A stretch of 64,000 nt of DNA from Sulfurimonas sp. C5. Lineage in GTDB: Bacteria > Campylobacterota > Campylobacteria > Campylobacterales > Sulfurimonadaceae. The notes under the pieces are model-generated. The model made no database searches and was not told the DNA's origin. It saw only the letters and a program-made list of their open reading frames with translations. The position numbers and the translations under genes were made by a program. Shown here piece by piece: positions 1 through 64,000 of this stretch (positions are counted from its first letter, which is position 1; the number at the start of each line of letters is the position of its first letter). The DNA lies in NCBI RefSeq assembly GCF_029872055.1, contig NZ_JARXNQ010000001.1, positions 558,001 to 622,000 on the forward strand. The letters are read 5' to 3'.

Positions 1-81
1 GAGAAAAAACTCACTATAGACGAGCTTAGAGATGTAATCCATGCCCACCCAAGTGTATCGGAGATAATCAGTTATCTTTAA
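1..81 (+). CDS. lpdA: Dihydrolipoamide dehydrogenase (E3), C-terminal end only
   Basis: Frame 1 from the first base encodes 26 residues and a TAA stop. It contains DELRDVIHAHPSVSE, the hallmark C-terminal interface segment of dihydrolipoamide dehydrogenase, in which the His of HAHP acts as catalytic base on the partner subunit. The rest of the gene lies upstream of the window. E3 is the FAD enzyme that reoxidises lipoamide for 2-oxoacid dehydrogenase complexes. The gene points toward the E1/E2 operon and its stop is 9 bases from the end of the ACP gene, so a complete E1-E2-E3 set is encoded here on facing strands. The family call rests on this short tail only, but the motif is very characteristic. 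Confidence 0.85.
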   Translation, partial: EKKLTIDELRDVIHAHPSVSEIISYL

Positions 82-90
82 GAGCTAACA

Positions 91-336
91 TTATGCTCCG
101 TGATCTAAAAAGTAAGCAGCCATTTCATTAACTGAGCCCACTTTTGCATAATCTGCTTCAGGCACTTCTACGCCAGTATTTTTATTCATAGCAGTTAAAA
201 TTTTTAAAAAATCGAATGAATCTATCTCTAATGAGCGTTGTATGTTTGCACTAAACTCTATTTCATCCTCTTCAACATCAGGTGCAATCTCTAGTATCGC
301 TTTTACGATCATCTTTTGTAATTCATCTTTTGTCAT
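91..336 (-). CDS. Stand-alone acyl carrier protein in the 2-oxoacid dehydrogenase operon
   Basis: An 81-residue acidic, helical protein with the acyl-carrier signature EIDSFDFLKI. Ser40 in the DSF motif is the expected 4'-phosphopantetheine attachment site. It is normal in length for a type II ACP but diverges from the fatty-acid-synthesis AcpP motif (DSLD). Its ATG overlaps the last bases of the E2 gene, so it is the distal, translationally coupled member of the ACS-E1alpha-E1beta-E2 operon. A dedicated ACP beside lipoylated E2 could carry the octanoyl group used for lipoylation, or accept an acyl group from the complex. Both roles are inference; only the fold and the Ser are visible. Confidence 0.85.
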   Translation of the reverse strand: MTKDELQKMIVKAILEIAPDVEEDEIEFSANIQRSLEIDSFDFLKILTAMNKNTGVEVPEADYAKVGSVNEMAAYFLDHGA

Positions 337-1562
337 AACATCTCCTTTGGATTTTGTAATATAGTATTGAATGTATCTAAAAATTTTGCACCGATTCTAC
401 CGTCAGTTGCACGGTGATCGCCGGCCAGTGTAGCCTGCATCACTTTTCTAACACTCAGTGTATCACCTTCAGCCCAAGGAGCATCTTTTATAATTCCAAA
501 TCCTATTACTGCAACCTGTGGTGGATAGATGACGCCAAAAACGCTGTCAACTCCTAAGTCACCGAGATTTGTAATAGTAATTGTTTGCGCCATCAGTTCA
601 CTTGAACGAAGTTTGCTCGCACGAGTCCTTGTGATCAGATCACCTAAAGATTCCATAGTATCGTTTAAATTTTTAATATCTGCATGTAAAAGTGCCGGTG
701 TTATCAAACCGCCTTTTCTCAAAGCTATCGCAATTCCCGGATGTATCGCTTCACTAACCTGCAGCTCATCATCTTGCCAAAAACCATTCAATTCAGGTAC
801 TTTTTGTAAAGCTACTACAGCTGCACGTATCAACATTGCAGCAGGCAAAATCCTATCTTGTATATCTCTTTGTTTATTGAGCTCTTCGAGGTACTCTAAA
901 GCAGGTGTCATATTTATAGCCGTTGAGAGATAATAGTGTGGTATCTCGGCATTAGATTTACTCATGGCAGCAGCAATTGCCTGACGCATACCATCCTTTG
1001 CTTTTGTAGATTCTATTTTTTTCTCTTGAGGTTTTTCATCTTTAACGGCTACTTTTATCTCCTGTGGATTTAAAGCTTCTAATTGAGCAAGTTGTATGAC
1101 ACCGTTTCTCGGCGTTATGCTAGAGAGATCTATACCTAATTCCTCAGCTTTTTTTCTAGCTGCAGGAGATACTTTGACATCTCTGCTTTGTATCTTAACC
1201 GATTGTTCTTCTATCTTCGGTTTTTGCTCCGCTTGAGGCTCTATCTCTTTTTGCTCTATCACCTCTTCTTTTTGTTCAGATTTAGGTTCTGATTTTTCTT
1301 CTACTCTTACCTCGATACTTTCATTGGCATCTGAGTTTATTATCGCTAAAGGGGTACCGACTTTACATTCAGTTTCTTCTTCAACCAAAAGCTTCTCAAC
1401 AATACCGTCTTCAAAAACCTCGATCTCTATGACACCTTTAGAAGTTTCAACTTCAGCAATTACATCCCCTTTACTGACTTTGTCACCCTCTTTTACGTGC
1501 CACTCCATTAAAACAGCCGATTCCATATCGGCACCGAGACTCGGCATTAGAAATTCACTCAT
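333..1562 (-). CDS. pdhC: Dihydrolipoamide acyltransferase (E2) of a pyruvate dehydrogenase-type complex
   Basis: 409 residues with classic E2 order. Residues 1-77 are one lipoyl domain with the lipoylated Lys42 in ETSKG. A Glu/Lys/Gln-rich flexible linker covers about 80-125. A peripheral subunit-binding domain lies at about 127-163 ([16 protein letters not shown]). The catalytic CoA-acyltransferase domain runs to the end, with the active-site HRATDG (His383, Asp387). It transfers the acyl group from E1 to CoA in the cytoplasm. The ATG overlaps the E1beta stop and the stop overlaps the ACP start. A single lipoyl domain is usual for Gram-positive-type and acetoin-type complexes, so the true substrate (pyruvate, acetoin or branched 2-oxoacid) is not settled by sequence. 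Confidence 0.9.
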
Positions 1563-2539
1563 GATACACCTACTGTTTTTATAGCAGCTTCAACTATCTT
1601 GTCAGCCTGCGGTAATGCTGCATCTTCAAGATGCTTAGCGTAAGGTAACGGTACCTCTGCCGTACATACTCTGGCCATAGGAGCATCAAGCTCATAAAAA
1701 GCCTGTTCGTTAATACGAGCCATTATCTCGGCAGATAAACTGCCGCTTTTCCACCCCTCATCAACTATAACAACTCTGTGCGTCTTCGCAACCGAAGCCA
1801 TAATGGTTTCATCATCTAAAGGGCGGAGAGAACGCAAGTCTATCACTTCGGCATTGATCCCCTCTTTTGCCAAAGATTCGGCCGCTTCAAGTGCTTTAAA
1901 AACACTTATTCCATATGTGAGGATCGTTACATCTTTGCCCTCTTTTTCTATTTTCGCTTTACCGATAGGCAGAGGTATGGCATCTAGATCTAGTTCACCT
2001 TTTGCATTATATAACAGTGCATTTTCAAATATCAGTACAGGATCAGGGTCTTGTAATGCCAGTCCCACCATATCGTATGCGTCTTGCACGGTAGCGGGAG
2101 TTAAGATTTTTAAACCGGGAATATGTGCAAACCAGCCTTCAAGTGAGTGTGAATGTTGAGCGCCTAGCTGCTTACCTCCGCCTGTAGCCATACGTATCAC
2201 CAAAGGGACATTAAATTGTCCGCCTGACATATGCATAAGTGTTGCTGCATTGTTCATTATCTGATCGAGTGCCAAAAGGCTGAAGTTTACAGTCATAATC
2301 TCTACGATCGGGCGCATACCGTTAAGTGCAGCACCAATGCCCGCACCGGTAAATGTTGATTCGCTTAGTGGAGTATCTATGATCCTTTGCTCGCCAAACT
2401 TCTCTAAAAGTCCCATACTTACAGCATAACATCCGCCGTAATGACCGACATCTTCACCCATTAAAAATACGCGCTCATCACTGCTCATAGCATCATCTAT
2501 GGCCGCTCTTACAGCTTCACGGTATGTTGTCTCAGCCAT
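1559..2539 (-). CDS. pdhB: 2-oxoacid dehydrogenase E1 component, beta subunit
   Basis: 326 residues, full length for the family. The N-terminal GEDVGHYGG motif contributes to thiamine diphosphate binding, and a transketolase C-terminal domain begins near residue 200 (KDVTILTYG). With E1alpha it forms the alpha2beta2 thiamine enzyme that decarboxylates the 2-oxoacid and reductively acylates E2. It overlaps E1alpha upstream by 8 bases and E2 downstream by 4, indicating translational coupling and stoichiometric expression. Autotrophic Campylobacterota usually rely on pyruvate:ferredoxin oxidoreductase, so a complete E1-E2-E3 set would add an NAD-linked route. That last point is family knowledge, not visible here. 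Confidence 0.9.
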
Positions 2540-3506
2540 TACTCACCTCCGAGTATACGAATTTTTCTAAATCTTCTAAAGGTTCTAATTCAGAGTTTTC
2601 TGCGAACTCGACAGCTTCATCTATAGTATCTTTTATATCTGCTTCTATCGCTTCTACAGGAATTTCTGACCACAGACCAAGCTCTTTTAGTTTTTTCTCA
2701 AAAACAACTAAGGGACCTTTCTCTTTCCAAACTTTTACTTCCGTTTTTTCACGGTAAAGTTCCGCATCAAACATAGAGTGAGCACGGAAACGATAAGTCA
2801 GACACTCTAAAAAAACAGGCTTTGAAGTATCTTTTATATCTTCTACTGCACGCGCAGCAGCTTTAGCAACCTCTACAACATCCATCCCGTCAATCTGTTT
2901 TGAATGGATATTGTAAGACTCGGCTTTTTTATATATATCTGTCTGGGATTCCGTATATTTTAAAGCCGTACCCATAGCATATTGGTTATTTTCACATACA
3001 AAAAGTATAGGTAATTCCCATAAAGCGGCAAGATTAAGTGATTCATGAAATTCACCCTCTGCAACTGCACCATCACCAAAAATAGCTACAGTTACCCTAT
3101 TACGATTTTGCATCTTGTCAGCCAATGCCATCCCCACAGCTAAAGGAAGACCACCACCTACTATGGCACTCCCTCCATAAAATCTGCTTTTTGCATCGAA
3201 CAGGTGCATAGAACCGCCACGTCCTCTGGAACATCCATCTATTTTTCCATAGAGTTCAGCCATCACACTTTTTGCACTTATCCCCCGAATAAGCGCATGA
3301 CCATGTTCTCTGTATGTTGCAAGGACTGCATCATCTTCACTCAGGGCATCACAAAGCCCTACTGCTACAGCTTCTTCACCGATATACAGATGTAAAAAAC
3401 CACGTATTTTCTGTGATGAATAAAGCTCTATACACTTCTCTTCAAAACGACGAATCAAAAGCATTTTTGAGTAAAATTCTTTTGCTTTTTCAATAGTTAA
3501 ATTCAT
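2532..3506 (-). CDS. pdhA: 2-oxoacid (pyruvate) dehydrogenase E1 component, alpha subunit
   Basis: 324 residues from the chosen ATG. Thiamine diphosphate binding is shown by [10 protein letters not shown] followed about 27 residues later by NNQYAMGT. The phosphorylation-loop region is [10 protein letters not shown] and the N-terminal signature is [11 protein letters not shown]. The [12 protein letters not shown] stretch resembles PdhA more than acetoin dehydrogenase AcoA, which favours pyruvate as substrate. The open frame extends nine codons further up, but the internal ATG at 3504-3506 has a well-placed GGAG (3514-3517) and begins 1 base after the synthetase stop, so the shorter form is preferred. 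It is the second gene of the operon. Confidence 0.88.
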
Positions 3507-3507
3507 A

Positions 3508-5259
3508 TTATGACTCCAACGTAGAGATGTCACCCTCAGGTAATCCCATCTCTCTGGCTTTTAACAAGCGTCTCATAATTTTACCACTTCTGGTTTTTGG
3601 CAGATTCTCTTGGAACTCTATCTCTTTTGGAGCGACTGCAGCTCCCAATTTTTTACGCCCAAAACCTATAAGTTCGCGTTGTAAATCCTCACTCGGCTCG
3701 AAACCTGGTTTGAGAGATACAAATGCTTTTACAAGCTGCCCTATCATCTCATCGGGCTTACCTATAACTCCGGCTTCTGCCACAGCTTCATGTTCCATCA
3801 ATGCACTCTCAACTTCAAAAGGTCCTACCATATGTCCAGATGTTTTTATAATATCATCGGCACGCCCGACAAACCAAAAATATCCATCTTCATCTTTGTA
3901 CGCCAAATCCCCGGAGATATACCAACCTTCTTTAAAACATTTATCGTACTTTTCTTGATTATGTAGATACATTCTAAACATTGAAGGCCATCCTGCTTTT
4001 AAAGCTAAGTCCCCTTCAACATTAGGCTCCGTAACCTCTGTAACACTCCCGTCATCATTTTGACGTAAAATCGTTGCAGTTATCCCAGGCAGCGGTCTTC
4101 CCATAGAACCGGGACGGATAGTCTGAGATGCATAGTTAGAAATCATAATGCCGCCGGTTTCACTCTGCCACCAGTTATCGTGTATAGGTAGATTTAGTTT
4201 CTCATTTCCCCATACAACCGCCTCAGGATTTAAAGGCTCACCGACACTTAAAATCAAACGCAGCTGAGATAAGTCATATTCTTTTAAAGGCTCGTTATCT
4301 ATCCGCATCAATCTTCTAATTGCCGTAGGTGCCGTATACCAGATACTTACCTTTTCATCTTGAAGTATTTTATACCATCTTGAAGCATCAAATTCCGCTT
4401 CATCCACTATATTTGTGATCCCGTGTACCCAAGGAGTGATAATTCCGTAAGAGGTTCCTGTAACCCAGCCAGGGTCTGCCGTACACCAGTAGATGTCGTC
4501 TTCATGCATATCAAGTGCATATTTACCGCTTAAATAGTGGGTATATACTGCTTTATGGACATGAACTACACCCTTTGGCATTCCTGTAGTACCGCTTGTA
4601 AAGTGCAGTACAGACATATCTTCTTCATCTGTATCGGCAATTACAAATTTCTCAGGTGCGCTCTCCATCAGTTTGCGATAAGACAATACACTCTCATTCT
4701 CATGCTCGTCACTGTCAAAAAGGATTATATATTTCAGGTCTGGAAGTTTGTCTATAATTGGGGTGAGTTTCTTTTTGTAGAGTTTTTGTGTCGTTAAAAT
4801 TACTTTTGCATCTCCGCTGCTTAAACGCTGCAATATCGGTTCTGGACCAAACTGGGAAAAGAGCGGGCACATAACGTTTTGATTTTTCAGTATCCCCATG
4901 GCGGATATATAGAGCTCGCTTTTACGTGTTGAGAGTGTAAATACCCTCTCCCCTTTTACAATGCCTAAATCTTTTAAAACATTTGCAAACTTTGCACTAG
5001 ACTTTTTTATATCTAAAAAGGAAAAAGTTTTACGTTCACCCTCTTCAGATAGCCATATAAGTGCCGTTTTATCTCTGTTTTTCCCTTGGGCATGCCTGTC
5101 TATAGCTTCATGAGCTATATTCAAACCGCCACCGGGTAAATGTTCAAATTCTTTTGAGACACTGTCCCAATCAAATTGTTCATACTCTTTATCATAATCA
5201 AGAAGATTAGGCTTGACCGACAAGGAACTCAGCTTTTTTTCAATCCATGTACTATCCAT
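3508..5259 (-). CDS. acsA: AMP-forming acetyl-CoA synthetase (acyl-CoA synthetase)
   Basis: 583 residues from the preferred ATG at 5257-5259, which has AAGGA six bases upstream; the frame is open 12 codons further. ANL-superfamily motifs are complete: P-loop [13 protein letters not shown], the ATP-binding [20 protein letters not shown] hinge region, and C-terminal [10 protein letters not shown], whose Lys is the acetylation-controlled catalytic lysine. The length and the [10 protein letters not shown] motif match AcsA-type acetate or short-acyl activators. It is first in the operon with E1alpha, E1beta, E2 and ACP, so acetate activation and oxidative decarboxylation to acetyl-CoA would be co-expressed. 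The exact acyl substrate is not determinable by eye. Confidence 0.85.
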
Positions 5260-5389
5260 CTCCGATCCTTTATGAAAAGTATCTCTAAATAACACTTTTA
5301 TGTATCATAGCACATAATAAAAAAAAATTGAAATTGTTTATTTTTAAGAATTGAGAGTAAAAATTATTGTGAATAGATTAATTATAAAA

Positions 5390-5415
5390 TGCGGGCTTTT
5401 TCTAAAATACCCGCA
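5390..5415 (-). terminator. Rho-independent terminator after the chemoreceptor gene
   Basis: On the minus strand a 6-bp GC-rich stem (TGCGGG / CCCGCA; arms 5410-5415 and 5390-5395) encloses an AT-rich loop that can extend the stem with T/A pairs. It is followed by TTTTATAAT. It starts 5 bases past the chemoreceptor stop codon. Confidence 0.8.
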
Positions 5416-5420
5416 ATCAT

Positions 5421-6506
5421 TTACTGATGTGTGCTTACGAATGTTTTATACAGTTCTTCAAATCCTGTTTCACTAGAATGTTCAACAGATTTCATTTTTT
5501 CTATAGCTTTATCAAACTCTTGTTCTTTCCATAAATCTATAGCTTCTTTAATAGACTTATGAACGTTTGCATGATGTGAAGCTACATTGTTAATCACGTT
5601 CTGAGAATTTTTAATTTGTTCTTTATTCTCGTCAAACCATTTACCAAAAACACAACTATGTTCATCACCGATTGTTGGATTGTCCCCATTGATAAATGCG
5701 TTATATCCTAAAAGTTTTAAAAGAATGTGGTCAAGTTTACCGTTTCCAATACCGATTTCATTTGTAATATTAGACGTAATTTGAGTAATTCTTTGAGAAT
5801 TGCTGATAACAAATTCCAATTCAGTAAAGAACTCTGTTAAAGTCTCCGTCATTTGATTTGTATTGTTTCTAAAAAGTTCTGAAATATCTTGAATATCTGA
5901 TGTGTTTTGCTTTAATTGACTAATGCTTATTTCTACTTCTTGTGTAGCTTTTTGTGTACGTTCGGCAAGTTTTCTTACTTCATCCGCAACAACGGCAAAA
6001 CCACGACCATGTTCACCTGCACGAGCAGCTTCAATGGCAGCATTAAGTGCCAGAAGATTAGTTTGATCTGAAATATCTTTAATAAGGTTAATTATTTCAC
6101 CGATTGAAGTTACGCTATTGTTAAGCGATATAGCACCGTTATCCAAATTAACTGCTTCTTGGGCAATTTGCTCAATCGATGAGTTAATCATAGTGCCTTC
6201 TTTTTGAACAGTCTCTATTCTATGGCTTGTCTTTCCGTTAAGATCTCCTGCAACATCAAGAGAATCTACAGTGGATTGTAAAATGTTTCTTACAAAACCA
6301 ACACCGCTTTTATATGATAATAAAAGCATTTGAATAATCTCGTCTCTAGAAGAAGCTTCTTTGGAAACAACCTGTGTTGTAATTTCTCCTTCTTTTTGTG
6401 CAATGATATTTTTTAACTCTTCAACTTCAGCTTGTAATCTTTTATTTTCGTTTGTTAATTGTTCGATTTTCTTCTTTTCAGTATCACATTTATTAAAAAG
6501 TCCCAC
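5421..6506 (-). CDS. Soluble methyl-accepting chemotaxis protein with C-terminal CZB zinc-binding domain
   Basis: 361 residues with no membrane segment. Residues 10-45 form a coiled coil. The signalling hairpin tip lies at about 142-180 ([24 protein letters not shown]). The C-terminal CZB domain has the expected zinc ligands His260, Cys285 in CVFGKW, His312 and His316. This is the TlpD/CZB class of cytoplasmic receptors, which sense oxidants such as HOCl, or zinc or energy state, and signal through CheW/CheA. The start is GTG with GGAG nine bases upstream (GGAGAATACAGAGTG). The gene is monocistronic with its own terminator. The ligand is inferred from the family only. Confidence 0.9.
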
Positions 6507-6621
6507 TCTGTATTCTCCAGTATATTAGTTTATTTTTGTGTATCTTATATGAAGTAAGATTAATTTCATCTTTAGTATTAAAGAGTCTATAAACGGCTTC
6601 AGCTAGAAACTCTGTACTTTA

Positions 6622-6807
6622 TTATTCAGAAATTATATTGTCAAAATAAAACGCTATATCTATAAATATAGCAGCTAATACAGAGATTATAATAAACTCT
6701 TGCATATTCAGATCAATTAACGATAAATTTTGCAGTGCACCTAAAAATAGAAGCATCACAATAAAAAAAGCAAAAAACAGAGCAACTACACCAAAAAACT
6801 TTCTCAT
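6622..6807 (-). CDS. Small two-helix membrane protein of unknown function
   Basis: About 61 residues beginning MRKFFGVVALFF. Two hydrophobic segments (roughly residues 4-23 and 37-54) are separated by a short polar loop, and the protein ends in an acidic tail. The frame is open seven codons further to an ATG at 6826-6828, but AGGGGAA lies just before the ATG at 6805-6807 and favours the shorter form. It is separated by about 55 bases from the divergent flgA gene and about 115 bases from the chemoreceptor. I do not recognise a family. It could be an orphan small inner-membrane protein. Confidence 0.55.
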   Translation of the reverse strand: MRKFFGVVALFFAFFIVMLLFLGALQNLSLIDLNMQEFIIISVLAAIFIDIAFYFDNIISE

Positions 6808-6861
6808 AACTTCCCCTTTGTTTCCCATATATTATCACAATCATTTATAAAAAATGCTAGA

Positions 6862-7779
6862 ATGATAAAAAACTTTACTAGGATTATTTTACTTAAACTT
6901 ATTATGTACGTTAAAACTATTTTACTTTTACTATTATTTACCATTCAAGTGTGGGCAGTTGAACTGCAGAGAAACTATTTTGTGCATGGTGATACGATCA
7001 GACTTTCTACTGTCATTCCAAATATCCCTTCAAAAAAAGATATACTACTTTTTACCCTTTCGGAAAAAGAACATATTTTCAGAATTAAAGCATCAGACCT
7101 CATAAAAATATTACAGAACAATGGATTTAAAGAATATACTTCCCCTTATTCTTACATCCAGTTCAATAAAATCAGTCCTATCGACACCTCAAAAATAGAA
7201 AGTTTTATCAAAGATCATTACCGTTCAAAGTATCAAAACATAGAGATAAAAAAAATTACCGTTTTTCCCCGCTACTATATGGATGCAATGCCCAAGCACT
7301 ATACAATCAAGATCAGATCTCGTGAACATCTTTCCGACGAAGGTATCGTCAGCATAACAACGGATGAGAATAAAAAAATATTTTTTAATTATGAGATTAA
7401 AGCATCAATACAAGTTTATCTCCTCAAAAACTCTTTAGAGCGAAATGGGGAGCTGTCTGTAACAAATACTCTAAAACATAGTATAATTCTAGATAAATTC
7501 AGGGCTATGCCGGTTCAAACGATCGAAAACGGTACGTTAGAACTTAAACATACAATGAAAAAAGGGGAACTCCTAACTCTACGTGATGTTGAGTCCCTCG
7601 CTTTGATCAGACGAAATTCCTCTGTGAATGTCACCTTGCAAAATGATTCAATTGTGATCTCATTTAGTGCACGGGCGCTTCAAGACGGCAGGAAAGGTGA
7701 TATTATCTTTGTAGAAAACGAAAAAGGGAAAAAGATCAAAGTAGTAGTAGTAGGAAAAAATAAGGCAAAAGTGAAATGA
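6862..7779 (+). CDS. flgA: Flagellar basal body P-ring formation chaperone FlgA
   Basis: 305 residues. An N-terminal hydrophobic stretch ending in VWA looks like a signal peptide (most compact if translation began at the internal ATG at 6904). The middle region is poorly conserved, and the C-terminal SAF-type domain of FlgA spans about residues 200-305, with the typical stretch on double-duty repeats (ALQDGRKGDIIFVENEKGK). FlgA works in the periplasm to assemble the FlgI P-ring. Its stop overlaps the ubiX start by 4 bases (ATGA), heading a run through coaD, tmk and possibly hisS. No convincing ribosome site is seen for either possible start. Confidence 0.85.
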   Translation: MIKNFTRIILLKLIMYVKTILLLLLFTIQVWAVELQRNYFVHGDTIRLSTVIPNIPSKKDILLFTLSEKEHIFRIKASDLIKILQNNGFKEYTSPYSYIQFNKISPIDTSKIESFIKDHYRSKYQNIEIKKITVFPRYYMDAMPKHYTIKIRSREHLSDEGIVSITTDENKKIFFNYEIKASIQVYLLKNSLERNGELSVTNTLKHSIILDKFRAMPVQTIENGTLELKHTMKKGELLTLRDVESLALIRRNSSVNVTLQNDSIVISFSARALQDGRKGDIIFVENEKGKKIKVVVVGKNKAKVK

Positions 7780-8294
7780 AAATAGTAGTTGCTACAAGCG
7801 GGGCAAGCGGAGTAAATCTCGGATTAAAAACTCTGGAGTTACTACCCGATAATATTGAAAAACATTTTATTATGAGTGAAAACTCAAAAACCGTACTGCA
7901 AAAAGAACAAAACATCACTTACCACGACAATTCAGACATCTCTGCCAGTGTCGCTTCAGGCTCTTTTGGAGTTGATGCTATGATTATAGCACCCTGCAGT
8001 ATGAATACCTTAGCAAAAATAGCATGTGGCATCAGCGACAACCTCATTACAAGGTGTGCAGCAGTAATGATCAAGGAACAGAAAAAATTGATCTTAGCAC
8101 CTAGAGAGATCCCTTTTTCGGCTATCGCTTTAGAGAATATGCATAAACTTGCAAGCTTAGGGATCATAATTGCACCCCCTGTAATGGCTTATTACTCTGA
8201 ACAACAAACCTTAGAAGATATGGAAAACTTTGTGATCGGAAAATGGTTCGATCTGCTTGGTATTGAAAATAATTTATATAAAAGATGGGAATAA
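7776..8294 (+). CDS. ubiX: UbiX-type flavin prenyltransferase
   Basis: 172 residues, slightly short for the family. It opens with the flavin-binding VVATSGASGVNLG and contains the family core IIAPCSMNTLAKIACGISDNL and APREIPFSAIALENM. UbiX attaches dimethylallyl phosphate to FMN to make prenylated FMN, the cofactor of UbiD-type decarboxylases used in quinone synthesis or the futalosine menaquinone route of Campylobacterota. The start overlaps the flgA stop (ATGA). coaD begins 3 bases after its stop, so the genes are likely co-transcribed. Confidence 0.92.
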   Translation: MKIVVATSGASGVNLGLKTLELLPDNIEKHFIMSENSKTVLQKEQNITYHDNSDISASVASGSFGVDAMIIAPCSMNTLAKIACGISDNLITRCAAVMIKEQKKLILAPREIPFSAIALENMHKLASLGIIIAPPVMAYYSEQQTLEDMENFVIGKWFDLLGIENNLYKRWE

Positions 8295-8297
8295 TAT

Positions 8298-8789
8298 ATG
8301 AATACAATTGCACTCTATCCTGGAACATTTGATCCAATTACAAACGGACATTATGACATTATAGAACGGGCAAAAAAGATGTTTGATCAAGTTGTTGTTG
8401 CCGTTGCGGCCTCTGTCGATAAAAAGCCTATGTTTACTCTAGATGAAAGAATTGAGATGGCCAAAGTAGCAACTCAGCACTTAGACGGCGTACGTGTTGT
8501 CGGATTTGACAACTTGACAATTGAACTGGCAAAAGCACACAATGCCAAGGTACTTATTCGTGGTCTAAGAGCGGTAAGTGACTTCGAGTACGAACTGCAA
8601 TTAGGGTATTTAAACAACTCTCTTGATGATACGATTGAGACGGTTTATTTAATGCCAAAACTCAAACACGCTTTTGTGAGCTCTTCAATTGTACGAAACC
8701 TTTTAAAGTTTAACGGAAAGACAGATCACTTGCTGCCTCCCGAGGTACAAAAAATTATAGGGAGTATGAATTCATGTACATTGCAATAG
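8298..8789 (+). CDS. coaD: Phosphopantetheine adenylyltransferase
   Basis: 163 residues, the standard size. Nucleotidyltransferase motif YPGTFDPITNGHYDI is at the N terminus. The substrate-binding RGLRAVSDFEYELQ lies mid-protein, and the second signature AFVSSSIVRNL lies in the C-terminal half. It converts 4'-phosphopantetheine and ATP to dephospho-CoA, the penultimate step of CoA synthesis. It overlaps tmk by 16 bases, so the two are translationally linked. Confidence 0.96.
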   Translation: MNTIALYPGTFDPITNGHYDIIERAKKMFDQVVVAVAASVDKKPMFTLDERIEMAKVATQHLDGVRVVGFDNLTIELAKAHNAKVLIRGLRAVSDFEYELQLGYLNNSLDDTIETVYLMPKLKHAFVSSSIVRNLLKFNGKTDHLLPPEVQKIIGSMNSCTLQ

Positions 8790-9349
8790 AGGGGATCGAT
8801 ACTGCCGGGAAAAGTACACAGATCTCAGCGCTTTCAGCTGCATACCCAGATGCAATCATCACAAAAGAACCGGGTGCTACAGAACTCGGGTGTGAAATCA
8901 GAGAGCTTGTACTTTCAGCTCGTGCAAAGAGCAAAAAAGCAGAATTTCTACTCTTCTTAGCAGATCGCGCAGAGCATGTTAAAGAGGTAATTGAACCCAA
9001 TATTGCAACAAAAATGATTATTTCCGATCGCAGTGCCATCAGTGGTGTCGCATATGCACTTATCCATGGTGAAATAGCAGAAGAAGAACTTGTTCACCTT
9101 AATAATTTTGCAACTAATAATACTTATCCAAAAAAGGTTTTTCTACTGCAACTTACAAAAGAGGAACTAGAATTCAGACTTTCTCAAAAAGAACTAGACG
9201 GCATCGAACTGCGTGGAAGCGAGTACCTTTTAAACATACAAGATGCGATCATAAAAGCTGCAGAACTTTTACAAATAGAACTTATTATAATTGATGCCAC
9301 ACAGAGTATAGAGACTATAACAGCGCAAATACTAACTAATATCAAATAG
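8774..9349 (+). CDS. tmk: Thymidylate kinase
   Basis: 191 residues. The P-loop is EGIDTAGKSTQ, where most thymidylate kinases have EGxDGAGKST, so Thr replaces the usual Gly. The DRS motif is SDRSAISGVAY, and a lid region follows. It phosphorylates dTMP to dTDP. The start lies inside the end of coaD, with GGGAG about 9 bases upstream. The protein is a little shorter than typical (about 200-215) and its C terminus diverges, which is common in Campylobacterota. Confidence 0.92.
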   Translation: MYIAIEGIDTAGKSTQISALSAAYPDAIITKEPGATELGCEIRELVLSARAKSKKAEFLLFLADRAEHVKEVIEPNIATKMIISDRSAISGVAYALIHGEIAEEELVHLNNFATNNTYPKKVFLLQLTKEELEFRLSQKELDGIELRGSEYLLNIQDAIIKAAELLQIELIIIDATQSIETITAQILTNIK

Positions 9350-9425
9350 CTTAAAACATATTCTAAAGATAAAAATGGTATCCTTACATACTTTATTTTA
9401 TAACATATATTAAGCAAGGCAAAAA

Positions 9426-10640
9426 ATGATTAAATCTCTTCGTGGAATGAATGATATTCTAAATGATGACGAGTATAAAAGATATACATATTTTCTTAAA
9501 ACTGCAACGACAGTAGCTACTCGTTACGGATTTCATTTTATAGAAACACCTATTCTGGAAGAAACAGCACTTTTTAAACGCTCTGTAGGTGAGTCAAGTG
9601 ATATTGTCGGTAAAGAGATGTATCAGTTTACAGACAAAGGTGAAAATGATGTTTGTATGCGTCCGGAAGGAACGGCAGGTGTTGTTCGTGCGTTTATCCA
9701 AAATAAACTTGATCGTGCTGGCGGGGTACACAGATATTTTTACCATGGACCAATGTTCCGTTACGAAAGACCGCAAAAAGGTCGTTTAAGACAATTTCAC
9801 CAATTTGGTTGTGAAAGTTTCGGAGTTGATTCTGTTTATGAAGATGCTACAATAATCATGATGATTAGCGATATTTTAAAAGCTCTTGGTATTGGATACA
9901 GACTGCAACTAAACTCTTTAGGCGATCAAAACTGTATGCCTGAGTACCGTAAAAACCTAGTAGGCTTTATCGAAAGTGTTGAAGATGAGATCTGTGAAGA
10001 CTGTGTAAGAAGAAAATCAACAAATCCTATCCGTGTGCTTGATTGTAAAAATGACAAGTGTCAATCACTTTACGTAAAAGCTCCAAAACTTGTTGATTGT
10101 CTCTGTGACAACTGTGAAGACGACTTTAAACAACTAAAAGAGATCTTGGATAGAAGCGGAATCGAATACGAAATTGATACAAACCTTGTTCGCGGACTTG
10201 ATTACTATTCTAAAACTGCTTTTGAATTTGTTAGTGATAACATCGGCTCTCAGAGTGCGATCGCCGGCGGTGGAAGATATGACAGACTTGTAGAGTTTTT
10301 AGACGGTCGCCCTACTCCTGCTGTTGGTTTTGCTATGGGGATTGAAAGACTTTTAGAACTTATCGAGATGCCTGAAGAGAAACGCAGCGGTTATTACATT
10401 GGTGCTATGGATGAGCAAGCTGTAAATCTTGTAGTGGAGATCACACATAAAAAACGTTCTACTAAACAAGTAACTTGTGAATATAAGCCTAAAAACCTTA
10501 AAAACCACCTCAAAGGTGCAGATAAAGTAAATGCAAGATTTTGCTGTGTAATCGGTACAAATGAAATGGAAAATAAAACTATATGGGTGAAAGATTTAGA
10601 AACTAAAACGGAAGAGATCATTAAACTAGAGGACTTCTAA
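9426..10640 (+). CDS. hisS: Histidyl-tRNA synthetase
   Basis: 404 residues, class II synthetase. Motif 1 region ETPILEETALF, motif 2 MFRYERPQKGRLRQFHQFGCE, the histidine-specific RGLDYYSKTAFEF, and motif 3 AVGFAMGIERLLEL are all present. A Cys-rich insertion around residues 195-235 (CEDCVRR, CKNDKCQ, CDNCEDD) is usual in bacterial HisRS. The C-terminal anticodon-binding domain is compact. AAGGC sits just before the ATG. The speA gene starts 2 bases after its stop. Confidence 0.97.
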   Translation: MIKSLRGMNDILNDDEYKRYTYFLKTATTVATRYGFHFIETPILEETALFKRSVGESSDIVGKEMYQFTDKGENDVCMRPEGTAGVVRAFIQNKLDRAGGVHRYFYHGPMFRYERPQKGRLRQFHQFGCESFGVDSVYEDATIIMMISDILKALGIGYRLQLNSLGDQNCMPEYRKNLVGFIESVEDEICEDCVRRKSTNPIRVLDCKNDKCQSLYVKAPKLVDCLCDNCEDDFKQLKEILDRSGIEYEIDTNLVRGLDYYSKTAFEFVSDNIGSQSAIAGGGRYDRLVEFLDGRPTPAVGFAMGIERLLELIEMPEEKRSGYYIGAMDEQAVNLVVEITHKKRSTKQVTCEYKPKNLKNHLKGADKVNARFCCVIGTNEMENKTIWVKDLETKTEEIIKLEDF

Positions 10641-10642
10641 AA

Positions 10643-12472
10643 TTGAAAAATTTCGGTATTGACATTTGGTCAAATAAAAACTTTATCATTGAAAACGGTG
10701 AGATCAAACTCAACTACAAGTCTATGCCTTCACTTTACGAAATCATTAATGATATTCGTGCAAAAAATGTGAAAGGACCAACACTCCTTAGGTTTCCACA
10801 CCTTATTAAAAAGCAGATCTTGACCCTTTATAACTATTTTGAAAAGGCTATTAACGAGAATAACTATGAAGGGAAATTTCAAGCTGTTTTTCCACTCAAA
10901 GTAAACCAGTTCCCAGCTGCCGTTGATGCTATTACTATTCAAGGAAAAGAATATAACTACGGTTTAGAAGCAGGTAGTAAGGCTGAGCTAATTTTAGCAA
11001 TGGCAAAAACACCTAAAGAAGCGAATATTACAGTTAACGGTTTTAAAGACGAAGAGATGATTACTCTTGGATTTATGGCTGCACAAAGCGGACATAAGAT
11101 CACTATTACGATTGAGGGACTTAACGAGCTTGAGACCATCATTGCTGTTGCAAAGAAATCGACACTTAAAGTTCCAAATATCGGTATTCGTGTAAGACTT
11201 CACAGTGCAGGCAGCGGTATCTGGGCTAAAAGTGGTGGAATGGATGCAAAATTTGGTTTAACTTCAACAGAAATTCTAGAAGCTGTGAAACTTTTAAAAG
11301 AAGCAGATTTGCTAGAAAGTCTAAGTATGATTCACTTCCATATCGGTTCACAAATGTCAGATATTGCACCGCTTAAAAAAGCACTCCGCGAAGCGGGTCA
11401 TATCTATGCAGAGTTAAAAATGATGGGGGCTGATGCATTAAAAAACATCAATATCGGCGGTGGACTCGCAGTTGAATATGAACAACATGAAACATCTAAT
11501 GCAAGAAACTACTCAATTGATGAGTTTTCAAGTTCTGTTGTTTTCCTCCTCGGTGAAATTATGAATTCTAAAGGTGTTGAACATCCTGATATTTTCACAG
11601 AATCTGGACGTTTTATCGTCGCTTCACATGCAGTTTTAATCACACCTGTACTTGAACTATTTTCACAGGACTATCAAGAAAAATCTTTAGACTTTAAAGA
11701 ATTAAATCCACCTTTAGTTGAAGAGTTACGTGAGCTGAACCGTCTTTTAACAAATGCAAATTGTATCGAATACCTGCATGATGCCTTAGATCATATGGAG
11801 TCATTATTTACACTTTTTGATCTTGGTTATATTGATTTACAAGATCGTTCTAATGCCGAAATTTTAGTACACAACATTATCAAAAAAGCTCTTTATCTAA
11901 AGTCTTCAAATCCAACGAATGAATTAGAGCAACTCCAAAGTAAACTACAGGAAAGATACTTAATCAATGCATCTATTTTCCAGTCTCTTCCTGATTACTG
12001 GGGTCTTGGTCAACATTTTCCAGTGATGCCTATTCATCATTTAAATACTACACCATTACGTGCCGCTTCATTATGGGACATTACATGTGATAGTGACGGT
12101 GAAATAGAATTTAACCCGGATAGACCATTATATCTTCATGATATCAATATTGATGAAGATGATTACTTCTTGGCATTTTTTAATGTTGGAGCTTATCAAG
12201 AAACACTAGGAATGCAACATAACCTTTTTACACGTCCTAATGAGTACACTGTTACAATTGATGACAACAGTTACGAGATCATAAATGAAGTGGAATCAAA
12301 AAATATTCTTGATATATTAAACGATATTGGATACGATAAGGAAAAAATTTTAATTAAACTTAAAAGTGATCTAGAAAACAGTACTTTTATCACAGAACAA
12401 GAAAAATTTGATACACTGTCAAAACTAGAGACTTATCTCAATCAAAATGGTTATTTAAGAACTACAAACTAA
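10643..12472 (+). CDS. speA: Biosynthetic arginine decarboxylase
   Basis: 609 residues, fold III PLP enzyme of the SpeA type. The PLP lysine is Lys86 in FPLKVNQFP. The glycine-rich phosphate-binding NINIGGGLAVEYE and the C-terminal QETLGMQHNLF, near the dimer-interface active site, are conserved. It makes agmatine from arginine for polyamine synthesis. The start codon is TTG (10643-10645), with AGAGGA at 10628-10633 inside the end of hisS. The cysE gene follows 8 bases after the stop, so hisS-speA-cysE probably form one transcript. Confidence 0.95.
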   Translation: MKNFGIDIWSNKNFIIENGEIKLNYKSMPSLYEIINDIRAKNVKGPTLLRFPHLIKKQILTLYNYFEKAINENNYEGKFQAVFPLKVNQFPAAVDAITIQGKEYNYGLEAGSKAELILAMAKTPKEANITVNGFKDEEMITLGFMAAQSGHKITITIEGLNELETIIAVAKKSTLKVPNIGIRVRLHSAGSGIWAKSGGMDAKFGLTSTEILEAVKLLKEADLLESLSMIHFHIGSQMSDIAPLKKALREAGHIYAELKMMGADALKNINIGGGLAVEYEQHETSNARNYSIDEFSSSVVFLLGEIMNSKGVEHPDIFTESGRFIVASHAVLITPVLELFSQDYQEKSLDFKELNPPLVEELRELNRLLTNANCIEYLHDALDHMESLFTLFDLGYIDLQDRSNAEILVHNIIKKALYLKSSNPTNELEQLQSKLQERYLINASIFQSLPDYWGLGQHFPVMPIHHLNTTPLRAASLWDITCDSDGEIEFNPDRPLYLHDINIDEDDYFLAFFNVGAYQETLGMQHNLFTRPNEYTVTIDDNSYEIINEVESKNILDILNDIGYDKEKILIKLKSDLENSTFITEQEKFDTLSKLETYLNQNGYLRTTN

Positions 12473-12480
12473 GGTATTTT

Positions 12481-13182
12481 ATGGGTATTTTTGCACTAAT
12501 TAAAGAAGACTTTTCCAATGCTTACAAAAACGATCCGGCATTAAGTTCAAGAGTTGAGTTTTTATTTAATTATCCTGGTGTTTGGGCTATTGCTTGGTAT
12601 AGAGTAGCACATAAACTCTATATGTCTAATTTTAAACGTACTGCCAGACTTTTAATGGGACTTGCACAAATTCTTACAAATATAGATATCCACCCCGGTG
12701 CACAAATAGGACGTCGTGTTTTTATCGACCATGGAACAGGTGTCGTAATCGGACAAACAACTGTAATTGAAGACGACGTTCTAATCTATCAAGGGGTAAC
12801 TTTAGGAGGAGTGTCTCTCACTCAAGGAAAACGTCACCCGACAATCAGAAGCGGTGTAGTTATCGGTGCTGGTGCAAAAGTTTTAGGAAATATTGAAATA
12901 GGACGTGATGCAAAAATCGGTGCAAACTCAGTTGTTGTAAAAGAGGTACCTTCATGTTCTACTGCCATCGGTATCCCTGCACATGTAATTGAAAAAGGAA
13001 GATGTAAAGATCCATTTATGCACAACATGCTTCCAGATATCAATAAAGAGATGTTTGAGTATCTTTTAAAAAGAGTTGCTATTTTAGAGCATATCTTAGT
13101 TAAGGACAATCAAGAAGTCCTTGATCAAGACTTACAACTTGAACATATTTACGAATCTTTTATCAAGTCTATGAAAAGTTAA
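12481..13182 (+). CDS. cysE: Serine O-acetyltransferase
   Basis: 233 residues. A helical N-terminal domain is followed by a left-handed beta-helix of hexapeptide repeats (IDIHPGAQIGRRVFIDHGTGVVIGQT). Catalytic His is in DHGTG, and the glycine-rich CoA-binding loop is GVTLGG. It acetylates serine as the first step of cysteine synthesis. The C terminus ends with a longer helical tail than in minimal CysE. It is the last gene of the forward run, and a hairpin overlaps its stop. Confidence 0.95.
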   Translation: MGIFALIKEDFSNAYKNDPALSSRVEFLFNYPGVWAIAWYRVAHKLYMSNFKRTARLLMGLAQILTNIDIHPGAQIGRRVFIDHGTGVVIGQTTVIEDDVLIYQGVTLGGVSLTQGKRHPTIRSGVVIGAGAKVLGNIEIGRDAKIGANSVVVKEVPSCSTAIGIPAHVIEKGRCKDPFMHNMLPDINKEMFEYLLKRVAILEHILVKDNQEVLDQDLQLEHIYESFIKSMKS

Positions 13183-13200
13183 CGACCTTAGTCATTAACT
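13177..13200. terminator. Bidirectional hairpin at the cysE / ferritin-like junction
   Basis: Arms AGTTAA-C-GAC (13177-13186) and GTC-A-TTAACT (13191-13200) pair with one C/A mismatch around a CTTA loop. The hairpin contains the cysE stop codon and reaches the stop of the facing gene. T-rich stretches follow on both strands (ATTTCATATTT forward, TTTTCATAG reverse), so it can serve either transcript. Confidence 0.6.
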
Positions 13201-13714
13201 ATTTCATATTTGACTTTATACTTTCAACAAAGTCTGCGATATCATCATGTAATGCCTGAAGGTCCTCTTCATGCTCTACTTCATCTGCCAAAATTTCATT
13301 CACCATATTATAAGTGATAATATCTTTATCTTTGACGAGTTCTGCAATACTTGAATATGTCGATATTGCACATTGTTCCCCTTTAATAGAATCATTTAAA
13401 ATAGATACTACATCAAAATCCTTTGGTACTTCATAACCACAGTTTGTATGTGTATACCACTCTTTTGGATCAAGAATCGGTGTACCGCCTAACTGTATAA
13501 TCCTGTCTGCTACCATATTTGCATGTCGCAGTTCATCGGTTGCATGTTGCGTTAATTCTGCAATTGCCGCATCTTTCATGATCCCTTTAACAACTTTTGC
13601 TTCTATAAAATATTGATAATAAGCAAGCCACTCATCAGCATATGCCTTATTAAGCAGTCTCACAATTTCATTTATCTCAACACCTTTAATAATGGAGTTT
13701 CCACGTACAGCCAT
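13199..13714 (-). CDS. Ferritin-like (Dps-like/thioferritin type) protein
   Basis: 171 residues, all helical. Two ferritin-like half motifs carry candidate diiron ligands: Glu28 (DEWLAYYQY), Glu61 and His64 (DELRHAN), Glu113 (KGEQCAIST), and Glu144/His147 in DEVEHEED. Two cysteines, Cys92 (TNCGY) and Cys115, flank the second ligand segment. Such a pair is a hallmark of the DPSL/thioferritin class, as I recall it from the family. The expected role is peroxide-dependent iron oxidation and storage in the cytoplasm. AAGGAG precedes the ATG. The gene is monocistronic, with a 169-base intergenic region upstream shared with the divergent aminotransferase. Confidence 0.75.
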   Translation of the reverse strand: MAVRGNSIIKGVEINEIVRLLNKAYADEWLAYYQYFIEAKVVKGIMKDAAIAELTQHATDELRHANMVADRIIQLGGTPILDPKEWYTHTNCGYEVPKDFDVVSILNDSIKGEQCAISTYSSIAELVKDKDIITYNMVNEILADEVEHEEDLQALHDDIADFVESIKSNMK

Positions 13715-13848
13715 CTTATCTCCTTTATATCTATAGTTGCTTTTGTTAAACTATATAGCATATCTCCTTAAGGGAAAATAATTATTCTTTGCCAATTTTT
13801 TACTCAAAAAAAGTAAAAAAAAAGACTCACGATTAAGCATAAAATATG

Positions 13849-13854
13849 TATAAT
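13849..13854 (+). promoter_or_regulatory. -10 element for the aspartate aminotransferase gene
   Basis: TATAAT preceded directly by TG (TGTATAAT), 29 bases upstream of the aspC ATG. No good -35 is seen, which is common in Campylobacterota housekeeping promoters. Confidence 0.5.
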
Positions 13855-13883
13855 TGCTGATTATTTTCACCTAAAGGGTTATA

Positions 13884-15053
13884 ATGCTGACAAATCGCAT
13901 AAACACATTATCTGAATCTATAACTATAGCTATTTCAACATTAGCTCAAGAACTGAAAGCTGAAGGAAAAGACATTTTAAGCTTTTCAGCTGGTGAGCCT
14001 GATTTTGATACACCTCAAGTTATTAAAGATGCTGCTATCAAAGCTATAAACGATGGTTTTACAAAATATACAGCTGTTGACGGTATTCCTGCACTTAAAA
14101 ATGCTGTGATCCAAAAACTTCAAAAAGATAATGGGTTAACTTACGCTCCAAACCAAGTAATTGTAAACAATGGTGCAAAACATTCATTATTTAACCTTTT
14201 TGCTGCGACAATTCAACAAGGTGATGAAGTTATTATCCCTGCTCCGTACTGGGTAACTTATCCGGAACTTGTTAAGTACTGCGGTGGTACTGTTGTTGAA
14301 ATTGAAACTCAAGATGAAACAGGATTTAAAATCACTCCTGAACAATTAAAGAATGCGATTACTGACAAAACAAAAATGTTAGTACTCACTTCACCTTCAA
14401 ATCCGACAGGTGCTGTATATTCTAAAGCTGAACTTGAAGCACTTGCTGAAGTTTTAAAAGGAACCAACGTTATCGTAGCATCTGATGAGATGTATGAAAA
14501 ACTGGTATACGACGGTGAATTTACTTCAACTGCAAGCATTAGCGAAGATATGTATAAACGTACAGTTACAATTAACGGATTATCTAAATCTGTTGCAATG
14601 ACTGGATGGCGTTTTGGATATATGGCTGCTGCAGATACAGAACTTATAAAAGCGACTAAGAAATTACAATCTCAAAGTACATCTAATATCTGTTCTATTA
14701 CTCAAATGGCAGCTATTACAGGACTTGACGGTTCTGCTGATGCTGATATTGAAATGATGAGAAAAGAGTTTGCTGCTCGTCGTGATGAAGCGGTAAAGCT
14801 TTTCAATGAAGTAGATGGTTTAAGCGTACTTAAACCTGACGGTGCATTCTATCTGTTTGTAAATATTAAAGAAGTAAGTAATGATTCTATGGCATTTGCT
14901 AAAGAACTTTTAGCAAAGAAAAATGTAGCTGTAGTTCCTGGTGTTGGTTTTGGTAGCGAGGGTTATTTCAGATTCTCATTTGCTACTGATATCGATTCAA
15001 TTAGAAAAGGTATTGCACGTATTGCCGAATACGTTGCAGAATTAAAAGCGTAA
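13884..15053 (+). CDS. aspC: Aspartate aminotransferase (class I, subgroup Ib)
   Basis: 389 residues. PLP lysine Lys235 lies in NGLSKSVAMTGWRFGY. The substrate/PLP motifs SPSNPTGAVYS and APYWVTYPE are present, as is C-terminal arginine motif GYFRFSFA. It interconverts aspartate and 2-oxoglutarate with oxaloacetate and glutamate, and the length and Arg pattern fit the aspartate/prephenate type Ib enzymes. It is monocistronic: a TATAAT promoter lies upstream and a strong hairpin follows the stop. Confidence 0.92.
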   Translation: MLTNRINTLSESITIAISTLAQELKAEGKDILSFSAGEPDFDTPQVIKDAAIKAINDGFTKYTAVDGIPALKNAVIQKLQKDNGLTYAPNQVIVNNGAKHSLFNLFAATIQQGDEVIIPAPYWVTYPELVKYCGGTVVEIETQDETGFKITPEQLKNAITDKTKMLVLTSPSNPTGAVYSKAELEALAEVLKGTNVIVASDEMYEKLVYDGEFTSTASISEDMYKRTVTINGLSKSVAMTGWRFGYMAAADTELIKATKKLQSQSTSNICSITQMAAITGLDGSADADIEMMRKEFAARRDEAVKLFNEVDGLSVLKPDGAFYLFVNIKEVSNDSMAFAKELLAKKNVAVVPGVGFGSEGYFRFSFATDIDSIRKGIARIAEYVAELKA

Positions 15054-15063
15054 TTTTTCATCT

Positions 15064-15102
15064 CTTAGGTTGTCTGTTTATCTCTAAACAGACTTTCCTA
15101 GG
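15064..15102. terminator. Strong hairpin between aspC and the facing DUF2391-type gene
   Basis: A perfect 9-bp inner stem, GTCTGTTTA (15072-15080) with TAAACAGAC (15085-15093), has loop TCTC. An outer stem, CTTAGG (15064-15069) with CCTAGG (15097-15102), adds to it. It fills almost the whole 50-base gap between the two stop codons. T tracts are weak, so termination could depend on hairpin strength. Confidence 0.7.
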
Positions 15103-15103
15103 A

Positions 15104-15499
15104 TTATTCCTTATCAAATCCATCAACTACAATAGCCCCCATTGATGCAGGCATAGTGATTAGAATCAATCGTTTGATAGCTATTAGAGGCTCATCAATA
15201 AATGGAAACTTATTCAAAGCCAATAACACTAAAGCAACCACTAAAGCTGCTATAAAATAAGCAATGACAATTCGACTCACAAAAATAGTGTAGCGCTTTG
15301 ATATCATCCCCTGAAAAACACTATAGTAAGCATAAATACCCAAAAATGTTATTGATAAAGTAAAAACAATTAACAGGTTGAAAAGTGGTAGTGTCTCTCC
15401 CATTCTCCAAGCCTCTTCAGAAAAAGAGATAGGAACTGCAAGAGCAAATGCTCCAATAGCAATTTGACTAATATCTTCAGAATTAATACTAAGATTCAT
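15104..15499 (-). CDS. DUF2391-like integral membrane protein
   Basis: 131 residues with four predicted membrane helices (about 12-30, 37-57, 73-95, 105-123) and an acidic C terminus. The opening FALAVPISFSEEAWRMGETLP matches, as I remember it, the DUF2391/TIGR02587 membrane family. Function is unknown. It starts 2 bases after the permease stop and is the last gene of the reverse group, so it may be an accessory of the permease. The family label is moderately sure; any transport role is inference. Confidence 0.65.
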   Translation of the reverse strand: MNLSINSEDISQIAIGAFALAVPISFSEEAWRMGETLPLFNLLIVFTLSITFLGIYAYYSVFQGMISKRYTIFVSRIVIAYFIAALVVALVLLALNKFPFIDEPLIAIKRLILITMPASMGAIVVDGFDKE

Positions 15500-15501
15500 G
15501 C

Positions 15502-16797
15502 CTACTTCCCTTTCTCGAATTTAGAAAACAAAAATGCCGAAATACTCAAAATGACATATATTGATAATATAAAATATATCTGATGTATATCTGTGGTATA
15601 TTCATAATAAAATATCAATAGAGTCCCAAAAAACAAACTTACTAATGCAACTAAAATGATAATAGCATTTGCCTGTGTTTTATCCTTTATTTTAAAGTTT
15701 GCATATGCCATTAAGATAGATACCAATAAAAAAGTGATACTTCCAAACTCTAAAATAACTTCTAAATTACCGACTAAAATCAATAAAAATGCCAAAGAAG
15801 CCATAGTGATGATTGCATAAACAGGGATAGAGTTTTTTCTTTTTGATAAAAATGATGGAAAATAACCGTCACTGGAAATCACGGCAATCTGTCTTGAAGC
15901 GCCAAAAAGAGTTCCGCTGATAGCACTGCTCGTTGCGAGTACAGCACCCAGAATCACTACTTCCGAGCCAATATGTCCTAAAATATTATCTGCCCCTGCG
16001 GCCAATGCATATTCTTGATTTGCAATGATATCTTTAAAAGGGATTGCAAAAATAGCACCCACAGATATCACTACATAGATTAAGACCGCAAGCAGTATTG
16101 CACTGTATATTGCTCTTGGTATATTTATTTGCGGTTTTTCCATCTCATTGACAGCATTTATAACAAGTTCAAACCCTTCATATGCAACGAAAGTAATAGA
16201 TGAGACTATTAATATTGCAAAAAGTGTTGTATTTTTAGAATCTTCAAGCAATGTTGGCAAAGAAATACTAGAGTGATTTATGAGTGTAAAAGAGATAACC
16301 ACTAATATGACTAACTTTGTATACACCATAATATCTTCAGCCTTCCCCATTCCTTTGACACTCCATATATTTATCAAAGAAAACAGAAGTATTACTAACA
16401 TAGCTATTGCTTTTCTAATGATTTCATTATTACCAAATTCAAAGCCACTTATTGCATACGATGAAAATGTATATGCATATAAAGAGAGTGTTGATATATA
16501 ACCAAAGACTACCCACCAACCTATCAAAGATGCTACAAAGGGTGAAGAGGAAAAAGTTTTTTTCAAAAAAGAGTATGCAGCACCTTCATCTTTGTAATAA
16601 AGACCAAGTTTAACATATGAATATGCAGAAAATAAGGCGAAAACACCCCCTATTATAATTGCAATAGGCGTATAAACACCAATCATCGAAACAGATATAC
16701 CAAGTATTGTGAAGATTCCACCTCCAACCATACCGCCCAGAGCTATGGCGATAAGTTCAAGAAGGGAAAGTTCTTTGCCTCTAACTCTGTGTATCAA
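15502..16797 (-). CDS. APC-superfamily amino acid permease
   Basis: 431 residues with about 12 hydrophobic helices. The first helix carries the APC signature IALGGMVGGGIFTILG, whose unwound GG(G)IF segment binds the substrate amino/carboxyl group. VAYEGFELV in helix 6 is also typical. It is an inner-membrane transporter, and the specific amino acid is not predictable. Its ATG directly follows the stop of the 67-residue protein gene (1-base spacing), and the DUF2391-like gene follows, so the three are likely one unit. Confidence 0.88.
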   Translation of the reverse strand: MIHRVRGKELSLLELIAIALGGMVGGGIFTILGISVSMIGVYTPIAIIIGGVFALFSAYSYVKLGLYYKDEGAAYSFLKKTFSSSPFVASLIGWWVVFGYISTLSLYAYTFSSYAISGFEFGNNEIIRKAIAMLVILLFSLINIWSVKGMGKAEDIMVYTKLVILVVISFTLINHSSISLPTLLEDSKNTTLFAILIVSSITFVAYEGFELVINAVNEMEKPQINIPRAIYSAILLAVLIYVVISVGAIFAIPFKDIIANQEYALAAGADNILGHIGSEVVILGAVLATSSAISGTLFGASRQIAVISSDGYFPSFLSKRKNSIPVYAIITMASLAFLLILVGNLEVILEFGSITFLLVSILMAYANFKIKDKTQANAIIILVALVSLFFGTLLIFYYEYTTDIHQIYFILSIYVILSISAFLFSKFEKGK

Positions 16798-17001
16798 TTA
16801 TTTGAGAGCTTTTAAAGCTTCTATAACTTCATCTATATTTTCTAGTGGAAGATGTACTTTCCATTCCGGATTATCAGGGTTACCGTCAAGAGAAATACCT
16901 ATGCTAGCAACTGTAGCACTCCCAGGACCATAAGGTTCATTGATTTTTGTAACAGAAATTACACCTTTATTTGTTCCGCTTAGAGTAATTGTTGTAGACA
17001 T
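16798..17001 (-). CDS. Small conserved-looking protein of unknown function (67 aa)
   Basis: 67 residues, probably four or five short beta strands (TTITLSGTNKG, SVTKINE, SVASIGISLDG-like region, WKVHLPL) followed by one C-terminal helix (ENIDEVIEALKALK). The ATG has AGGAGG about 8 bases upstream, a strong ribosome site. The gene sits between lpxD and the permease with no gap to the latter. There is no signal peptide and no cysteine. I do not recognise a family; the beta-then-helix layout recalls small nucleic-acid-binding folds such as PC4, but nothing diagnostic is seen. Confidence 0.75.
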   Translation of the reverse strand: MSTTITLSGTNKGVISVTKINEPYGPGSATVASIGISLDGNPDNPEWKVHLPLENIDEVIEALKALK

Positions 17002-17046
17002 TCTATGCCTCCTATAAAGAGTTATAGAATTAGTTTAGCTAATAAT

Positions 17047-18003
17047 CTATTTACTTTTTAGAAGACGAGAAAGTATCCCTTGAAGTTTAAGCCAAAGTTT
17101 GTGATCCATAAGTGGGAAACCGGCAAAAGTTTTACCACTCTCTGTAATTGTTTTTGTAACACCACTACGTGCTGCAAAAGTATTAAAATCACCTGTATGA
17201 AGATGCCCTGCTATACCGCTCTGTGCACCAAATACATTGTTTCTACCTACAATAGATGAGCCTGCCATACCTGTTTGTGCAGCAAATACACTTCCCTCAC
17301 CTATTTCACAGTTGTGTGCAACTTGAATTAAGTTATCAAGTCTTGCACCTTTTTTAATTGTAGTTGAACCAAAAACAGCTCTATCAATCGTAACGTTTGC
17401 ACCAATCTCAACATCATCTTCAATCAATACATTACCGTTATGATAGATCTTTTTATGCTGACCCAATCTATTTGATGCGAAACCAAAACCGTCACTTCCG
17501 ATTACTGTTCCTGCATGAATAATACACTCAGATCCAATTTTACAGTCTCTGTATACCACTACATTTGGATAAAGGATAGTATTATCACCAATCTCAGAGC
17601 CTGAGCCTACATATACTCCAGCCATAATTGTACAGTTCTTACCAATCTTTGCACCGTTTGCAATCTCAGCTTTAGCAGATACTTCTGTACCCTCACCTAT
17701 AACGGCTTTAGGTACATTTTTATCTTCAATAGCTGCCGAGAAATATTTTGACAATACTGCCATTTGCCAGTAAGTATCTTCAACAACCAATGCTACACTT
17801 GATGAAGGAACAAACTCTTTTGTTTTTTCATTGACGATAATAGCAGCAGCATGTGAATCTGCCATATCTTTTACATACTTAGCATTTGAAATAAAAGAAA
17901 GTTGCTCTGCTGTAGCATCTTTAAGTGTATTCATAGAGCTGATCTCTTTATCAGCTCCAGAAAATTCAGCACCAATTATTTGTGCAATTTCACTTAATTT
18001 CAT
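17047..18003 (-). CDS. lpxD: UDP-3-O-acylglucosamine N-acyltransferase LpxD
   Basis: 318 residues. An N-terminal uridine-binding domain occupies about 1-100. A left-handed beta-helix of hexapeptide repeats covers about 100-285, with catalytic His in [10 protein letters not shown] short C-terminal helix follows. It adds the N-linked 3-hydroxyacyl chain in lipid A synthesis. It starts 1 base after the ilvH stop, so it is co-transcribed with ilvB and ilvH, a mixed amino-acid/lipid A operon seen in related Campylobacterota. Confidence 0.95.
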
Positions 18004-18004
18004 A

Positions 18005-18481
18005 CTATCTCTCTAGTGCTACCGCACCGCTTCTTACGATCTCTTTTGGATTATATCTTTTCATAGAGTTTAAGAAGTTGTCAATTCTTTTTGGCTCGTC
18101 TGCTACCATAACTATTACAGAGCTCTCACCTGCATTTACAATCTTGCCGTTATACGCTTCACAAATTGTATTGATATCACTTAAATTTTCAGTGATATCA
18201 AATTTTACTAAAGCCATCTCTTTTTCAACCATATCTTCATGTTCATATACACGTAATACAGGAATAAGTTTATGAAGTTGCTTTGTTATTTGCTCCATAA
18301 CCTTTACAGAACCCAAAGTTGCAATCGTTAAACGAGAATATTTCGTGTCTGGAATCGGTGCAACAGTCAATGATGTTATGTTATATCCACGACCAGAGAA
18401 AAGGTCCGTAATACGAGATAAAACACTTGCTTCGTTAACTACGATAACTGAGATTACTCTCCTTGCATTATCAGTCGTCAT
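18005..18481 (-). CDS. ilvH: Acetolactate synthase small (regulatory) subunit
   Basis: 158 residues. An N-terminal ACT domain ([29 protein letters not shown] region, residues 8-40) is followed by the ALS small-subunit C-terminal domain. It binds valine for feedback inhibition and activates the large subunit. The ATG overlaps the ilvB stop by one base. Length and order are standard. Confidence 0.95.
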
Positions 18482-20178
18482 TACTTATCCTCCTTTTTCT
18501 CTAGTAACATCATATTAAATAAACTTCCACCTGCCGGAACCATTGGAAGTACGTTCTCAAATCTTTCAACAACTACATCAATAAATGCAACAACATTTTT
18601 CTCAACAGCATCTTTAAGTGCTGCATCAAAATCTTCTTTTGTACTTACTCTATATCCAATACCGCCAAATGCTTCTGCAAGCTTTACAAAGTCAGGCTGC
18701 ATAGAAAGGTCTGTTTCAGAGTGGCGTTTGTCGTAAAAAAGAGTTTGCCACTGACGAACCATCCCTAAGAAGTTGTTATTTAAGATAATATTGATAACCG
18801 GTAATTTTTTCTCAACTGCCGTCATTAACTCTTGAACATTCATCAAAATTGAACCATCACCTGTAAAGTTAATACTTACTTTCTCAGGTGCTGCCGCTTT
18901 AACACCCATAGCTGCAGGGAAACCGAATCCCATAGTACCAAGACCCCCTGAACTTACGAACTGACGAGGTCTTGTAAATGGATAAAACTGTGCTGCCCAC
19001 ATTTGGTGCTGTCCAACATCCGTAGAGATATTTGCATCGTCACCAAGAAGTTCACCAACTCTTTTTACAACCCATTGCGGTTTAATTCTTTCACTGTCTT
19101 CATGAAATGTAAGTGGATGCAGGGCATCAAAGTTCTCAATTGTCTCTCTCCAAGATTCATATCTTGAACCGTCTACACAATCAGCAAGAGTCAGCATCTC
19201 ATTTACAACAGATTTTACATCACCAACGATCGGATAATCTGCATTTACAAGTTTAGAGATACTTGCGGGGTCAATATCTACATGGATAATTGCCGCATTT
19301 TTTGCAAATTCAGAAAGTTTTCCAGTTACACGGTCATCAAATCTAGCTCCCAGTGCGATAACAAGGTCTGTTTCACTCATTGCCATATTTGAAGCATAAG
19401 AACCGTGCATACCAAGCATACCGATTAAGTACTTGTCATCATGTGATAATGTTCCACGAGCCATAAAAGTCTCAACTGCAGGGATTTGTGTTTTGTGAAT
19501 TAAATCTCTTACATCATACGCTGCATTTGAGTTGATAATACCACCACCAAGATAGAAAAGTGGACGCTTTGCTGCTGCAATTGCCTCCATCGCTTTTTTA
19601 ATCTGACGAGGATTTCCTTTCGTTGTCGGCTTATATGTTTCAAGTTCTAATTCAATATCATAATTAAACTCTTCAATTTGAGCCGTAACATCTTTAGGGA
19701 TATCAACATGAACGGGACCTGGACGACCTGAAGATGCAATATAAAATGCTTCTTTAAGAATACGTGGAAGGTCTTTCGCATCAGTAACCAAATAATTGTG
19801 TTTTGTACAAGAACGACTAATTCCGACAGCATCAATCTCTTGAAATGCATCTGTTCCTATTAAACTCATAGGTACTTGCCCAGAGATAACAACTAAAGGA
19901 ATTGAATCCATATATGCATCAGCTAAACCTGTTACTGCATTTGTAAAACCAGGACCACTTGTAATCATTGCGACGCCGACTTTTCCGCTAGCTTTTGAAT
20001 ATCCTTCTGCAGCGTGTACCGCTGCTTGTTCATGACGAGTTAAGATATGGTGAAACTTATCTTGTTTATATATCTCATCATAGACATTCATTATCGCTCC
20101 ACCAGGGTAGCCAAAAACCGTCTCTACACCTTCGGCGATTAGTGCTTCGATAACCATCTGTGCGCCACTAATTTGCAT
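18481..20178 (-). CDS. ilvB: Acetolactate synthase large (catalytic) subunit
   Basis: 565 residues, a thiamine-diphosphate enzyme. Catalytic Glu lies in TRHEQAAVHAAEGY. The central FAD-binding domain and C-terminal ThDP motif GDGSILMNVQEL ending in NNNFLGMVRQWQ are intact. It condenses two pyruvates, or pyruvate and 2-oxobutyrate, in valine/leucine/isoleucine synthesis. AGGAGA precedes the ATG. It heads the ilvB-ilvH-lpxD unit, with an 80-base gap upstream. No leader peptide or attenuator was recognised there. Confidence 0.95.
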   Translation of the reverse strand: MQISGAQMVIEALIAEGVETVFGYPGGAIMNVYDEIYKQDKFHHILTRHEQAAVHAAEGYSKASGKVGVAMITSGPGFTNAVTGLADAYMDSIPLVVISGQVPMSLIGTDAFQEIDAVGISRSCTKHNYLVTDAKDLPRILKEAFYIASSGRPGPVHVDIPKDVTAQIEEFNYDIELELETYKPTTKGNPRQIKKAMEAIAAAKRPLFYLGGGIINSNAAYDVRDLIHKTQIPAVETFMARGTLSHDDKYLIGMLGMHGSYASNMAMSETDLVIALGARFDDRVTGKLSEFAKNAAIIHVDIDPASISKLVNADYPIVGDVKSVVNEMLTLADCVDGSRYESWRETIENFDALHPLTFHEDSERIKPQWVVKRVGELLGDDANISTDVGQHQMWAAQFYPFTRPRQFVSSGGLGTMGFGFPAAMGVKAAAPEKVSINFTGDGSILMNVQELMTAVEKKLPVINIILNNNFLGMVRQWQTLFYDKRHSETDLSMQPDFVKLAEAFGGIGYRVSTKEDFDAALKDAVEKNVVAFIDVVVERFENVLPMVPAGGSLFNMMLLEKKEDK

Positions 20179-20257
20179 GAAAAGTCTCCTAATTTTTATA
20201 TATTTATGTAAAAGTTTTGGATTATACTTAAATGAAGCTATATTTTAAGTTAAATAT

Positions 20258-22387
20258 CTACTCTAAAATAGATTTTACAATCATTGAAGGTCTCCAAAGT
20301 GAAAGAGAGTTCTTTGGAAGCAATTCCATGTTGAGTTTTGTATCAGGATATTGTTCTTTAAATGTTTCATAAAAATTATCGATTTGATCCGTTTCACCAA
20401 ATAAAGACAGATAATTTTTAATCCCTTTTTCAATACTGATTTTTTCTATTTTTGTATTTATTGCATTTTCAAGTTGAGAGATATAACACCATGAAAAAAT
20501 TGTTGCAAGAGACATATATTTAGAGCTTATTGCAAGATATTTTTCAAGTACTTTTCTAACACCGATCACATCACCGTTTACTGCATACGTATTTGCAGTA
20601 CTCAAGTCTTCATTCCACTGGTTCTGAAGTTGTTGCCCTTCTCGTGTTTCCTGTAGTTCTTCATATACAGTCATGGCATCGTAAGCATCTGCCATATTAT
20701 TTGATTTTATTGCAAGATAGAATTTCTGTCTTACCTCTACTTCTTTAATAGTACTTACAGCCTCATCTTTAAAATCATCAAAGTCTTTTAAAATTGTTAA
20801 AAACTTTGTTGCATCATGCAGTTCACCTTTTTGCAGAGCTGCTTGCGATTTAAAATAAAGATTATCAGCAAAACTCATTAATGTCGTATATTCAGGTAGT
20901 TCTGTTAAAAATGGATTTTGTTTAATAAGCTGCATAGCCATTTTAAAATCTTTTTTAGAGATAGATTCCCTAAAACGCATATATATATTAGACTTTGTAA
21001 AGAGTTCTTGAATAAATTTTGTTTTTTCGCTGATCCCTCTATATGGGATTAACAAATCTTTAGCTGCCTGAGTTGTTTTTGGATTTAACATCATTTTTTG
21101 TGCTTTTGCAAATGATGTTTTCCATTTTGCTTCAAGTGCTTTATAGAGCTTAGTATTTTTGTATACAGGACAAGCATTTGCTAGAGAATAAGCAAGTGCC
21201 AATTTTCCACTTTTTGCAAGCTCTATAAATTTAGGATACTGAGAATAATCTTGAAATAATTTTTGAATCAATTTATTTTTTGACGGTATGTCCTTAAATT
21301 GACTCAACAATAATTGCGCTTTATTTGTATCACCGCTTTCTAGTGCTATTTGAGCTTTTTCTAAACTTCTTTCCCATAAATTTGAAACCAGATCATATAC
21401 ATTCGTGTATTTTAATAAAGGATTTTTTTCTGTACGCTCTTGTATCTCTTCAAACTGTTTATTTTGTAAAAATGTTTTGATCTCTTCAAGCCCTTCAAAA
21501 ATATCATAATAGATTAAGAAGCCGTCTTCTGTCCCTAAAATAAGGTGATTGTTTACTCCATCAAACTCCATAGCCGTTATAGGTGAACTTATTTTTACAA
21601 AACGTGTAGTAATCGGTTCATAAGTTTCCAAATCATAAACAAGTACATATCCTAGATGTGTACCTAAAAACAGGAATCTTTCATCATCACTAATTACCAT
21701 TTGACGAACTTCATCATGAATCCCCTGTAATCTTGTTATCACTTTAGAGGTATGAATATCCCAAATAATAGCTTTAGCATCTCTATCAATACTAATAAGT
21801 TTATTTTTTTGAAAAAATTTGATTTTCATGATAGGTGCAGCATGCGCTTTTAGCCTATCTTTTGGTGTCATAGTTACAATATTGTACACAGAAATTTTTC
21901 TATCAAAACTTGCTGTAGCCACCCAATTGGCATTTTTTGAAAAAGCGATATCATTGATGGTATCTATGTGCGAAGGAAGTGTAAACATTAACTTACCGCT
22001 TTTTACATCAATGGCAAAAACTTTTCCGTCATCACCGCCTGAAAGCATGAACCTGTTAAGAGGATCAATGGCTACACACGAAGCTTCTCCATGATGTCTG
22101 TCTACTTTTGAAATTAGCTTTTTTGTTTTTGCATTAAAAAGTCTTGATTCTTTTGCATCTTCAGATAAACTTGCCAGGTAATATTTGTCATTACTAAAAG
22201 CAACTACACTTGTTTTATAAGTTTTATGTTTAATTCCCGCTTTAAAACCATCTTTTAGTGTTAGGTCACTGTTATCTAAAAATCTAATAGTAGTTTCATC
22301 ATCTACTACTAAAAGAGTATTATCCTCTGTATACATTTTTAACATTATTACAGGTTTTGCAATACTCTTACTTTTGATAACTTGCAT
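20258..22387 (-). CDS. WD40 beta-propeller plus alpha-solenoid protein
   Basis: 709 residues. Residues 1 to about 310 form seven or so WD40-like blades; recognisable repeat ends include FMLSGGDDGKVFAIDV, WVATASFDRKISVYNI and LISIDRDAKAIIWDI. About 320-700 is entirely helical and rich in repeated helix pairs with FxxAxxLI-type spacing (for example KKDFKMAMQLIKQNP), like TPR/solenoid scaffolds. No signal peptide or membrane helix is seen. It lies 3 bases after ilvA in the same direction. WD40 proteins scaffold complexes. This one has no catalytic motif, and its partner is unknown. The two-part layout resembles eukaryotic coat and nucleoporin scaffolds in form only. Confidence 0.7.
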   Translation of the reverse strand: MQVIKSKSIAKPVIMLKMYTEDNTLLVVDDETTIRFLDNSDLTLKDGFKAGIKHKTYKTSVVAFSNDKYYLASLSEDAKESRLFNAKTKKLISKVDRHHGEASCVAIDPLNRFMLSGGDDGKVFAIDVKSGKLMFTLPSHIDTINDIAFSKNANWVATASFDRKISVYNIVTMTPKDRLKAHAAPIMKIKFFQKNKLISIDRDAKAIIWDIHTSKVITRLQGIHDEVRQMVISDDERFLFLGTHLGYVLVYDLETYEPITTRFVKISSPITAMEFDGVNNHLILGTEDGFLIYYDIFEGLEEIKTFLQNKQFEEIQERTEKNPLLKYTNVYDLVSNLWERSLEKAQIALESGDTNKAQLLLSQFKDIPSKNKLIQKLFQDYSQYPKFIELAKSGKLALAYSLANACPVYKNTKLYKALEAKWKTSFAKAQKMMLNPKTTQAAKDLLIPYRGISEKTKFIQELFTKSNIYMRFRESISKKDFKMAMQLIKQNPFLTELPEYTTLMSFADNLYFKSQAALQKGELHDATKFLTILKDFDDFKDEAVSTIKEVEVRQKFYLAIKSNNMADAYDAMTVYEELQETREGQQLQNQWNEDLSTANTYAVNGDVIGVRKVLEKYLAISSKYMSLATIFSWCYISQLENAINTKIEKISIEKGIKNYLSLFGETDQIDNFYETFKEQYPDTKLNMELLPKNSLSLWRPSMIVKSILE

Positions 22388-22390
22388 AAT

Positions 22391-23590
22391 TTATCTTATA
22401 TACCCTTCTGACTTTAACGCATCATAAATCTCATCTTGATGCTCTTTACCTTTAGTTTCTATATGAACAGTTACGTTTGCATCACCATAGTCAAGTGATA
22501 CAGATGTTCTGTCATATGCAATATGAACTATATTGGCATTTAGGTCTCTTAAGATCTCTGTAAAACGCATTAATGAACCCGGTTTATCAACCAGTGTAAC
22601 AGTCAAGTTCATTTTACGATGTGATTTAATAAGACCTTTTTCAATGATCACAGAAAGCAGCGTAACATCCATATTACCGCCGCTGAGCACTACTGCTACG
22701 TTTTTATCTTTTATATTTTCAACTTTATTATGTAAAAGTGCTGCAATTCCTACTGCTCCTGCACCTTCAACAACAAGTTTTTGCTTCTCTAAAAGATATA
22801 AAATAGCACTAGCAATCTCTTCATCATCCACACTGAGCACTTCATCAACATATTGTAATGCATACTCAAGTGTAATTTTTGATGTGTCACGAACAGCTAT
22901 ACCATCGGCAATTGTACGAACTTTTGTAGTATCTACTGCTCTTTTTAGCTCAAAAGAGTTTTTAAAAGCAGGTGCACCGCTTGCACTTACTCCTATCACT
23001 CTTGTCTTTGGAGAAAGTGCCTTAACAGCTGCAGCAATTCCGGCAATAAGTCCGCCACCGCCAATTGGCACAATTACAGCATCTAAAGAATCACAGTTGT
23101 CTAATATCTCTAAACCTACCGTTCCCTGTCCTGCTATTACATCTTCATCTTCAAACGGATGAACAAAAGTCAGATCATTTTTTTGTGCATAATCGATTGC
23201 ATAACCATATGCTTCATCATAGTTTGATCCAAAAAGTACGACTTCGGCACCGTAATGTTTTACACCGTTAACCTTTGTAAGCGGAGTTGATTCCGGCATT
23301 ACAATTACTGCTTTTATTCCAAAACGGCTTGCTGAGAGAGCCACACCCTGAGCATGATTTCCCGCACTTGCAGCAATTACACCCTTTGCACGTTCAGCAT
23401 CTGAGAGTGAGGCTATTTTATTGTATGCTCCACGTATCTTAAAAGCACCAGTTATTTGAAGGTTCTCTTTTTTTAAAAAAACATTTGCAGATGTTAATTC
23501 GCTAAGATAAGGCGCTTTCGCAAGAGGAGTTTTTACAACAACACCCTCTATGCGTTTCCCGGCCTGTTTGATAGTTTCTAAATTAACCAA
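22391..23590 (-). CDS. ilvA: Threonine ammonia-lyase (threonine deaminase)
   Basis: 399 residues. The PLP lysine lies in TGAFKIRGA, and the glycine-rich phosphate loop is VPIGGGGLIAG. The C-terminal ACT-like domain spans about 325-399 (KMNLTVTLVDKPGSLMRFTEIL). It deaminates threonine to 2-oxobutyrate for isoleucine synthesis. The single ACT domain is the medium-length form. The start is TTG (23588-23590), with AGG about 10 bases upstream. It is near ilvB/ilvH but separated by the WD40 gene on the same strand, so a branched-chain amino acid operon with an inserted scaffold gene is possible. Confidence 0.92.
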   Translation of the reverse strand: MVNLETIKQAGKRIEGVVVKTPLAKAPYLSELTSANVFLKKENLQITGAFKIRGAYNKIASLSDAERAKGVIAASAGNHAQGVALSASRFGIKAVIVMPESTPLTKVNGVKHYGAEVVLFGSNYDEAYGYAIDYAQKNDLTFVHPFEDEDVIAGQGTVGLEILDNCDSLDAVIVPIGGGGLIAGIAAAVKALSPKTRVIGVSASGAPAFKNSFELKRAVDTTKVRTIADGIAVRDTSKITLEYALQYVDEVLSVDDEEIASAILYLLEKQKLVVEGAGAVGIAALLHNKVENIKDKNVAVVLSGGNMDVTLLSVIIEKGLIKSHRKMNLTVTLVDKPGSLMRFTEILRDLNANIVHIAYDRTSVSLDYGDANVTVHIETKGKEHQDEIYDALKSEGYIR

Positions 23591-23600
23591 TTATTTTCGC

Positions 23601-24032
23601 CTAATTAAAAAGATTTCTATGGTCTACCATAGCACATTGACTTTGAACAACTTTCATTCCGGCATCTTGTGCTTTTTGAGCAGCTGCATTATTTACTATA
23701 CCAATTTGTGCCCAAAATACATCAATATCACCACGTTCTATACATGCATCTGCTATTGGATCAAGTGCATCAGGTTTTCTAAAAATATTTACCATATCTA
23801 CTTTAAAAGGGATCTCTTTAAGACTTCTATATACTTTTTCTCCTAAAATCTCATCTTCTTTAGGATATACAGGTACAATCTTATAACCGTGAGCTTGTAA
23901 ATATGCTGCTACTCTATGAGAATCTTTCTCCGGATTTGGTGATAAACCTAAAATTGCTATAGTCTTTACACTATCAAAAATTTCTTTTATCTCTTGCTGA
24001 TTAGAGTTTACCGTAGGAAATTCACATTCCAT
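23601..24032 (-). CDS. CoA-binding domain protein (YccU-type)
   Basis: 143 residues forming one Rossmann-like CoA-binding domain: IAILGLSPNPEKDSHRVAAYLQ near the N terminus, then KIVPVYPKEDEILGEKVYRSL and the C-terminal IGIVNNAAAQKAQDAG. The family is widespread and resembles the CoA-binding part of succinyl-CoA synthetase alpha, but its physiological role is undefined. It ends 10 bases before ilvA on the same strand and may be the first gene of that unit. About 90 bases without a recognised feature separate it from the nickel permease-like gene. Confidence 0.88.
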   Translation of the reverse strand: MECEFPTVNSNQQEIKEIFDSVKTIAILGLSPNPEKDSHRVAAYLQAHGYKIVPVYPKEDEILGEKVYRSLKEIPFKVDMVNIFRKPDALDPIADACIERGDIDVFWAQIGIVNNAAAQKAQDAGMKVVQSQCAMVDHRNLFN

Positions 24033-24121
24033 ATTTTTATCCTTTTTCTCTTTTAATATCTGGATTATAGCGAAAAATCTTGAAGTTTTACATCTACCAT
24101 GCTTGATTCTGCTGTTAATAT

Positions 24122-24763
24122 TTATGCAAAAAGCATGTTTGTCCCAACTGCAATTGAGATTATACCTGCTGTTGCAAACACTCTTCTGACATTTGTTTTA
24201 TTTGTCAAAATCTCTTTATTGATATACAAAATCATTACACCAAAACTGACAAAAACGATACTTACACCCAATACAAAAGTTAAGACCATTGAAAAATTTA
24301 TCACTTGACTTTCTAAAACTCCGAGAGTTACAAGCATTCCACGAACACCACCAATTCCCATAAGTGCACCCATGGTCCAAGCAGATGTTGGTACAATAGA
24401 ACTGTTATGCGTGTGTTCTTTTCCAAAATATATATGTATATGTTCCCGATTATCGTGTATATGTTTATTAAGATGTATTTTGTTTGAAATGACCATATAC
24501 AGTAGGTAGATACCCATTGCAATAATTACACTTGAAGCTATTATATCCCCATAATCTGTAATATTATGGGGTAAATTATATATCTCTAAAAGTTTTGCAA
24601 ATGCGAAAAGTGTAATGCCATGCCCAAATGCAAACATTATTGTAATCATCATTGTTTTTTTTACAGACTTACCTATGGAAAAATCAGCTATTGCAGTTAA
24701 ATGATCCGCTCCAAATGCGTGTAATATACCATACCATAGTATGAGAGAATAAGCCATTTCCAT
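24122..24763 (-). CDS. Nickel/cobalt permease-like (HX4DH-motif) membrane protein
   Basis: 213 residues with about six membrane helices. Helix 1 holds HAFGADHLTAI, the HX4DH nickel-binding motif of NiCoT/UreH-type transporters. A His-rich cytoplasmic loop (HIHDNREHIHIYF and HTHNS, about residues 100-118) would bind metal. It is shorter than classical NixA/HoxN proteins (about 330) and lacks their second signature, so UreH/HupE-like is an alternative label. It begins 10 bases after the hydrogenase large-subunit stop, which strongly suggests nickel supply for that enzyme. Confidence 0.78.
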   Translation of the reverse strand: MEMAYSLILWYGILHAFGADHLTAIADFSIGKSVKKTMMITIMFAFGHGITLFAFAKLLEIYNLPHNITDYGDIIASSVIIAMGIYLLYMVISNKIHLNKHIHDNREHIHIYFGKEHTHNSSIVPTSAWTMGALMGIGGVRGMLVTLGVLESQVINFSMVLTFVLGVSIVFVSFGVMILYINKEILTNKTNVRRVFATAGIISIAVGTNMLFA

Positions 24764-24773
24764 ATATGAATCC

Positions 24774-26453
24774 TTACTTCAAACTAGAGATCTTATACTT
24801 TCCAAGTTCTTTGCCTTTTGTATCTATCACATGCACTGCACATGCTAAACATGGGTCAAAAGAGTGAATTACTCTTAAAACCTCTAAAGGCTTTGATCTA
24901 TCTTCTATTTTTAAACCGACTAGTGCCTCTTCATATGCACCTCGAAGCCCGTCAAAGTTTTTCGGTGTAGCATTCCAAGTTGTTGGAGCAATTACAGAAT
25001 AATTTTCAATTTTTGTACCTTTGATATTGACAAAATGCGAAAGTGTCCCTCTTGGCACTTCTAAAAAAGCCTTACCTTGAGCTTCACTTTGTAATGCATC
25101 AAAACTATACTGTTTCCAAGTATCTGTATCGTAATACTTAACATTTTGAAGTAACTCTGATACAAGTTTAAAAATATACTCACAAATATAACTGCTCTCT
25201 ATTGCACGAGCGGCATTTCTTCCTACAGCTGTACACAGATCAATGAGTTCTAAATTGGTCTCTTCTAAGAATTCGTCTACAAATGAAATAATTAGAGGAT
25301 TCTTTTTTGAATAACTTATCAGTATACGAGCAAGAGGTCCTGTTTCCATCGGTTGTTTATCGTAACGCGGTGCTTTAATCCATGAGTATTTGTCATCATT
25401 TTTTTCCGTTTTTAAAGAGCCGTCACTATTTAGATCGGTATACTTTACTTCAAATTCGAACTGATTCCCTTCATACCAAGCTCTGTCCACCTCTTCAGTA
25501 ATTTTACTTGCATCAAAATCTTGAACATTTGCAAAATCATGGTTATGGATCACACCATCGCAAAAAAGTTTTCTCTCATCTTCAAAGCTATATCCACCTG
25601 CCGACATATAATTACCGTTTGCTCTTCCTACACCCGCTTTAATCTCATCTCTATAAGCAAGGGCTAGCAATTTTGCATCTGGAAGATATGCCCTTTGAAC
25701 AAATTCATGTGCTTCTTTCATAATAAAAAGGTACTCATTCAATCTTTGTGGATTTAGCATGTCAGCAACACTAGTGATTCCACCTACAACAAGAGTTTGA
25801 GGATGAGGGGTTTTAGCACCGAAAATTGCTACTGCTTTGCTCACTTTGGTCTGAAACTTCAGTGCTTCTAAATAATGCGAAATAAGCAGTAGATTTTGCT
25901 CTGCTGAAAGTTTATATGTTTTATGCCCCCAATATCCATTAGCAAACGGCCCTAGTTTACCACTTTTCACAAAATTATCCAGTTTTTTTAGAGTCTCTTC
26001 ATAATGGGAATGGGAATTTCTATAAGGGTTTTCATGATATTTATGTGCCTCTTTTGATGTCATTTTCGGATCTGCTGTTAAAGCACTTGTTACATCTACA
26101 TAATCCAAAGAGTGCAAATGATAAAAGTGAACAACATGATCTTGAATAAACAGTGCCATTGCCATTAAATTCCGAATTATTTCTGCATTTTTAGGGATCT
26201 CAAGTCCATATGCATCTTCCACACAAGTTACAGCTCCTCTAAAATGAGAGTTTGTACATACTCCGCACATACGTCCTGCTAAAAGTCCTGCATCTCTTGG
26301 ATCGCGATCTTTAAGAATTATCTCTATACCGCGGAACAGCTGTCCGCTTGCCCAAGCATCTCGTACTACATTGTCATCGTCTACCTCAACTTCTATACGC
26401 AGATGTCCCTCTATTCTCGTAATTGGATCGATAACAATTTTTTTAAGACTCAT
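24774..26453 (-). CDS. [NiFe] hydrogenase large (catalytic) subunit
   Basis: 559 residues. The nickel ligands are present as two CxxC pairs: Cys63/Cys66 in RMCGVCTNSH and Cys535/Cys538 in DPCLACAVH. An 18-residue tail after His541 would be removed by a maturation endopeptidase, so the precursor form is intact. N-terminal RIEGHLRIEVEV is typical. There is no signal peptide; translocation would depend on the partner, which has no Tat signal, so the enzyme should be cytoplasmic. Its ATG lies 11 bases inside the end of the small-subunit fusion gene. Maturation genes (hyp, protease) are not in this window. Confidence 0.95.
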   Translation of the reverse strand: MSLKKIVIDPITRIEGHLRIEVEVDDDNVVRDAWASGQLFRGIEIILKDRDPRDAGLLAGRMCGVCTNSHFRGAVTCVEDAYGLEIPKNAEIIRNLMAMALFIQDHVVHFYHLHSLDYVDVTSALTADPKMTSKEAHKYHENPYRNSHSHYEETLKKLDNFVKSGKLGPFANGYWGHKTYKLSAEQNLLLISHYLEALKFQTKVSKAVAIFGAKTPHPQTLVVGGITSVADMLNPQRLNEYLFIMKEAHEFVQRAYLPDAKLLALAYRDEIKAGVGRANGNYMSAGGYSFEDERKLFCDGVIHNHDFANVQDFDASKITEEVDRAWYEGNQFEFEVKYTDLNSDGSLKTEKNDDKYSWIKAPRYDKQPMETGPLARILISYSKKNPLIISFVDEFLEETNLELIDLCTAVGRNAARAIESSYICEYIFKLVSELLQNVKYYDTDTWKQYSFDALQSEAQGKAFLEVPRGTLSHFVNIKGTKIENYSVIAPTTWNATPKNFDGLRGAYEEALVGLKIEDRSKPLEVLRVIHSFDPCLACAVHVIDTKGKELGKYKISSLK

Positions 26454-28869
26454 CTTCTACATCCTTTTCATACTTTCTTTCATTAGCAAACTTATCAAAA
26501 AAACCTGCTTCTACACATCCCATACATCCATGTCCTGCTTGTACAGGCCAACTTGTCCCGCCATTAAACTTCATAGTCGGGCAGTTTGCATTTGTATATG
26601 GACCTTTACATCCCATTTCAAAAAGACAGTATCCTTTTTTAGCACCTTCATCACCCCACTCTTTTACAAACTCTCCAAGTTCGTAATGTCCACGTCTTTC
26701 ACAATTATCATGGATTCTTCCTTCATAGGCCCATAACGGTCTGTTAAAACTATCAAGCGGAGGCAATTCTTCAAACATTAAATAAGAAAGAAGTGTACCT
26801 ACAATATTTGTAGGATTTGTCGGACAACCCGAAATGTTTATAACGTCATCACGTTCCAGTGCTTGAGCCACCCCTACGGCACCTGTAGGGTTTGGATATG
26901 CAGCCACAACTCCACCGTCAAATGCACAACTCCCTACCGCTATCACAAGAGCCGCATCCTTAGCTGTTTTTCGTAACAACTCAAGTCCTGTTGTACCGTT
27001 TGGACCAATTCTTAGATACTTTCCATCCATTGCCAAAGGAACTGCACCCTCTACAATAAGGACATACTCCCCTTTTTGATTTTTAACGATATCCTCTAAA
27101 ACCGTCTCACTCTGATCACCGCTAGGACTCATTAAAAGTTCATGGTAATCCAGTGATATATAATCAAATATCAGATCCTCAATTGCAGGATTTTCCGATT
27201 TTATAAAAGCTTCCGAGTTCCCGCTACAATCGGCTAATTCCAGCCATATTATCGGTACACGGTTAAGTGTTTGGATCCCTTTTTCTACCACTTCTTCAAA
27301 ATTAGGATGCAGCTGCATACTTGCTGTTACCATTGAGATCCAACTGTTAACTTTATGTTTTTCGATCTCTAATGATTCCAAAGCACTCTCTAAATTCTCT
27401 GCAGAGAGATTATTCCTCGGGTGCAAAGCATTAAATTTATCAAGACGTTTTTGTACAGCCTGTATCTCTTTTTCTCTTTGTATTTCATCAGGAGTTTTTC
27501 TCACCATATTCGGGTCAATTAACTCTTGTGATGCTTTGATAATATCTTGCACCATAAGCTTACATCTTCCACATACACGACCAGCTTGAGAAAACGGTGC
27601 CAATTCAGAAAATGAAGCGATTCCGGTTTCTTTAACAATATCTACAATATCTTGCTGATACACATGTTCACAACTACATACCAGTCTTCCCCGCTCACCT
27701 ACGAGTCTATTTTCATAGAGGTAATTAATATCTACTTTTGTTCCGCTATCCATAAGTGTTTCTAAGTATCCTACGTCAACATTGGAATTAATACCTATAA
27801 AGCGAGTTAGTTTATCGTTGTTAAAAAAATACTCATCTATACGATTATCTTTTTTGGATGTAATTAATACCTTTTCATACTCACTTGAAAAAGTAGGAGA
27901 ACGCACCTCTATAAGATCGAAGTTTCCAACTTTAAGCATATCTACATCTGTCTCTTGTTTAAACTCTTTTCTCTCTAGGTTTAATATATGTGAAATAGCA
28001 CAATCGGCCTGAAGCGTACACGCTTTGACATGTCCTGCTATGAAATTAAATGCTTCCACTTCGGCACATTCACCTATGGCATAGATATTTTCATCTTCAG
28101 TTTGCATATAGTTGTTTGTTAAAAGTCCTTTGTTTGACTTTAGAACATCTCGAAACAGATCTATATTTGGTCTGATACCGACACCAAATACAACAAAAGG
28201 ATTTTCGATTTTCATTTTCTTGGTTTGAATTAAAGTTATTTGAGAGTTTTCTACTGTTTTATCTACAATCTCATCTTCATAAGAGATCGATACCTTACCT
28301 TTCTCTGTGTAAGAGTTCTCTATGGTTTTGATAGCATCACTTGAGAGATCTTTACTGTAAAGATATTTAGAACGTACAAGCAGAGTAATGTGCTTTACAG
28401 CTTCCATTTCATTGAGTGTTTCAAGAAGTTCAAGTGCTATAGGTCCAGCACCTACAATCACTACTTCTCTACCAGTAACACCTTCATGAATTTTTTTACA
28501 ATCACGTGCACTTCTAAAAACTGTGGCATTTGAAATATTTTTGATATTAAAGAGTGTAACAGGCAGAGAACCGGTAGCAATAATCAGCTTATCGTAACCG
28601 TACATTGCCGTCTCTGTCAAAATACGCTTATGTTGTCTGTCAATAGTGGTAATTTTTTGATTCAGTTCAAGTTTTATCTTAGGGTGAAGCGGGATAGCAA
28701 TATCATCGAGCTCATCAGAGTCATCTACCAAGCGGCATAAGTGTATTCTATCGTAAGAGGGATATTCTTCATCACTTAAAAGAACTATATCTAAAGATAT
28801 ATCTTCTTGTATCAGTTTATTTGCAATATAAGCACCTGCAATACCCGCTCCGATGATTACAATTCTCAT
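26443..28869 (-). CDS. Flavoprotein-BFD-[NiFe] hydrogenase small subunit fusion
   Basis: 808 residues in three parts. Residues 1 to about 370 are an FAD/NAD(P) oxidoreductase of the nitrite-reductase/rubredoxin-reductase type (GAGIAG at 7-12, GAGPIALELLE at 140-150, FAD motif IYAIGECAE). Residues 396-445 are a BFD [2Fe-2S] domain (Cys398, Cys400, Cys433, Cys436). After a helical linker (about 450-535), residues 536-800 are a hydrogenase small subunit: Cys548 (with Asn551 where Cys is usual), Cys648, Cys682, then distal His720, Cys723, Cys748, Cys754 and medial Cys763, Pro775, Cys782, Cys785. There is no Tat signal and no C-terminal membrane anchor. The expected flow is H2, Ni-Fe site, Fe-S chain, FAD, then NAD(P)+ or ferredoxin; the acceptor is inference. 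Confidence 0.93.
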   Translation of the reverse strand: MRIVIIGAGIAGAYIANKLIQEDISLDIVLLSDEEYPSYDRIHLCRLVDDSDELDDIAIPLHPKIKLELNQKITTIDRQHKRILTETAMYGYDKLIIATGSLPVTLFNIKNISNATVFRSARDCKKIHEGVTGREVVIVGAGPIALELLETLNEMEAVKHITLLVRSKYLYSKDLSSDAIKTIENSYTEKGKVSISYEDEIVDKTVENSQITLIQTKKMKIENPFVVFGVGIRPNIDLFRDVLKSNKGLLTNNYMQTEDENIYAIGECAEVEAFNFIAGHVKACTLQADCAISHILNLERKEFKQETDVDMLKVGNFDLIEVRSPTFSSEYEKVLITSKKDNRIDEYFFNNDKLTRFIGINSNVDVGYLETLMDSGTKVDINYLYENRLVGERGRLVCSCEHVYQQDIVDIVKETGIASFSELAPFSQAGRVCGRCKLMVQDIIKASQELIDPNMVRKTPDEIQREKEIQAVQKRLDKFNALHPRNNLSAENLESALESLEIEKHKVNSWISMVTASMQLHPNFEEVVEKGIQTLNRVPIIWLELADCSGNSEAFIKSENPAIEDLIFDYISLDYHELLMSPSGDQSETVLEDIVKNQKGEYVLIVEGAVPLAMDGKYLRIGPNGTTGLELLRKTAKDAALVIAVGSCAFDGGVVAAYPNPTGAVGVAQALERDDVINISGCPTNPTNIVGTLLSYLMFEELPPLDSFNRPLWAYEGRIHDNCERRGHYELGEFVKEWGDEGAKKGYCLFEMGCKGPYTNANCPTMKFNGGTSWPVQAGHGCMGCVEAGFFDKFANERKYEKDVEDES

Positions 28870-29009
28870 GACTCACCCCATATAGCATTTAAATACTCTT
28901 ATTGTATCAAGAATTACATAAACTCTCTACTTAGCTTGGAAAATATAATTCATATATCCTCTAATTCTATAGTATTTTTTCTTTAGCGCACTTCAATTTC
29001 TTATTATGC

Positions 29010-29015
29010 TATACT
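29010..29015 (+). promoter_or_regulatory. -10 element of the MOSC gene, very close to its ATG
   Basis: TATACT lies only 6 bases upstream of the ATG at 29022. Transcription from it would begin at or next to the start codon, implying a leaderless mRNA. No Shine-Dalgarno sequence is seen. A GTG at 29043 is an alternative start. Confidence 0.4.
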
Positions 29016-29021
29016 TCAAAA

Positions 29022-29558
29022 ATGTATAACTATTCCTATCCAGTGTTTATCCATCATATTTTTACATCCCCACAACATAATTATTTTACAAGAGAAAAGT
29101 TTGACGTAGGTGATGCACCGACTTTAGAACATAAAGAGATTAATGTAAAACAAGGGCAAGGACTTCAAGGAGATCGTTTTAAATTTTCCAAGTATCCCAT
29201 TACACTTATATCTGCTGAAGTGATTGATGAGATATCAAAAGCCCTCGGCTTTGAAGTAGATCCAAAACTATTCCGCAGAAATATCATTATAAGCGGTATT
29301 CATCTCAACTCTCTGATTGGAAAAAAGTTTTACCTTGGTGATGTTCTTTGTGAAGGGATGGCACACTGTGCACCGTGTACCTGGATGGATGCTGTGATCG
29401 TAAAAGGTACTTACAAACTAATGAAAGGTCGAGGCGGTTTACGTATAAAAGTGCTCAGTAATGGAGAACTAAAATGTGGCACTACGACTATTGAAACAGA
29501 TGAAGAGATTACAGCTAATCCTGTAATGCCTCTTGCAACTTCGAAAATTCCTGGTTAA
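29022..29558 (+). CDS. MOSC-domain protein
   Basis: 178 residues of the stand-alone MOSC family: HHIFTSPQHNYF, KQGQGLQGDRF, and RRNIIISGIHLNSLIGKKFYLGDVLCEGMAHCAPCTWMD with the conserved Cys region (Cys-Ala-Pro-Cys). MOSC domains bind molybdenum-cofactor sulfur or related sulfur carriers; related proteins such as YiiM act on N-hydroxylated or oxygenated substrates. The gene is divergent from the hydrogenase fusion across 152 bases in which I see only the -10 element. Its stop overlaps the stop of the facing membrane-protein gene by 4 bases. Confidence 0.85.
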   Translation: MYNYSYPVFIHHIFTSPQHNYFTREKFDVGDAPTLEHKEINVKQGQGLQGDRFKFSKYPITLISAEVIDEISKALGFEVDPKLFRRNIIISGIHLNSLIGKKFYLGDVLCEGMAHCAPCTWMDAVIVKGTYKLMKGRGGLRIKVLSNGELKCGTTTIETDEEITANPVMPLATSKIPG

Positions 29559-30004
29559 TTTAACATACTTCTGAGCATGATCGCATAATGCAGTACTACA
29601 AGGTTTAAAAATAGTACCATTAGTGAAGAACTTCGAGAAAGAAAATTTTGAAGTTTTGTACGCTCTTTTTTGTTTGTTTTAAGAGCTACAACGAAATGGA
29701 TCATCGTAAATATAATTACAAAAAGTACAATCATCATTTTATTATAAAACACTGTACCAATGGGACTTGTATCACCATCTAAAAGCCCATAAAAAAGTCC
29801 TTTATCATCTGCCATTAAAATACCACTGACAAGTAAGATAATTAGAGATACTATTTCAAAATACCCAAAGATTGGTCCTATATTTGGATACACTTGCTGT
29901 TGTTTGGATTTATCTCTGAGAGAGACTCCAAGAACAAACATAAAAATTGAACCACCTATCCATGCCATTGCTGCCATAAGGTGAAAATGTATTAAAAACT
30001 CCAA
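29555..30004 (-). CDS. Small four-helix membrane protein (CopD-like)
   Basis: 149 residues with four membrane helices (about 5-25, 45-63, 85-108, 125-145). The opening HFHLMAAMAWIGGSIFMFVLG is typical of CopD/DUF2269-like membrane proteins with conserved His and Trp residues that may bind haem or copper. It ends the long reverse operon, 11 bases after the TIGR02757-type gene. Function is not assigned; the similarity is by motif style only. Confidence 0.6.
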   Translation of the reverse strand: MEFLIHFHLMAAMAWIGGSIFMFVLGVSLRDKSKQQQVYPNIGPIFGYFEIVSLIILLVSGILMADDKGLFYGLLDGDTSPIGTVFYNKMMIVLFVIIFTMIHFVVALKTNKKERTKLQNFLSRSSSLMVLFLNLVVLHYAIMLRSMLN

Positions 30005-30015
30005 ATATATTCCCT

Positions 30016-30759
30016 TTAAAATATCTTTTCTTGTCCCAGTCTGTACAATGCAAAGTCGTATTTTAACGGATCTTCTTTGTCAAACTCTTTAAGTGTTTCT
30101 GTGAGCTCAATTGCGGCTTGTAAGTCATATGTTTTACGTTGCAACAATCCCAATCTTTTACTGACATTGAAAGTATGTGTGTCAAGCGGAATAATAAGAT
30201 CTGCTTTATTTACCCTGTTCCATAGACCCAAATCAATATTATCTTTTCTTACCATCCAGCGCAGCCACATCATCCATCGCTTTAATGCCCCTGCACCTTT
30301 TGTTTTTGTCGTTATTTTTCCAATTAGGAAAGTGTACCCCTTTGAACTATAAGGATAGAGTTCATAAAGTTTTTCTACAATTGCATTAATACCATCTATT
30401 ACGTTAGATGTCTGTAGATATTTACTAGTAAAGAGCTCTTCTAAAGTAGTAACTTCTTTTAAACGTTTCAAGGCTTTAAAAATTGCAACTACATCATCAG
30501 CTGTTTGAAATCTATAGTAGTGGTTTTGTAAAGCATTCTCAATTTCACGATCACTTTTTTCCAATAATGAATAATCGAGTGATTCTAAAAACTTCACGAT
30601 CTGCTTGACGTTGCCATATGCAAAAAGGGAACAAACAAGTGCTATTGTTTCATCATTATATTTGCGTGCTACGATGATTGGATCAAGTTTATCCTCACAC
30701 ACCTCTTCGTAGCAGTTCCGCGAAGCAACTTCACGGTCCAAAATCTCTTTGATACTCAC
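30016..30759 (-). CDS. TIGR02757 (DUF2400) family protein
   Basis: 247 residues, mainly helical. Family-typical segments include DPIIVARKYNDETIALVCSLFAYGNVKQI, GAGALKRWMMWLRWMVRKDNIDLGLW and the IPLDTHTFNVSKRLGLL motif. That motif resembles the helix-hairpin-helix region and catalytic Asp of the endonuclease III superfamily, as I recall it, so a DNA-repair role is possible but unproven. The gene overlaps the rpoN stop by 4 bases, and the family commonly sits near rpoN in Campylobacterota. Confidence 0.82.
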   Translation of the reverse strand: MSIKEILDREVASRNCYEEVCEDKLDPIIVARKYNDETIALVCSLFAYGNVKQIVKFLESLDYSLLEKSDREIENALQNHYYRFQTADDVVAIFKALKRLKEVTTLEELFTSKYLQTSNVIDGINAIVEKLYELYPYSSKGYTFLIGKITTKTKGAGALKRWMMWLRWMVRKDNIDLGLWNRVNKADLIIPLDTHTFNVSKRLGLLQRKTYDLQAAIELTETLKEFDKEDPLKYDFALYRLGQEKIF

Positions 30760-32030
30760 GAGAGTCCTAGTTGATAAAGCTTCTTTCTTTCACTTGAACC
30801 GGCAATATTAAGCTGTTTTCTGTATTTGGCAATGGTTCTACGTACCATTTTGACTTTGAACTTGTCTTGGATCAGCTCAAGCAGTTTCATATCGCTCAGA
30901 GGTTTTTCGCGACTCTCCTCTTTAACAAGTCCAGTTAAGAACTCTTTGATTGCAGCATTACTGACATCTTCATCAATTGCCGTCGTAAAGAAATCCTTCA
31001 TCGCAAACACACCACGGTCACAAGCGATATATTTATTCGCAATTGCACGGGAGATTGTAGAAGGATTATGCCCAAATTCATCGGCAAGTGTTTTGAGTGT
31101 CAGCGGCATTATCTGCCCGCCCGTAAAAAAGTCATATTGATATTCTACAATCATTAAACCTACTTTATAAAGCGTTGCTTTTCTCATCTCCAAAGCATCT
31201 ACTAAAGACTTTGCTTCTTTGATCTTTTGTGAGACAAAATCGTGTTCTACTCCGTAAGAAGTGTCAATATGGATAGCTGGATAATACGAATCATTGAGTT
31301 TAACTTCAATTTGCTCTTCATCATTAAAATAGATCATCAAATCAGGGACTATATGACTGGAATCTTCTTGATACTCAATATTCGGCGGATTTTTGAAAGT
31401 AGAAATAATATGCATAACTTCAGAAAAATATTCTTTACCTGCATAACTGTGAATATTTTGAAGATCATTAATCATCTCGACTGCCAGAGGATATGCTTCA
31501 TTGGAGATCTCTGAGTTATCCAGTTGAAATAAAAACGATTCTGCAAGATCTTCAGCACCTATTCCCAACGGTTCAATATGAGCAAATCGCAGACGTACTT
31601 TTTCAAAAGCATCAATAGTTATATCATGCTCTTGACAAAATTCGTCACTGTCCCCTTCATAATAACCGTTTTCATCCAAGTTCTCTACTACATATCTTGC
31701 GATCTCTTGAGAAATAGGTGTAGGAAATAGTGGAGCTTCCAGCTGTTCATCCAGTACTTCATATAGACTTCTTGACTGAATTGTCAATGCTTCAATCTGT
31801 TCCGTTCTGGAATTGCTTACATTGCCTGAGAAGATCTTTTTAGGGATCTTTCGTTCAAAATCCTCTTCATAACCCGATTTAACTTCAATAACAGGATTTG
31901 CATTAACAAAAGGCTCCATAGCTTCACCAAGGTCCGAAAGACTAGAATGAAGAATTGGAAGCCAATTTCTTAAAGTATTTGATAGTTTGTGTTTGGTTTC
32001 AACGCTTTGAGATTGTCTTAGAACTGCCAA
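30756..32030 (-). CDS. rpoN: RNA polymerase sigma-54 factor
   Basis: 424 residues. The C-terminal RpoN box is MVRRTIAKYRKQL, and the preceding helix-turn-helix DNA-binding region includes EFGHNPSTISRAI. The N-terminal activator-interacting region is present but not especially Gln-rich. In Campylobacterota sigma-54 drives middle flagellar genes with the FlgS/FlgR pair. The start codon is TTG (32028-32030). The gene begins 8 bases after lptB and overlaps the following gene by 4 bases. Confidence 0.95.
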   Translation of the reverse strand: MAVLRQSQSVETKHKLSNTLRNWLPILHSSLSDLGEAMEPFVNANPVIEVKSGYEEDFERKIPKKIFSGNVSNSRTEQIEALTIQSRSLYEVLDEQLEAPLFPTPISQEIARYVVENLDENGYYEGDSDEFCQEHDITIDAFEKVRLRFAHIEPLGIGAEDLAESFLFQLDNSEISNEAYPLAVEMINDLQNIHSYAGKEYFSEVMHIISTFKNPPNIEYQEDSSHIVPDLMIYFNDEEQIEVKLNDSYYPAIHIDTSYGVEHDFVSQKIKEAKSLVDALEMRKATLYKVGLMIVEYQYDFFTGGQIMPLTLKTLADEFGHNPSTISRAIANKYIACDRGVFAMKDFFTTAIDEDVSNAAIKEFLTGLVKEESREKPLSDMKLLELIQDKFKVKMVRRTIAKYRKQLNIAGSSERKKLYQLGLS

Positions 32031-32038
32031 GCTTTACC

Positions 32039-32761
32039 CTAAAGTTTAAAGTTTTCACCGAGATAGTGTGTACGAACATCTTCGTTTCTACCAATCTCTT
32101 CACTTGTACCACTTGCCAGAAGTTCACCTGACTTAATAACATATGCGCGGTCACATACATCAAGCGTTTCACGAACATTATGGTCTGTAATAAGTACGCC
32201 GATATCGTATGAGACTAACTGATTGATAACTTTTTGGATATCCATAACAGCAATAGGGTCAACTCCCGCAAAAGGTTCATCAAGGAGTAAAAACTTCGGA
32301 TGATTTACCAGTGCACGTGCAATCTCTACACGACGACGCTCACCACCGGAAAGAGAGATCCCCTTACGATAACGGATCGGTTCAATATTGAACATATCCA
32401 GCAGTTCTAAAATTCTTTCTTGCTGCTTTGCTTTGTCTTTGATCCCTACTTGTGCAGCAATCATAAGATTGTCTTCGACACTTAAATCTTTAAAAATTGA
32501 AGCTTCCTGAGGCAGATATCCTATCCCTTTTAAGGCTCTTTGGTGAAGGGGTTGTCCTGTGAGCTCATCGTCATCGAAAAAAACCTGCCCGCCGCTTGCT
32601 GCCACAAGTCCGCAGATCATATAAAAGGTAGTAGTTTTTCCGGCTCCATTAGGGCCTAAAAGTCCTACAACCTCACCACTTTTTACCTCTAACGAGATCC
32701 CTTTTACAATATCTAAATCTTTAATACTCTTTTTTAAATCAACTGCTTTTAGCGTATGCAT
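32039..32761 (-). CDS. lptB: LPS export ABC transporter ATP-binding protein LptB
   Basis: 240 residues. Walker A is GPNGAGKTT, the ABC signature [15 protein letters not shown], Walker [14 protein letters not shown], and the switch His is in [12 protein letters not shown]. These match LptB very closely. LptB drives LPS extraction by LptFG. It overlaps tsaE by 13 bases and precedes rpoN, an order shared with many Gram-negative bacteria. Confidence 0.95.
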
Positions 32762-33168
32762 ATAGTGTACTCTCTTTTATCATCTGAAATCTTTTCTATC
32801 TCTATTGTTGCTACGTCAAATCCTGCCGCATCAAGGATCTTTTCCAATTCGTCATTACCCCATTCTATAAAATGAAGACCTGGTTTTTCAAGCTCTTCCA
32901 TCATCCCCAGTGAAGCAAAATGATCTAAGCCGTGATTATAAATGTCATAATGGTATGTATCATCTCCATAGCATTGTTGTAATGAGAATGTAGGAGATGT
33001 AACATCTTCACAAATCTGTTTTAGTTTTGCTACCGTTTTTACAAATGTAGTCTTGCCCGCTGCCAAATCACCTTTTAAGATCACCACTCCGTTTTTAAAG
33101 TGCTCTAAAAATTCAGCTACTACACTATCTAATTCTTCTAAAGAGACTGTATATGTATATTCTTTCAT
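32749..33168 (-). CDS. tsaE: tRNA threonylcarbamoyladenosine biosynthesis ATPase TsaE
   Basis: 139 residues. The P-loop is [14 protein letters not shown], with family motifs [18 protein letters not shown] and FIEWGNDE. TsaE works with TsaB and TsaD to form t6A37 on ANN-decoding tRNAs. The ATG overlaps the trpD stop by 4 bases, and its 3' end overlaps lptB. Confidence 0.93.
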
Positions 33169-34151
33169 AGTTTGTTTGATATCTCTACTATTTGTTCTAA
33201 TTTTTTCTTTGCTTTTTGACTTCTGATGGTTTCTCTCGCTATCTCAAGCCCTTCTTGAAGATCACGAGCTGTGCCCTCAACCATTAATGAAGCTGCAGCA
33301 TTCATAAGAACAATGTCACGCTGAGCATCTGTCGCAGTACCATCAAATATATTTTTTAGAATTTGTGCATTTTCATTAGCATCACCGCCTACAATTGCCT
33401 GTAGTGGCATTTTTCTGATCCCGTAAGACTCAGGATCTATTTCAAAATCAGTTACAATCCCGTTGTGAAGTCTTGAAGCGTAAGTAATATCACTGATACT
33501 GATCTCATCCATTCTCTCTTTGGAACTTACAACCATTGCCGATTCTGAACCGTTGATACGGAGTGCTTCAAGCATCTTGCGAACAAAAGTTTTATCAAAT
33601 ACTCCAAGCATAGATTTTTTAACACCTGCTGGATTCGTAAGGGGTCCTAAGATATTAAAAATAGTCTTATCGGGAATACTTCTTCTTACCGGCATAATAA
33701 AACTCATTGCAGGATGATGGTTTTGTGCAAACATAAAAGTAAAACCTGTTTCTTCTAACAGTTGTGCACTCTGTTTAATATTTAGATCAAGTCTTACACC
33801 AAGAGCTTCAAACATATCTGCACTGCCACTTTTTGATGTTACAGAACGGCTACCGTGTTTAGCAACAATACAACCTGATGCAGCAACAAGTAAAGCGACA
33901 GTTGATGAAATATTGAATGATCCTATTTTATCTCCGCCTGTTCCAACTATATCGATTGCTTTTGCTCTGATCTCTTCAGATACAGGTAACGGAAGAGCAT
34001 AAGTTCTCATCACTTCTGCCGCTGCGGCTATAACGTCTATAGGAGTGTTTGCGTCTAAAGTGATACTTTCTAAAAACTCTTTCATCTGAGCATCATCCAT
34101 CTGATGATCAAAAAGTGTTGTAAACTTCTCTTTAGCTTCTTCGTAATTCAT
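33165..34151 (-). CDS. trpD: Anthranilate phosphoribosyltransferase
   Basis: 328 residues, standard length for the stand-alone enzyme. PRPP-binding GTGGDKIGSFNIS, KHGSRSVTSKSGSAD and the NILGPLTNP motif are all present. It joins anthranilate and PRPP in tryptophan synthesis. The ATG shares a base with the S4 gene stop, and its stop overlaps tsaE. No other trp genes are in the window. Confidence 0.95.
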   Translation of the reverse strand: MNYEEAKEKFTTLFDHQMDDAQMKEFLESITLDANTPIDVIAAAAEVMRTYALPLPVSEEIRAKAIDIVGTGGDKIGSFNISSTVALLVAASGCIVAKHGSRSVTSKSGSADMFEALGVRLDLNIKQSAQLLEETGFTFMFAQNHHPAMSFIMPVRRSIPDKTIFNILGPLTNPAGVKKSMLGVFDKTFVRKMLEALRINGSESAMVVSSKERMDEISISDITYASRLHNGIVTDFEIDPESYGIRKMPLQAIVGGDANENAQILKNIFDGTATDAQRDIVLMNAAASLMVEGTARDLQEGLEIARETIRSQKAKKKLEQIVEISNKL

Positions 34152-34396
34152 TATAGTTCCTCAATATATTCGTGTTGTAAAGATTTCGGTGTTGATTTTG
34201 TCTCAGGGATACGCAAAACTTTATATTTTTTTGCTTCTTTTAGATAGTTAATCGTAATGATACTTCCTATCTCAACATTTTTACTTGCCTTTGCAACAAC
34301 ATCGTTAATTAACACAACACCGTTTGCGATCATATCTTGTGCAACAGAACGTCTTTTAGTAATATTTACGGCATTTAAAAACTTATCTATTCTCAT
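34151..34396 (-). CDS. S4-domain RNA-binding protein (HslR-like)
   Basis: 81 residues, essentially one S4 domain: MRIDKFLNAVNITKRRSVAQDMIANGVVLINDVVAKASKNVEIG. Such small S4 proteins (YlxR/Hsp15-like) bind rRNA or stalled 50S subunits. It is the first gene of the seven-gene overlapping operon, so the operon promoter should lie in the 145 bases shared with arsR. No clear reverse -10 was picked out there. Confidence 0.85.
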   Translation of the reverse strand: MRIDKFLNAVNITKRRSVAQDMIANGVVLINDVVAKASKNVEIGSIITINYLKEAKKYKVLRIPETKSTPKSLQHEYIEEL

Positions 34397-34490
34397 ATTC
34401 TAATTAATCGTTCCTATATAATTTTTTATTTATTGTAGAGAAAAAAAACTAAAAGTTAAGTAAGAGTTGGAACATTTTTTGCGTGATCTA

Positions 34491-34516
34491 TATATATCAA
34501 TATATCTTGATATATT
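34491..34516 (+). promoter_or_regulatory. ArsR operator: inverted repeat ATCAA-N6-TTGAT
   Basis: Arms TATATATCAA (34491-34500) and TTGATATATT (34507-34516) pair at 9 of 10 positions around TATATC. The core ATCAA-N6-TTGAT matches the classical ArsR-family operator. It lies just upstream of arsR and its right arm overlaps the -35 box, so bound repressor would block RNA polymerase. It could also affect the divergent S4-trpD operon. Confidence 0.75.
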
Positions 34517-34535
34517 AATTGTTTTTAGCTATACT
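34507..34535 (+). promoter_or_regulatory. arsR promoter, TTGATA-N17-TATACT
   Basis: A -35 TTGATA (34507-34512) and -10 TATACT (34530-34535) have the ideal 17-base spacer. The -10 ends 6 bases before the arsR ATG at 34542, so the transcript should begin at about the start codon. No Shine-Dalgarno is present. Confidence 0.65.
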
Positions 34536-34541
34536 ACTTTC

Positions 34542-34853
34542 ATGGAAATATTTTTACAAACAATCGGTTCAATTAACGATGAAACAAGAATTAAAATTTT
34601 ACGTTTTATTCATGAAAACAATGAAGTATGTGTATGTGACATAGAAAACTCATTTGATATGATTCAGTCACGTATTTCAAGACATCTGAAAATTTTAAAA
34701 GACGGCGGTTTTTTAAAAGTTAGACGTGAAGGACGCTGGGCTTACTACTCTATACGTTCTCCTATAGACAAATTTCGAGAAAACGTATTAAGTGAGATCA
34801 GTTGTCTCGATATAGAAATTCCAAAATTAAAAAAAGGTTGTAATCTTGAATAA
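34542..34853 (+). CDS. arsR: ArsR-family arsenic-responsive repressor
   Basis: 103 residues from the chosen ATG. The frame is open 25 codons further up, but that would run through the operator and promoter and gives a poor N terminus. It is a winged-helix protein: EVCVCDIENSF is the ELCVCDL-type As(III)/Sb(III) sensor motif in the recognition region, followed by SRISRHLKILKDGGFLKVRREGRWAYYSI (recognition helix and wing). A C-terminal Cys lies in KKGCNLE. It represses its own operon until arsenite binds. The stop overlaps the arsC start by 8 bases. Confidence 0.9.
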   Translation: MEIFLQTIGSINDETRIKILRFIHENNEVCVCDIENSFDMIQSRISRHLKILKDGGFLKVRREGRWAYYSIRSPIDKFRENVLSEISCLDIEIPKLKKGCNLE

Positions 34854-35250
34854 AAAAGTTTTAATACTCTGTACAGGTAATAGTTGCCGTTCAATCATGG
34901 CAGAAGCATTAATCAATGCAAAATTAGGGGACTGCGTAGAAGCTCAAAGTTCAGGCGTAAAAGCAAGCGGTGCGGTAAATCCACATGCTCAAGCTCTTTT
35001 AGAATCAAAAGGTTATTGGAGAGATGAGTACCATTCAAAAGTTATTGAAACAGTTTTAGATACTCCATTTGATTTAGTAGTTACCGTATGTGATCATGCA
35101 AAAGAAACTTGTCCTATGTTTCCTAAAGCTGTGAAGACTATACACGTAGGTTTTGATGACCCTTCGGGAAAAGCGGTAGAAGAGTATGAAAAAACATTGA
35201 ACTTAATTGAAAAAGAGTTACTCCCTGTAGTAAAAGAGGAGCTTTGCTAA
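34846..35250 (+). CDS. arsC: Thioredoxin-dependent arsenate reductase (LMW-phosphatase type)
   Basis: 134 residues. The nucleophile loop Cys9-TGNSC-Arg15 (CX5R) and the redox pair Cys82/Cys89 (VCDHAKETCPMFP) match the spacing of the Staphylococcus pI258 ArsC. It reduces arsenate to arsenite using a three-cysteine relay resolved by thioredoxin, which fits the thioredoxin-fold proteins encoded downstream. The start is TTG inside the end of arsR, with AAAGG upstream. Acting alone it would raise cytoplasmic arsenite, so the adjacent permease is the expected exporter. Confidence 0.93.
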   Translation: MNKKVLILCTGNSCRSIMAEALINAKLGDCVEAQSSGVKASGAVNPHAQALLESKGYWRDEYHSKVIETVLDTPFDLVVTVCDHAKETCPMFPKAVKTIHVGFDDPSGKAVEEYEKTLNLIEKELLPVVKEELC

Positions 35251-36195
35251 ATGTGGTATGAGCTCTCAAAAGAATTTATCTATAGTATCGTAGGGCTCGA
35301 AGGTAAATTAGCTGATGCTGTCCACTTTTTTATCTATGACACTATAAAAATTTGGTTTTTACTGCTTACAATTATTTTTGCTGTTTCATTTTTACGTACA
35401 TGGGTCAATACCGAATATGTACGTGCCCATCTTCAAGGAAAATCTGCCCTTTACGGTCATGTAGGTGCTTCACTTTTTGGAATCATAACACCCTTTTGTT
35501 CTTGTTCTGCAATACCGTTATTTTTAGGTTTTATTCAAGCACGTATCCCTATCGGAGTTACTTTTAGTTACCTGATCTCAGCTCCAATGAATAATGAAAT
35601 AGCTATCGCTATGCTCTTTGGTATCTTTGGCTGGCAGATAACATCAATTTACATCGCCTTTGGTTTAACTGTAGCAATACTTGGCGGTTGGCTCATAGGA
35701 AAACTGGGTATGGAAAAAGAGGTACTGATGGATGTTAAACCGATTGAAGGTGAACTTGAAGCTACATTGGTAAAACTCTCTTTTAAAGACAGAGCTAAAG
35801 AAGCGTGGAATTACACTGTAGATATTTTCAAAAAAATCTATATCTATGTAATGCTTGGTGTAGGTGCAGGTGCATGGATTCACGGTTATATTCCAACGGA
35901 CTTTATAGCTGCATATACAGGTGAAGGAAATCCGTTTGCAGTTATCGTTGCTGTGTTGATGGGAATACCTATGTATTCAAATGCAGCCGGTGTAATGCCC
36001 TTGGTTGAAGTACTCACAAGTAAAGGGATGCTGCTCGGAACTGCTCTTAGTTTTATGATGGCGGTGACAGCGCTGAGTCTACCGGAAGCATTGATCCTTA
36101 AAAAAATCATTTCACTCAAACTAATAGGCATCTTTTTTGCCATTGTAGGCAGTGGAATTATCGCTATAGGGTATCTGTTTAATATCATTTTATAA
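35251..36195 (+). CDS. ArsP-like / DUF318 permease
   Basis: 314 residues with eight or more membrane helices. The family motif TPFCSCSAIPLFLGF (about residues 80-95) contains the paired cysteines seen in ArsP-type and SO_0444-type permeases, and a second repeat carries MYSNAAGVMPLVE. ArsP members export trivalent organoarsenicals, while other members are linked to Cu/Zn; here the arsR-arsC context favours arsenite or methylarsenite. The ATG directly follows the arsC stop. A large cytoplasmic loop (about 150-200) divides the two halves. The substrate is inference. Confidence 0.85.
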   Translation: MWYELSKEFIYSIVGLEGKLADAVHFFIYDTIKIWFLLLTIIFAVSFLRTWVNTEYVRAHLQGKSALYGHVGASLFGIITPFCSCSAIPLFLGFIQARIPIGVTFSYLISAPMNNEIAIAMLFGIFGWQITSIYIAFGLTVAILGGWLIGKLGMEKEVLMDVKPIEGELEATLVKLSFKDRAKEAWNYTVDIFKKIYIYVMLGVGAGAWIHGYIPTDFIAAYTGEGNPFAVIVAVLMGIPMYSNAAGVMPLVEVLTSKGMLLGTALSFMMAVTALSLPEALILKKIISLKLIGIFFAIVGSGIIAIGYLFNIIL

Positions 36196-36205
36196 AGGAA
36201 AAACA

Positions 36206-36451
36206 ATGTTTAAAGTAAATGACACACAAACTGGTGTTAAAGCATTTTTAGGCGGCTTCAATGCCGAAGATGTAAATGCAAAAGTTCAAGAGTGTAAAGA
36301 TGGGAACTGCAGTTGTAATTGCGATCCGCAGATGATGGAAAAAATCGAAAACATCGAAGTATCAAGTGAAGAAAACGGAGCAAGCATTACAATTACAGGT
36401 GATGTCAAAGCCGAAGAGTTAGAACCAATGATGAAGGAGTGTTTATTATGA
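36206..36451 (+). CDS. Cys-rich 81-residue protein of the arsenic cluster
   Basis: 81 residues. A central CSCNC knot (Cys35, Cys37, Cys39), plus Cys30 and a penultimate-region Cys79, sits between two helical/beta segments. There is no signal peptide. AAAGGAAAAAC precedes the ATG. The cysteine clustering suggests binding of As(III) or another soft metal, for example as a chaperone handing arsenite to the permease, but I do not recognise the family. Its stop overlaps the ATG of the next gene (ATGA). Confidence 0.8.
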   Translation: MFKVNDTQTGVKAFLGGFNAEDVNAKVQECKDGNCSCNCDPQMMEKIENIEVSSEENGASITITGDVKAEELEPMMKECLL

Positions 36452-36681
36452 AAATAGAAGTATTGGGAACTGGATGTTCAAAGTGTATGCAATTAGAAGC
36501 TGTGGTAAAAGAAGCCGTTGCTAAAAGCGGTAAATTTGTTCAGATAGAAAAAGTAGACGACATTATGAAAATCATGGAGTATCAGGTAGTGAGTACTCCG
36601 GGACTGGTCATTGACGGAAAAGTGGTAAGTACGGGGAAAGTTCTAAGCGTAGACGAAGTGCTTGCTTTAATGGAAGCCTAA
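36448..36681 (+). CDS. Small thioredoxin-fold protein (TIGR00412 redox-active disulfide type)
   Basis: 77 residues beginning MKIEVLGTGCSKC. The CxxC motif is GTGCSKC (Cys10, Cys13), and the cis-Pro region is VVSTPGLVIDG, as in minimal archaeal-type thioredoxins. A GTG three codons upstream is an alternative start, but AAGGAG (36434-36439) is correctly spaced for the ATG at 36448. It likely acts in the cytoplasm as electron donor or partner to ArsC or to CcdA downstream. It commonly travels with ArsP-type permeases. Confidence 0.88.
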   Translation: MKIEVLGTGCSKCMQLEAVVKEAVAKSGKFVQIEKVDDIMKIMEYQVVSTPGLVIDGKVVSTGKVLSVDEVLALMEA

Positions 36682-36683
36682 AC

Positions 36684-37385
36684 TTGCAAGAAGCTGTTTT
36701 AGCCCTTCTTGAATCAAATACGCTTTTAGCATTTATTGGTGCATTTGGTGCAGGCAGCATTACTGCAATTGCACCATGTTCACTTATTTCAGTACCTCTT
36801 TTAGTAGGCAGTTCAGTTGCTTTAAATAAAGACTTAGAGGGGAAAAAGAAAGTTTTATATACTTACGCATTTGCATCACTCTTTGCACTTGGTGTTATGA
36901 TAAGTTTTTCCATTTTAGGTTTTATTGTTGCAAAATTTGGTGGCTTTTTCTCAATTGCTCCAATATGGGCATATATTCTAGCTGCAATCCTTAGCATACT
37001 GATTGGACTCTATGCATGGGGGATATTTGGACAAGTAAACAAATCATCAATCATGACACACCTTATAAGATACAGACTTTTCGGCGGTTTTTTAATAGGA
37101 ATCATCTTTGGTTTAGTAAGCACTCCATGTGCTTCTGCTCCTCTTGTAGCTATTATTAGCGTTGCGGCAAATAGCGGTTATATATATGCTTATGGACTGA
37201 TATTAACATTTGCATTAGGACATTCCCTATTGCTTTTAATGGCAGGGGTATCAGTAGGCTTTACCCAAAGTATTACTTCAAGCAAAGTTGTATCACACAT
37301 ATCAAATTACATAAATAAAGGTTTTGCCCTTATGCTCATAGCTATAGGTGTCTATTTTGCATGGCAGGCCTATTTACAATTGTAG
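36684..37385 (+). CDS. CcdA/DsbD-type transmembrane electron carrier
   Basis: 233 residues with six membrane helices. The two redox cysteines of CcdA are present: IAPCSLISVPLLVG in helix 1 and VSTPCASAPLVAI in helix 4. CcdA proteins carry electrons from cytoplasmic thioredoxin to periplasmic thiol proteins. The start is TTG, 2 bases after the previous stop. Lying between a cytoplasmic and a secreted thioredoxin-fold protein, it would complete a trans-membrane thiol relay within the arsenic operon. Confidence 0.88.
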   Translation: MQEAVLALLESNTLLAFIGAFGAGSITAIAPCSLISVPLLVGSSVALNKDLEGKKKVLYTYAFASLFALGVMISFSILGFIVAKFGGFFSIAPIWAYILAAILSILIGLYAWGIFGQVNKSSIMTHLIRYRLFGGFLIGIIFGLVSTPCASAPLVAIISVAANSGYIYAYGLILTFALGHSLLLLMAGVSVGFTQSITSSKVVSHISNYINKGFALMLIAIGVYFAWQAYLQL

Positions 37386-37394
37386 GAGAGAAAA

Positions 37395-37772
37395 ATGAAA
37401 TTATTTTTAATACTGTTATTGCTTTTGAGCCTGAATGCGACAGCTGCTGAGCAGATGCTGCAAGAGAGTAAATACAAATACGTTGAGATGAGCATTGGAA
37501 AGGGAAAACCTTTCTTTTTAGAAGTTGGTGCAGAAAGCTGTCATAGTTGTGTAATAATGGGGAAAATGCTTTATAAAGTCACAAAAAAACATCCTGAGTA
37601 CAATATCCATTTTATCAATGTACAAAAAGAGAGAGATGCCGCTTATGAGTTAAAGGTAAGAATGATACCGACTCAAATCATTTTTGATAAAAATGGAAAA
37701 GAAGTGTACCGCCACATTGGAGTTTTAGGTACGGAAGAACTAAATAAGCTGTTTCAAACTTATTCATTTTAA
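37395..37772 (+). CDS. Secreted thioredoxin-fold protein
   Basis: 125 residues with a clear signal peptide (MKLFLILLLLLSLNATAA, cleavage near residue 18). The active site is ESCHSC (Cys49, Cys52), and the cis-proline loop is RMIPTQIIFDKNG. It should act in the periplasm as the acceptor of electrons from CcdA. AGGAGAG precedes the ATG. It is the last gene of the cluster, and a long hairpin follows. Confidence 0.9.
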   Translation: MKLFLILLLLLSLNATAAEQMLQESKYKYVEMSIGKGKPFFLEVGAESCHSCVIMGKMLYKVTKKHPEYNIHFINVQKERDAAYELKVRMIPTQIIFDKNGKEVYRHIGVLGTEELNKLFQTYSF

Positions 37773-37785
37773 TTTTTTCAAACGG

Positions 37786-37814
37786 TTTTGAGCTCTTAAA
37801 AAAGAGCTTCAAAA
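37786..37814. terminator. Bidirectional hairpin at the arsenic cluster / GGDEF-EAL junction
   Basis: The stem is TTTTG-AGCTCTT (37786-37797) with AAGAGCT-T-CAAAA (37802-37814), one bulged T and loop AAAA. It includes the stop codon of the reverse gene. On the forward strand an AATTTTTTC tract precedes it; on the reverse strand the outer stem itself ends in AAAA. Confidence 0.65.
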
Positions 37815-39631
37815 TCCTCTTGACAAAGCGGTTTATAAAAATAATACCCTTGATAAAGATCACATCCTAATTCTTCTAAGAAATCTTTTTGATACTGTTC
37901 TTCAACACCCTCTGCCACAATAGAAAGATTCATGTTTCTTGAGATCTCAATAATACTTTTAACAAGTAACGCTTGTTGTTCATCATCAAGTCTTGAGATA
38001 AAGGACTTATCGATTTTCAACTCATCTATCGGCATTTCACGAAGATAACTAAGTGATGAATATCCAGTTCCAAAATCATCCATAGAGAACTTAATTCCAA
38101 GTCGTCTAAGGTCATTAATAACATCTACAATCTTTTTCAAGTTTTCAGATGTACTTGTTTCCGTAATTTCGAAGATTACTTGTGTTTTAAAACTGTATAT
38201 GTTGTATCTGTCAAATAGCTTTTCAACCATATCAACAAAACTTTTATCTAAAAACTGTCTCATACTGATATTGATAGAAAGCTGTCTCAGTTTTATACCG
38301 CTGCGATCCCATTTTACCAATGTCTGTAATGCACGTTCAAGTATATATTCACCTAATTCAAGAATATATCCCGTATTTTCAGCTATCGGAATAAATACAT
38401 CGGGTGATATTAGTCCCAGTTTTTCATTATGCCAGCGAGCAAGTACTTCACAACCAACTACTTGACCTTTTACGTTTAATTGTGGCTGATACTGTAATCT
38501 AACTTCATTTTTATCAACTGCAAAGTGTAGATTTCTTTCTATTTCAAGTTTTTGTTCAATAAGTTTACAAAGTTCATCATTAAAGATAAGTATGCCGTCT
38601 CTGCCGTTACTTTTTGCTTCATACATGGCAATATCCGCTTCTTTTAAAAACTCATTTGCCTGAAGCTTAGGATTGTTAATAATACTAATACCAATACTTG
38701 AACTGATGAACAGATGATTACCTTCAATGTTATAGGAATACTTGATCTCATCTAAAAGTTCTTGTGAAAACTCTTGTGCATCTTCGAGACAACTCTCATT
38801 TGTATCAAATCCTTTGGAGAGAATACAAAATTCATCTCCTCCTAAACGGGCTACAAAATGTTCACCTTTTTTTGCCAACTTTGTCATACGTTGGGAAACT
38901 TCGATTAATAGCTGGTCTCCTACATCATGACCTAAAGTATCGTTGATAGTTTTAAAATGGTCAAGATCAATAAGCAGCAGATATGTAAATCTATCACGAT
39001 TTTCTCTAACTGAACTATCAAGCATCTCAATAAAATATCTTCTATTTCCCAAACCTGTTAAATAGTCGTGATACGCTTGAAACCTACTCTTTGTAAGGTA
39101 TTCATGCGTATTTTTAGCTGCATAAAGCAATACTAAACTAAGTACTACGGTAAAAAAAGCAAGAATATCACTGTATACAGAACCAACCATTAATAAATAA
39201 ATTGTGATTGGTAACATCAATGAAGAAACGGTTGAAATTACCAGCTTCTTTTGAGATGCTAAAATCGTTGCAGCCACCACTGTACAACCTAGCTGTGTAG
39301 CAATAGCCATATAATGCATGTCTATATTGTTATGCATAACATAATAAACAAACATTATAGTCCAAAGAGAAAAGTACACAAACATAAAATAACTTACTTT
39401 TGTCAGCCACTTTTCTTGTAATTCTAGAGTGTCACAATGTTTAAATCGTATATACAGTTGATATCCATAAATTGATACCAGAAGTATTATAAAAAACCAC
39501 AATAGTTCTATAACCATATTGGTATAAAGGTACCCCGTAATAAGATAACCGGGAGATGTACCTACCAATAAAGCTATAACAACTAAAATTTGACGATGCA
39601 TAAATTTATAAAAACTTATATTATCATTCAT
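37796..39631 (-). CDS. Membrane GGDEF-EAL c-di-GMP turnover protein
   Basis: 611 residues. About six membrane helices occupy residues 10-170. GGDEF domain spans about 185-350, with intact RLGGDEF and no RxxD inhibitory site five residues before it. EAL domain covers about 365-611, with EVLARW, INISMRQF, FEITETS, MDDFGTGYSSL, LKIDKSFI, AEGVEE and LYQGYYF, so all catalytic and metal residues are present. It may both make and hydrolyse c-di-GMP, with the phosphodiesterase clearly competent. The membrane part has no recognised sensor. It is divergent from the methyltransferase gene and monocistronic. Confidence 0.92.
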   Translation of the reverse strand: MNDNISFYKFMHRQILVVIALLVGTSPGYLITGYLYTNMVIELLWFFIILLVSIYGYQLYIRFKHCDTLELQEKWLTKVSYFMFVYFSLWTIMFVYYVMHNNIDMHYMAIATQLGCTVVAATILASQKKLVISTVSSLMLPITIYLLMVGSVYSDILAFFTVVLSLVLLYAAKNTHEYLTKSRFQAYHDYLTGLGNRRYFIEMLDSSVRENRDRFTYLLLIDLDHFKTINDTLGHDVGDQLLIEVSQRMTKLAKKGEHFVARLGGDEFCILSKGFDTNESCLEDAQEFSQELLDEIKYSYNIEGNHLFISSSIGISIINNPKLQANEFLKEADIAMYEAKSNGRDGILIFNDELCKLIEQKLEIERNLHFAVDKNEVRLQYQPQLNVKGQVVGCEVLARWHNEKLGLISPDVFIPIAENTGYILELGEYILERALQTLVKWDRSGIKLRQLSINISMRQFLDKSFVDMVEKLFDRYNIYSFKTQVIFEITETSTSENLKKIVDVINDLRRLGIKFSMDDFGTGYSSLSYLREMPIDELKIDKSFISRLDDEQQALLVKSIIEISRNMNLSIVAEGVEEQYQKDFLEELGCDLYQGYYFYKPLCQEDFEALF

Positions 39632-39715
39632 TTATTTTCCCAAAAAAAAATATAACTTTCACTTATTGTATCAAATTTTTATCAATTCCTTTTGATATTC
39701 AGGAATGTTTTTTGC

Positions 39716-40627
39716 ATGTTACCGTTTATGTTAAGTTTATACTCAAAATCACTTTTAGAAATCATAGAAATATTAGAAGAACAAATAGTTACAATTTGTG
39801 AGCATGATATTATCGAATTTAAAGCATATAACCCGGATTTAGAAGATAAAAAAATAATAATCCACACTTATAAAACATGGCTCGATTTGGCACAAATTTT
39901 AAAATGTAAAATGTTAACGCCTCAAGTTTTAGACGAAGAATTTGTACTTATGCGCTATAAAAAACTCTCAAATGACAGTTTTCATGCCGTAGATGCAGAT
40001 AAAGAGGAGAAGTACGGTTCAGAGTCTATCTTTGCACAAATTCATAAAAATGAAGAGACCTCTTTTATTTACCACTATTCACACGCTCTAAAAAACGTCA
40101 ACTTAAATGAACGTACAAGAATTTTAAATTTAGGCGTGAACAACGGAGATGAGTTTGAAGTCATAGAAAAGCAGGCATCAAATTTTCAAGAACTGAAACT
40201 ATTAGGAATTGATTATTGTCACTCTGCGATCGAAGATGCAAAACAAAAGTTTCAAGCACATAACAATGTTGATTTTTTACAAGCCGATATTAAAGAGCTG
40301 CATTCATTAGAGCTTGGGAAATTTGATCTTATTATAAGCATAGGTACCCTGCAAAGCTCCAATCTTAACCTCAACGAAATCTTTATGTCTGTAGTACAAA
40401 ACCAACTCAAACCGGACGGTGCTCTTATTTTGGCATTTCCAAACTGCCGCTGGATTGACGGGGAGATGATATACGGTGCGATGATGAGAAACTATAATTA
40501 TTCAGAGATGTCAAATCTTTACAAAGATGTTGTATTTTGCAAAAAATATCTGCAACAGAAAAAATTTCGTGTTACTATTACAGGAAAGGATTATATCTTT
40601 TTAACAGCTACATCAATTAGGAAATAA
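39716..40627 (+). CDS. Class I SAM-dependent methyltransferase
   Basis: 303 residues from the preferred ATG, which has CAGGAA 10 bases upstream; a TTG eight codons earlier is possible. Rossmann motif I is ILNLGVNNGDEFEVIE, motif II LLGIDYCHSAIEDAK, the adenine motif VDFLQADIKEL and motif IV FDLIISIGTLQSS. The N-terminal 110 residues are not recognised. The substrate is unknown. The metallophosphoesterase gene starts 2 bases after its stop, so they are probably co-transcribed. Confidence 0.78.
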   Translation: MLPFMLSLYSKSLLEIIEILEEQIVTICEHDIIEFKAYNPDLEDKKIIIHTYKTWLDLAQILKCKMLTPQVLDEEFVLMRYKKLSNDSFHAVDADKEEKYGSESIFAQIHKNEETSFIYHYSHALKNVNLNERTRILNLGVNNGDEFEVIEKQASNFQELKLLGIDYCHSAIEDAKQKFQAHNNVDFLQADIKELHSLELGKFDLIISIGTLQSSNLNLNEIFMSVVQNQLKPDGALILAFPNCRWIDGEMIYGAMMRNYNYSEMSNLYKDVVFCKKYLQQKKFRVTITGKDYIFLTATSIRK

Positions 40628-40629
40628 GT

Positions 40630-41733
40630 GTGAAAAGTATTTTGTTTTTTTCAGTTTTATTAACTCTGTTTTTTTCTTTTCATGCCCTTTTTTACTTACG
40701 GGTCATACGCAAACTGCTCATAAGTACATCTATAAAACGATGGTTGACATTTTTTCTGCTTCTGAATTTTGCACTCAATCTTTCTTATGGACTCATTAGA
40801 TATAGTGACCTGCTTCCCTACAATCTACTATATCTAAGTTCAACTTCAATAGGTATCTCTTTTGTCCTACTGCTTTACCTTATTCTTCATGAGATACTCC
40901 ATCTGTTTCATAAGACACTTAAACATGTGGAGTTATCAAAACGCAACTTTATTAAAAAAACGGGGGACGGTGCACTGATGGCACTTGCTACTTCATATGT
41001 GACAGCAGGGGTATATGAAGGAAGTAAGGAACCTGTCATCAACGTTGTTAAAGCCAAGCTATTCAATTTTTCAATTGTTCAAATCAGTGATCTGCATATC
41101 GGTGGACTCATCGATCAAAAATATGTACAAGAGAGTGTTATGAAGATAAATTCTCTGCATCCCGATCTTGTAATGATAACCGGTGATCTCATTGATACGG
41201 AGATTAATACTATTGCTCCAGCAATCTTAGAACTCAATCATATAAATGCAAAATACGGCATCTATATGGTTCTTGGGAATCATGAATATTTCCATAATCC
41301 TTTAGAAGTTATAGAATTTATAAAAACAAAAACAAAAATCACAATTCTTTTAAATGATTCAATCACTATTGATAAGTTAAAAGTAAATATTGTTGGTGTG
41401 AATGATCTCTTTGGTTATCGTACAGGTATCTTAGAACCAAATTTTTATCAAGCATTCTCATCTATCAATAAAAACTACCCTACTATCCTACTTTCTCACC
41501 AACCGAAATCTATAGAGTATTTAAACGGTTTTAAACCCGCGCTTATCTTGAGTGGACATACTCACGGCGGACAGCTATGGCCGTTTAACCATCTTGTAAT
41601 GCTGCAGCAACCATATCTCAAAGGTCTGCATACGCTCAATTACGGTGGAAAAATTTACGTCAATTCAGGTATAGGTTTTTGGGGACCGCCTATGCGTCTT
41701 GGATCACAAGCTGAAATTGCATATATAATTTAG
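40630..41733 (+). CDS. Membrane-anchored metallophosphoesterase (YaeI/YkuE type)
   Basis: 367 residues. Three or four N-terminal membrane helices (residues 1-95) are followed by the calcineurin-like domain with all five motifs: ISDLHIGG, TGDLID, GNHEY, LSHQP and GHTHGGQLWP. YaeI-like members hydrolyse lipid pyrophosphates or UDP-linked precursors; the substrate here is unknown. The start is GTG (40630). The stop overlaps the stop of the facing diguanylate cyclase gene by 4 bases. Confidence 0.88.
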   Translation: MKSILFFSVLLTLFFSFHALFYLRVIRKLLISTSIKRWLTFFLLLNFALNLSYGLIRYSDLLPYNLLYLSSTSIGISFVLLLYLILHEILHLFHKTLKHVELSKRNFIKKTGDGALMALATSYVTAGVYEGSKEPVINVVKAKLFNFSIVQISDLHIGGLIDQKYVQESVMKINSLHPDLVMITGDLIDTEINTIAPAILELNHINAKYGIYMVLGNHEYFHNPLEVIEFIKTKTKITILLNDSITIDKLKVNIVGVNDLFGYRTGILEPNFYQAFSSINKNYPTILLSHQPKSIEYLNGFKPALILSGHTHGGQLWPFNHLVMLQQPYLKGLHTLNYGGKIYVNSGIGFWGPPMRLGSQAEIAYII

Positions 41734-41735
41734 CT
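41709..41735. terminator. Hairpin overlapping the ends of two convergent genes
   Basis: AGCT-G-AAATT (41709-41718) pairs with AATTT-AGCT (41727-41735), with one bulged G and loop GCATATAT, followed by TTT forward. It spans both stop codons. It is AT-rich and weaker than the other junction hairpins. Confidence 0.45.
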
Positions 41736-44162
41736 TTTCACGCAATCTCGTCCACTGTTTTTTGCTCGATAGAGAGCTTCATCCGACTCTCTGAGTAACT
41801 GAGTAAAAGTTTTATGTTTTTGTAACTCTGATATACCTATACTCACAGTAAATGAAATGCTTTGCCCTTCATTGTTTTTATATTGTAAGGTTCTTACCTC
41901 TTTTAAAATTTTTTCAGAAAATGCAAGTGCACCTTCATGAGTAGTATTTTGCAAGCATATTACAAACTCTTCACCGCCTATACGACCGAAGATATCACTC
42001 TCTCTTAAAAGTGTATTGATTTTATTAGAAAAAAGTTTTAATACTGCATCCCCTGTCTGATGACCATAAGTATCATTGACCTCTTTAAAATGGTCTATAT
42101 CTAGAGAAAGAATTTGTAGAGGAGTCTCATTGCGTTTAGCTACTTTAAACATCTGTTCTGCCAGTTCCATAAAATAGCCACGGTTGTGTATCCCGGTTAG
42201 AGAATCTTTATGTGCCAGGTCTTGTAGTTTTTCATTCGCTTTAAATAACGCTTGTGTTCTTTCATGAACCTTTTGGTCAAGTTCAAGATTTACTTTTCTG
42301 ATATGTAAGAATTGAATAATACCTACGATAATTATAGCGACCAAAGCATATATCAAAAGAGCATACTTTTTCAAAACATCCATAATGCTTATATCAACAT
42401 GCTCATAAGGTGGCAATTGCAGCTTTTTAAGTACTTCATGTACTGATGAATAATCCAGAGGAACAGTCCAGCCGCTAATATCACATGCTATTGCTTCAGG
42501 AGAGTTTTCAGGCATTTTTATAAGAGCACTCATAACCTCTTTTGCAACATTTTCAGGTACATGTTTTAACTTTGCAAACGGCCATTCAGGGTATAACTTT
42601 GTCGAGACCATGTAAGGGAAATCTTGATAATGTAAGGGATGTAAGACTCTAACGTTATCTAGATTGATCTGCTTTTCCATTGCCATATGTTCCAAGGTAT
42701 CACTTCGTACAGTTCCAACATCTGCATTACCATCTAAAACAGCATAAACTACTGCATCGTGGGTATTGTAAAACTTCAACTTGATATCATCTATCTTCAT
42801 GCCTGCATCATGTAAAAGTTCATACGCCATGACCCAACCGCCAAAAGAGTCTTTATTTACAGCTGCAAATCTTTTTCCTTTTATTTTGTCAATCGTATTT
42901 ATTTTAGAATCTTTTGTTGTAAAGATGACACTTCCAAAATAGTTATAAGGGTTTCCGTGTGTACCCCTGTTTGTCAAAGTAGCGATTCTGGAAATACCGT
43001 ACTTATTTTCAAACTGCACATAATTCACTGTATTTATAAGTAAAAAATCGATACTTTTATTTTCCAAATGTTCTTGCATATCACTAAAAGAGAGTGGATG
43101 GATATTGACATAATAGTTTTCTAAATTACGGTTTAAATAAGTAGCCAAGGGCTGCCATCTTTTTAAAGTTTTTTTACCCCCTCTTTTTGCCAAGACACCT
43201 ATATTTAAGTGTTTCTTGTTATATCCCATAGGGTCAATATATGGTGTAAAGTCAAATTTTTCTTTGAACAGACCTGTTACTCTGTACCAATTGATAATTT
43301 TATCAATCTGATCCATACTGATATTTCCGATATTACCGTTTTCATCGAGTGCAAGTTTTTTAAGTACCTTACCTTCATAAATAAGACTTTTTATAGATTT
43401 ATGTTGTGAATTGTATTTGTCATAAATTATTTTTGCAGTTTCTTCAATATGTTCAAAAGCCCACTTCCAACCTTCAATGGAAGCTTTATAGAAAGCTTCC
43501 ACACGCTCTGGATGGTTTTTTAGTTCCTCTTCAGACGTAAAAAGAATATCTTCATAAAAATCAAAACCGTAATCTCTTGGATCAAATATTTTGTATGGTA
43601 TTTTTGCACGTTCTAAAAAAAATGGTTCATTAGAAAGATAGCAGGCCATAGCATCTGTTTTTCCGTTTATTAAGTCCTGTAAGTTAAAACTGTGCTGTTG
43701 GAAATGAATATCTTTATACAACAAGCCCTTTGAAAGCAGCATCGCTTTAATTGTAGCACCGCTGGCTACATCATTAGTGATCATAATTTTTTTATTGTTA
43801 AGATCTTGAAGATTTTTTATTTTAGGATTTGTACTAATGAGTACCGAAGGTGAGTGTTGAAAGATAGCACCTAAAAGTACAATAGGACTACCCTCAGCCC
43901 GGTTGACCAATAAGGTAGAACGCCCTATCCCATATTCTGCTTTTTTTGTGACAACCTCTTTAACCACATTAGTACGAGGTGTCATCTCTTTTATTGTTAC
44001 ATCTAAACCGGCTGCATCATAATATCCCTGTTCCTTAGCGACATAATAACCTGCAAATTGAAACTGATGCAACCACTCCAATTGTAAAGAGATTTTTTCT
44101 TTTGCTCCCAATAGAGAGCTTGAAACCGATAATATTATTAAAAATATTAATACTATTCTCAT
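41730..44162 (-). CDS. Diguanylate cyclase with two tandem periplasmic solute-binding domains
   Basis: 810 residues. A signal peptide (1-19) is followed by an NMT1/THI5-like (SsuA-type) binding domain at about 22-310 (LQLEWLHQFQFAGYYVAKEQGYY). A PhnD-like phosphonate-binding domain follows at about 318-570 (LNIGVLAKRG, FGGWVMAYELLHDAG). Then come one membrane helix (about 595-613), a coiled coil, and a GGDEF domain (about 645-810) with active GRIGGEEF and an intact RESD inhibitory site five residues earlier. A periplasmic ligand should therefore set c-di-GMP synthesis. Ligands could be pyrimidine-, sulfonate- or phosphonate-like, which is family inference only. Confidence 0.9.
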   Translation of the reverse strand: MRIVLIFLIILSVSSSLLGAKEKISLQLEWLHQFQFAGYYVAKEQGYYDAAGLDVTIKEMTPRTNVVKEVVTKKAEYGIGRSTLLVNRAEGSPIVLLGAIFQHSPSVLISTNPKIKNLQDLNNKKIMITNDVASGATIKAMLLSKGLLYKDIHFQQHSFNLQDLINGKTDAMACYLSNEPFFLERAKIPYKIFDPRDYGFDFYEDILFTSEEELKNHPERVEAFYKASIEGWKWAFEHIEETAKIIYDKYNSQHKSIKSLIYEGKVLKKLALDENGNIGNISMDQIDKIINWYRVTGLFKEKFDFTPYIDPMGYNKKHLNIGVLAKRGGKKTLKRWQPLATYLNRNLENYYVNIHPLSFSDMQEHLENKSIDFLLINTVNYVQFENKYGISRIATLTNRGTHGNPYNYFGSVIFTTKDSKINTIDKIKGKRFAAVNKDSFGGWVMAYELLHDAGMKIDDIKLKFYNTHDAVVYAVLDGNADVGTVRSDTLEHMAMEKQINLDNVRVLHPLHYQDFPYMVSTKLYPEWPFAKLKHVPENVAKEVMSALIKMPENSPEAIACDISGWTVPLDYSSVHEVLKKLQLPPYEHVDISIMDVLKKYALLIYALVAIIIVGIIQFLHIRKVNLELDQKVHERTQALFKANEKLQDLAHKDSLTGIHNRGYFMELAEQMFKVAKRNETPLQILSLDIDHFKEVNDTYGHQTGDAVLKLFSNKINTLLRESDIFGRIGGEEFVICLQNTTHEGALAFSEKILKEVRTLQYKNNEGQSISFTVSIGISELQKHKTFTQLLRESDEALYRAKNSGRDCVKS

Positions 44163-44226
44163 ATATCAATAGTAGCATAATTTTTCTAAAAAGCGTACAA
44201 CTTAGATAAGTTAAGAAAAATAGGCG

Positions 44227-44232
44227 TATAAT
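44227..44232 (+). promoter_or_regulatory. -10 element for the beta-CASP nuclease gene
   Basis: TATAAT lies 32 bases before the ATG at 44265. GAAGGA is a good ribosome site just upstream of that ATG. The -35 region is not conserved. Confidence 0.5.
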
Positions 44233-44264
44233 CTACAAAGAAGTCAAAAGATGAAGGATACATT

Positions 44265-45665
44265 ATGGCAATAGTAAGATCGTACGGTGCAACCAAAGAG
44301 GTTACAGGCTCATGCCATGTACTTGAAGTAGAAGATGTCAAGATAATGATAGACTGCGGTATGTTCCAAGGGGAAGAGGAGGAAAAAAATAAAGAAGCGT
44401 TTTACTTTGAACCTTCAACAATAGACTATATATTAATCACCCATGCCCATCTCGATCATATAGGACGTATTCCAAAACTTGTCAAAGAGGGATTTACCGG
44501 AAAAATATATGCAACTTCTGCCACGATGGAGTTAGCTGAGATCATACTAATGGACAGTGCAAAAATAATGAGTGAAGATTTTCAAACACGCTATAGAAAA
44601 GCTCAACGTAGGGGTCAAAGTAAAAGAATTGAAAAGCCTTTGTATGATCCTATAAATGTTGAAGAGACATTTGACATGATCGAGTGGGTAAATCCAGAAT
44701 ATAACCAATACTACGATCTGTGTGAAGGGATCAGTTTTGTGTACCGTAATGCCGGTCATATTTTAGGTTCTGCTTTTATAGAGATCTCTTATATGGATAA
44801 CAACGACTCTCATACTATAGTTTTTTCTGGAGATATCGGTAATAATAATGACTTAGTACTCCCCCACTTGGCAAAGTGTGAAAAAGCAGACTGCCTGTAT
44901 GTTGAAACGACATATGGGGAAAGAAATCATCAGCCTATAGATGCAACAATAAAAGAGTTTAAAGAGACTCTTTTAGCAACTTTGGACAGAGGCGGAAATG
45001 TTTTAATTCCATCTTTTGCATTAGAACGTACTCAAGAGCTTTTATGTATTTTAAGAGATATGTATGAAAAAGGGGAACTGCCAAAATGTAAAGTCTTTTT
45101 GGATTCACCGATGGCTACACGTGCTACACAGGTATATAAACAATACGCCAGAGAGCTCATACCTAAGTGTCAGGACAATATTAAAGAAAACGGCAGTGTC
45201 TTTAATTTTGAACTTCTCTCATATACTGAAACTCCTGAAGCATCAAAAAGCATCAATGACATTAAAAGCCGTGCAATTATAATCGCCGGTGCGGGTATGT
45301 GTAACGGGGGAAGAATTGTTCACCACTTTAAACACAGAATTTGGGATAAGAACAATGCGGTTATTTTTGTAGGTTTTCAAGCCGAAAATACTCTCGGGCG
45401 TGAGATAGTTGACGGAGCGCAATGGATCAATGTTCTAGGGGAAGACATTATCGTACAAGCATCGATCCATACCATAAACGGCTTTTCAGCCCATGCTGAC
45501 AGAGACGGCATTTTAGAATGGATTGCCGATATCAAAGGTTTGAAAAAAGTGATCTTAGTGCATGGAGAGATAGAGAGTCAAAACGCTTTTAAAGAGATTC
45601 TCAAAGAGAAGCTAGGACTAGACTCTCACATCGTTTCTTTTAAAGAGAAGGTTTTGCTTGATTAA
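44265..45665 (+). CDS. Metallo-beta-lactamase/beta-CASP RNA-processing exonuclease-like protein
   Basis: 466 residues. The zinc-binding HAHLDHIGRIP motif lies in the MBL part, with GHILGSAFIEI and FSGDIGN. The beta-CASP insertion follows (SFALERTQELL, DSPMATRATQVY), and the C-terminal RNA-specificity motif includes INGFSAHADRDGILEW and VHGEIESQ. It belongs to the Ysh1/CPSF73-like bacterial group, distinct from RNase J. The expected activity is RNA endo- or exonucleolytic cleavage in the cytoplasm. Its stop overlaps the facing ygiQ stop by 4 bases. Confidence 0.9.
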   Translation: MAIVRSYGATKEVTGSCHVLEVEDVKIMIDCGMFQGEEEEKNKEAFYFEPSTIDYILITHAHLDHIGRIPKLVKEGFTGKIYATSATMELAEIILMDSAKIMSEDFQTRYRKAQRRGQSKRIEKPLYDPINVEETFDMIEWVNPEYNQYYDLCEGISFVYRNAGHILGSAFIEISYMDNNDSHTIVFSGDIGNNNDLVLPHLAKCEKADCLYVETTYGERNHQPIDATIKEFKETLLATLDRGGNVLIPSFALERTQELLCILRDMYEKGELPKCKVFLDSPMATRATQVYKQYARELIPKCQDNIKENGSVFNFELLSYTETPEASKSINDIKSRAIIIAGAGMCNGGRIVHHFKHRIWDKNNAVIFVGFQAENTLGREIVDGAQWINVLGEDIIVQASIHTINGFSAHADRDGILEWIADIKGLKKVILVHGEIESQNAFKEILKEKLGLDSHIVSFKEKVLLD

Positions 45666-45676
45666 GAAGCAAAACC
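45650..45676. terminator. Perfect 10-bp hairpin across two overlapping stop codons
   Basis: GGTTTTGCTT (45650-45659) and AAGCAAAACC (45667-45676) are exact complements around loop GATTAAG. The stop codons of both facing genes lie in the loop. There is no long T tract after the stem on either strand. Confidence 0.6.
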
Positions 45677-47437
45677 CGATTTAAAGTTATCTTTTTTTAT
45701 TACGATCTCTTTTTGTTTCTCTTTTCTTCTTGTGTCTTTCTCTACAAAGATTTTTTTGCGAGTTACAGGATCCATTTCCGTATAATACATCACTGCCGAG
45801 TAAGTTCCAGGAGTTGGAGTAAATACCTGAGCTTGTTCAGGATTCATTTGCAATTCATCTGTAGTAAAACGTTTTAATTCATGCATATCTTTTTCTGTAC
45901 AACCCGGATGCGCAGCAATAAGATAGTAAGTTAAGAACTGCTTTTTCCCCTCTTCTTTATTTAGTTTGTCGTACATTTTTTTAAAGTCGATCAGCTCTTG
46001 TTTCCCAGGTTTTCCCATAAGTTCAAGTACACGTTGATCCGTATGTTCAGGTGCTACTTTCATCTGTCCTGAGATATGGTGTTTTACCATCTCTTTTAAG
46101 TAGCTGTAACCGTGTTTTTTATCTGCATTGATCAGATCATAACGTACACCCGAAGCGACAAATGCTTTTCTAACACCCTCAACTTCACGTACCTGACGTA
46201 AAAGATTGATGTTTCTGCTGTGGTCTACTTTCATAGAACTACACAGATGGTTAGCATCCACACATCTTTGATGTGCACACGTTCCGAGTTTTAGCTTTTT
46301 GTTACACTCGTAGCCGTACATATTCGCCGTAGGACCTCCGACATCTGAGATGATCCCTTTGTAGTCTTTGTACTTGTTGAAGTCTTTTGCTTCAGCCAGA
46401 ATACTCTCTTCTGAACGTGTTCTGATCGTACGTCCCTGATGCACGCCAATTGCACAGAAGTTACACTCACCCCAACAGCCGTGGTGAGTCATGATCGAGA
46501 ACTTAATTGTCTCAAGACATTTTACTTTTCCATCTTTTTTATGATAAGGGTGTAATTCTCTTGTAAATGGAAGCTTTGCATTTGCATCCATCTCCTCTTC
46601 GTTTAGGTAATCACATGGAGGATTTTGGATCAGATATCTGCCGTCCACCTCTTCACACAGTCCGTTTGCAGAGATCGGGTCATTATTGTCATAAAAATGA
46701 TCGAACATATCGATATATTTCTCTTTATCATCCAAACACTCTTGGTGTGATGGAAGTTGAATAAATTCATGCTTCGGCTCTTTAGAGATGTAACAAATCC
46801 CTCTGATATCTTTGTAGTCACGTCCTTCAGCAATAGCACGTGTCAGTTGTTCAATCGCAATTTCACCCATTCCATAAACCAATACATCTGCTTTAGAATC
46901 AAATAAAACAGGTTTTTTGAGCTTATTTTGCCAGTAGTCATAATGAGTGATACGACGCAGTGAAGCTTCTATACCTCCAAGTACGACGGGAACAGTATTT
47001 TTAAAATAACGTCTAATCAGGTTTGTATAGACTAAAACTGCACGATCGGGACGTTTGTTGTTTACACCGCCTGGAGTATAGTCATCCGAGTTACGGAACT
47101 TCTTCGTCGCCGTGTAGTTTGACACCATTGAGTCAACACTACCACCGCTTACACCCCAGTAAAGTTTAGGCTCGCCGAGACGCTTTATATCTATATCGCT
47201 GTTGATATCAGGTTGACCGATAATCCCTACACGATACCCCATACGCTCTAACATACGTCCAACCATAGCTACACCGATAAACGAAGAGTCTATGTACGCA
47301 TCACCGCTTACAAGGATCACATCACACTGATCCCATCCACGAGCTTCCATCTCTTGGCGTGTTGTAGGTAAGAAATCTTTCTCTTTAAATGTTACGGTAT
47401 CTCTATTTGGAGTATGTTTTTTATTGCGTCTGCTCAA
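45662..47437 (-). CDS. YgiQ-family radical SAM protein
   Basis: 591 residues. The N-terminal YgiQ-specific domain starts with FLPTTRQEMEARGWDQCDVILVSGDAYIDSS. The radical SAM cluster motif HHGCWGECNFCAIGVHQG (CxxxCxxC) is near residue 318. The C-terminal domain contains QVFTPTPGTYSAVMYYT. YgiQ is widely conserved, but its reaction is not established. The length is normal. It is transcribed alone or with the antiporter gene 90 bases upstream. Confidence 0.93.
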   Translation of the reverse strand: MSRRNKKHTPNRDTVTFKEKDFLPTTRQEMEARGWDQCDVILVSGDAYIDSSFIGVAMVGRMLERMGYRVGIIGQPDINSDIDIKRLGEPKLYWGVSGGSVDSMVSNYTATKKFRNSDDYTPGGVNNKRPDRAVLVYTNLIRRYFKNTVPVVLGGIEASLRRITHYDYWQNKLKKPVLFDSKADVLVYGMGEIAIEQLTRAIAEGRDYKDIRGICYISKEPKHEFIQLPSHQECLDDKEKYIDMFDHFYDNNDPISANGLCEEVDGRYLIQNPPCDYLNEEEMDANAKLPFTRELHPYHKKDGKVKCLETIKFSIMTHHGCWGECNFCAIGVHQGRTIRTRSEESILAEAKDFNKYKDYKGIISDVGGPTANMYGYECNKKLKLGTCAHQRCVDANHLCSSMKVDHSRNINLLRQVREVEGVRKAFVASGVRYDLINADKKHGYSYLKEMVKHHISGQMKVAPEHTDQRVLELMGKPGKQELIDFKKMYDKLNKEEGKKQFLTYYLIAAHPGCTEKDMHELKRFTTDELQMNPEQAQVFTPTPGTYSAVMYYTEMDPVTRKKIFVEKDTRRKEKQKEIVIKKDNFKSGFAS

Positions 47438-47527
47438 CTTTATGCCCTAGGGTGTTATTTTTTCGTATCATACATTGTCAATGCTTTAAGTTTTGCATTG
47501 TTCTGTCGTTAGTTTAAACAAGTCAGT

Positions 47528-49306
47528 TTATACCTCGATCTCGATTGTCTGATTGTTTTGAATACTTTTATTGATCGCATCTTTAATCTTTTCAAAAAGC
47601 GTTTCGAGATTATCCGTTTCTCGTAATTCCGTTACACCGAAATAGTATTTGATCTCTTTATCAAGTGTTTGTATAAACTGTTCTACAATCTTCTGTGCCA
47701 ATCTATGTCCACCTCCTAAAGAGGTATTACTTGCCAAAACAATAAAATGCTTTTCTTCAATTTTTCCGAAGTAGTCATTCTGACGAATACTTTGTTGGAT
47801 AATTTCACCTGCTTTTTGTAAAAAATGTTTCTGTTTTTCTTCAGGAAGTGTAGAAAAGTCAAACTGCAAACCTATTACGGAAAGCTCCACCTTATAACGT
47901 TGTACTCTTGCTATCTCACGTACAAGAACCTCTTCAATAAAAATCCGATTATAAGCCTGAGAGATAGGATCTTTTTCCAGTACTTCAACTATATCTTTAG
48001 AAAGAGTGGAAAGCTTTTGATCTTTTGTCCCATCAAGCGACGAATCATTTTCATACAGTTTTGCATATCTCTTAATATGGAACATCAAAGTAAACGTATA
48101 AAGAAATGTGCTAATAAGGACATTACCTAAAACAATAGCGGTAAAAAGCTCATAATATACAAACTCTTTTGGCAAAGAGTGCACCATGATGATAGCCAGT
48201 GCACCTTTCATCCCTGAAAGTGTAAGTGCATATGTCCAATAAAACGGGAGTTTAGAACTAACAACTAAAGCACTTATACTACCAAAACGGATCAAAGTTG
48301 TAACAAGAAATACAATTAAAATCTCGTAGATATATTTATATAAAAGCGACAAATCTATTATATTTGCTATTACAACAAAAACAACCGCATTGGCAAAGAT
48401 TCCTAAAAACATCGCCTCTTTTTTATACTCGCGAAATTCATGTTTGGTGATAGCGGGTATATGTTTAAGTAGCTCAATAAAAGCATCATAGGTTTTTACT
48501 TTATCCGTAATCTCAAATGTTTGGGGATGCAAGCGACTCTCACACTGAACCAAGATTTTAAAGGTTAACACTGAAACTACAATCGATAAAATTCCTGCAA
48601 TATGGAAATGTTCAGCCAATAAAAAAGAACTTATAACAATAAGATAGATAATTAAAAACTGATCAAAAGGGTTACGCAGCATTTTAAGTGCAAAAAAACC
48701 GAAAAAGGCACTTGCCATACCTATAAAACTTGAAAGAAATAAAACTTTTAAGACAGTAACATTAACAGAAAGGACATCAACTGCCCCACCTTGTAAAAGT
48801 GGTAAGGCTATAAAATAGTAAATAATTAAAGCGGTAACGTCGTTAAACAGAGATTCCGATTCAGCATAGATCTTTAAACGCTGCGGCAACGTAAATCTCG
48901 ACATAATGGCACTTACCGTAATGGCATCTGTAGCCATTAACATTGTGTATAGGGCTAGAAGCATTCCTATAGTAAAACCATATTCAGGTAACAAATACGG
49001 TGTTACAAAAACGGCTAGAGCTATAGAGGCAATAACTGCAACTACCGCAAGGTAAAATATCTCTTTTGCATAATTTTTCAACTCTTTAATAGATATATTT
49101 AAAATATCTGGAAGTAAAATAACAGGAAGCATCAAGTAAAGAACCTCATTAAATTCTTGCTTACTGATGGAAAATAGATGAGGAAAATAGATGGAAAGTA
49201 CAAACGCATAAAGGATGGTTGCTAAAGTTGCGGGAACCTTCGTTTTCTCTTCAGTCAAACGTGAAAGCAATATAATCAATAATAATATTGTGATCAATAA
49301 AAGCAT
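47528..49306 (-). CDS. CPA1-type Na+/H+ antiporter with C-terminal degenerate GGDEF domain
   Basis: 592 residues. Residues 1-410 hold about 11-12 membrane helices with CPA1 antiporter motifs ATDAITVSAI (124-133) and ESLFNDVTALI (Asn155-Asp156, ion-binding site). Residues 446-592 are a GGDEF-family fold: DPISQAYNRIFIEEVL start, then RQND (508-511), a five-residue spacer and EEKHF (517-521) exactly where GG(D/E)EF should be. The catalytic loop is lost and the first metal Asp is Gln481, so cyclase activity is not expected, but the RxxD inhibitory-site motif that binds c-di-GMP is kept. Cytoplasmic c-di-GMP or GTP may therefore gate ion exchange (inference). Confidence 0.88.
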   Translation of the reverse strand: MLLLITILLLIILLSRLTEEKTKVPATLATILYAFVLSIYFPHLFSISKQEFNEVLYLMLPVILLPDILNISIKELKNYAKEIFYLAVVAVIASIALAVFVTPYLLPEYGFTIGMLLALYTMLMATDAITVSAIMSRFTLPQRLKIYAESESLFNDVTALIIYYFIALPLLQGGAVDVLSVNVTVLKVLFLSSFIGMASAFFGFFALKMLRNPFDQFLIIYLIVISSFLLAEHFHIAGILSIVVSVLTFKILVQCESRLHPQTFEITDKVKTYDAFIELLKHIPAITKHEFREYKKEAMFLGIFANAVVFVVIANIIDLSLLYKYIYEILIVFLVTTLIRFGSISALVVSSKLPFYWTYALTLSGMKGALAIIMVHSLPKEFVYYELFTAIVLGNVLISTFLYTFTLMFHIKRYAKLYENDSSLDGTKDQKLSTLSKDIVEVLEKDPISQAYNRIFIEEVLVREIARVQRYKVELSVIGLQFDFSTLPEEKQKHFLQKAGEIIQQSIRQNDYFGKIEEKHFIVLASNTSLGGGHRLAQKIVEQFIQTLDKEIKYYFGVTELRETDNLETLFEKIKDAINKSIQNNQTIEIEV

Positions 49307-49432
49307 ATTTACCTCACTCCCTAAGTTTCACTCTTCATCATACTAGAAATATAATAAAACTTCTTTAAATGTCACGCTATTTCTATTTTAGTTGTTTTTT
49401 TCTTACCCCTGCTCTTCTTGTAATCCAAGTAG

Positions 49433-49451
49433 TATAATTTTTTTGTATAAT
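49433..49451 (+). promoter_or_regulatory. Two tandem TATAAT boxes upstream of the acyl-CoA ligase gene
   Basis: TATAAT occurs at 49433-49438 and again at 49446-49451, the second 29 bases before the ATG. Either may be the -10. The rest of the 173-base divergent gap (49307-49479) shows no other feature I can name. Confidence 0.5.
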
Positions 49452-49479
49452 ACAAAAAAAACACAGAAAAAGATGAGAG

Positions 49480-51150
49480 ATGTTGTACCCTTATAAAAAC
49501 TTAGAAAACTATACACTGGGAGCTTTACTAGATCGCTCTGTAGCATTATATGGTGAAAGAGATTCCTTTTCAAATGTAGGGAAGAAAGCTATGAGTTATC
49601 GTGAACTTGATGATAAAATCAAGTCAATGGTAAAACTTTTAACTGAAAAAGGGATCAATAAAGGTGACAAAGTTGCCATCCTAAGTGAGAATATGCCGAA
49701 TTGGCCCATAGCTTATTTGGCAATTACTTATTTTGGGGCTGTAGCAGTACCAATACTACCTGATTTTCATACTGCAGATGTACATCATATCTTATGTCAT
49801 TCAGAAGCAAAAGCGGCATTTGTATCAAACAAACATCTTCCTACAATAGATGAACTTGACAGTTCTAATCTGAAGTTTATAATCCAACTTGACGAACTTG
49901 AAATTTTGGAACAATATACGAACACTTCACATATGGAACGTATCAAACAAAAACTTTCCCATAAAAAAGAGCTACAAACAACTTCTGAAAATGATCTCGC
50001 TGCTATTTTATATACATCAGGAACAACTGGACATTCAAAAGGTGTTATGCTCACACATAAAAACCTTGTAACAAATGCACTAAGTGCATTTAAAAATATC
50101 TCTATTGTACCTGAAGATGTTTTTTTATCGATTTTACCATTGGCACATACATTTGAATCTACGGTAGGGATGCTCATACCTCTCCTTCACGGTTCAAGTG
50201 TAGTTTATATCGATAAAACACCTACACCGAGTGTTCTTTTAAAAGCCTTTGAGATTGTACGCCCTACAATGATGCTCTCAGTTCCACTTATTATTGAGAA
50301 AATCTACAAAAACAAAGTTCTTGCAAAACTCAACGGCTCTTTTCTAACAAAACAGCTATACAAACTCCCTTTTATCCATAAACAACTCAATAAAATAGCA
50401 GGGAAAAAACTGTTAGAGACTTTTGGAGGAAGACTAAGATTTTTTGGTATTGGCGGTGCACCTTTGGCAAGGTATGTAGAAGAATTTTTATATGATGCAC
50501 ATTTCCCTTACGTCATAGGGTACGGTCTTACAGAAACTGCACCTTTGATTGCAGGAACTCGTCTGGGAATGGAGAGAAAGATCGGCTCAACAGGTCCTGC
50601 CATGGTAGGCGTGGAGATCAAAATCAAAGATAAAAATCCACAAACAGGCGAAGGGGAAATTGCCGTTAAATCTCCAAGTGTTATGCTGGGTTATTATAAA
50701 GATGAAGAAAAAACAAAAGAGGTTTTTGATGAAGATGGTTACTTCCTTACAGGCGATCTCGGCTATATAGATGAAGATGACTATCTCTTTATCAGCGGAC
50801 GAAGTAAAAACCTCATACTCGGCCCAAGCGGAGAAAACATTTATCCGGAACAGATTGAGTCTGTAATTAACAAAAATGAAGCGGTTTTAGACTCTCTTGT
50901 AATGCAAAAAGATGGTAAACTTGTTGCTCGTATCCATCTTGATTATACACTCATAGATAAAATGTTTGAAGCTCATCATCAAGCAGATGAACATGTAAAA
51001 GAAAAAATAGCGAACTATTTAGAAGAGATGAGAATCGAGATTAATACCCAAATGGCATCATTTTCAAAAATTACGAAATTCATAGAACAGATTGAACCGT
51101 TTGTAAAAACACCTACAAAGAAGATAAAACGCTATCTCTATACAGAGTAG
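49480..51150 (+). CDS. Long-chain acyl-CoA ligase (AMP-forming, FadD-like)
   Basis: 556 residues. ATP-binding YTSGTTGHSKGVMLTH, YGLTETAPLIAGTR, and the hinge FLTGDLGYIDEDDYLFISGR followed by KNLILGPSGENIYPEQIE are all present. The C-terminal catalytic Lys lies in TPTKKIKRYLY. The GPSGENIYPEQIE segment resembles long-chain fatty acid ligases of the FadD15/AAS type. It activates exogenous or recycled fatty acids to acyl-CoA or acyl-ACP. It is a single gene with its own promoter and a terminator built into its last codons. Confidence 0.9.
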   Translation: MLYPYKNLENYTLGALLDRSVALYGERDSFSNVGKKAMSYRELDDKIKSMVKLLTEKGINKGDKVAILSENMPNWPIAYLAITYFGAVAVPILPDFHTADVHHILCHSEAKAAFVSNKHLPTIDELDSSNLKFIIQLDELEILEQYTNTSHMERIKQKLSHKKELQTTSENDLAAILYTSGTTGHSKGVMLTHKNLVTNALSAFKNISIVPEDVFLSILPLAHTFESTVGMLIPLLHGSSVVYIDKTPTPSVLLKAFEIVRPTMMLSVPLIIEKIYKNKVLAKLNGSFLTKQLYKLPFIHKQLNKIAGKKLLETFGGRLRFFGIGGAPLARYVEEFLYDAHFPYVIGYGLTETAPLIAGTRLGMERKIGSTGPAMVGVEIKIKDKNPQTGEGEIAVKSPSVMLGYYKDEEKTKEVFDEDGYFLTGDLGYIDEDDYLFISGRSKNLILGPSGENIYPEQIESVINKNEAVLDSLVMQKDGKLVARIHLDYTLIDKMFEAHHQADEHVKEKIANYLEEMRIEINTQMASFSKITKFIEQIEPFVKTPTKKIKRYLYTE

Positions 51151-51156
51151 CGTTTT
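51126..51156. terminator. Terminator hairpin embedded in the end of the acyl-CoA ligase gene
   Basis: AAAACGCTA-T-CTCT (51126-51139) pairs with AGAG-TAGCGTTTT (51144-51156) around a four-base loop. The stop codon is in the 3' arm, and the stem finishes in TTTT forward and AAAACGC reverse. It can terminate the forward ligase and the reverse pyrophosphatase transcripts. Confidence 0.8.
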
Positions 51157-51162
51157 AAAAAA

Positions 51163-52092
51163 TTATTTAAATTGAGGTTGTACGAAAGGTACTACTTGTT
51201 TCTTACGGCTAAGTACACCGTCTAACCAAGCTTTGTTATTTTCTAGTTTAATATCAAATGCAGCTTCAATTTTAGAAGCATCATCAGATACTACGAAAAG
51301 TTTTGAACCCTCTTTGATAATGTCAGTTAAAAGAATTAAAACAGTGTGTAGACCACCCTCTTCTTTCATCTTTTTCATATCTTCCATGATCTCATCTTCA
51401 CGAGGTTCTAGTACAGAGATATCTACCATTTCAAGTTGACCGATACCTACTTTTGTACCGTTCATATCAAACTCTTTATAGTCACGTGTATTTAAGTTAC
51501 GAGCTGATGCACCGTCAACTGCAGATTTAGCAATGAACATATCCATAGCCATTTTTTTGTAATCTTCAACACCACAGATTTCACTTAACTCTTTTACTGC
51601 TTTTGTATCTACTTTTGTACAAGTCGGTGAACGGAAAATTACAGTGTCGCTTAAAATAGCAAGCATCATCATTCCAGCAATATCTTTTGGAGGTACTACA
51701 CCGTAAGATTTATACATCTCGTAAATTACAGTATTTGAACAACCAATTGGTCTGATCCAAGCTTCTAAAGGAGCGTCTGTAATAAGATCTCCTAGTTTAT
51801 GGTGGTCTGCAATACCTACGATAGTAGCTTCATCAATATCGTCTTGAAAGTGCGGCTTATCTGTTGAGTCGATAATAAATACTTTCTCACCAGCTACAGA
51901 AGTTTTTAATTCAGGAACTCTGTCTGCATAACCAAATGTGTCTAAGATAAACTGTGTTTCAGCAGAAATATCACCTTGACGAGCCGGGATATATTCTTCA
52001 TCTTCTACTTGATTTTTTAAGTATGATAGTGATATTGCACCTACAATAGAGTCACTATCTGGATTTTTGTGTCCAAATGCATATACTGACAT
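51163..52092 (-). CDS. ppaC: Manganese-dependent (family II) inorganic pyrophosphatase
   Basis: 309 residues, DHH-superfamily. The metal site is GHKNPDSDSIVGA at the N terminus and GIADHHKLGD mid-protein, and the C-terminal DHHA2 domain ends in SRKKQVVPFV with the substrate-binding RKKQ. It hydrolyses pyrophosphate in the cytoplasm, with Mn2+ or Co2+. There is no CBS regulatory insert. It follows the pseudo-kinase gene by 27 bases and may be in the same transcript. Confidence 0.96.
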   Translation of the reverse strand: MSVYAFGHKNPDSDSIVGAISLSYLKNQVEDEEYIPARQGDISAETQFILDTFGYADRVPELKTSVAGEKVFIIDSTDKPHFQDDIDEATIVGIADHHKLGDLITDAPLEAWIRPIGCSNTVIYEMYKSYGVVPPKDIAGMMMLAILSDTVIFRSPTCTKVDTKAVKELSEICGVEDYKKMAMDMFIAKSAVDGASARNLNTRDYKEFDMNGTKVGIGQLEMVDISVLEPREDEIMEDMKKMKEEGGLHTVLILLTDIIKEGSKLFVVSDDASKIEAAFDIKLENNKAWLDGVLSRKKQVVPFVQPQFK

Positions 52093-52119
52093 AGTTATAG
52101 CCTTTTAATTTTTTTCGAA

Positions 52120-53544
52120 TTATACAATATTCTTTAGTAATTCCGGAAAATTTAAGACTTTTAAAGAGATTTTAAACAGCTCACGTTTTGAAACAGGCTT
52201 TTTAAGATGTCCAACCACTCTTGCACCTTGTTCACTAATATGTGCATCTTTGACATTATGATTTGTCAAGGTAACAACAGGTGCATCACTTATTTTTGAG
52301 ATCACCTTTGAGAGTGCATTATCATCGCTCGTTAAGACATCTATATCAATTAAGATCATATCATACTTAGCTCTTTTAAGTTCATCTATTGCATCTCTTG
52401 GAATATCATAATGTGTAACACGGACATGACTCTCTAAAAAAGATTCTACAATAGTATCTACAGCTTCTGCATCTTTGTCAATCACCATCAATGATGCACC
52501 TTCAGGACGAATCTGTGCAAAATTAATATTCAAATCATGAAATTCATTTTCGGCACTTGGCAATACTATTTCTATATCTGCAAGAGAAAGAATAAAAGTA
52601 GCACCTTTACCGTACTCACTATAAAAAGTAAGATCACCGTTCATCAATTTTGCTATTTTTTTATTTAATGCAAGGCCCAAACCGTCTGATTCAAACATTT
52701 CAAATAATTTAGATTGATCTTCTTTTTTTATTCCAATTCCACTGTCTTCCACAATCACCTGCAAGTTAATCGTGTTATGGGCAATATTGCTTCCATTAGG
52801 TTTTACAAAAATATTTACAGCTCCCTTGGTTGTTGCTTTAATACTGTTGCTTATGAGGTTGTCGACAATTAATTTGACTTTATTTGCATCAAATATCAAA
52901 GATTCCGGTAAGCTTTTATCTATGTCAATCGTTAGTTCCAAACCTTTTTTCTTAGCACTGTTTTTGTACTCATCTGTAATAGTATTAAATAAAAACTGTA
53001 GTTCAACTGCACTCTCTTGAATATTGTAACTTCCTGCATCAATTTTTGAGAGTTCCATCATACTCTCAATTAACTCCATTAACTGATGACTCGAAGTTAA
53101 AATATCCCGTGCATGAGAGTTTAATTTTTCATTTTGCAGGTCTTTTGCCAAAATTGTTGCGTATGCTATAATAGTTTTCAAGGGAGTTTTAAGGTCCTCT
53201 TTCACATTAGACAAAAATTCATACTTAATTTTTACAGCTTCTTCTGCAACATTTTTAGCATCTACAACTTTATCTTTTTGTCTTTGAACTTCATTTTCCA
53301 ACTGTTCTATTTTTTTAATCTGCTCAGAGATCAAACTTGTCTGCATCCCTGCATAAGATTTTGGCTCATGTTCTGCATGATGTACTCTGCCCTGATTCTC
53401 TTGGAGTCGTTCAAGCTCTTTTTTTAACTTTGCGATCTGATTGTCTTTTTTTGATGCACTCGACAAAAACACTAAAAAACTTACGCCTATAAAAACAATG
53501 AAAACAACAAGCATAACGACTAAAGGGAGGTCAAACTGTATCAA
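52120..53544 (-). CDS. Hybrid sensor kinase-like protein lacking the phospho-acceptor histidine
   Basis: 474 residues. One membrane helix (about 8-28) precedes a long coiled coil (33-105). The dimerisation helix reads NVKEDLKTPL, in which the invariant His of SHELRTP is Glu116. The ATPase domain looks intact: N box with Asn229 and Asn233, G1 DSGIG (267-271), G2 GLGLAL. Residues 350-474 are a receiver domain with candidate Asp400 and Lys449. No sensor domain is seen. It may bind ATP and act as a conformational or scaffold partner rather than autophosphorylate (inference). The start is TTG with GGGAG inside the end of the preceding gene, 1 base away. Confidence 0.85.
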   Translation of the reverse strand: MIQFDLPLVVMLVVFIVFIGVSFLVFLSSASKKDNQIAKLKKELERLQENQGRVHHAEHEPKSYAGMQTSLISEQIKKIEQLENEVQRQKDKVVDAKNVAEEAVKIKYEFLSNVKEDLKTPLKTIIAYATILAKDLQNEKLNSHARDILTSSHQLMELIESMMELSKIDAGSYNIQESAVELQFLFNTITDEYKNSAKKKGLELTIDIDKSLPESLIFDANKVKLIVDNLISNSIKATTKGAVNIFVKPNGSNIAHNTINLQVIVEDSGIGIKKEDQSKLFEMFESDGLGLALNKKIAKLMNGDLTFYSEYGKGATFILSLADIEIVLPSAENEFHDLNINFAQIRPEGASLMVIDKDAEAVDTIVESFLESHVRVTHYDIPRDAIDELKRAKYDMILIDIDVLTSDDNALSKVISKISDAPVVTLTNHNVKDAHISEQGARVVGHLKKPVSKRELFKISLKVLNFPELLKNIV

Positions 53545-53545
53545 T

Positions 53546-54568
53546 TTACTCTCCCTCGGCTAATTCTTGAAAAGTTTCCAAATGCTCTTCAAAAATATTT
53601 ACAAGTCTAGGGTCAAACTTTTTCCCTTTTTCCTCTTGAATATATGCGACAGCATCTTCAAATGACCATGCATCTTTATAAGCTTTTTTCTCTAAAAGGG
53701 CATCTAAAACACTTACAATAGCAACTATTCTTGCATAGATATGAATCTCTTCCCCTTTTAAACCTCTGGGATAACCAGTACCGTCAAAATTTTCATGATG
53801 TTCGTATGCAATAATCGCTGCAGCATTTATCAGTTTTTTACTTGAATTTTTCAAAATTCTCAATGCTAATTTTGGATGGTTTTTAATAACTGCGAATTCA
53901 TCATCTGTTAAATGTTCAGGTTTTTTGACAATAGAATCTTCAATAAATACTTTACCTATATCATAAAGAGGAGAAGCCAAATAAATCATTTTGATCTCTT
54001 CTTCATTTAAAGTACCTTCTAAGACAGCTAACTGCTTTGCAAAATCTGCTACACGTCTGATATGACTTATTGAATCAAGGTTACTGTCTTCAATCATAGC
54101 TGAAAGTATATACACCATCTCTTTTTGGGCATCTTCAGTTTCTGAGAGTAAAAGCTTGTTTTGCCAGTTAGAAATTTTTAACGATTTTTTATAATTGTAA
54201 AACTCTAAATGGTGTCGAACTTTTCTATATAATTCATGTTTTTGAATCGGATAACGTATATCATCTATACAGCCGCTTTGATACCCTTCATCCAGATTTT
54301 CAACATCATCTTGTTCAACTAAAAAAATAAGTGGGACTTCTTGCAGTAATGGAGTGTTTTTTATACTTTTACATAGTTGTATAGCGTCTGCATCTGACAT
54401 TCTTCTTGCTAAAAGGATCAGATCAAAACGCTTTGTTTTTAAAAGATCTATGGCATCTTGAGAGTTAAGAGCATAAGAAAGTCCATACCCTTCTTCTCTT
54501 AAAAGTTCAATGATCTTTTTGACGTTTTCCATGACGTCATCAATGATTAAAATCTCACTTCTTTCCAT
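53546..54568 (-). CDS. Degenerate receiver + HD-GYP protein
   Basis: 340 residues. The receiver domain (1-120) keeps the acidic pair Asp10-Asp11, but the phospho-acceptor Asp is Ala54 (ILLARRM) and the conserved Lys is Tyr106 (RYP). The HD-GYP domain (about 150-335) keeps His169, His231, HHEN (257-260) and GTGYP, yet the HD pair reads Tyr202-Asp203 (LYDIGK) and the later metal Asp is Ser286. Phosphorylation and c-di-GMP hydrolysis are therefore both doubtful. It is immediately upstream of the pseudo-kinase gene, and the two likely function together. It could be a c-di-GMP-binding or structural protein rather than an enzyme. Confidence 0.85.
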   Translation of the reverse strand: MERSEILIIDDVMENVKKIIELLREEGYGLSYALNSQDAIDLLKTKRFDLILLARRMSDADAIQLCKSIKNTPLLQEVPLIFLVEQDDVENLDEGYQSGCIDDIRYPIQKHELYRKVRHHLEFYNYKKSLKISNWQNKLLLSETEDAQKEMVYILSAMIEDSNLDSISHIRRVADFAKQLAVLEGTLNEEEIKMIYLASPLYDIGKVFIEDSIVKKPEHLTDDEFAVIKNHPKLALRILKNSSKKLINAAAIIAYEHHENFDGTGYPRGLKGEEIHIYARIVAIVSVLDALLEKKAYKDAWSFEDAVAYIQEEKGKKFDPRLVNIFEEHLETFQELAEGE

Positions 54569-54614
54569 AACTTTTCCACTCCCTTATTTGGGTGATTTAA
54601 AGTTATTATACCAT

Positions 54615-57443
54615 TTACTTATGTAAAAGCAATTCTTTTTCTAAATATTTTCCAGTATACGAACCTGACTTTTCATGGTTGGCAGCCAGTTCTTCCGGTG
54701 TTCCGACATCGACAACCAAGCCGCCTCCTGAACCACCTTCAGGACCTATATCTACAATGTAATCTGCATTTTTGACCATATCTAAATTATGCTCGATTAC
54801 AAGTACGCTATTGCCGAGTTCAACAAACTTATGCAGTACACCTGTGAGTCTGTCGACATCTGCAAAGTGAAGACCTGTTGTAGGCTCATCTAAAATATAA
54901 AGTGTTTTCCCTGTGTCTTTACGACTTAACTCTTTGGCAAGTTTAATACGTTGTGCTTCCCCACCTGAAAGCGTTACGGCATTTTGTCCGAGTGTAATGT
55001 AACCAAGCCCAACATCTACAAGTGTTTTCAGTTTTTGATGAATTTTCGGAATTGTTTTAAAGAATTCATACGCTTCATCTACGGACATTTTAAGAACATC
55101 GGAAATAGTTTTCCCTTTGTAAAGCACCTCTAGCGTTTGCTGATTATATCTTTGTCCCTGACAACTGTCACATTTAACCATAATATCCGGTAAAAAGTGC
55201 ATCTCTATTTTGATTTCACCCTCACCTTGACACTTCTCGCAACGCCCGCCTTTAACATTAAATGAGAACCTTGAAGATGTATATCCTCTAATCTGTGATT
55301 CTTTCGTTTGTGCAAAAAGGTTTCTAATCTCATCCATCACACCTGTATAAGTTGCAGGATTTGATCTTGGAGTACGTCCAATAGGACTTTGATCAAGATA
55401 GATTACTTTATCAACATGTTCAAGTCCGTTAATCTCTACACCGGCAACTTTATTTACTTTTCTTGCATGGTTTAAAAGCTCTCTAGCTGACGGTAAAAGT
55501 GTTTGTAAAATCAGTGAACTTTTACCGCTTCCACTTACACCTGTAACACATACAAAGTTATTCAATGGAATTTTTACACTCATATCTTTAATATTGTTAA
55601 GATTTACGTTTTTGATCTCTATAAACTTCTCTTGTTCACGTCTATAAAAATACTCGATTTTCTTTCTTCCAAACAGATAATCCGCCGTAGCTGTTTTTGC
55701 CTTTTTAAGCTCTTTTAGAGTCCCTGCAAACACTACATTTCCACCGAACTTTCCTGCACCTTCACCGATATCTACGATAAAATCAGCATGTTCTATAGTC
55801 TCTTTGTCGTGTTCAACTACGATTACGCTGTTCCCTTTTTCTTGCAGGTTTCTCAGCGTTTTAATCAGTTTTAAAGTATCACGTTCGTGTAAACCGATAC
55901 TCGGCTCATCAAGTACATACATAACTCCTGTTAGACCTGAACCGATTTGTGAAGCAATACGGATACGCTGTGCTTCACCACCACTGATAGTTCGGGCATC
56001 ACGTCCTAGTGTAATATATCCAAGACCAACATCATGTAAAAAGAATAGTCTTTCACGAATCTCATTGAGAATCGGTGCAGCTACCATCGAATTTTGTTTA
56101 TCCATATAAGAAAAATTATCTTCTACAACGAACCACTCATATGTCTTTGATATAGGCATATCTAAAATCTCTGGTATTCTTTTCTGAGCTACCTTAACAG
56201 CAAGTGATTCCGGTTTGAGTCTGTGTCCTCCACATACGTCACATACTTTTTCACTCATATAGTCATTGAGTTCTTTCTCATCTTTGAACATATCATACGC
56301 TATACGAATAATACCAGGCCATATTCTCTTGACTTTATGTTTCTTCCATAAAAATTCAATTTCACCGATATTGCCGTGTAAAATAGCTTTTTGCTGATGG
56401 CGTTCCAATTCACCGTAAGGGATTGTTATATCAATTTCGTTAGCCTCACAGAACCCTTTTAAGAATGTAAAATAGTAACCTTTATTAAAACCGTAAACAA
56501 TTTTAATCGCACCCTTTTCAATACTGAGATCTGGATCTATAATTTTTTCAATATCAAGAGTATAACGCAGTCCCAATCCATCACATTCATTACATGCCCC
56601 TTTTGGAGAGTTAAAAGAAAAACTAAGTGGTTCTAAGGGATCAAAACTAATTTTACAATCAAAACAAGCATTGTGTTCAGAGTAATGGATATGCTCCCTG
56701 CAACCTATCTCTTCATGGTTTAGAACATCGATTTCAAGCTCACCATAACTCTCTTTGAGCGCTTTTTCAACTGAAGATGCAATACGCTCTTTATTTTCCT
56801 CTTTTACAACTACCCTGTCAATTACAACTTTAATGGTATGTTTTTTGGTTTTTGAAAGCTCAATTTCATCGTCAAGTCTCACCATAACTCCGTCAATCAT
56901 TGCACGTACATAACCCTTATGCACAAGTGACTGAATAAGGTCTGCATAAGAACCTTTGTTATCACGAACAAGCGGTGCAAGGAGAACCAGTTTTGCACCT
57001 TCTGGAAGTTTCGCAACCTCTGAAATAATATCCGAAGCTGACATTTGAGAGATCTCTTTACCACACTTGTGACAGTGCTGTACACCTACACGAGCATATA
57101 AAAGTCTGAGATAGTCATAAATCTCAGTGATCGTTCCTACCGTTGAACGAGGATTTTTCGATGTTGTTTTTTGATCGATTGCAATAGCGGGAGTAAGCCC
57201 TTCTATCTTATCTACATCCGGCTTACCCACTCTGTCTAAGAACTGCCTTGCATATGAAGACAACGATTCCATATAACGGCGTTGCCCTTCGGCATAAAGC
57301 GTGTCAAAAGCGAGTGTAGACTTTCCACTACCGCTAAGCCCCGTCATAACAATGAGTTCATTCTTTGGAATTGTTAAATCTATATTTTTAAGATTGTTTT
57401 CCCTTGCACCGGTTATCTTGATAACATCTTTTTTATCCATCAA
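54615..57443 (-). CDS. uvrA: Excinuclease ABC subunit A
   Basis: 942 residues, full length. There are two ABC ATPase modules, with Walker A GLSGSGKST and GVSGSGKSS. Signature motifs are ISGGEAQRIRIASQIG and LSGGEAQRIKLAKELS. The DNA-binding zinc module has CEKCQGEGEIKIEMHFLPD and CDSCQGQR, with additional zinc CxxC pairs (CHKCG, CDVCGGHR). It scans DNA for bulky lesions with UvrB. It overlaps the upstream permease by 11 bases. It is slightly longer at its acidic C-terminal segment but otherwise typical. Confidence 0.97.
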   Translation of the reverse strand: MMDKKDVIKITGARENNLKNIDLTIPKNELIVMTGLSGSGKSTLAFDTLYAEGQRRYMESLSSYARQFLDRVGKPDVDKIEGLTPAIAIDQKTTSKNPRSTVGTITEIYDYLRLLYARVGVQHCHKCGKEISQMSASDIISEVAKLPEGAKLVLLAPLVRDNKGSYADLIQSLVHKGYVRAMIDGVMVRLDDEIELSKTKKHTIKVVIDRVVVKEENKERIASSVEKALKESYGELEIDVLNHEEIGCREHIHYSEHNACFDCKISFDPLEPLSFSFNSPKGACNECDGLGLRYTLDIEKIIDPDLSIEKGAIKIVYGFNKGYYFTFLKGFCEANEIDITIPYGELERHQQKAILHGNIGEIEFLWKKHKVKRIWPGIIRIAYDMFKDEKELNDYMSEKVCDVCGGHRLKPESLAVKVAQKRIPEILDMPISKTYEWFVVEDNFSYMDKQNSMVAAPILNEIRERLFFLHDVGLGYITLGRDARTISGGEAQRIRIASQIGSGLTGVMYVLDEPSIGLHERDTLKLIKTLRNLQEKGNSVIVVEHDKETIEHADFIVDIGEGAGKFGGNVVFAGTLKELKKAKTATADYLFGRKKIEYFYRREQEKFIEIKNVNLNNIKDMSVKIPLNNFVCVTGVSGSGKSSLILQTLLPSARELLNHARKVNKVAGVEINGLEHVDKVIYLDQSPIGRTPRSNPATYTGVMDEIRNLFAQTKESQIRGYTSSRFSFNVKGGRCEKCQGEGEIKIEMHFLPDIMVKCDSCQGQRYNQQTLEVLYKGKTISDVLKMSVDEAYEFFKTIPKIHQKLKTLVDVGLGYITLGQNAVTLSGGEAQRIKLAKELSRKDTGKTLYILDEPTTGLHFADVDRLTGVLHKFVELGNSVLVIEHNLDMVKNADYIVDIGPEGGSGGGLVVDVGTPEELAANHEKSGSYTGKYLEKELLLHK

Positions 57444-58188
57444 TCAATACTCTCTTTGCTAAATAAATAACTATTACTATATAAAAAAATACCAACAATC
57501 TTTTTTGTAATGTTGTTTGTACTTTATCTTTAAAAAATATTCCTGCATACACACCCAATAGTGATGCAATACCTACAATAATGCCGCTTTTAAAATCTAT
57601 ATGTCCCTCTAATGTATGCGAGATTAAACCTGCTATAGAAGAGAATACAACAAAAAACAATCCTGCAGAGATCGCTTTTTTCAATTCTACATGCAAGAAT
57701 CCTACCAATATAGGTACAAGCATAATACTTCCGCCGACACCGATGGTGATACTCATCATTCCGATAAAGACACCAATGATAAAAAGGAGAACCTTACTTA
57801 TTTTCTTTTCAACGGCATCCTCTTTAATCGGCATAAAAAGTCTAAAGAGTGCAAATGTAGCAAATAAAAGGAAAAATATCTCTAAAGTTCTATTACTAAA
57901 TAAGGATGTTATATAACCGCTAAGCGACGCTCCGACAAAGCCACCGATTCCTATGATCGTAATCATAGCGACATCCAACGTCCCTTTTTTATGGTTTAAA
58001 TAACTGCCGAATATAGAGCCAAAAGTCATCTGCACTACGGAAATCCCGATCGCACTTTTAGTATCAAATCCCAGTAAAAGTAATAACGGGACTAAAATCG
58101 TTCCCCCGCCAATACCAAAAAAACCAGAGAGAAGCCCTGTTACAGCCCCTATTGTCAATAGTTCAATCATAAATGCAATTATACCCAA
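57433..58188 (-). CDS. TauE/SafE-family membrane permease
   Basis: 251 residues with about eight membrane helices. It opens with the family motif GLLSGFFGIGGGTILVPLLLL and has the second-repeat motif IGVGGSIMLVPIL. The family exports sulfite, sulfoacetate or other sulfur oxyanions, fitting a sulfur-oxidising host, but the specific substrate is unknown. It overlaps uvrA downstream, giving an unusual repair/transport pair. Confidence 0.85.
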   Translation of the reverse strand: MGIIAFMIELLTIGAVTGLLSGFFGIGGGTILVPLLLLLGFDTKSAIGISVVQMTFGSIFGSYLNHKKGTLDVAMITIIGIGGFVGASLSGYITSLFSNRTLEIFFLLFATFALFRLFMPIKEDAVEKKISKVLLFIIGVFIGMMSITIGVGGSIMLVPILVGFLHVELKKAISAGLFFVVFSSIAGLISHTLEGHIDFKSGIIVGIASLLGVYAGIFFKDKVQTTLQKRLLVFFYIVIVIYLAKRVLIDG

Positions 58189-58239
58189 TTATATAATCTC
58201 TTTTGGGAGAATTTAATTTTGCTTTGTGTTTGCATAAAG

Positions 58240-58245
58240 TATAAT
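58240..58245 (+). promoter_or_regulatory. -10 element for the cheX-like-fliN-fliO-like operon
   Basis: TATAAT lies 29 bases upstream of the ATG at 58275. I found neither a sigma-54 GG-N10-GC nor a good sigma-28 motif here, so early/housekeeping expression is favoured. Confidence 0.45.
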
Positions 58246-58274
58246 CAACCAATAATAAATTATGGCGGGGAATA

Positions 58275-58703
58275 ATGTTAAATAGTATTGAAGAAGCAGC
58301 AATAAATTTCTGTATACATCAGATAGGTGAAGATCACAATGTTAAAGATGGAATAACAAAAAAGAGAACACTTATTGCTTATATAGACTTAGATGCTCTA
58401 GACGGGAAAAAATACAGAGCTTATATAGCCTCAGATGCAGGCTTTATGCAAAGAGTTTCAAAACTTTTCCTAGAAGAGGACGAAAGCGATGAAGAAACAC
58501 TTACAGATATGACTTTGGAAACTGCTAACTTAATTATCGGCAGTGCAAAAGTAATAGCTGAGGATAGAGCTGATTCTCCATATTCTATCAATACTCCATT
58601 TTTTGAAAAAATCGGAGAGTTTGATCTGGCATATGATGATGCAAAGACTATTCAGGTGGGAGAGGATGAGCTTACCATCGCGTTGAAGGATTTAGATGTC
58701 TAA
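58275..58703 (+). CDS. CheX-like chemotaxis phosphatase domain protein
   Basis: 142 residues. The segment LETANLIIGSAKVIAED carries the ExxN phosphatase motif of CheX/CheC-type proteins, and the rest is compatible with the CheX alpha/beta fold (AYIASDAGFMQRVSKLFL). Such proteins dephosphorylate CheY-P. The following fliN gene overlaps its stop by 8 bases, so it is coupled to the flagellar switch. GCGGGGAATA is a plausible ribosome site. Confidence 0.75.
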   Translation: MLNSIEEAAINFCIHQIGEDHNVKDGITKKRTLIAYIDLDALDGKKYRAYIASDAGFMQRVSKLFLEEDESDEETLTDMTLETANLIIGSAKVIAEDRADSPYSINTPFFEKIGEFDLAYDDAKTIQVGEDELTIALKDLDV

Positions 58704-59007
58704 CAAAGTTTTCAACCCAAAAAATGACCTAGCATGGATGGACTACTCCGGTATTCTTGACATGGAAGTAGAGTTTATTGCCGAACTCGGAGAAACAGAT
58801 ATTACTCTTAGAGATATCCTGAAACTTGAAAAAGGTTCTATTATTGACCTGAAAAAGCCTGCAGGTGAAAGTGTCGAGGCTTATGTAAACGGTCGTATTT
58901 TGGGTAAAGGTGAGGTTATGGTATATGAGAAAAACCTCGCTATTCGTATCAATGAAGTTTTAGACTCTTCTGCAGTTTTATACTATCTTTCAAAAGAGAA
59001 ACTATGA
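58696..59007 (+). CDS. fliN: Flagellar motor switch protein FliN
   Basis: 103 residues, the SpoA/C-ring domain of FliN. Recognisable segments are MEVEFIAELGETDITLRDILKLEKGSIIDL, VNGRILGKGEVMVYEKNLAIRI and INEVL. FliN multimerises with FliM in the cytoplasmic C ring and sets rotation direction and export. Its start overlaps the cheX-like gene and its stop overlaps the next ATG. Confidence 0.95.
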   Translation: MSNKVFNPKNDLAWMDYSGILDMEVEFIAELGETDITLRDILKLEKGSIIDLKKPAGESVEAYVNGRILGKGEVMVYEKNLAIRINEVLDSSAVLYYLSKEKL

Positions 59008-59930
59008 TAAAGATTCTTTTCCTATTTCTGCTTCCTTTAACTCTTTTTGGTTCGAAAATTCTCAGTTATAATATTTACGAAAGAACAGACCGTGCCGATG
59101 TAATGATCACTTTTGATACTCCTTATACAGGGACTATTAAACAAAGCAAAGGAAAATCAAAAACTATTTTGAAACTTGAAGATGCATCGATAGAGTCTTC
59201 AAAAATAAAAAAAGTCAATTCAAAATATTTAAAATCTTTAACTATCACACCTTTACTTGATTATACGCAAATTGTTGCCATTACACCTAGTTACGTAAAA
59301 CTGATTGCATCAAAAACATCTGATGGTTACGGGTTACGTTTACGTTTTACGGAAGAAGCGGCAATTAAGTCAAGTACTGCAACAGCTGCCACTCAAACAG
59401 CATCACCTAACTTGTCTGCTTTACCGACAAAAAAAAGCGACGATCTTTCAACGAGTTACTATATTGTAATTGCAATTTTAATCATCGGGATTCTAATTCT
59501 TTTCTATCTAAAGAACAAGATCCAAGCAAAACAACAGCCGAAAGCAAAACAAGCACCTAGTTCTTGGTTATTTAAACAAGATGAACAACAGCAACAGCCT
59601 CAGCAGACACCTTCTGTAAGTTCAAGTTTCCAGAATGAAATCTCTATACGTTTTCAAAAAAGTCTTGATCAGAATAATAGTGTTGTAATGCTTGATTTTT
59701 TAAACCAAAGTTATCTTGTTTTAATCGGTAACGGAAATATTTTACTTGATAAATTCATCGACAACCAACCCTCAACTCAAGAGGAGTTTGAAACTATTTT
59801 GCGCAATAGACATGCAGAATTAGAAGAATTTTTAGCAAATCCTATGCAACCACAACATACACATTCCCCTTTGGACGGACCACTACAATCATATAAAGAA
59901 AGAGCTGCAAGTTTAGCTTACGGAGAGTAA
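59004..59930 (+). CDS. fliO: FliO-like flagellar protein with large periplasmic N-terminal domain
   Basis: 308 residues. A signal-like hydrophobic N terminus (1-17) precedes a periplasmic AMIN-like beta domain (about 20-125). A Ser/Thr-rich stretch and one membrane helix (about 150-170) follow, then a Gln-rich linker and a cytoplasmic domain (about 210-308) with SVVMLDFLNQSYLVLIGNGNILLDKF, similar to the FliO core. An enlarged periplasmic domain is known for Helicobacter-type FliO. The position directly after fliN supports the call. The assignment rests on architecture and context more than on a strict motif. Confidence 0.65.
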   Translation: MIKILFLFLLPLTLFGSKILSYNIYERTDRADVMITFDTPYTGTIKQSKGKSKTILKLEDASIESSKIKKVNSKYLKSLTITPLLDYTQIVAITPSYVKLIASKTSDGYGLRLRFTEEAAIKSSTATAATQTASPNLSALPTKKSDDLSTSYYIVIAILIIGILILFYLKNKIQAKQQPKAKQAPSSWLFKQDEQQQQPQQTPSVSSSFQNEISIRFQKSLDQNNSVVMLDFLNQSYLVLIGNGNILLDKFIDNQPSTQEEFETILRNRHAELEEFLANPMQPQHTHSPLDGPLQSYKERAASLAYGE

Positions 59931-59943
59931 GCTAATTACTTGC
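59907..59943. terminator. 15-bp bidirectional hairpin at the fliO-like / GH13 junction
   Basis: GCAAGT-TTAGCTTAC (59907-59921) pairs with GTAAGCTAA-TT-ACTTGC (59927-59943), with two bulged bases and loop GGAGA. It covers the last codons and stops of both genes, which are only 1 base apart. It is the longest stem in the window. Confidence 0.75.
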
Positions 59944-61677
59944 CGGCTGCTGCTTCAACCATAATATTCCAAAAGGCTCTATTGTAAACTGTTTTGTGTC
60001 ATAGAGTTTATGTGTAATAATCTCTAACAGTTCTTCATCACTCGAAAACGATATATCAAGTTCAATATTTTTATCAGAAAAATTATAAAGTGTAATGATA
60101 TATTCATCTTTCTCTGTTGAGAAGTGTTTCATGGCAAAAACCTGCGGATGAAAATCTAAAACTTCAAAGCTTGAATAGGGATCAAAAGACTTTTCATTGG
60201 TACGGATTGAAAGTAACTGTTTATATCTTTTGAAAATATTGTTACGTAATCCATTCTCTTCGGCAAGTTCCTCTTTAATATTATCAAAATTTAGTTTTTC
60301 TCTATTGATAGCTCTGTTTCTTCTGGTCTTTTTAGAACCTTCATAATAACTTTGGGAGCCAACTAACGAGTGAAAGTAAATTCCAGGCACTCCTGGCATA
60401 GTCAGTGTTACAGCTTGTGAGAGCATCATTCTTTTAGCTCGCAATACTTGATCTGTCTCCGGGTGTGTCAGGATATCTATATAACTGCAATTTAACTCAT
60501 ATGGAGCTTTTTCTTCGTCATCCTTACCACCCATTGCCCTGTAAGAAACAAGTCCGCCGTGTTCTAAACATGAATCAACTAAAAAATTAATCTCATCTTG
60601 GTCTAAAATCTCGCTGACAGCACGTAAACCTACTCCGTCATGACTTGCCGTAAAATTGAAAAAACAGACTTTATCACTTGGCAGTTGAAGTGTCTTACTC
60701 CATTGCGTCAGCTTAACACAATCTCCTTTTAAAATTGAAAATGCGAGTAAAGGCGGTAATGCAAAATTATATACCATCTGTGCTTCATCATCGCCTTCTC
60801 CAAAATAAGAAATATTTTCATCATGAGGTACATTTGTTTCCGTAATTATTAATACTTCCGGAGCCACCTCATGAATAATCTGTCGCATTAACTGAATAAG
60901 AGCGTGTGTTTGCGGTAAATGTACACATGAGGTACCTACCTCTTTCCAAATAAATGCTATTGCATCCAAACGTAAAAGAGATGCCCCTTTTTCTACATAA
61001 AACAGTAATACATCCAATATGCGGATTAAAACTTTGTAATTTGCATAATTAAGGTCAACCTGATCTCGGCTAAAAGTGGTCCATACACTTCTTTTTTTCC
61101 CTTCATCATCTGTAAATTCATTCAGTAAAGGAGTTGTTCTCGGTCGCACGACAGCGGAGAGGTCCGTTGAAGGATCTAATTCTATAAAATACTCCAAATA
61201 TTTTGGATCATTGGCAAGAAACTTATTGAACCATGAACTTAAATGACTCATATGATTGATGACACCGTCAAACATCAATCTGTGGTCTTTTCTAAGTGAC
61301 TGAATATCCCGCCATGAACCTTTTTGAGGGCATACTCCCTTGTAGTTTACGATTGAGAAACCGTCATCAGTTGAAAATGGATAAAAAGGTAGAATATGTA
61401 CTGTATTGATATAATCTTCAACATACTCATCTAAAAATCTTTTTAGAGTTGCTAATGCCGTTTCCTCTTCATGAAATATCTGATTACCGTATGTAATTAA
61501 TATGACATCTTTTTGTGTTAAAACATAAGGCTGTGTTTCAATTTTTTCCCTGTATTTGTCGATAAGGTCTAAAATACATTCGTAAGCTTTTAAAGCATCT
61601 GAAGTGCTGTAAATCTGTACTAACAACTCTTTAATAAGTTTGAATCTGTCTTTTTCTAAATTTGGTCCTATTTCCAT
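59932..61677 (-). CDS. GH13_18 phosphorylase (glucosylglycerate- or sucrose-phosphorylase-like)
   Basis: 581 residues, GH13 TIM barrel. The sucrose-phosphorylase-type opening is YPFSTDDGFSIVNY, the nucleophile Asp is in LRLDAIAFIWK, the acid/base Glu in IITETNVPHDENISYFG, and the transition-state Asp in FTASHDGVGLRA. GH13_18 enzymes cleave sucrose, sucrose-6'-phosphate or glucosylglycerate with phosphate. Next to a GT81-type enzyme and glycerate kinase, glucosylglycerate is the best guess: it would yield glucose-1-phosphate and glycerate. It is the last gene of that operon. A sucrose phosphorylase reading is still possible. Confidence 0.82.
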   Translation of the reverse strand: MEIGPNLEKDRFKLIKELLVQIYSTSDALKAYECILDLIDKYREKIETQPYVLTQKDVILITYGNQIFHEEETALATLKRFLDEYVEDYINTVHILPFYPFSTDDGFSIVNYKGVCPQKGSWRDIQSLRKDHRLMFDGVINHMSHLSSWFNKFLANDPKYLEYFIELDPSTDLSAVVRPRTTPLLNEFTDDEGKKRSVWTTFSRDQVDLNYANYKVLIRILDVLLFYVEKGASLLRLDAIAFIWKEVGTSCVHLPQTHALIQLMRQIIHEVAPEVLIITETNVPHDENISYFGEGDDEAQMVYNFALPPLLAFSILKGDCVKLTQWSKTLQLPSDKVCFFNFTASHDGVGLRAVSEILDQDEINFLVDSCLEHGGLVSYRAMGGKDDEEKAPYELNCSYIDILTHPETDQVLRAKRMMLSQAVTLTMPGVPGIYFHSLVGSQSYYEGSKKTRRNRAINREKLNFDNIKEELAEENGLRNNIFKRYKQLLSIRTNEKSFDPYSSFEVLDFHPQVFAMKHFSTEKDEYIITLYNFSDKNIELDISFSSDEELLEIITHKLYDTKQFTIEPFGILWLKQQPASN

Positions 61678-61693
61678 ACAGTCCCATCCTCTT

Positions 61694-62914
61694 TTATTTT
61701 TCTAAAGCAACCGTTTTAAGAAAATCTTCTGAAATACCAGGAAGTACCGAACGTACACTAATCCATGCTGACAATGACGGAACACCTAGAGGATCATTGC
61801 CAAACTCTTCACACGCTTTCTGCAAAGCACGATCAAAACATTCAACTACTTCTATCTCTTTTTTACGATCATACTCTATACCGTTGATTTTAGCAAGAGC
61901 ATCAAATTTTGCAATTGCTTTACGTGCCTCTTGAAAAAATGTTGCTCGAAGCGTTTTAGCTGATGCGTCAGAGAATACTACACCTTGTTGTATCATAATT
62001 CTAAAAACTGTCTGAGCAATATCGATAGCCATTTTCGTTATACCACCGTCAAGCTCATTCTTTTTATCATTACCTTTTAACTCTTGATGCTTATGCTCAT
62101 AACTTTGCATAATTTCTGTCTGACATATACGTCTTACAGAAGTATTATCATATATTTCACTCAGAGTAGAAACTTCAAGACCCCACGTTGGTGAAATTCT
62201 AATACCACGAGCCAGTGTTCTTATAAAAGCAAACTCACCTGAAAGTGCATAACGGAAACTATCCATATAGTCTAAGTATTTACTAGCACCGTATGTCAGT
62301 TTTAACGCTTTAATCAAAGGGGAATAAAAAAGTCTTGTTGCCCTACCGTGTAATTGTTCCGTAACACGAGAGTAATATCCTTTGTTAAATTCATAATCTA
62401 ATGCCGGATGTACAATCGGATAAAAAAGTTTTGCGGGAATAGCACGAGAATAATTCACAATGTCACAATCATGTAAGGCAAAAGCATGAGCATTAGGATC
62501 GGAGAGTGCATACCCTATCATTGTCCAAACATTTCTACCTTTTCCTTTAATATCTAAACTACGAAAACCAGCATCTTCTATATTTTGATAAAGCTCTTGG
62601 ATTTGAGGGCCCTCATTCCATAAAATATCTACCTGAACATTAAGTTCTGACATTATCACTTTGACTTTTTCATACTCCTCTTTTGTAGCACGGTCAAGAC
62701 CCAAAATAATTTTGTAAAGATATTTTACATGCTTTAACTCTTCTATGATAGTTTGCATTGCCGGTGTTTCAAATTCTGAATATAAAGCAGGAAGTAACAA
62801 TACCATATTGCGTCGTTTAGCAAACTTTTCCAATTCACTTTCTATATCTGAAATATCTCTGCTAGATACATCCTGTAAAGTTGTAATTATCCCGTTTTGA
62901 AAAAAATCTGCCAT
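61694..62914 (-). CDS. GT81-type glycosyltransferase (glucosyl-3-phosphoglycerate synthase-like)
   Basis: 406 residues, GT-A fold. LLPALYSEFETPAMQ at about 40-54 corresponds to the nucleotide-sugar entry motif. GKGRNVWTMIGYAL is the family's G-K-G loop, and the metal-binding DxD is Asp149-Cys-Asp151 in ALHDCDIV. It would transfer glucose from a nucleotide sugar to 3-phosphoglycerate (or a close relative such as mannosylglycerate synthase). No dedicated phosphatase gene is in view. It lies 16 bases upstream of the phosphorylase and 10 bases after the kinase on the same strand. Confidence 0.75.
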   Translation of the reverse strand: MADFFQNGIITTLQDVSSRDISDIESELEKFAKRRNMVLLLPALYSEFETPAMQTIIEELKHVKYLYKIILGLDRATKEEYEKVKVIMSELNVQVDILWNEGPQIQELYQNIEDAGFRSLDIKGKGRNVWTMIGYALSDPNAHAFALHDCDIVNYSRAIPAKLFYPIVHPALDYEFNKGYYSRVTEQLHGRATRLFYSPLIKALKLTYGASKYLDYMDSFRYALSGEFAFIRTLARGIRISPTWGLEVSTLSEIYDNTSVRRICQTEIMQSYEHKHQELKGNDKKNELDGGITKMAIDIAQTVFRIMIQQGVVFSDASAKTLRATFFQEARKAIAKFDALAKINGIEYDRKKEIEVVECFDRALQKACEEFGNDPLGVPSLSAWISVRSVLPGISEDFLKTVALEK

Positions 62915-62924
62915 AGCTGCTCCT

Positions 62925-64000
62925 CTAAAATTTTTGTTTTAAAATAATGACAAAGTCCATTACATTCGTTCCTGTTAATCCTGTTACAAATGAATATCCC
63001 AATTGATGAAAAAATGAAAAACTGTCATTACGCTGTAAGTACTCTTTTGGATTCAGTTTTTGTTTTTTGATTTTTTTGTAAATATCATAATCAATAAATG
63101 CACCATCTCCCTCAGAGTTACCGTCTTTTCCATCACTGCCTGCACAAAGAATAAAAATATCTTTTGTAATGCAGCTGCTATTTAATAATCTCAGAGCCAA
63201 TTCACTGTTTCTACCGCCTAAACCGTTGCCTTGCACTTCAACCGTAGTTTCTCCGCCAAATAATAAACAAAATGAATCATATTCTTTGTTATACGTTTCA
63301 ATCTCTTTAGCAATCATTTTTGCTGCTGCTTTAGAGTTTGTAGAAAGTGTTGTAGTGACTATCTTTGTTTTTTGTACATGGGACTTCACATATTTTTTTG
63401 CCCGCTCCAGAGCAATAGTATTATTTCCTATAATATAATGAGGAAAATCTGGATATAACGGTGCAGAACCTATTGTATTGAGATCATCTCCTATAACGTC
63501 ACTAAGAACCTGTACATACCCTTTTGCCTTGAAAAACTTAGCTAACTTACCGCCTTTAATAGCTGAGATCGACTTTCTTATTTTGTTGAGTGCTTTAATA
63601 TCGATTCCCGAGACTAATAAAGCATTAGAGATCTTTTGAAACTCTTCAAAACTTATTTCATCTACAGGTTTTTCTATCATAGCTGAAGCACCACCGCTTA
63701 AAAAGAAAATAAACAAGTCATCTTTTTGCAGTTTTTGAATCTCTTTTATTAACTTATTAGCACAATCAACACTTTTTTCAGACATTTGAGGATGAGTTGA
63801 GCGACATGTTTTTACGTAGGATAGGTTTTGTTTTTCCAAAGAAACAATCAATCCTCCGGATACACGGTTAGAAAGTATTTTTTCGGCTTCTTTAGCCATA
63901 AAATAAGCTGCTTTGCCGACACCGAAAATATAAAGCTTGTTAAAAGAGTTTAATTTGATTTTTTGATTGGAGATTTTGAGGTATTCTTTGTCAATTGAGA
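62925..64000 (-). CDS. Glycerate 2-kinase (MOFRL/DUF4147 type), 5' end beyond the window
   Basis: At least 358 residues. The reading frame stays open from 63899 to the window edge and encodes LYIFGVGKAAYFMAKEAEKIL, the N-terminal phosphate-binding motif of this kinase family, so the ATG at 63897-63899 is internal and the true start is outside. Other family motifs are FLSGGASAMIEKP, LNKIRKSISAIKGGKLA, LSDVIGDD, GGETTVEVQGNGLGGRNSE and CAGSDGKDGNSEGDGAFID. It phosphorylates glycerate to 2-phosphoglycerate. It leads into the GT81 and GH13_18 genes, so glycerate released by the phosphorylase can re-enter glycolysis. Confidence 0.92.
   Translation of the reverse strand, partial: SIDKEYLKISNQKIKLNSFNKLYIFGVGKAAYFMAKEAEKILSNRVSGGLIVSLEKQNLSYVKTCRSTHPQMSEKSVDCANKLIKEIQKLQKDDLFIFFLSGGASAMIEKPVDEISFEEFQKISNALLVSGIDIKALNKIRKSISAIKGGKLAKFFKAKGYVQVLSDVIGDDLNTIGSAPLYPDFPHYIIGNNTIALERAKKYVKSHVQKTKIVTTTLSTNSKAAAKMIAKEIETYNKEYDSFCLLFGGETTVEVQGNGLGGRNSELALRLLNSSCITKDIFILCAGSDGKDGNSEGDGAFIDYDIYKKIKKQKLNPKEYLQRNDSFSFFHQLGYSFVTGLTGTNVMDFVIILKQKF

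Follow-up and report, generated by a model that had tools for sequence, protein, structure and literature searches.

A CPA1-type antiporter with a degenerate GGDEF domain, a putative c-di-GMP receptor, in Sulfurimonas sp. C5

A gene of Sulfurimonas sp. C5 encodes, on a single chain, a cation/proton antiporter and a C-terminal domain of the GGDEF type with a degenerate catalytic loop. What might such a domain do on an ion transporter? Cyclic di-GMP (c-di-GMP) acts on polysaccharide synthesis, pili, flagella, and transcription. Control of a cation/proton antiporter by a cyclic dinucleotide has been described for c-di-AMP, which regulates CpaA of Staphylococcus aureus via a C-terminal cytosolic domain (PMC5575661). 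In a literature search, from which most subscription journals were outside the scope, we found neither a fusion of a GGDEF domain with an antiporter nor a direct action of c-di-GMP on a Na+/H+ antiporter.

In the present study, we examined this gene, which lies in a stretch of 64,000 nucleotides (hereafter, the window), together with its fused orthologues and the other GGDEF domains of the same genome. We consider it likely that the product works as a homodimer, in which a CPA1 cation/proton antiporter bears at its C-terminus a receptor for c-di-GMP, derived from a GGDEF domain no longer active as an enzyme. The binding of c-di-GMP by the domain, and a resulting change in ion exchange, are well supported by the sequences and the structural models but not shown, as there are no binding or transport data.

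The fusion protein and its distribution

The gene and its main parts are as follows.

47528..49306, minus strand: whole gene of the CPA1 antiporter/pseudo-GGDEF fusion (592 amino acid residues plus stop, ATG start, two Pfam domains)
48086..49279, minus strand: transport half (Na_H_Exchanger), residues 10-407
48923..48934, minus strand: ATDA motif, residues 125-128
48839..48847, minus strand: FND motif, residues 154-156, with Asp156 as the presumed ion-binding residue
47975..48085, minus strand: linker and entry helix, residues 408-444, between the last transmembrane helix and the domain
47531..47974, minus strand: pseudo-GGDEF domain, residues 445-592

The initial annotation, made from the sequence of the window, proposed a CPA1 transport half with intact ATDA and FND motifs, and this proposal was borne out. 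The Pfam model PF00999 (Na_H_Exchanger) matched residues 10-407 with an E value of 7.5e-23 and 81.4 bits against a curated cut-off of 26.2. In an alignment of 22 fused and unfused homologues, A125, T126, and D127 of the first motif and N155-D156 of the second were invariant, as were E149, E151, and the whole of S152-D156. TIGR00831 (a_cpa1) also matched (E 7.3e-23). However, the score of 80.9 bits was below the equivalog cut-off of 279.6 bits for the bacterial family, and the ion specificity is thus open. Judged from the sequence, the transport core is intact and of the CPA1 type; specificity for Na+ or for K+ is not settled, and exchange activity is without an assay. The full-length AlphaFold2 model (mean pLDDT 83.9) resembled plant SOS1 and sea-urchin SLC9C1 first, and then NHE3, NHE1, and archaeal NhaP (PaNhaP and MjNhaP1). 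The best PDB sequence match of the antiporter was likewise SOS1/NHX7. Toward the C-terminal domain, the model contains helices at residues 385-413, 415-425, and 428-444, with low confidence at 428-436.

A survey of relatives for the same fusion, which the initial annotation suggested, yielded 25 distinct fused proteins from Campylobacterota and sulfur-oxidising Gammaproteobacteria; the named relatives include Sulfurimonas and Arcobacter. Searches at the levels of family, order, and genus gave 21 of them, and a scan of genome contigs with an alignment query added four, three of which are gammaproteobacterial (Hydrogenovibrio sp. SC-1, a Piscirickettsiaceae genome, and a Halothiobacillus genome). 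As the 25 proteins come from independent genomes, an assembly artefact can be excluded. Its spread is patchy, with 13 of the 135 genomes of the genus containing it. The family, order, and genus searches also found unfused relatives of about 440 residues, and some genomes (G007, G350, and G351) hold a fused and an unfused copy alike, so that the domain is to be seen as an add-on outside the transport machinery. In a tree of the transport half, all 24 usable fused proteins were monophyletic (support 0.974), and the unfused proteins fell outside. A single fusion event, with no later loss of the domain within the sampled clade, fits these sequence data best, and the fusion was probably spread between the phyla by transfer.

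The catalytic site and the I-site of the domain

The features within the domain are listed below.

47744..47758, minus strand: degenerate catalytic loop EEKHF, residues 517-521
47774..47785, minus strand: RxxD of the I-site, Arg508-Asp511
47690..47692, minus strand: Lys539, third I-site residue
47906..47908, minus strand: Arg467, I-site residue from the partner protomer

PF00990 (GGDEF) matched residues 446-581 (E 1.4e-8, over the curated cut-off), and DPISQAYNR begins at residue 446, in agreement with the GGDEF-type domain first described. The AlphaFold2 model of the domain alone had a mean pLDDT of 89.8 and a pTM of 0.83. Its best VIA-align match was 3ign, a GGDEF crystal structure with c-di-GMP (Z 23.1, rmsd 1.5, 153 residues), and complexes of PleD with c-di-GMP were tied with 3ign within 1 Z. 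The same fold proves no function, yet the modelled likeness supports the mapping of residues onto PleD.

The domain had been called a dead enzyme on account of Gln481 at the position of the first metal-binding Asp and EEKHF in place of the active loop. We found that the loss is family-wide: the catalytic columns vary freely across the 25 orthologues, and, in site rates estimated on a maximum-likelihood tree, columns 481, 483, and 517-520 ranked 100-111 among the 124 domain sites (102-111 for 517-520), that is, among the fastest. In one subclade, the domain is shortened by removal of the stretch between the first strand and the I-site, and the GTP/guanine-binding loop is gone. In the three members tested (L091 from Hydrogenovibrio, L094, and L045), Pfam recognised only the part with the I-site and hairpin (profile positions 62-118). 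By these alignments, the GTP and metal site is destroyed and the domain is not a catalytic diguanylate cyclase. Drift of a pseudogene was rejected, because all 25 orthologues have an uninterrupted reading frame and the site rates are strongly uneven.

In PleD, the I-site consists of R359, D362, and R390 of one GGDEF domain and R313 of the partner (PMC7288161). By ungapped alignment, these residues correspond to R508, D511, K539, and R467 of the fusion protein. The RxxD (RQND) stands exactly five residues ahead of the EEKHF loop, at the I-site spacing, as the initial annotation had it; K539 and R467 are two further I-site residues that it did not name.

How much does an RxxD mean by itself? The genome of Sulfurimonas sp. 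C5 has 57 matches to PF00990 and 24 to the EAL domain, and we extracted and aligned nearly all of its other GGDEF domains. RxxD was present in 37 of the 41 rows with a catalytic-type loop. As nearly all catalytic GGDEF domains of the genome carry the motif, a single sighting is weak evidence, and we discarded the mere presence of RxxD as an argument. This is a caveat to the original inference, the residues of which were right and are kept in the orthologues. Among the rows with a degenerate loop, just 4 of the 16 had RxxD, all four outside GGDEF-EAL proteins. Because the other 12 lost the motif, its retention is not imposed by the fold.

The two active-looking GGDEF proteins that had been noted elsewhere in the window are both real, and one of them lacks RxxD.

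41733-44165, minus strand: NMT1/phosphonate-binding-GGDEF protein, RxxD present
37799-39631, minus strand: GGDEF-EAL protein, K and E at the RxxD positions

The former combines, in one chain, NMT1 and phosphonate-binding domains of the periplasmic-binding-protein kind, followed by a catalytic-looking GGDEF domain.

We then compared the four I-site positions between the 25 fused orthologues and the 39 distinct catalytic-type GGDEF domains that remained after de-duplication, all of them from this single genome. R508 was present in 23 of the orthologues (35 of the 39 catalytic-type domains) and D511 in every orthologue (36/39). K or R at 539 was found in 25/25 orthologues against 26/39 catalytic-type domains, and R467 in 22/25 against 11/39. 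Therefore, the dead domain retains two of the four positions better than the catalytic-type domains do. R508 was replaced by Gly in L044 and by Pro in L069. A lack of RxxD conservation among orthologues had been named beforehand as a refutation of the initial proposal, and the proposal withstood this check. Fisher tests of these counts were significant, with p-values inflated by shared ancestry; since the tests disregard this ancestry, we preferred the site rates as evidence. Among the 124 sites, D511 ranked 2nd, R508 19th, K539 27th, and R467 33rd from the slowest. As inferred from the alignment and these rates, all four PleD-type I-site positions are kept family-wide and are under constraint. 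Y452, G514, D565, and K573 are conserved too, equally to or more than the I-site residues, and part of the conservation of the domain is thus structural.

Putative control of ion exchange and alternative explanations

The tails of SOS1 and NHE3 are autoinhibitory. By analogy with them, we lean slightly toward a ligand-free tail that would inhibit exchange and would be released by c-di-GMP, over the opposite direction. As the antiporter is expected to be dimeric, the two domains would lie side by side under the membrane. Each domain is inferred to bind an intercalated dimer of c-di-GMP by its own R508, D511, and K539, with R467 supplied by the other domain to complete the site. The ligand would then clamp the paired domains together, and the short helical linker may relay the clamping to the last transmembrane helices and so change the rate of exchange. 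The specificity for Na+ and the tie to the switch between motile and sessile life, both part of the initial annotation, remain inference.

The domain could instead be a structural module, or one for dimerisation or docking, that binds no nucleotide, the I-site residues being retained because they help folding, through an Arg-Asp salt bridge, or serve a protein partner. The conservation of Y452, G514, D565, and K573 would fit such a role, and degenerate GGDEF domains of the BcsE type bind a protein partner as well (PMC7439463). However, the degenerate GGDEF domains of the same genome are still recognisable although RxxD is lost in most of them, R467, the residue from the partner protomer, is retained far more often here than in the catalytic domains, and conservation tracks the four I-site positions while the catalytic columns drift. 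We therefore regard a module without a ligand as unlikely. Catalytically dead GGDEF domains can work through localisation or partner recruitment, and the domain might bind c-di-GMP merely as a ligand sink or localisation tag, with transport unchanged. The existence of unfused sister antiporters agrees with this, as it makes the domain dispensable for transport itself. Against it, the domain is joined directly, by a short linker, to the last transmembrane helix and has been retained throughout the sampled clade after the fusion; moreover, the CPA1 relatives SOS1 and SLC9C1 carry regulatory C-terminal domains. A mere sink or tag consequently seems very improbable to us.

We find it scarcely credible that the ligand is GTP or c-di-AMP instead of c-di-GMP, even though GGDEF folds can bind GTP as an allosteric effector. 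The residues of the GTP and metal site are randomised, and GTP sensing was rejected on the loss of the guanine-binding loop in the short subclade. For c-di-AMP, CpaA provides the precedent of an antiporter that is a receptor (PMC5575661), but this ligand was rejected because no DAC domain (c-di-AMP synthase) was found in the genome and no RCK/TrkA_C domain matched the fusion protein in Pfam at E values up to 10.

A c-di-GMP receptor on the antiporter would be a new combination of known parts, as both degenerate GGDEF receptors and a c-di-AMP-regulated antiporter are already known. PelD, PopA, and BcsE likewise have a dead catalytic site and a kept RxxD I-site, and the proven receptors PelD and BcsE are without the P-loop and alpha1 region (PMC7439463), a loss matched by the short subclade of the antiporter fusion. 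Whereas these receptors act on polysaccharide secretion, protein degradation, and cellulose, the one predicted here would act on a cation/proton antiporter that is part of the same polypeptide. CpaA shares with the fusion the antiporter and a C-terminal cytosolic domain for a cyclic dinucleotide (predicted in the fusion), but it uses RCK_C and c-di-AMP in place of a pseudo-GGDEF domain and, as predicted, c-di-GMP. SLC9C1 (sperm NHE) and plant SOS1/NHX7 also join a CPA1-type core to a C-terminal regulatory region; they differ in being eukaryotic and in their far longer tails, which hold domains of the cyclic-nucleotide-binding type. PleD, WspR, and DgcB, which undergo product inhibition at the I-site, resemble the domain of the fusion in fold (Z about 22) and in I-site residues but are catalytically competent, whereas that domain has no GTP or metal site.

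If the control of the antiporter is direct, a biofilm signal would be coupled to pH, sodium, and membrane energetics; until now, such a role has been associated with c-di-AMP. It would also supply a simple receptor in sulfur-oxidising Campylobacterota, which have dozens of cyclases; the usual receptor, PilZ, gave no match in this genome at an E value of 0.001 with the one Pfam model used.

Gene neighbourhood and other degenerate GGDEF proteins

One co-directional gene follows the antiporter gene.

45662..47437, minus strand: YgiQ-type radical SAM gene, downstream (identity from sequence, not from a family search)

The gap between the two genes is about 90 nt and has no terminator-like site, and they are possibly co-transcribed. 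The order ygiQ, antiporter, acyl-CoA ligase, and pyrophosphatase is confined to the two closest relatives (L193 and L201). Two of the gammaproteobacterial genomes, Hydrogenovibrio and the Piscirickettsiaceae genome, have a co-oriented gene about 50 nt ahead of the fused antiporter; in Hydrogenovibrio, this gene encodes a PAS-GGDEF-EAL protein. In G221, the genes directly preceding the antiporter encode a metallo-beta-lactamase-GGDEF and a REC-GGDEF-EAL protein. GGDEF genes beside the orthologues are only modestly commoner than expected in such GGDEF-rich genomes and thus give minor support only. We also observed a metallo-beta-lactamase of the ODP family fused to GGDEF (L205, 6614-8254, minus strand), possibly an oxygen- or NO-linked cyclase, whose gene is the one just upstream of an orthologue of the fused antiporter.

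A parallel fusion was found in the genome of Sulfurimonas sp. C5 itself (C2:62130-64259; L212 / L210). It encodes a protein of 710 residues with acyltransferase and Acetyltransf_5 domains, the layout of a bifunctional ornithine-lipid synthase (OlsF), and a dead-GGDEF tail with RDDD at the I-site spacing. The tail occurs in only a few relatives, and RxxD is present in each of the five fused copies that could be read (this one and four others). In the domain tree, these OlsF-like tails and a PAS-linked pseudo-GGDEF protein grouped with the antiporter tails (support 0.923); since long-branch attraction between fast-evolving domains could give such a grouping, a common origin is a lead only. We raise tentatively, as an idea still more doubtful than not, that a GGDEF domain stripped to its I-site serves as a plug-in c-di-GMP receptor on the antiporter, the OlsF-like synthase, and the PAS protein in a lineage without detectable PilZ. 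If so, c-di-GMP would directly set both ion balance and membrane lipid composition.

Three more dead GGDEF proteins with RxxD in these data are candidate c-di-GMP receptors (L208, C1:153670; L209, C9:20323; and L211, C1:259008), one of which has a transmembrane helix and another a region that looks PAS-like by eye.

Follow-up and report, generated by a model that had tools for sequence, protein, structure and literature searches.

A Sulfurimonas kinase and its receiver–HD-GYP partner may form a two-component pair kept after the loss of its chemistry

Can a two-component system whose two proteins have both lost their catalytic residues still be a working unit of the cell, or is it on its way out of the genome? 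A locus of Sulfurimonas sp. C5 raises this question: a histidine kinase that lacks the phospho-accepting His is encoded next to a receiver–HD-GYP protein that lacks the receiver Asp. We analysed this locus in a 64,000-nucleotide stretch of the genome (contig NZ_JARXNQ010000001.1, positions 558,001–622,000; hereafter the window, in whose own numbering coordinates are given). Both open frames lie on the minus strand, as do the residues discussed below, and are separated by 1 base, confirming the placement in the initial annotation, which was made from this sequence alone. The pseudo-histidine kinase gene occupies 52120–53544 (474 aa, TTG start) and the partner gene, which encodes a pseudo-receiver joined to a degenerate HD-GYP domain, 53546–54568 (340 aa, ATG start). 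The four genes uvrA, partner, kinase and pyrophosphatase all run in the same direction, with successive gaps of 46, 1 and 27 bases; in two sister species (G077 and G089) the kinase–partner gap is 2 bases and the kinase likewise starts with TTG. An extended −10-like box directly upstream of the partner gene (TGGTATAAT, 54605–54613, minus strand), recognized by consensus match only, has a counterpart, TGTTATAAT, upstream of two canonical orthologues; a promoter scan of the region around TGGTATAAT gave a signal at background.

Two further features of the neighbourhood deserve mention. A gene at 47528–49306 (minus strand) encodes a Na+/H+ exchanger that carries a GGDEF domain at its C terminus; the signature of this domain is EEKHF (EEGHF in the two sister species), so that it looks degenerate as well. 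Among the loci read, only the three species that have the degenerate pair carry the fusion here. On the plus strand, 58275–59007 encodes a CheX-like protein of 142 aa, which Pfam matches only weakly and below cut-off, and after it a conserved protein of 103 aa; both genes stay near uvrA and a TauE-like gene across the genus.

Pfam searches, orthologue alignment, a structure model and fold matches divide the kinase into an N-terminal membrane helix, a coil, a DHp (HisKA) domain, a CA (HATPase_c) domain without an ATP lid and a receiver, with no C-terminal extension. HisKA, HATPase_c and Response_reg all exceed their curated Pfam cut-offs, so the domains of an active HisKA hybrid histidine kinase are all found, and the phospho-accepting His of its H box is absent. 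That position is Glu116 (GAG, 53197–53199); aligned orthologues have Glu in G077, Asp in G089 and His in 17 canonical species. The ATP lid is deleted, leaving only E-S-D (52684–52692) between the F box and GLGL, 3 residues compared with 11–14 in canonical orthologues. The ATP-binding boxes had been described as intact, which is true of the N, G1, F and G2 box residues, including DSGIGI and GLGL, but not of the lid; since nucleotide binding is uncertain without it, the ATP-sensing scaffold first proposed is not supported in that form. A stretch of about 100 residues that follows the receiver in canonical orthologues is also gone. It looks like a helical domain and gave no convincing Pfam match; an HPt domain was considered and set aside, as canonical orthologues have no Pfam match to one and inspection by eye showed no conserved His in this stretch, either in them or in the paralogues.

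The receiver of the kinase retains Asp400 (52345–52347), which had been put forward as the one canonical acceptor left. The residue is conserved in every His-less kinase, but its acid pocket is damaged: the second residue of the acid pair is Lys357 in the window and Lys or Ser across its clade, compared with Asp or Glu in most canonical orthologues. For this reason an outside donor may phosphorylate Asp400, but the possibility is weakened. Two kinases of the family (loci L078 and L042, species G075 and G216) have Asn at this position, and that of G075 keeps its His, a pattern of loss opposite to that of the window kinase. The structure model of the kinase (pLDDT 80.8) matches the folds of GacS, RetS and DivL; only domain-level Foldseek matches were used, whole-protein TM-scores being low because the domain arrangement differs.

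The partner was assigned from Pfam, the orthologue alignment and its nearest solved structure, PmGH (4mcw), an active HD-GYP phosphodiesterase of Persephonella marina; its Response_reg and HD_5/HD matches exceed curated cut-offs. The receiver is a pseudo-receiver, with a domain match (E = 1.6e-15) and with the phospho-Asp and other catalytic residues missing: the Asp position is Ala54 (GCA, 54407–54409; Ala in all three clade species), the Lys position is Tyr106 (54251–54253; Thr and Ala in the two sister species) and the conserved Thr position is Val. The HD-GYP fold and its motif are present (HD_5, E = 2e-33; 4mcw, E = 9e-45; G265-Y266-P267), and the metal-ligand set of a c-di-GMP phosphodiesterase is incomplete. 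Three PmGH equivalents, and only these, are replaced in all three clade species: the HD His (H221) by Tyr202 (53963–53965; Tyr also in a more distant species, G121), the metal-ligand Asp (D305) by Ser286 (53711–53713) and the guanine-contacting Arg (R314) by Lys295 (53684–53686). The equivalents of H189, D222, K225, H250, H276, H277, the GYP motif, D308 and K317 are kept; in window numbering the retained residues include His169, Asp203, His231, His257, His258, Lys298 and the GYP Tyr. The position of E185 is Asp in the window and Glu in the sister species, and that of D183 is Ser, which is uninformative because canonical relatives have Ser there too. In PmGH, mutation of the base-contacting residues (R314A and K317A) caused no substantial drop in activity (PMC4159591); the change of Arg314 to Lys could weaken guanine binding. 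The structure model of the partner (pLDDT 75.7; unreliable at the GYP loop, residues 261–269, where pLDDT is under 50) matches PmGH, PA4781 and the c-di-GMP-bound HD-GYP domain of DvhD.

Searches outside the locus defined the reach of this variant. A scan of the genome's contigs with the partner returned distant HD-GYP proteins only; the same genome holds a paralogous canonical HD-GYP response regulator (L002, 1477–2535) and a paralogous canonical hybrid kinase (G000:C1, about 11.8–13.3 kb). A DNA-level scan of 399 genomes of the order for Y-D-I-G-K-V/I matched 38 genomes, from which 30 loci were read; among these, the motif lies in an HD-GYP protein in the window's clade of three only, and the remaining loci encode PNPase or unrelated proteins or have no long open reading frame. 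A wider YD-type HD-GYP family in the order was rejected, the 30 loci read being mostly PNPase and chance hits.

The history of the locus was read from 135 species genomes of the genus. G077 and G089 carry the pair with corresponding losses (70–72% identity for the partner and 74–75% for the kinase), and in their partners the receiver Asp is replaced by Ala, the HD His by Tyr and the metal Asp by Ser. The alignment thus bore out the substitutions first listed for the window (Glu116, Ala54, Tyr106, Tyr202 and Ser286) and answered whether they are conserved, the corresponding positions being non-canonical in both species, which goes beyond chance. The pair is canonical in 17 species, defined as those with a complete kinase H box: these have RHE[IV]R[TS]P in the kinase and the receiver Asp, TKP or AKP, HD and the metal Asp in the partner. 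A truncated eighteenth, G134, was left out and is canonical at its readable positions. A DHH-family pyrophosphatase gene adjoins the kinase gene in every locus read except that of G075, and uvrA flanks the other side in most, lying farther away or off the stretch in several (for example, G210, G101, G208 and G186). Orthology is established by this common position next to the pyrophosphatase gene, in most cases with uvrA on the other side, and canonical operons (for example, G001, G039 and G187) correspond to the window pair by both synteny and sequence while retaining, unlike it, the His, the receiver Asp and Lys, the HD motif and the metal Asp. As nearly all 17 canonical pairs stand beside the same pyrophosphatase gene, the degenerate state is derived.

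Other states of the locus also survive. In six species the kinase stands beside the same pyrophosphatase gene with no partner at the locus, and its His position is Thr (G053, G169 and G188), Ile (G165), Tyr (G154) or Glu (G149). G121 has Glu for the kinase His and Tyr for the HD His of its partner and retains the receiver Asp; the other degenerate positions of its partner (E185 to Asn, D308 to Glu and R314 to Ser) differ from those of the window clade, which indicates a separate route to degeneracy and a parallel, partial case. The canonical orthologues, the six kinase-only species and the lost C-terminal domain had not been recognized in the initial annotation, which to that extent was incomplete. 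Wherever the kinase has lost its His the partner is lost or degenerate (10/10 species), and wherever the His is retained the partner is canonical (17/17); phylogenetically, these counts represent only between one and three independent contrasts, so small a number of events that no significance test of the association is possible.

How often the His was lost was addressed with two trees. The kinase tree supports the window clade and the group of G053 at 100/100 each and the pair of G154 and G149 at 84/78; G121 groups with canonical species, both there (89/93) and in the partner tree (95/87). This kinase tree does not reject a single clade of His-less kinases (p = 0.145 for ten kinases and 0.32 for nine). 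A tree of six neighbouring genes, which is independent of the trait, has a branch with full support that separates G154, G149 and G121 from both the window clade and the G053 group, and it rejects a clade of the nine (p = 0.0002). A single origin is thereby rejected for these nine and at least two independent losses follow; two to four are compatible with the data. The shortening of the ATP lid, seen in both the window clade and the G053 group, may have happened just once.

Both genes are kept under purifying selection. Within the window clade, pairwise NG86 dN/dS is 0.073–0.087 for the kinase and 0.040–0.132 for the partner, inside the range of canonical pairs (0.05–0.25), these being rough values at a clade dS of 0.8–2.4, near saturation in some pairs. 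Identity within the clade is 0.88 for DHp, 0.85 for CA and 0.83 for the receiver of the kinase. In the partner it is 0.87 for the HD domain (0.77–0.89 in canonical clades) and 0.68 for the receiver (0.83–0.95 in canonical clades), indicating that the pseudo-receiver lost constraint and the HD domain did not. The initial annotation had tied canonical orthologues to strain-specific decay; such orthologues exist, but the loss is not confined to a strain, and with three species sharing it at low dN/dS strain-specific decay is ruled out. Its broader proposal of a conserved non-catalytic module is upheld by the losses in three species, the purifying selection and the joint loss in both genes.

These observations allow us to propose, with somewhat more confidence than doubt, that the locus is a converted two-component pair, a canonical operon that lost its chemistry while both proteins were retained under purifying selection. 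The ancestral operon, whose canonical form survives in related species of the genus, would have encoded a hybrid histidine kinase and a receiver–HD-GYP phosphodiesterase; the window's lineage would have lost the kinase chemistry and the phospho-acceptance of the partner, and probably c-di-GMP hydrolysis also. The pair would then probably signal by binding rather than by catalysis. Its HD-GYP pocket may still bind c-di-GMP without cleaving it, a role in keeping with the residues it retains and with the constraint seen on the HD domain; the ligand itself is very likely present, given 51 GGDEF matches in the genome. The membrane-anchored kinase shell would serve as a docking dimer, like DivL and RetS, and pass on its state by protein contact, through the DHp bundle or the receiver, instead of by phosphate. 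By analogy, the most likely arrangement is a pseudokinase of the DivL/RetS type paired with a c-di-GMP receptor of the DvhD type.

The systems invoked here are precedents and not evidence of membership. DivL of Caulobacter, which has Tyr for the His, shows no kinase or phosphatase activity and yet signals (PMC4211667), and resembles the window kinase in fold (4q20) and as a HisKA/HATPase_c protein kept by selection without its phospho-His. DivL, a cell-cycle protein, contains PAS domains and reads phosphorylated DivK; the window kinase has no PAS match in Pfam and Glu rather than Tyr at the His position, which places it outside the DivL family, and it differs further in its deleted ATP lid, its fused receiver and an adjacent partner without a phospho-Asp. 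In Pseudomonas aeruginosa, RetS does not autophosphorylate and yet controls GacS (PMC5992135); it too is a hybrid kinase with receivers and is among the top fold matches (6dk7, 6dk8 and 7n0e). It keeps the His and the HExxT motif, unlike the window kinase with its Glu, whose N terminus is a single helix and whose partner is an HD-GYP protein. For the partner, a parallel is DvhD of Desulfovibrio vulgaris (fold match 9rbz), which binds c-di-GMP without metal or hydrolysis and has SQ as its HD motif (PMC13090378). DvhD has also lost the HH pair, which the window partner keeps alongside its YD, and, as a membrane receptor, combines periplasmic, PAS and HD-GYP domains, whereas the window's HD-GYP domain is fused to a pseudo-receiver. 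Bacterial pseudo-receivers, like that of the partner, have the receiver fold without the phospho-Asp and Lys; only 2 of 20 reviewed atypical regulators are not orphans, and how pseudo-receivers switch is described as unsolved (PMC12632262). The window pseudo-receiver, unlike these mostly orphan proteins, adjoins a kinase that itself lacks the His.

The main rival to the converted pair is a RetS-like adaptor, to which we give roughly one chance in five: the His-less kinase would pair with an active kinase, dephosphorylate it or drain phosphate from it onto Asp400, with the canonical hybrid kinase that is its paralogue in the genome as a candidate target and the degenerate HD-GYP protein as an accessory. 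The kinase regions of GacS and RetS are among the best fold-search matches, the window kinase retains D117xxT120 together with Asp400, and a paralogous kinase occurs in all three clade species, the copy of the window's genome lying near the canonical HD-GYP protein of L002; but T120 is Ser in both sister species, the Asp400 pocket is damaged, and several partner-less species, for example G053 with its complete genome, have no close kinase paralogue at E = 1e-50, which weakens that paralogue as a general target.

Less probable still, and in our judgement unlikely, is slow decay, with the function gone and the genes disappearing, the partner being on its way to the complete absence seen in G053 and related species. 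That related lineages lost the partner altogether, that its receiver is relaxed and that the kinase has shed its C-terminal domain and ATP lid speak for decay; set against this, the frames are intact in three species despite a dS of 0.8–2.4, at a dN/dS of 0.04–0.13, the HD, DHp and CA domains match those of canonical pairs in conservation, and several lineages still carry His-less kinases. That the HD-GYP protein is still an enzyme, a weak or altered phosphodiesterase (acting on pGpG or another nucleotide, for example) with a remodelled metal site switched by contact, is improbable even though 6 of 8 PmGH metal-ligand positions are kept or conservatively replaced and PmGH D305A left some activity, for none of the three species retains the HD His, and PmGH with the H221A change had essentially no activity (PMC4159591).

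Counting against the converted-pair reading, the six species that keep a His-less kinase with no partner at the locus mean that the retained role of the kinase is not solely to serve the HD-GYP protein. They argue for a separate function of the kinase shell itself, in agreement with a RetS-like or DivL-like adaptor. A more specific and more tentative form of the converted-pair reading, which we hold as possible although the odds are against it, is a phosphate-free unit with reversed flow: the dead HD-GYP protein, when bound to c-di-GMP, would set the state of the dead kinase, which would act by contact; such units would have arisen at least twice in the genus by joint loss, the kinase shell later standing alone in some lineages.

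Pseudokinases such as DivL, pseudo-receivers and degenerate HD-GYP receptors are each already known singly; the distinctive point here is the joint loss of chemistry from the two proteins of a cognate pair. A single genus still contains the locus in canonical, half-converted, fully converted and partner-less form, and this series offers natural material for asking what a two-component pair does without phosphate.
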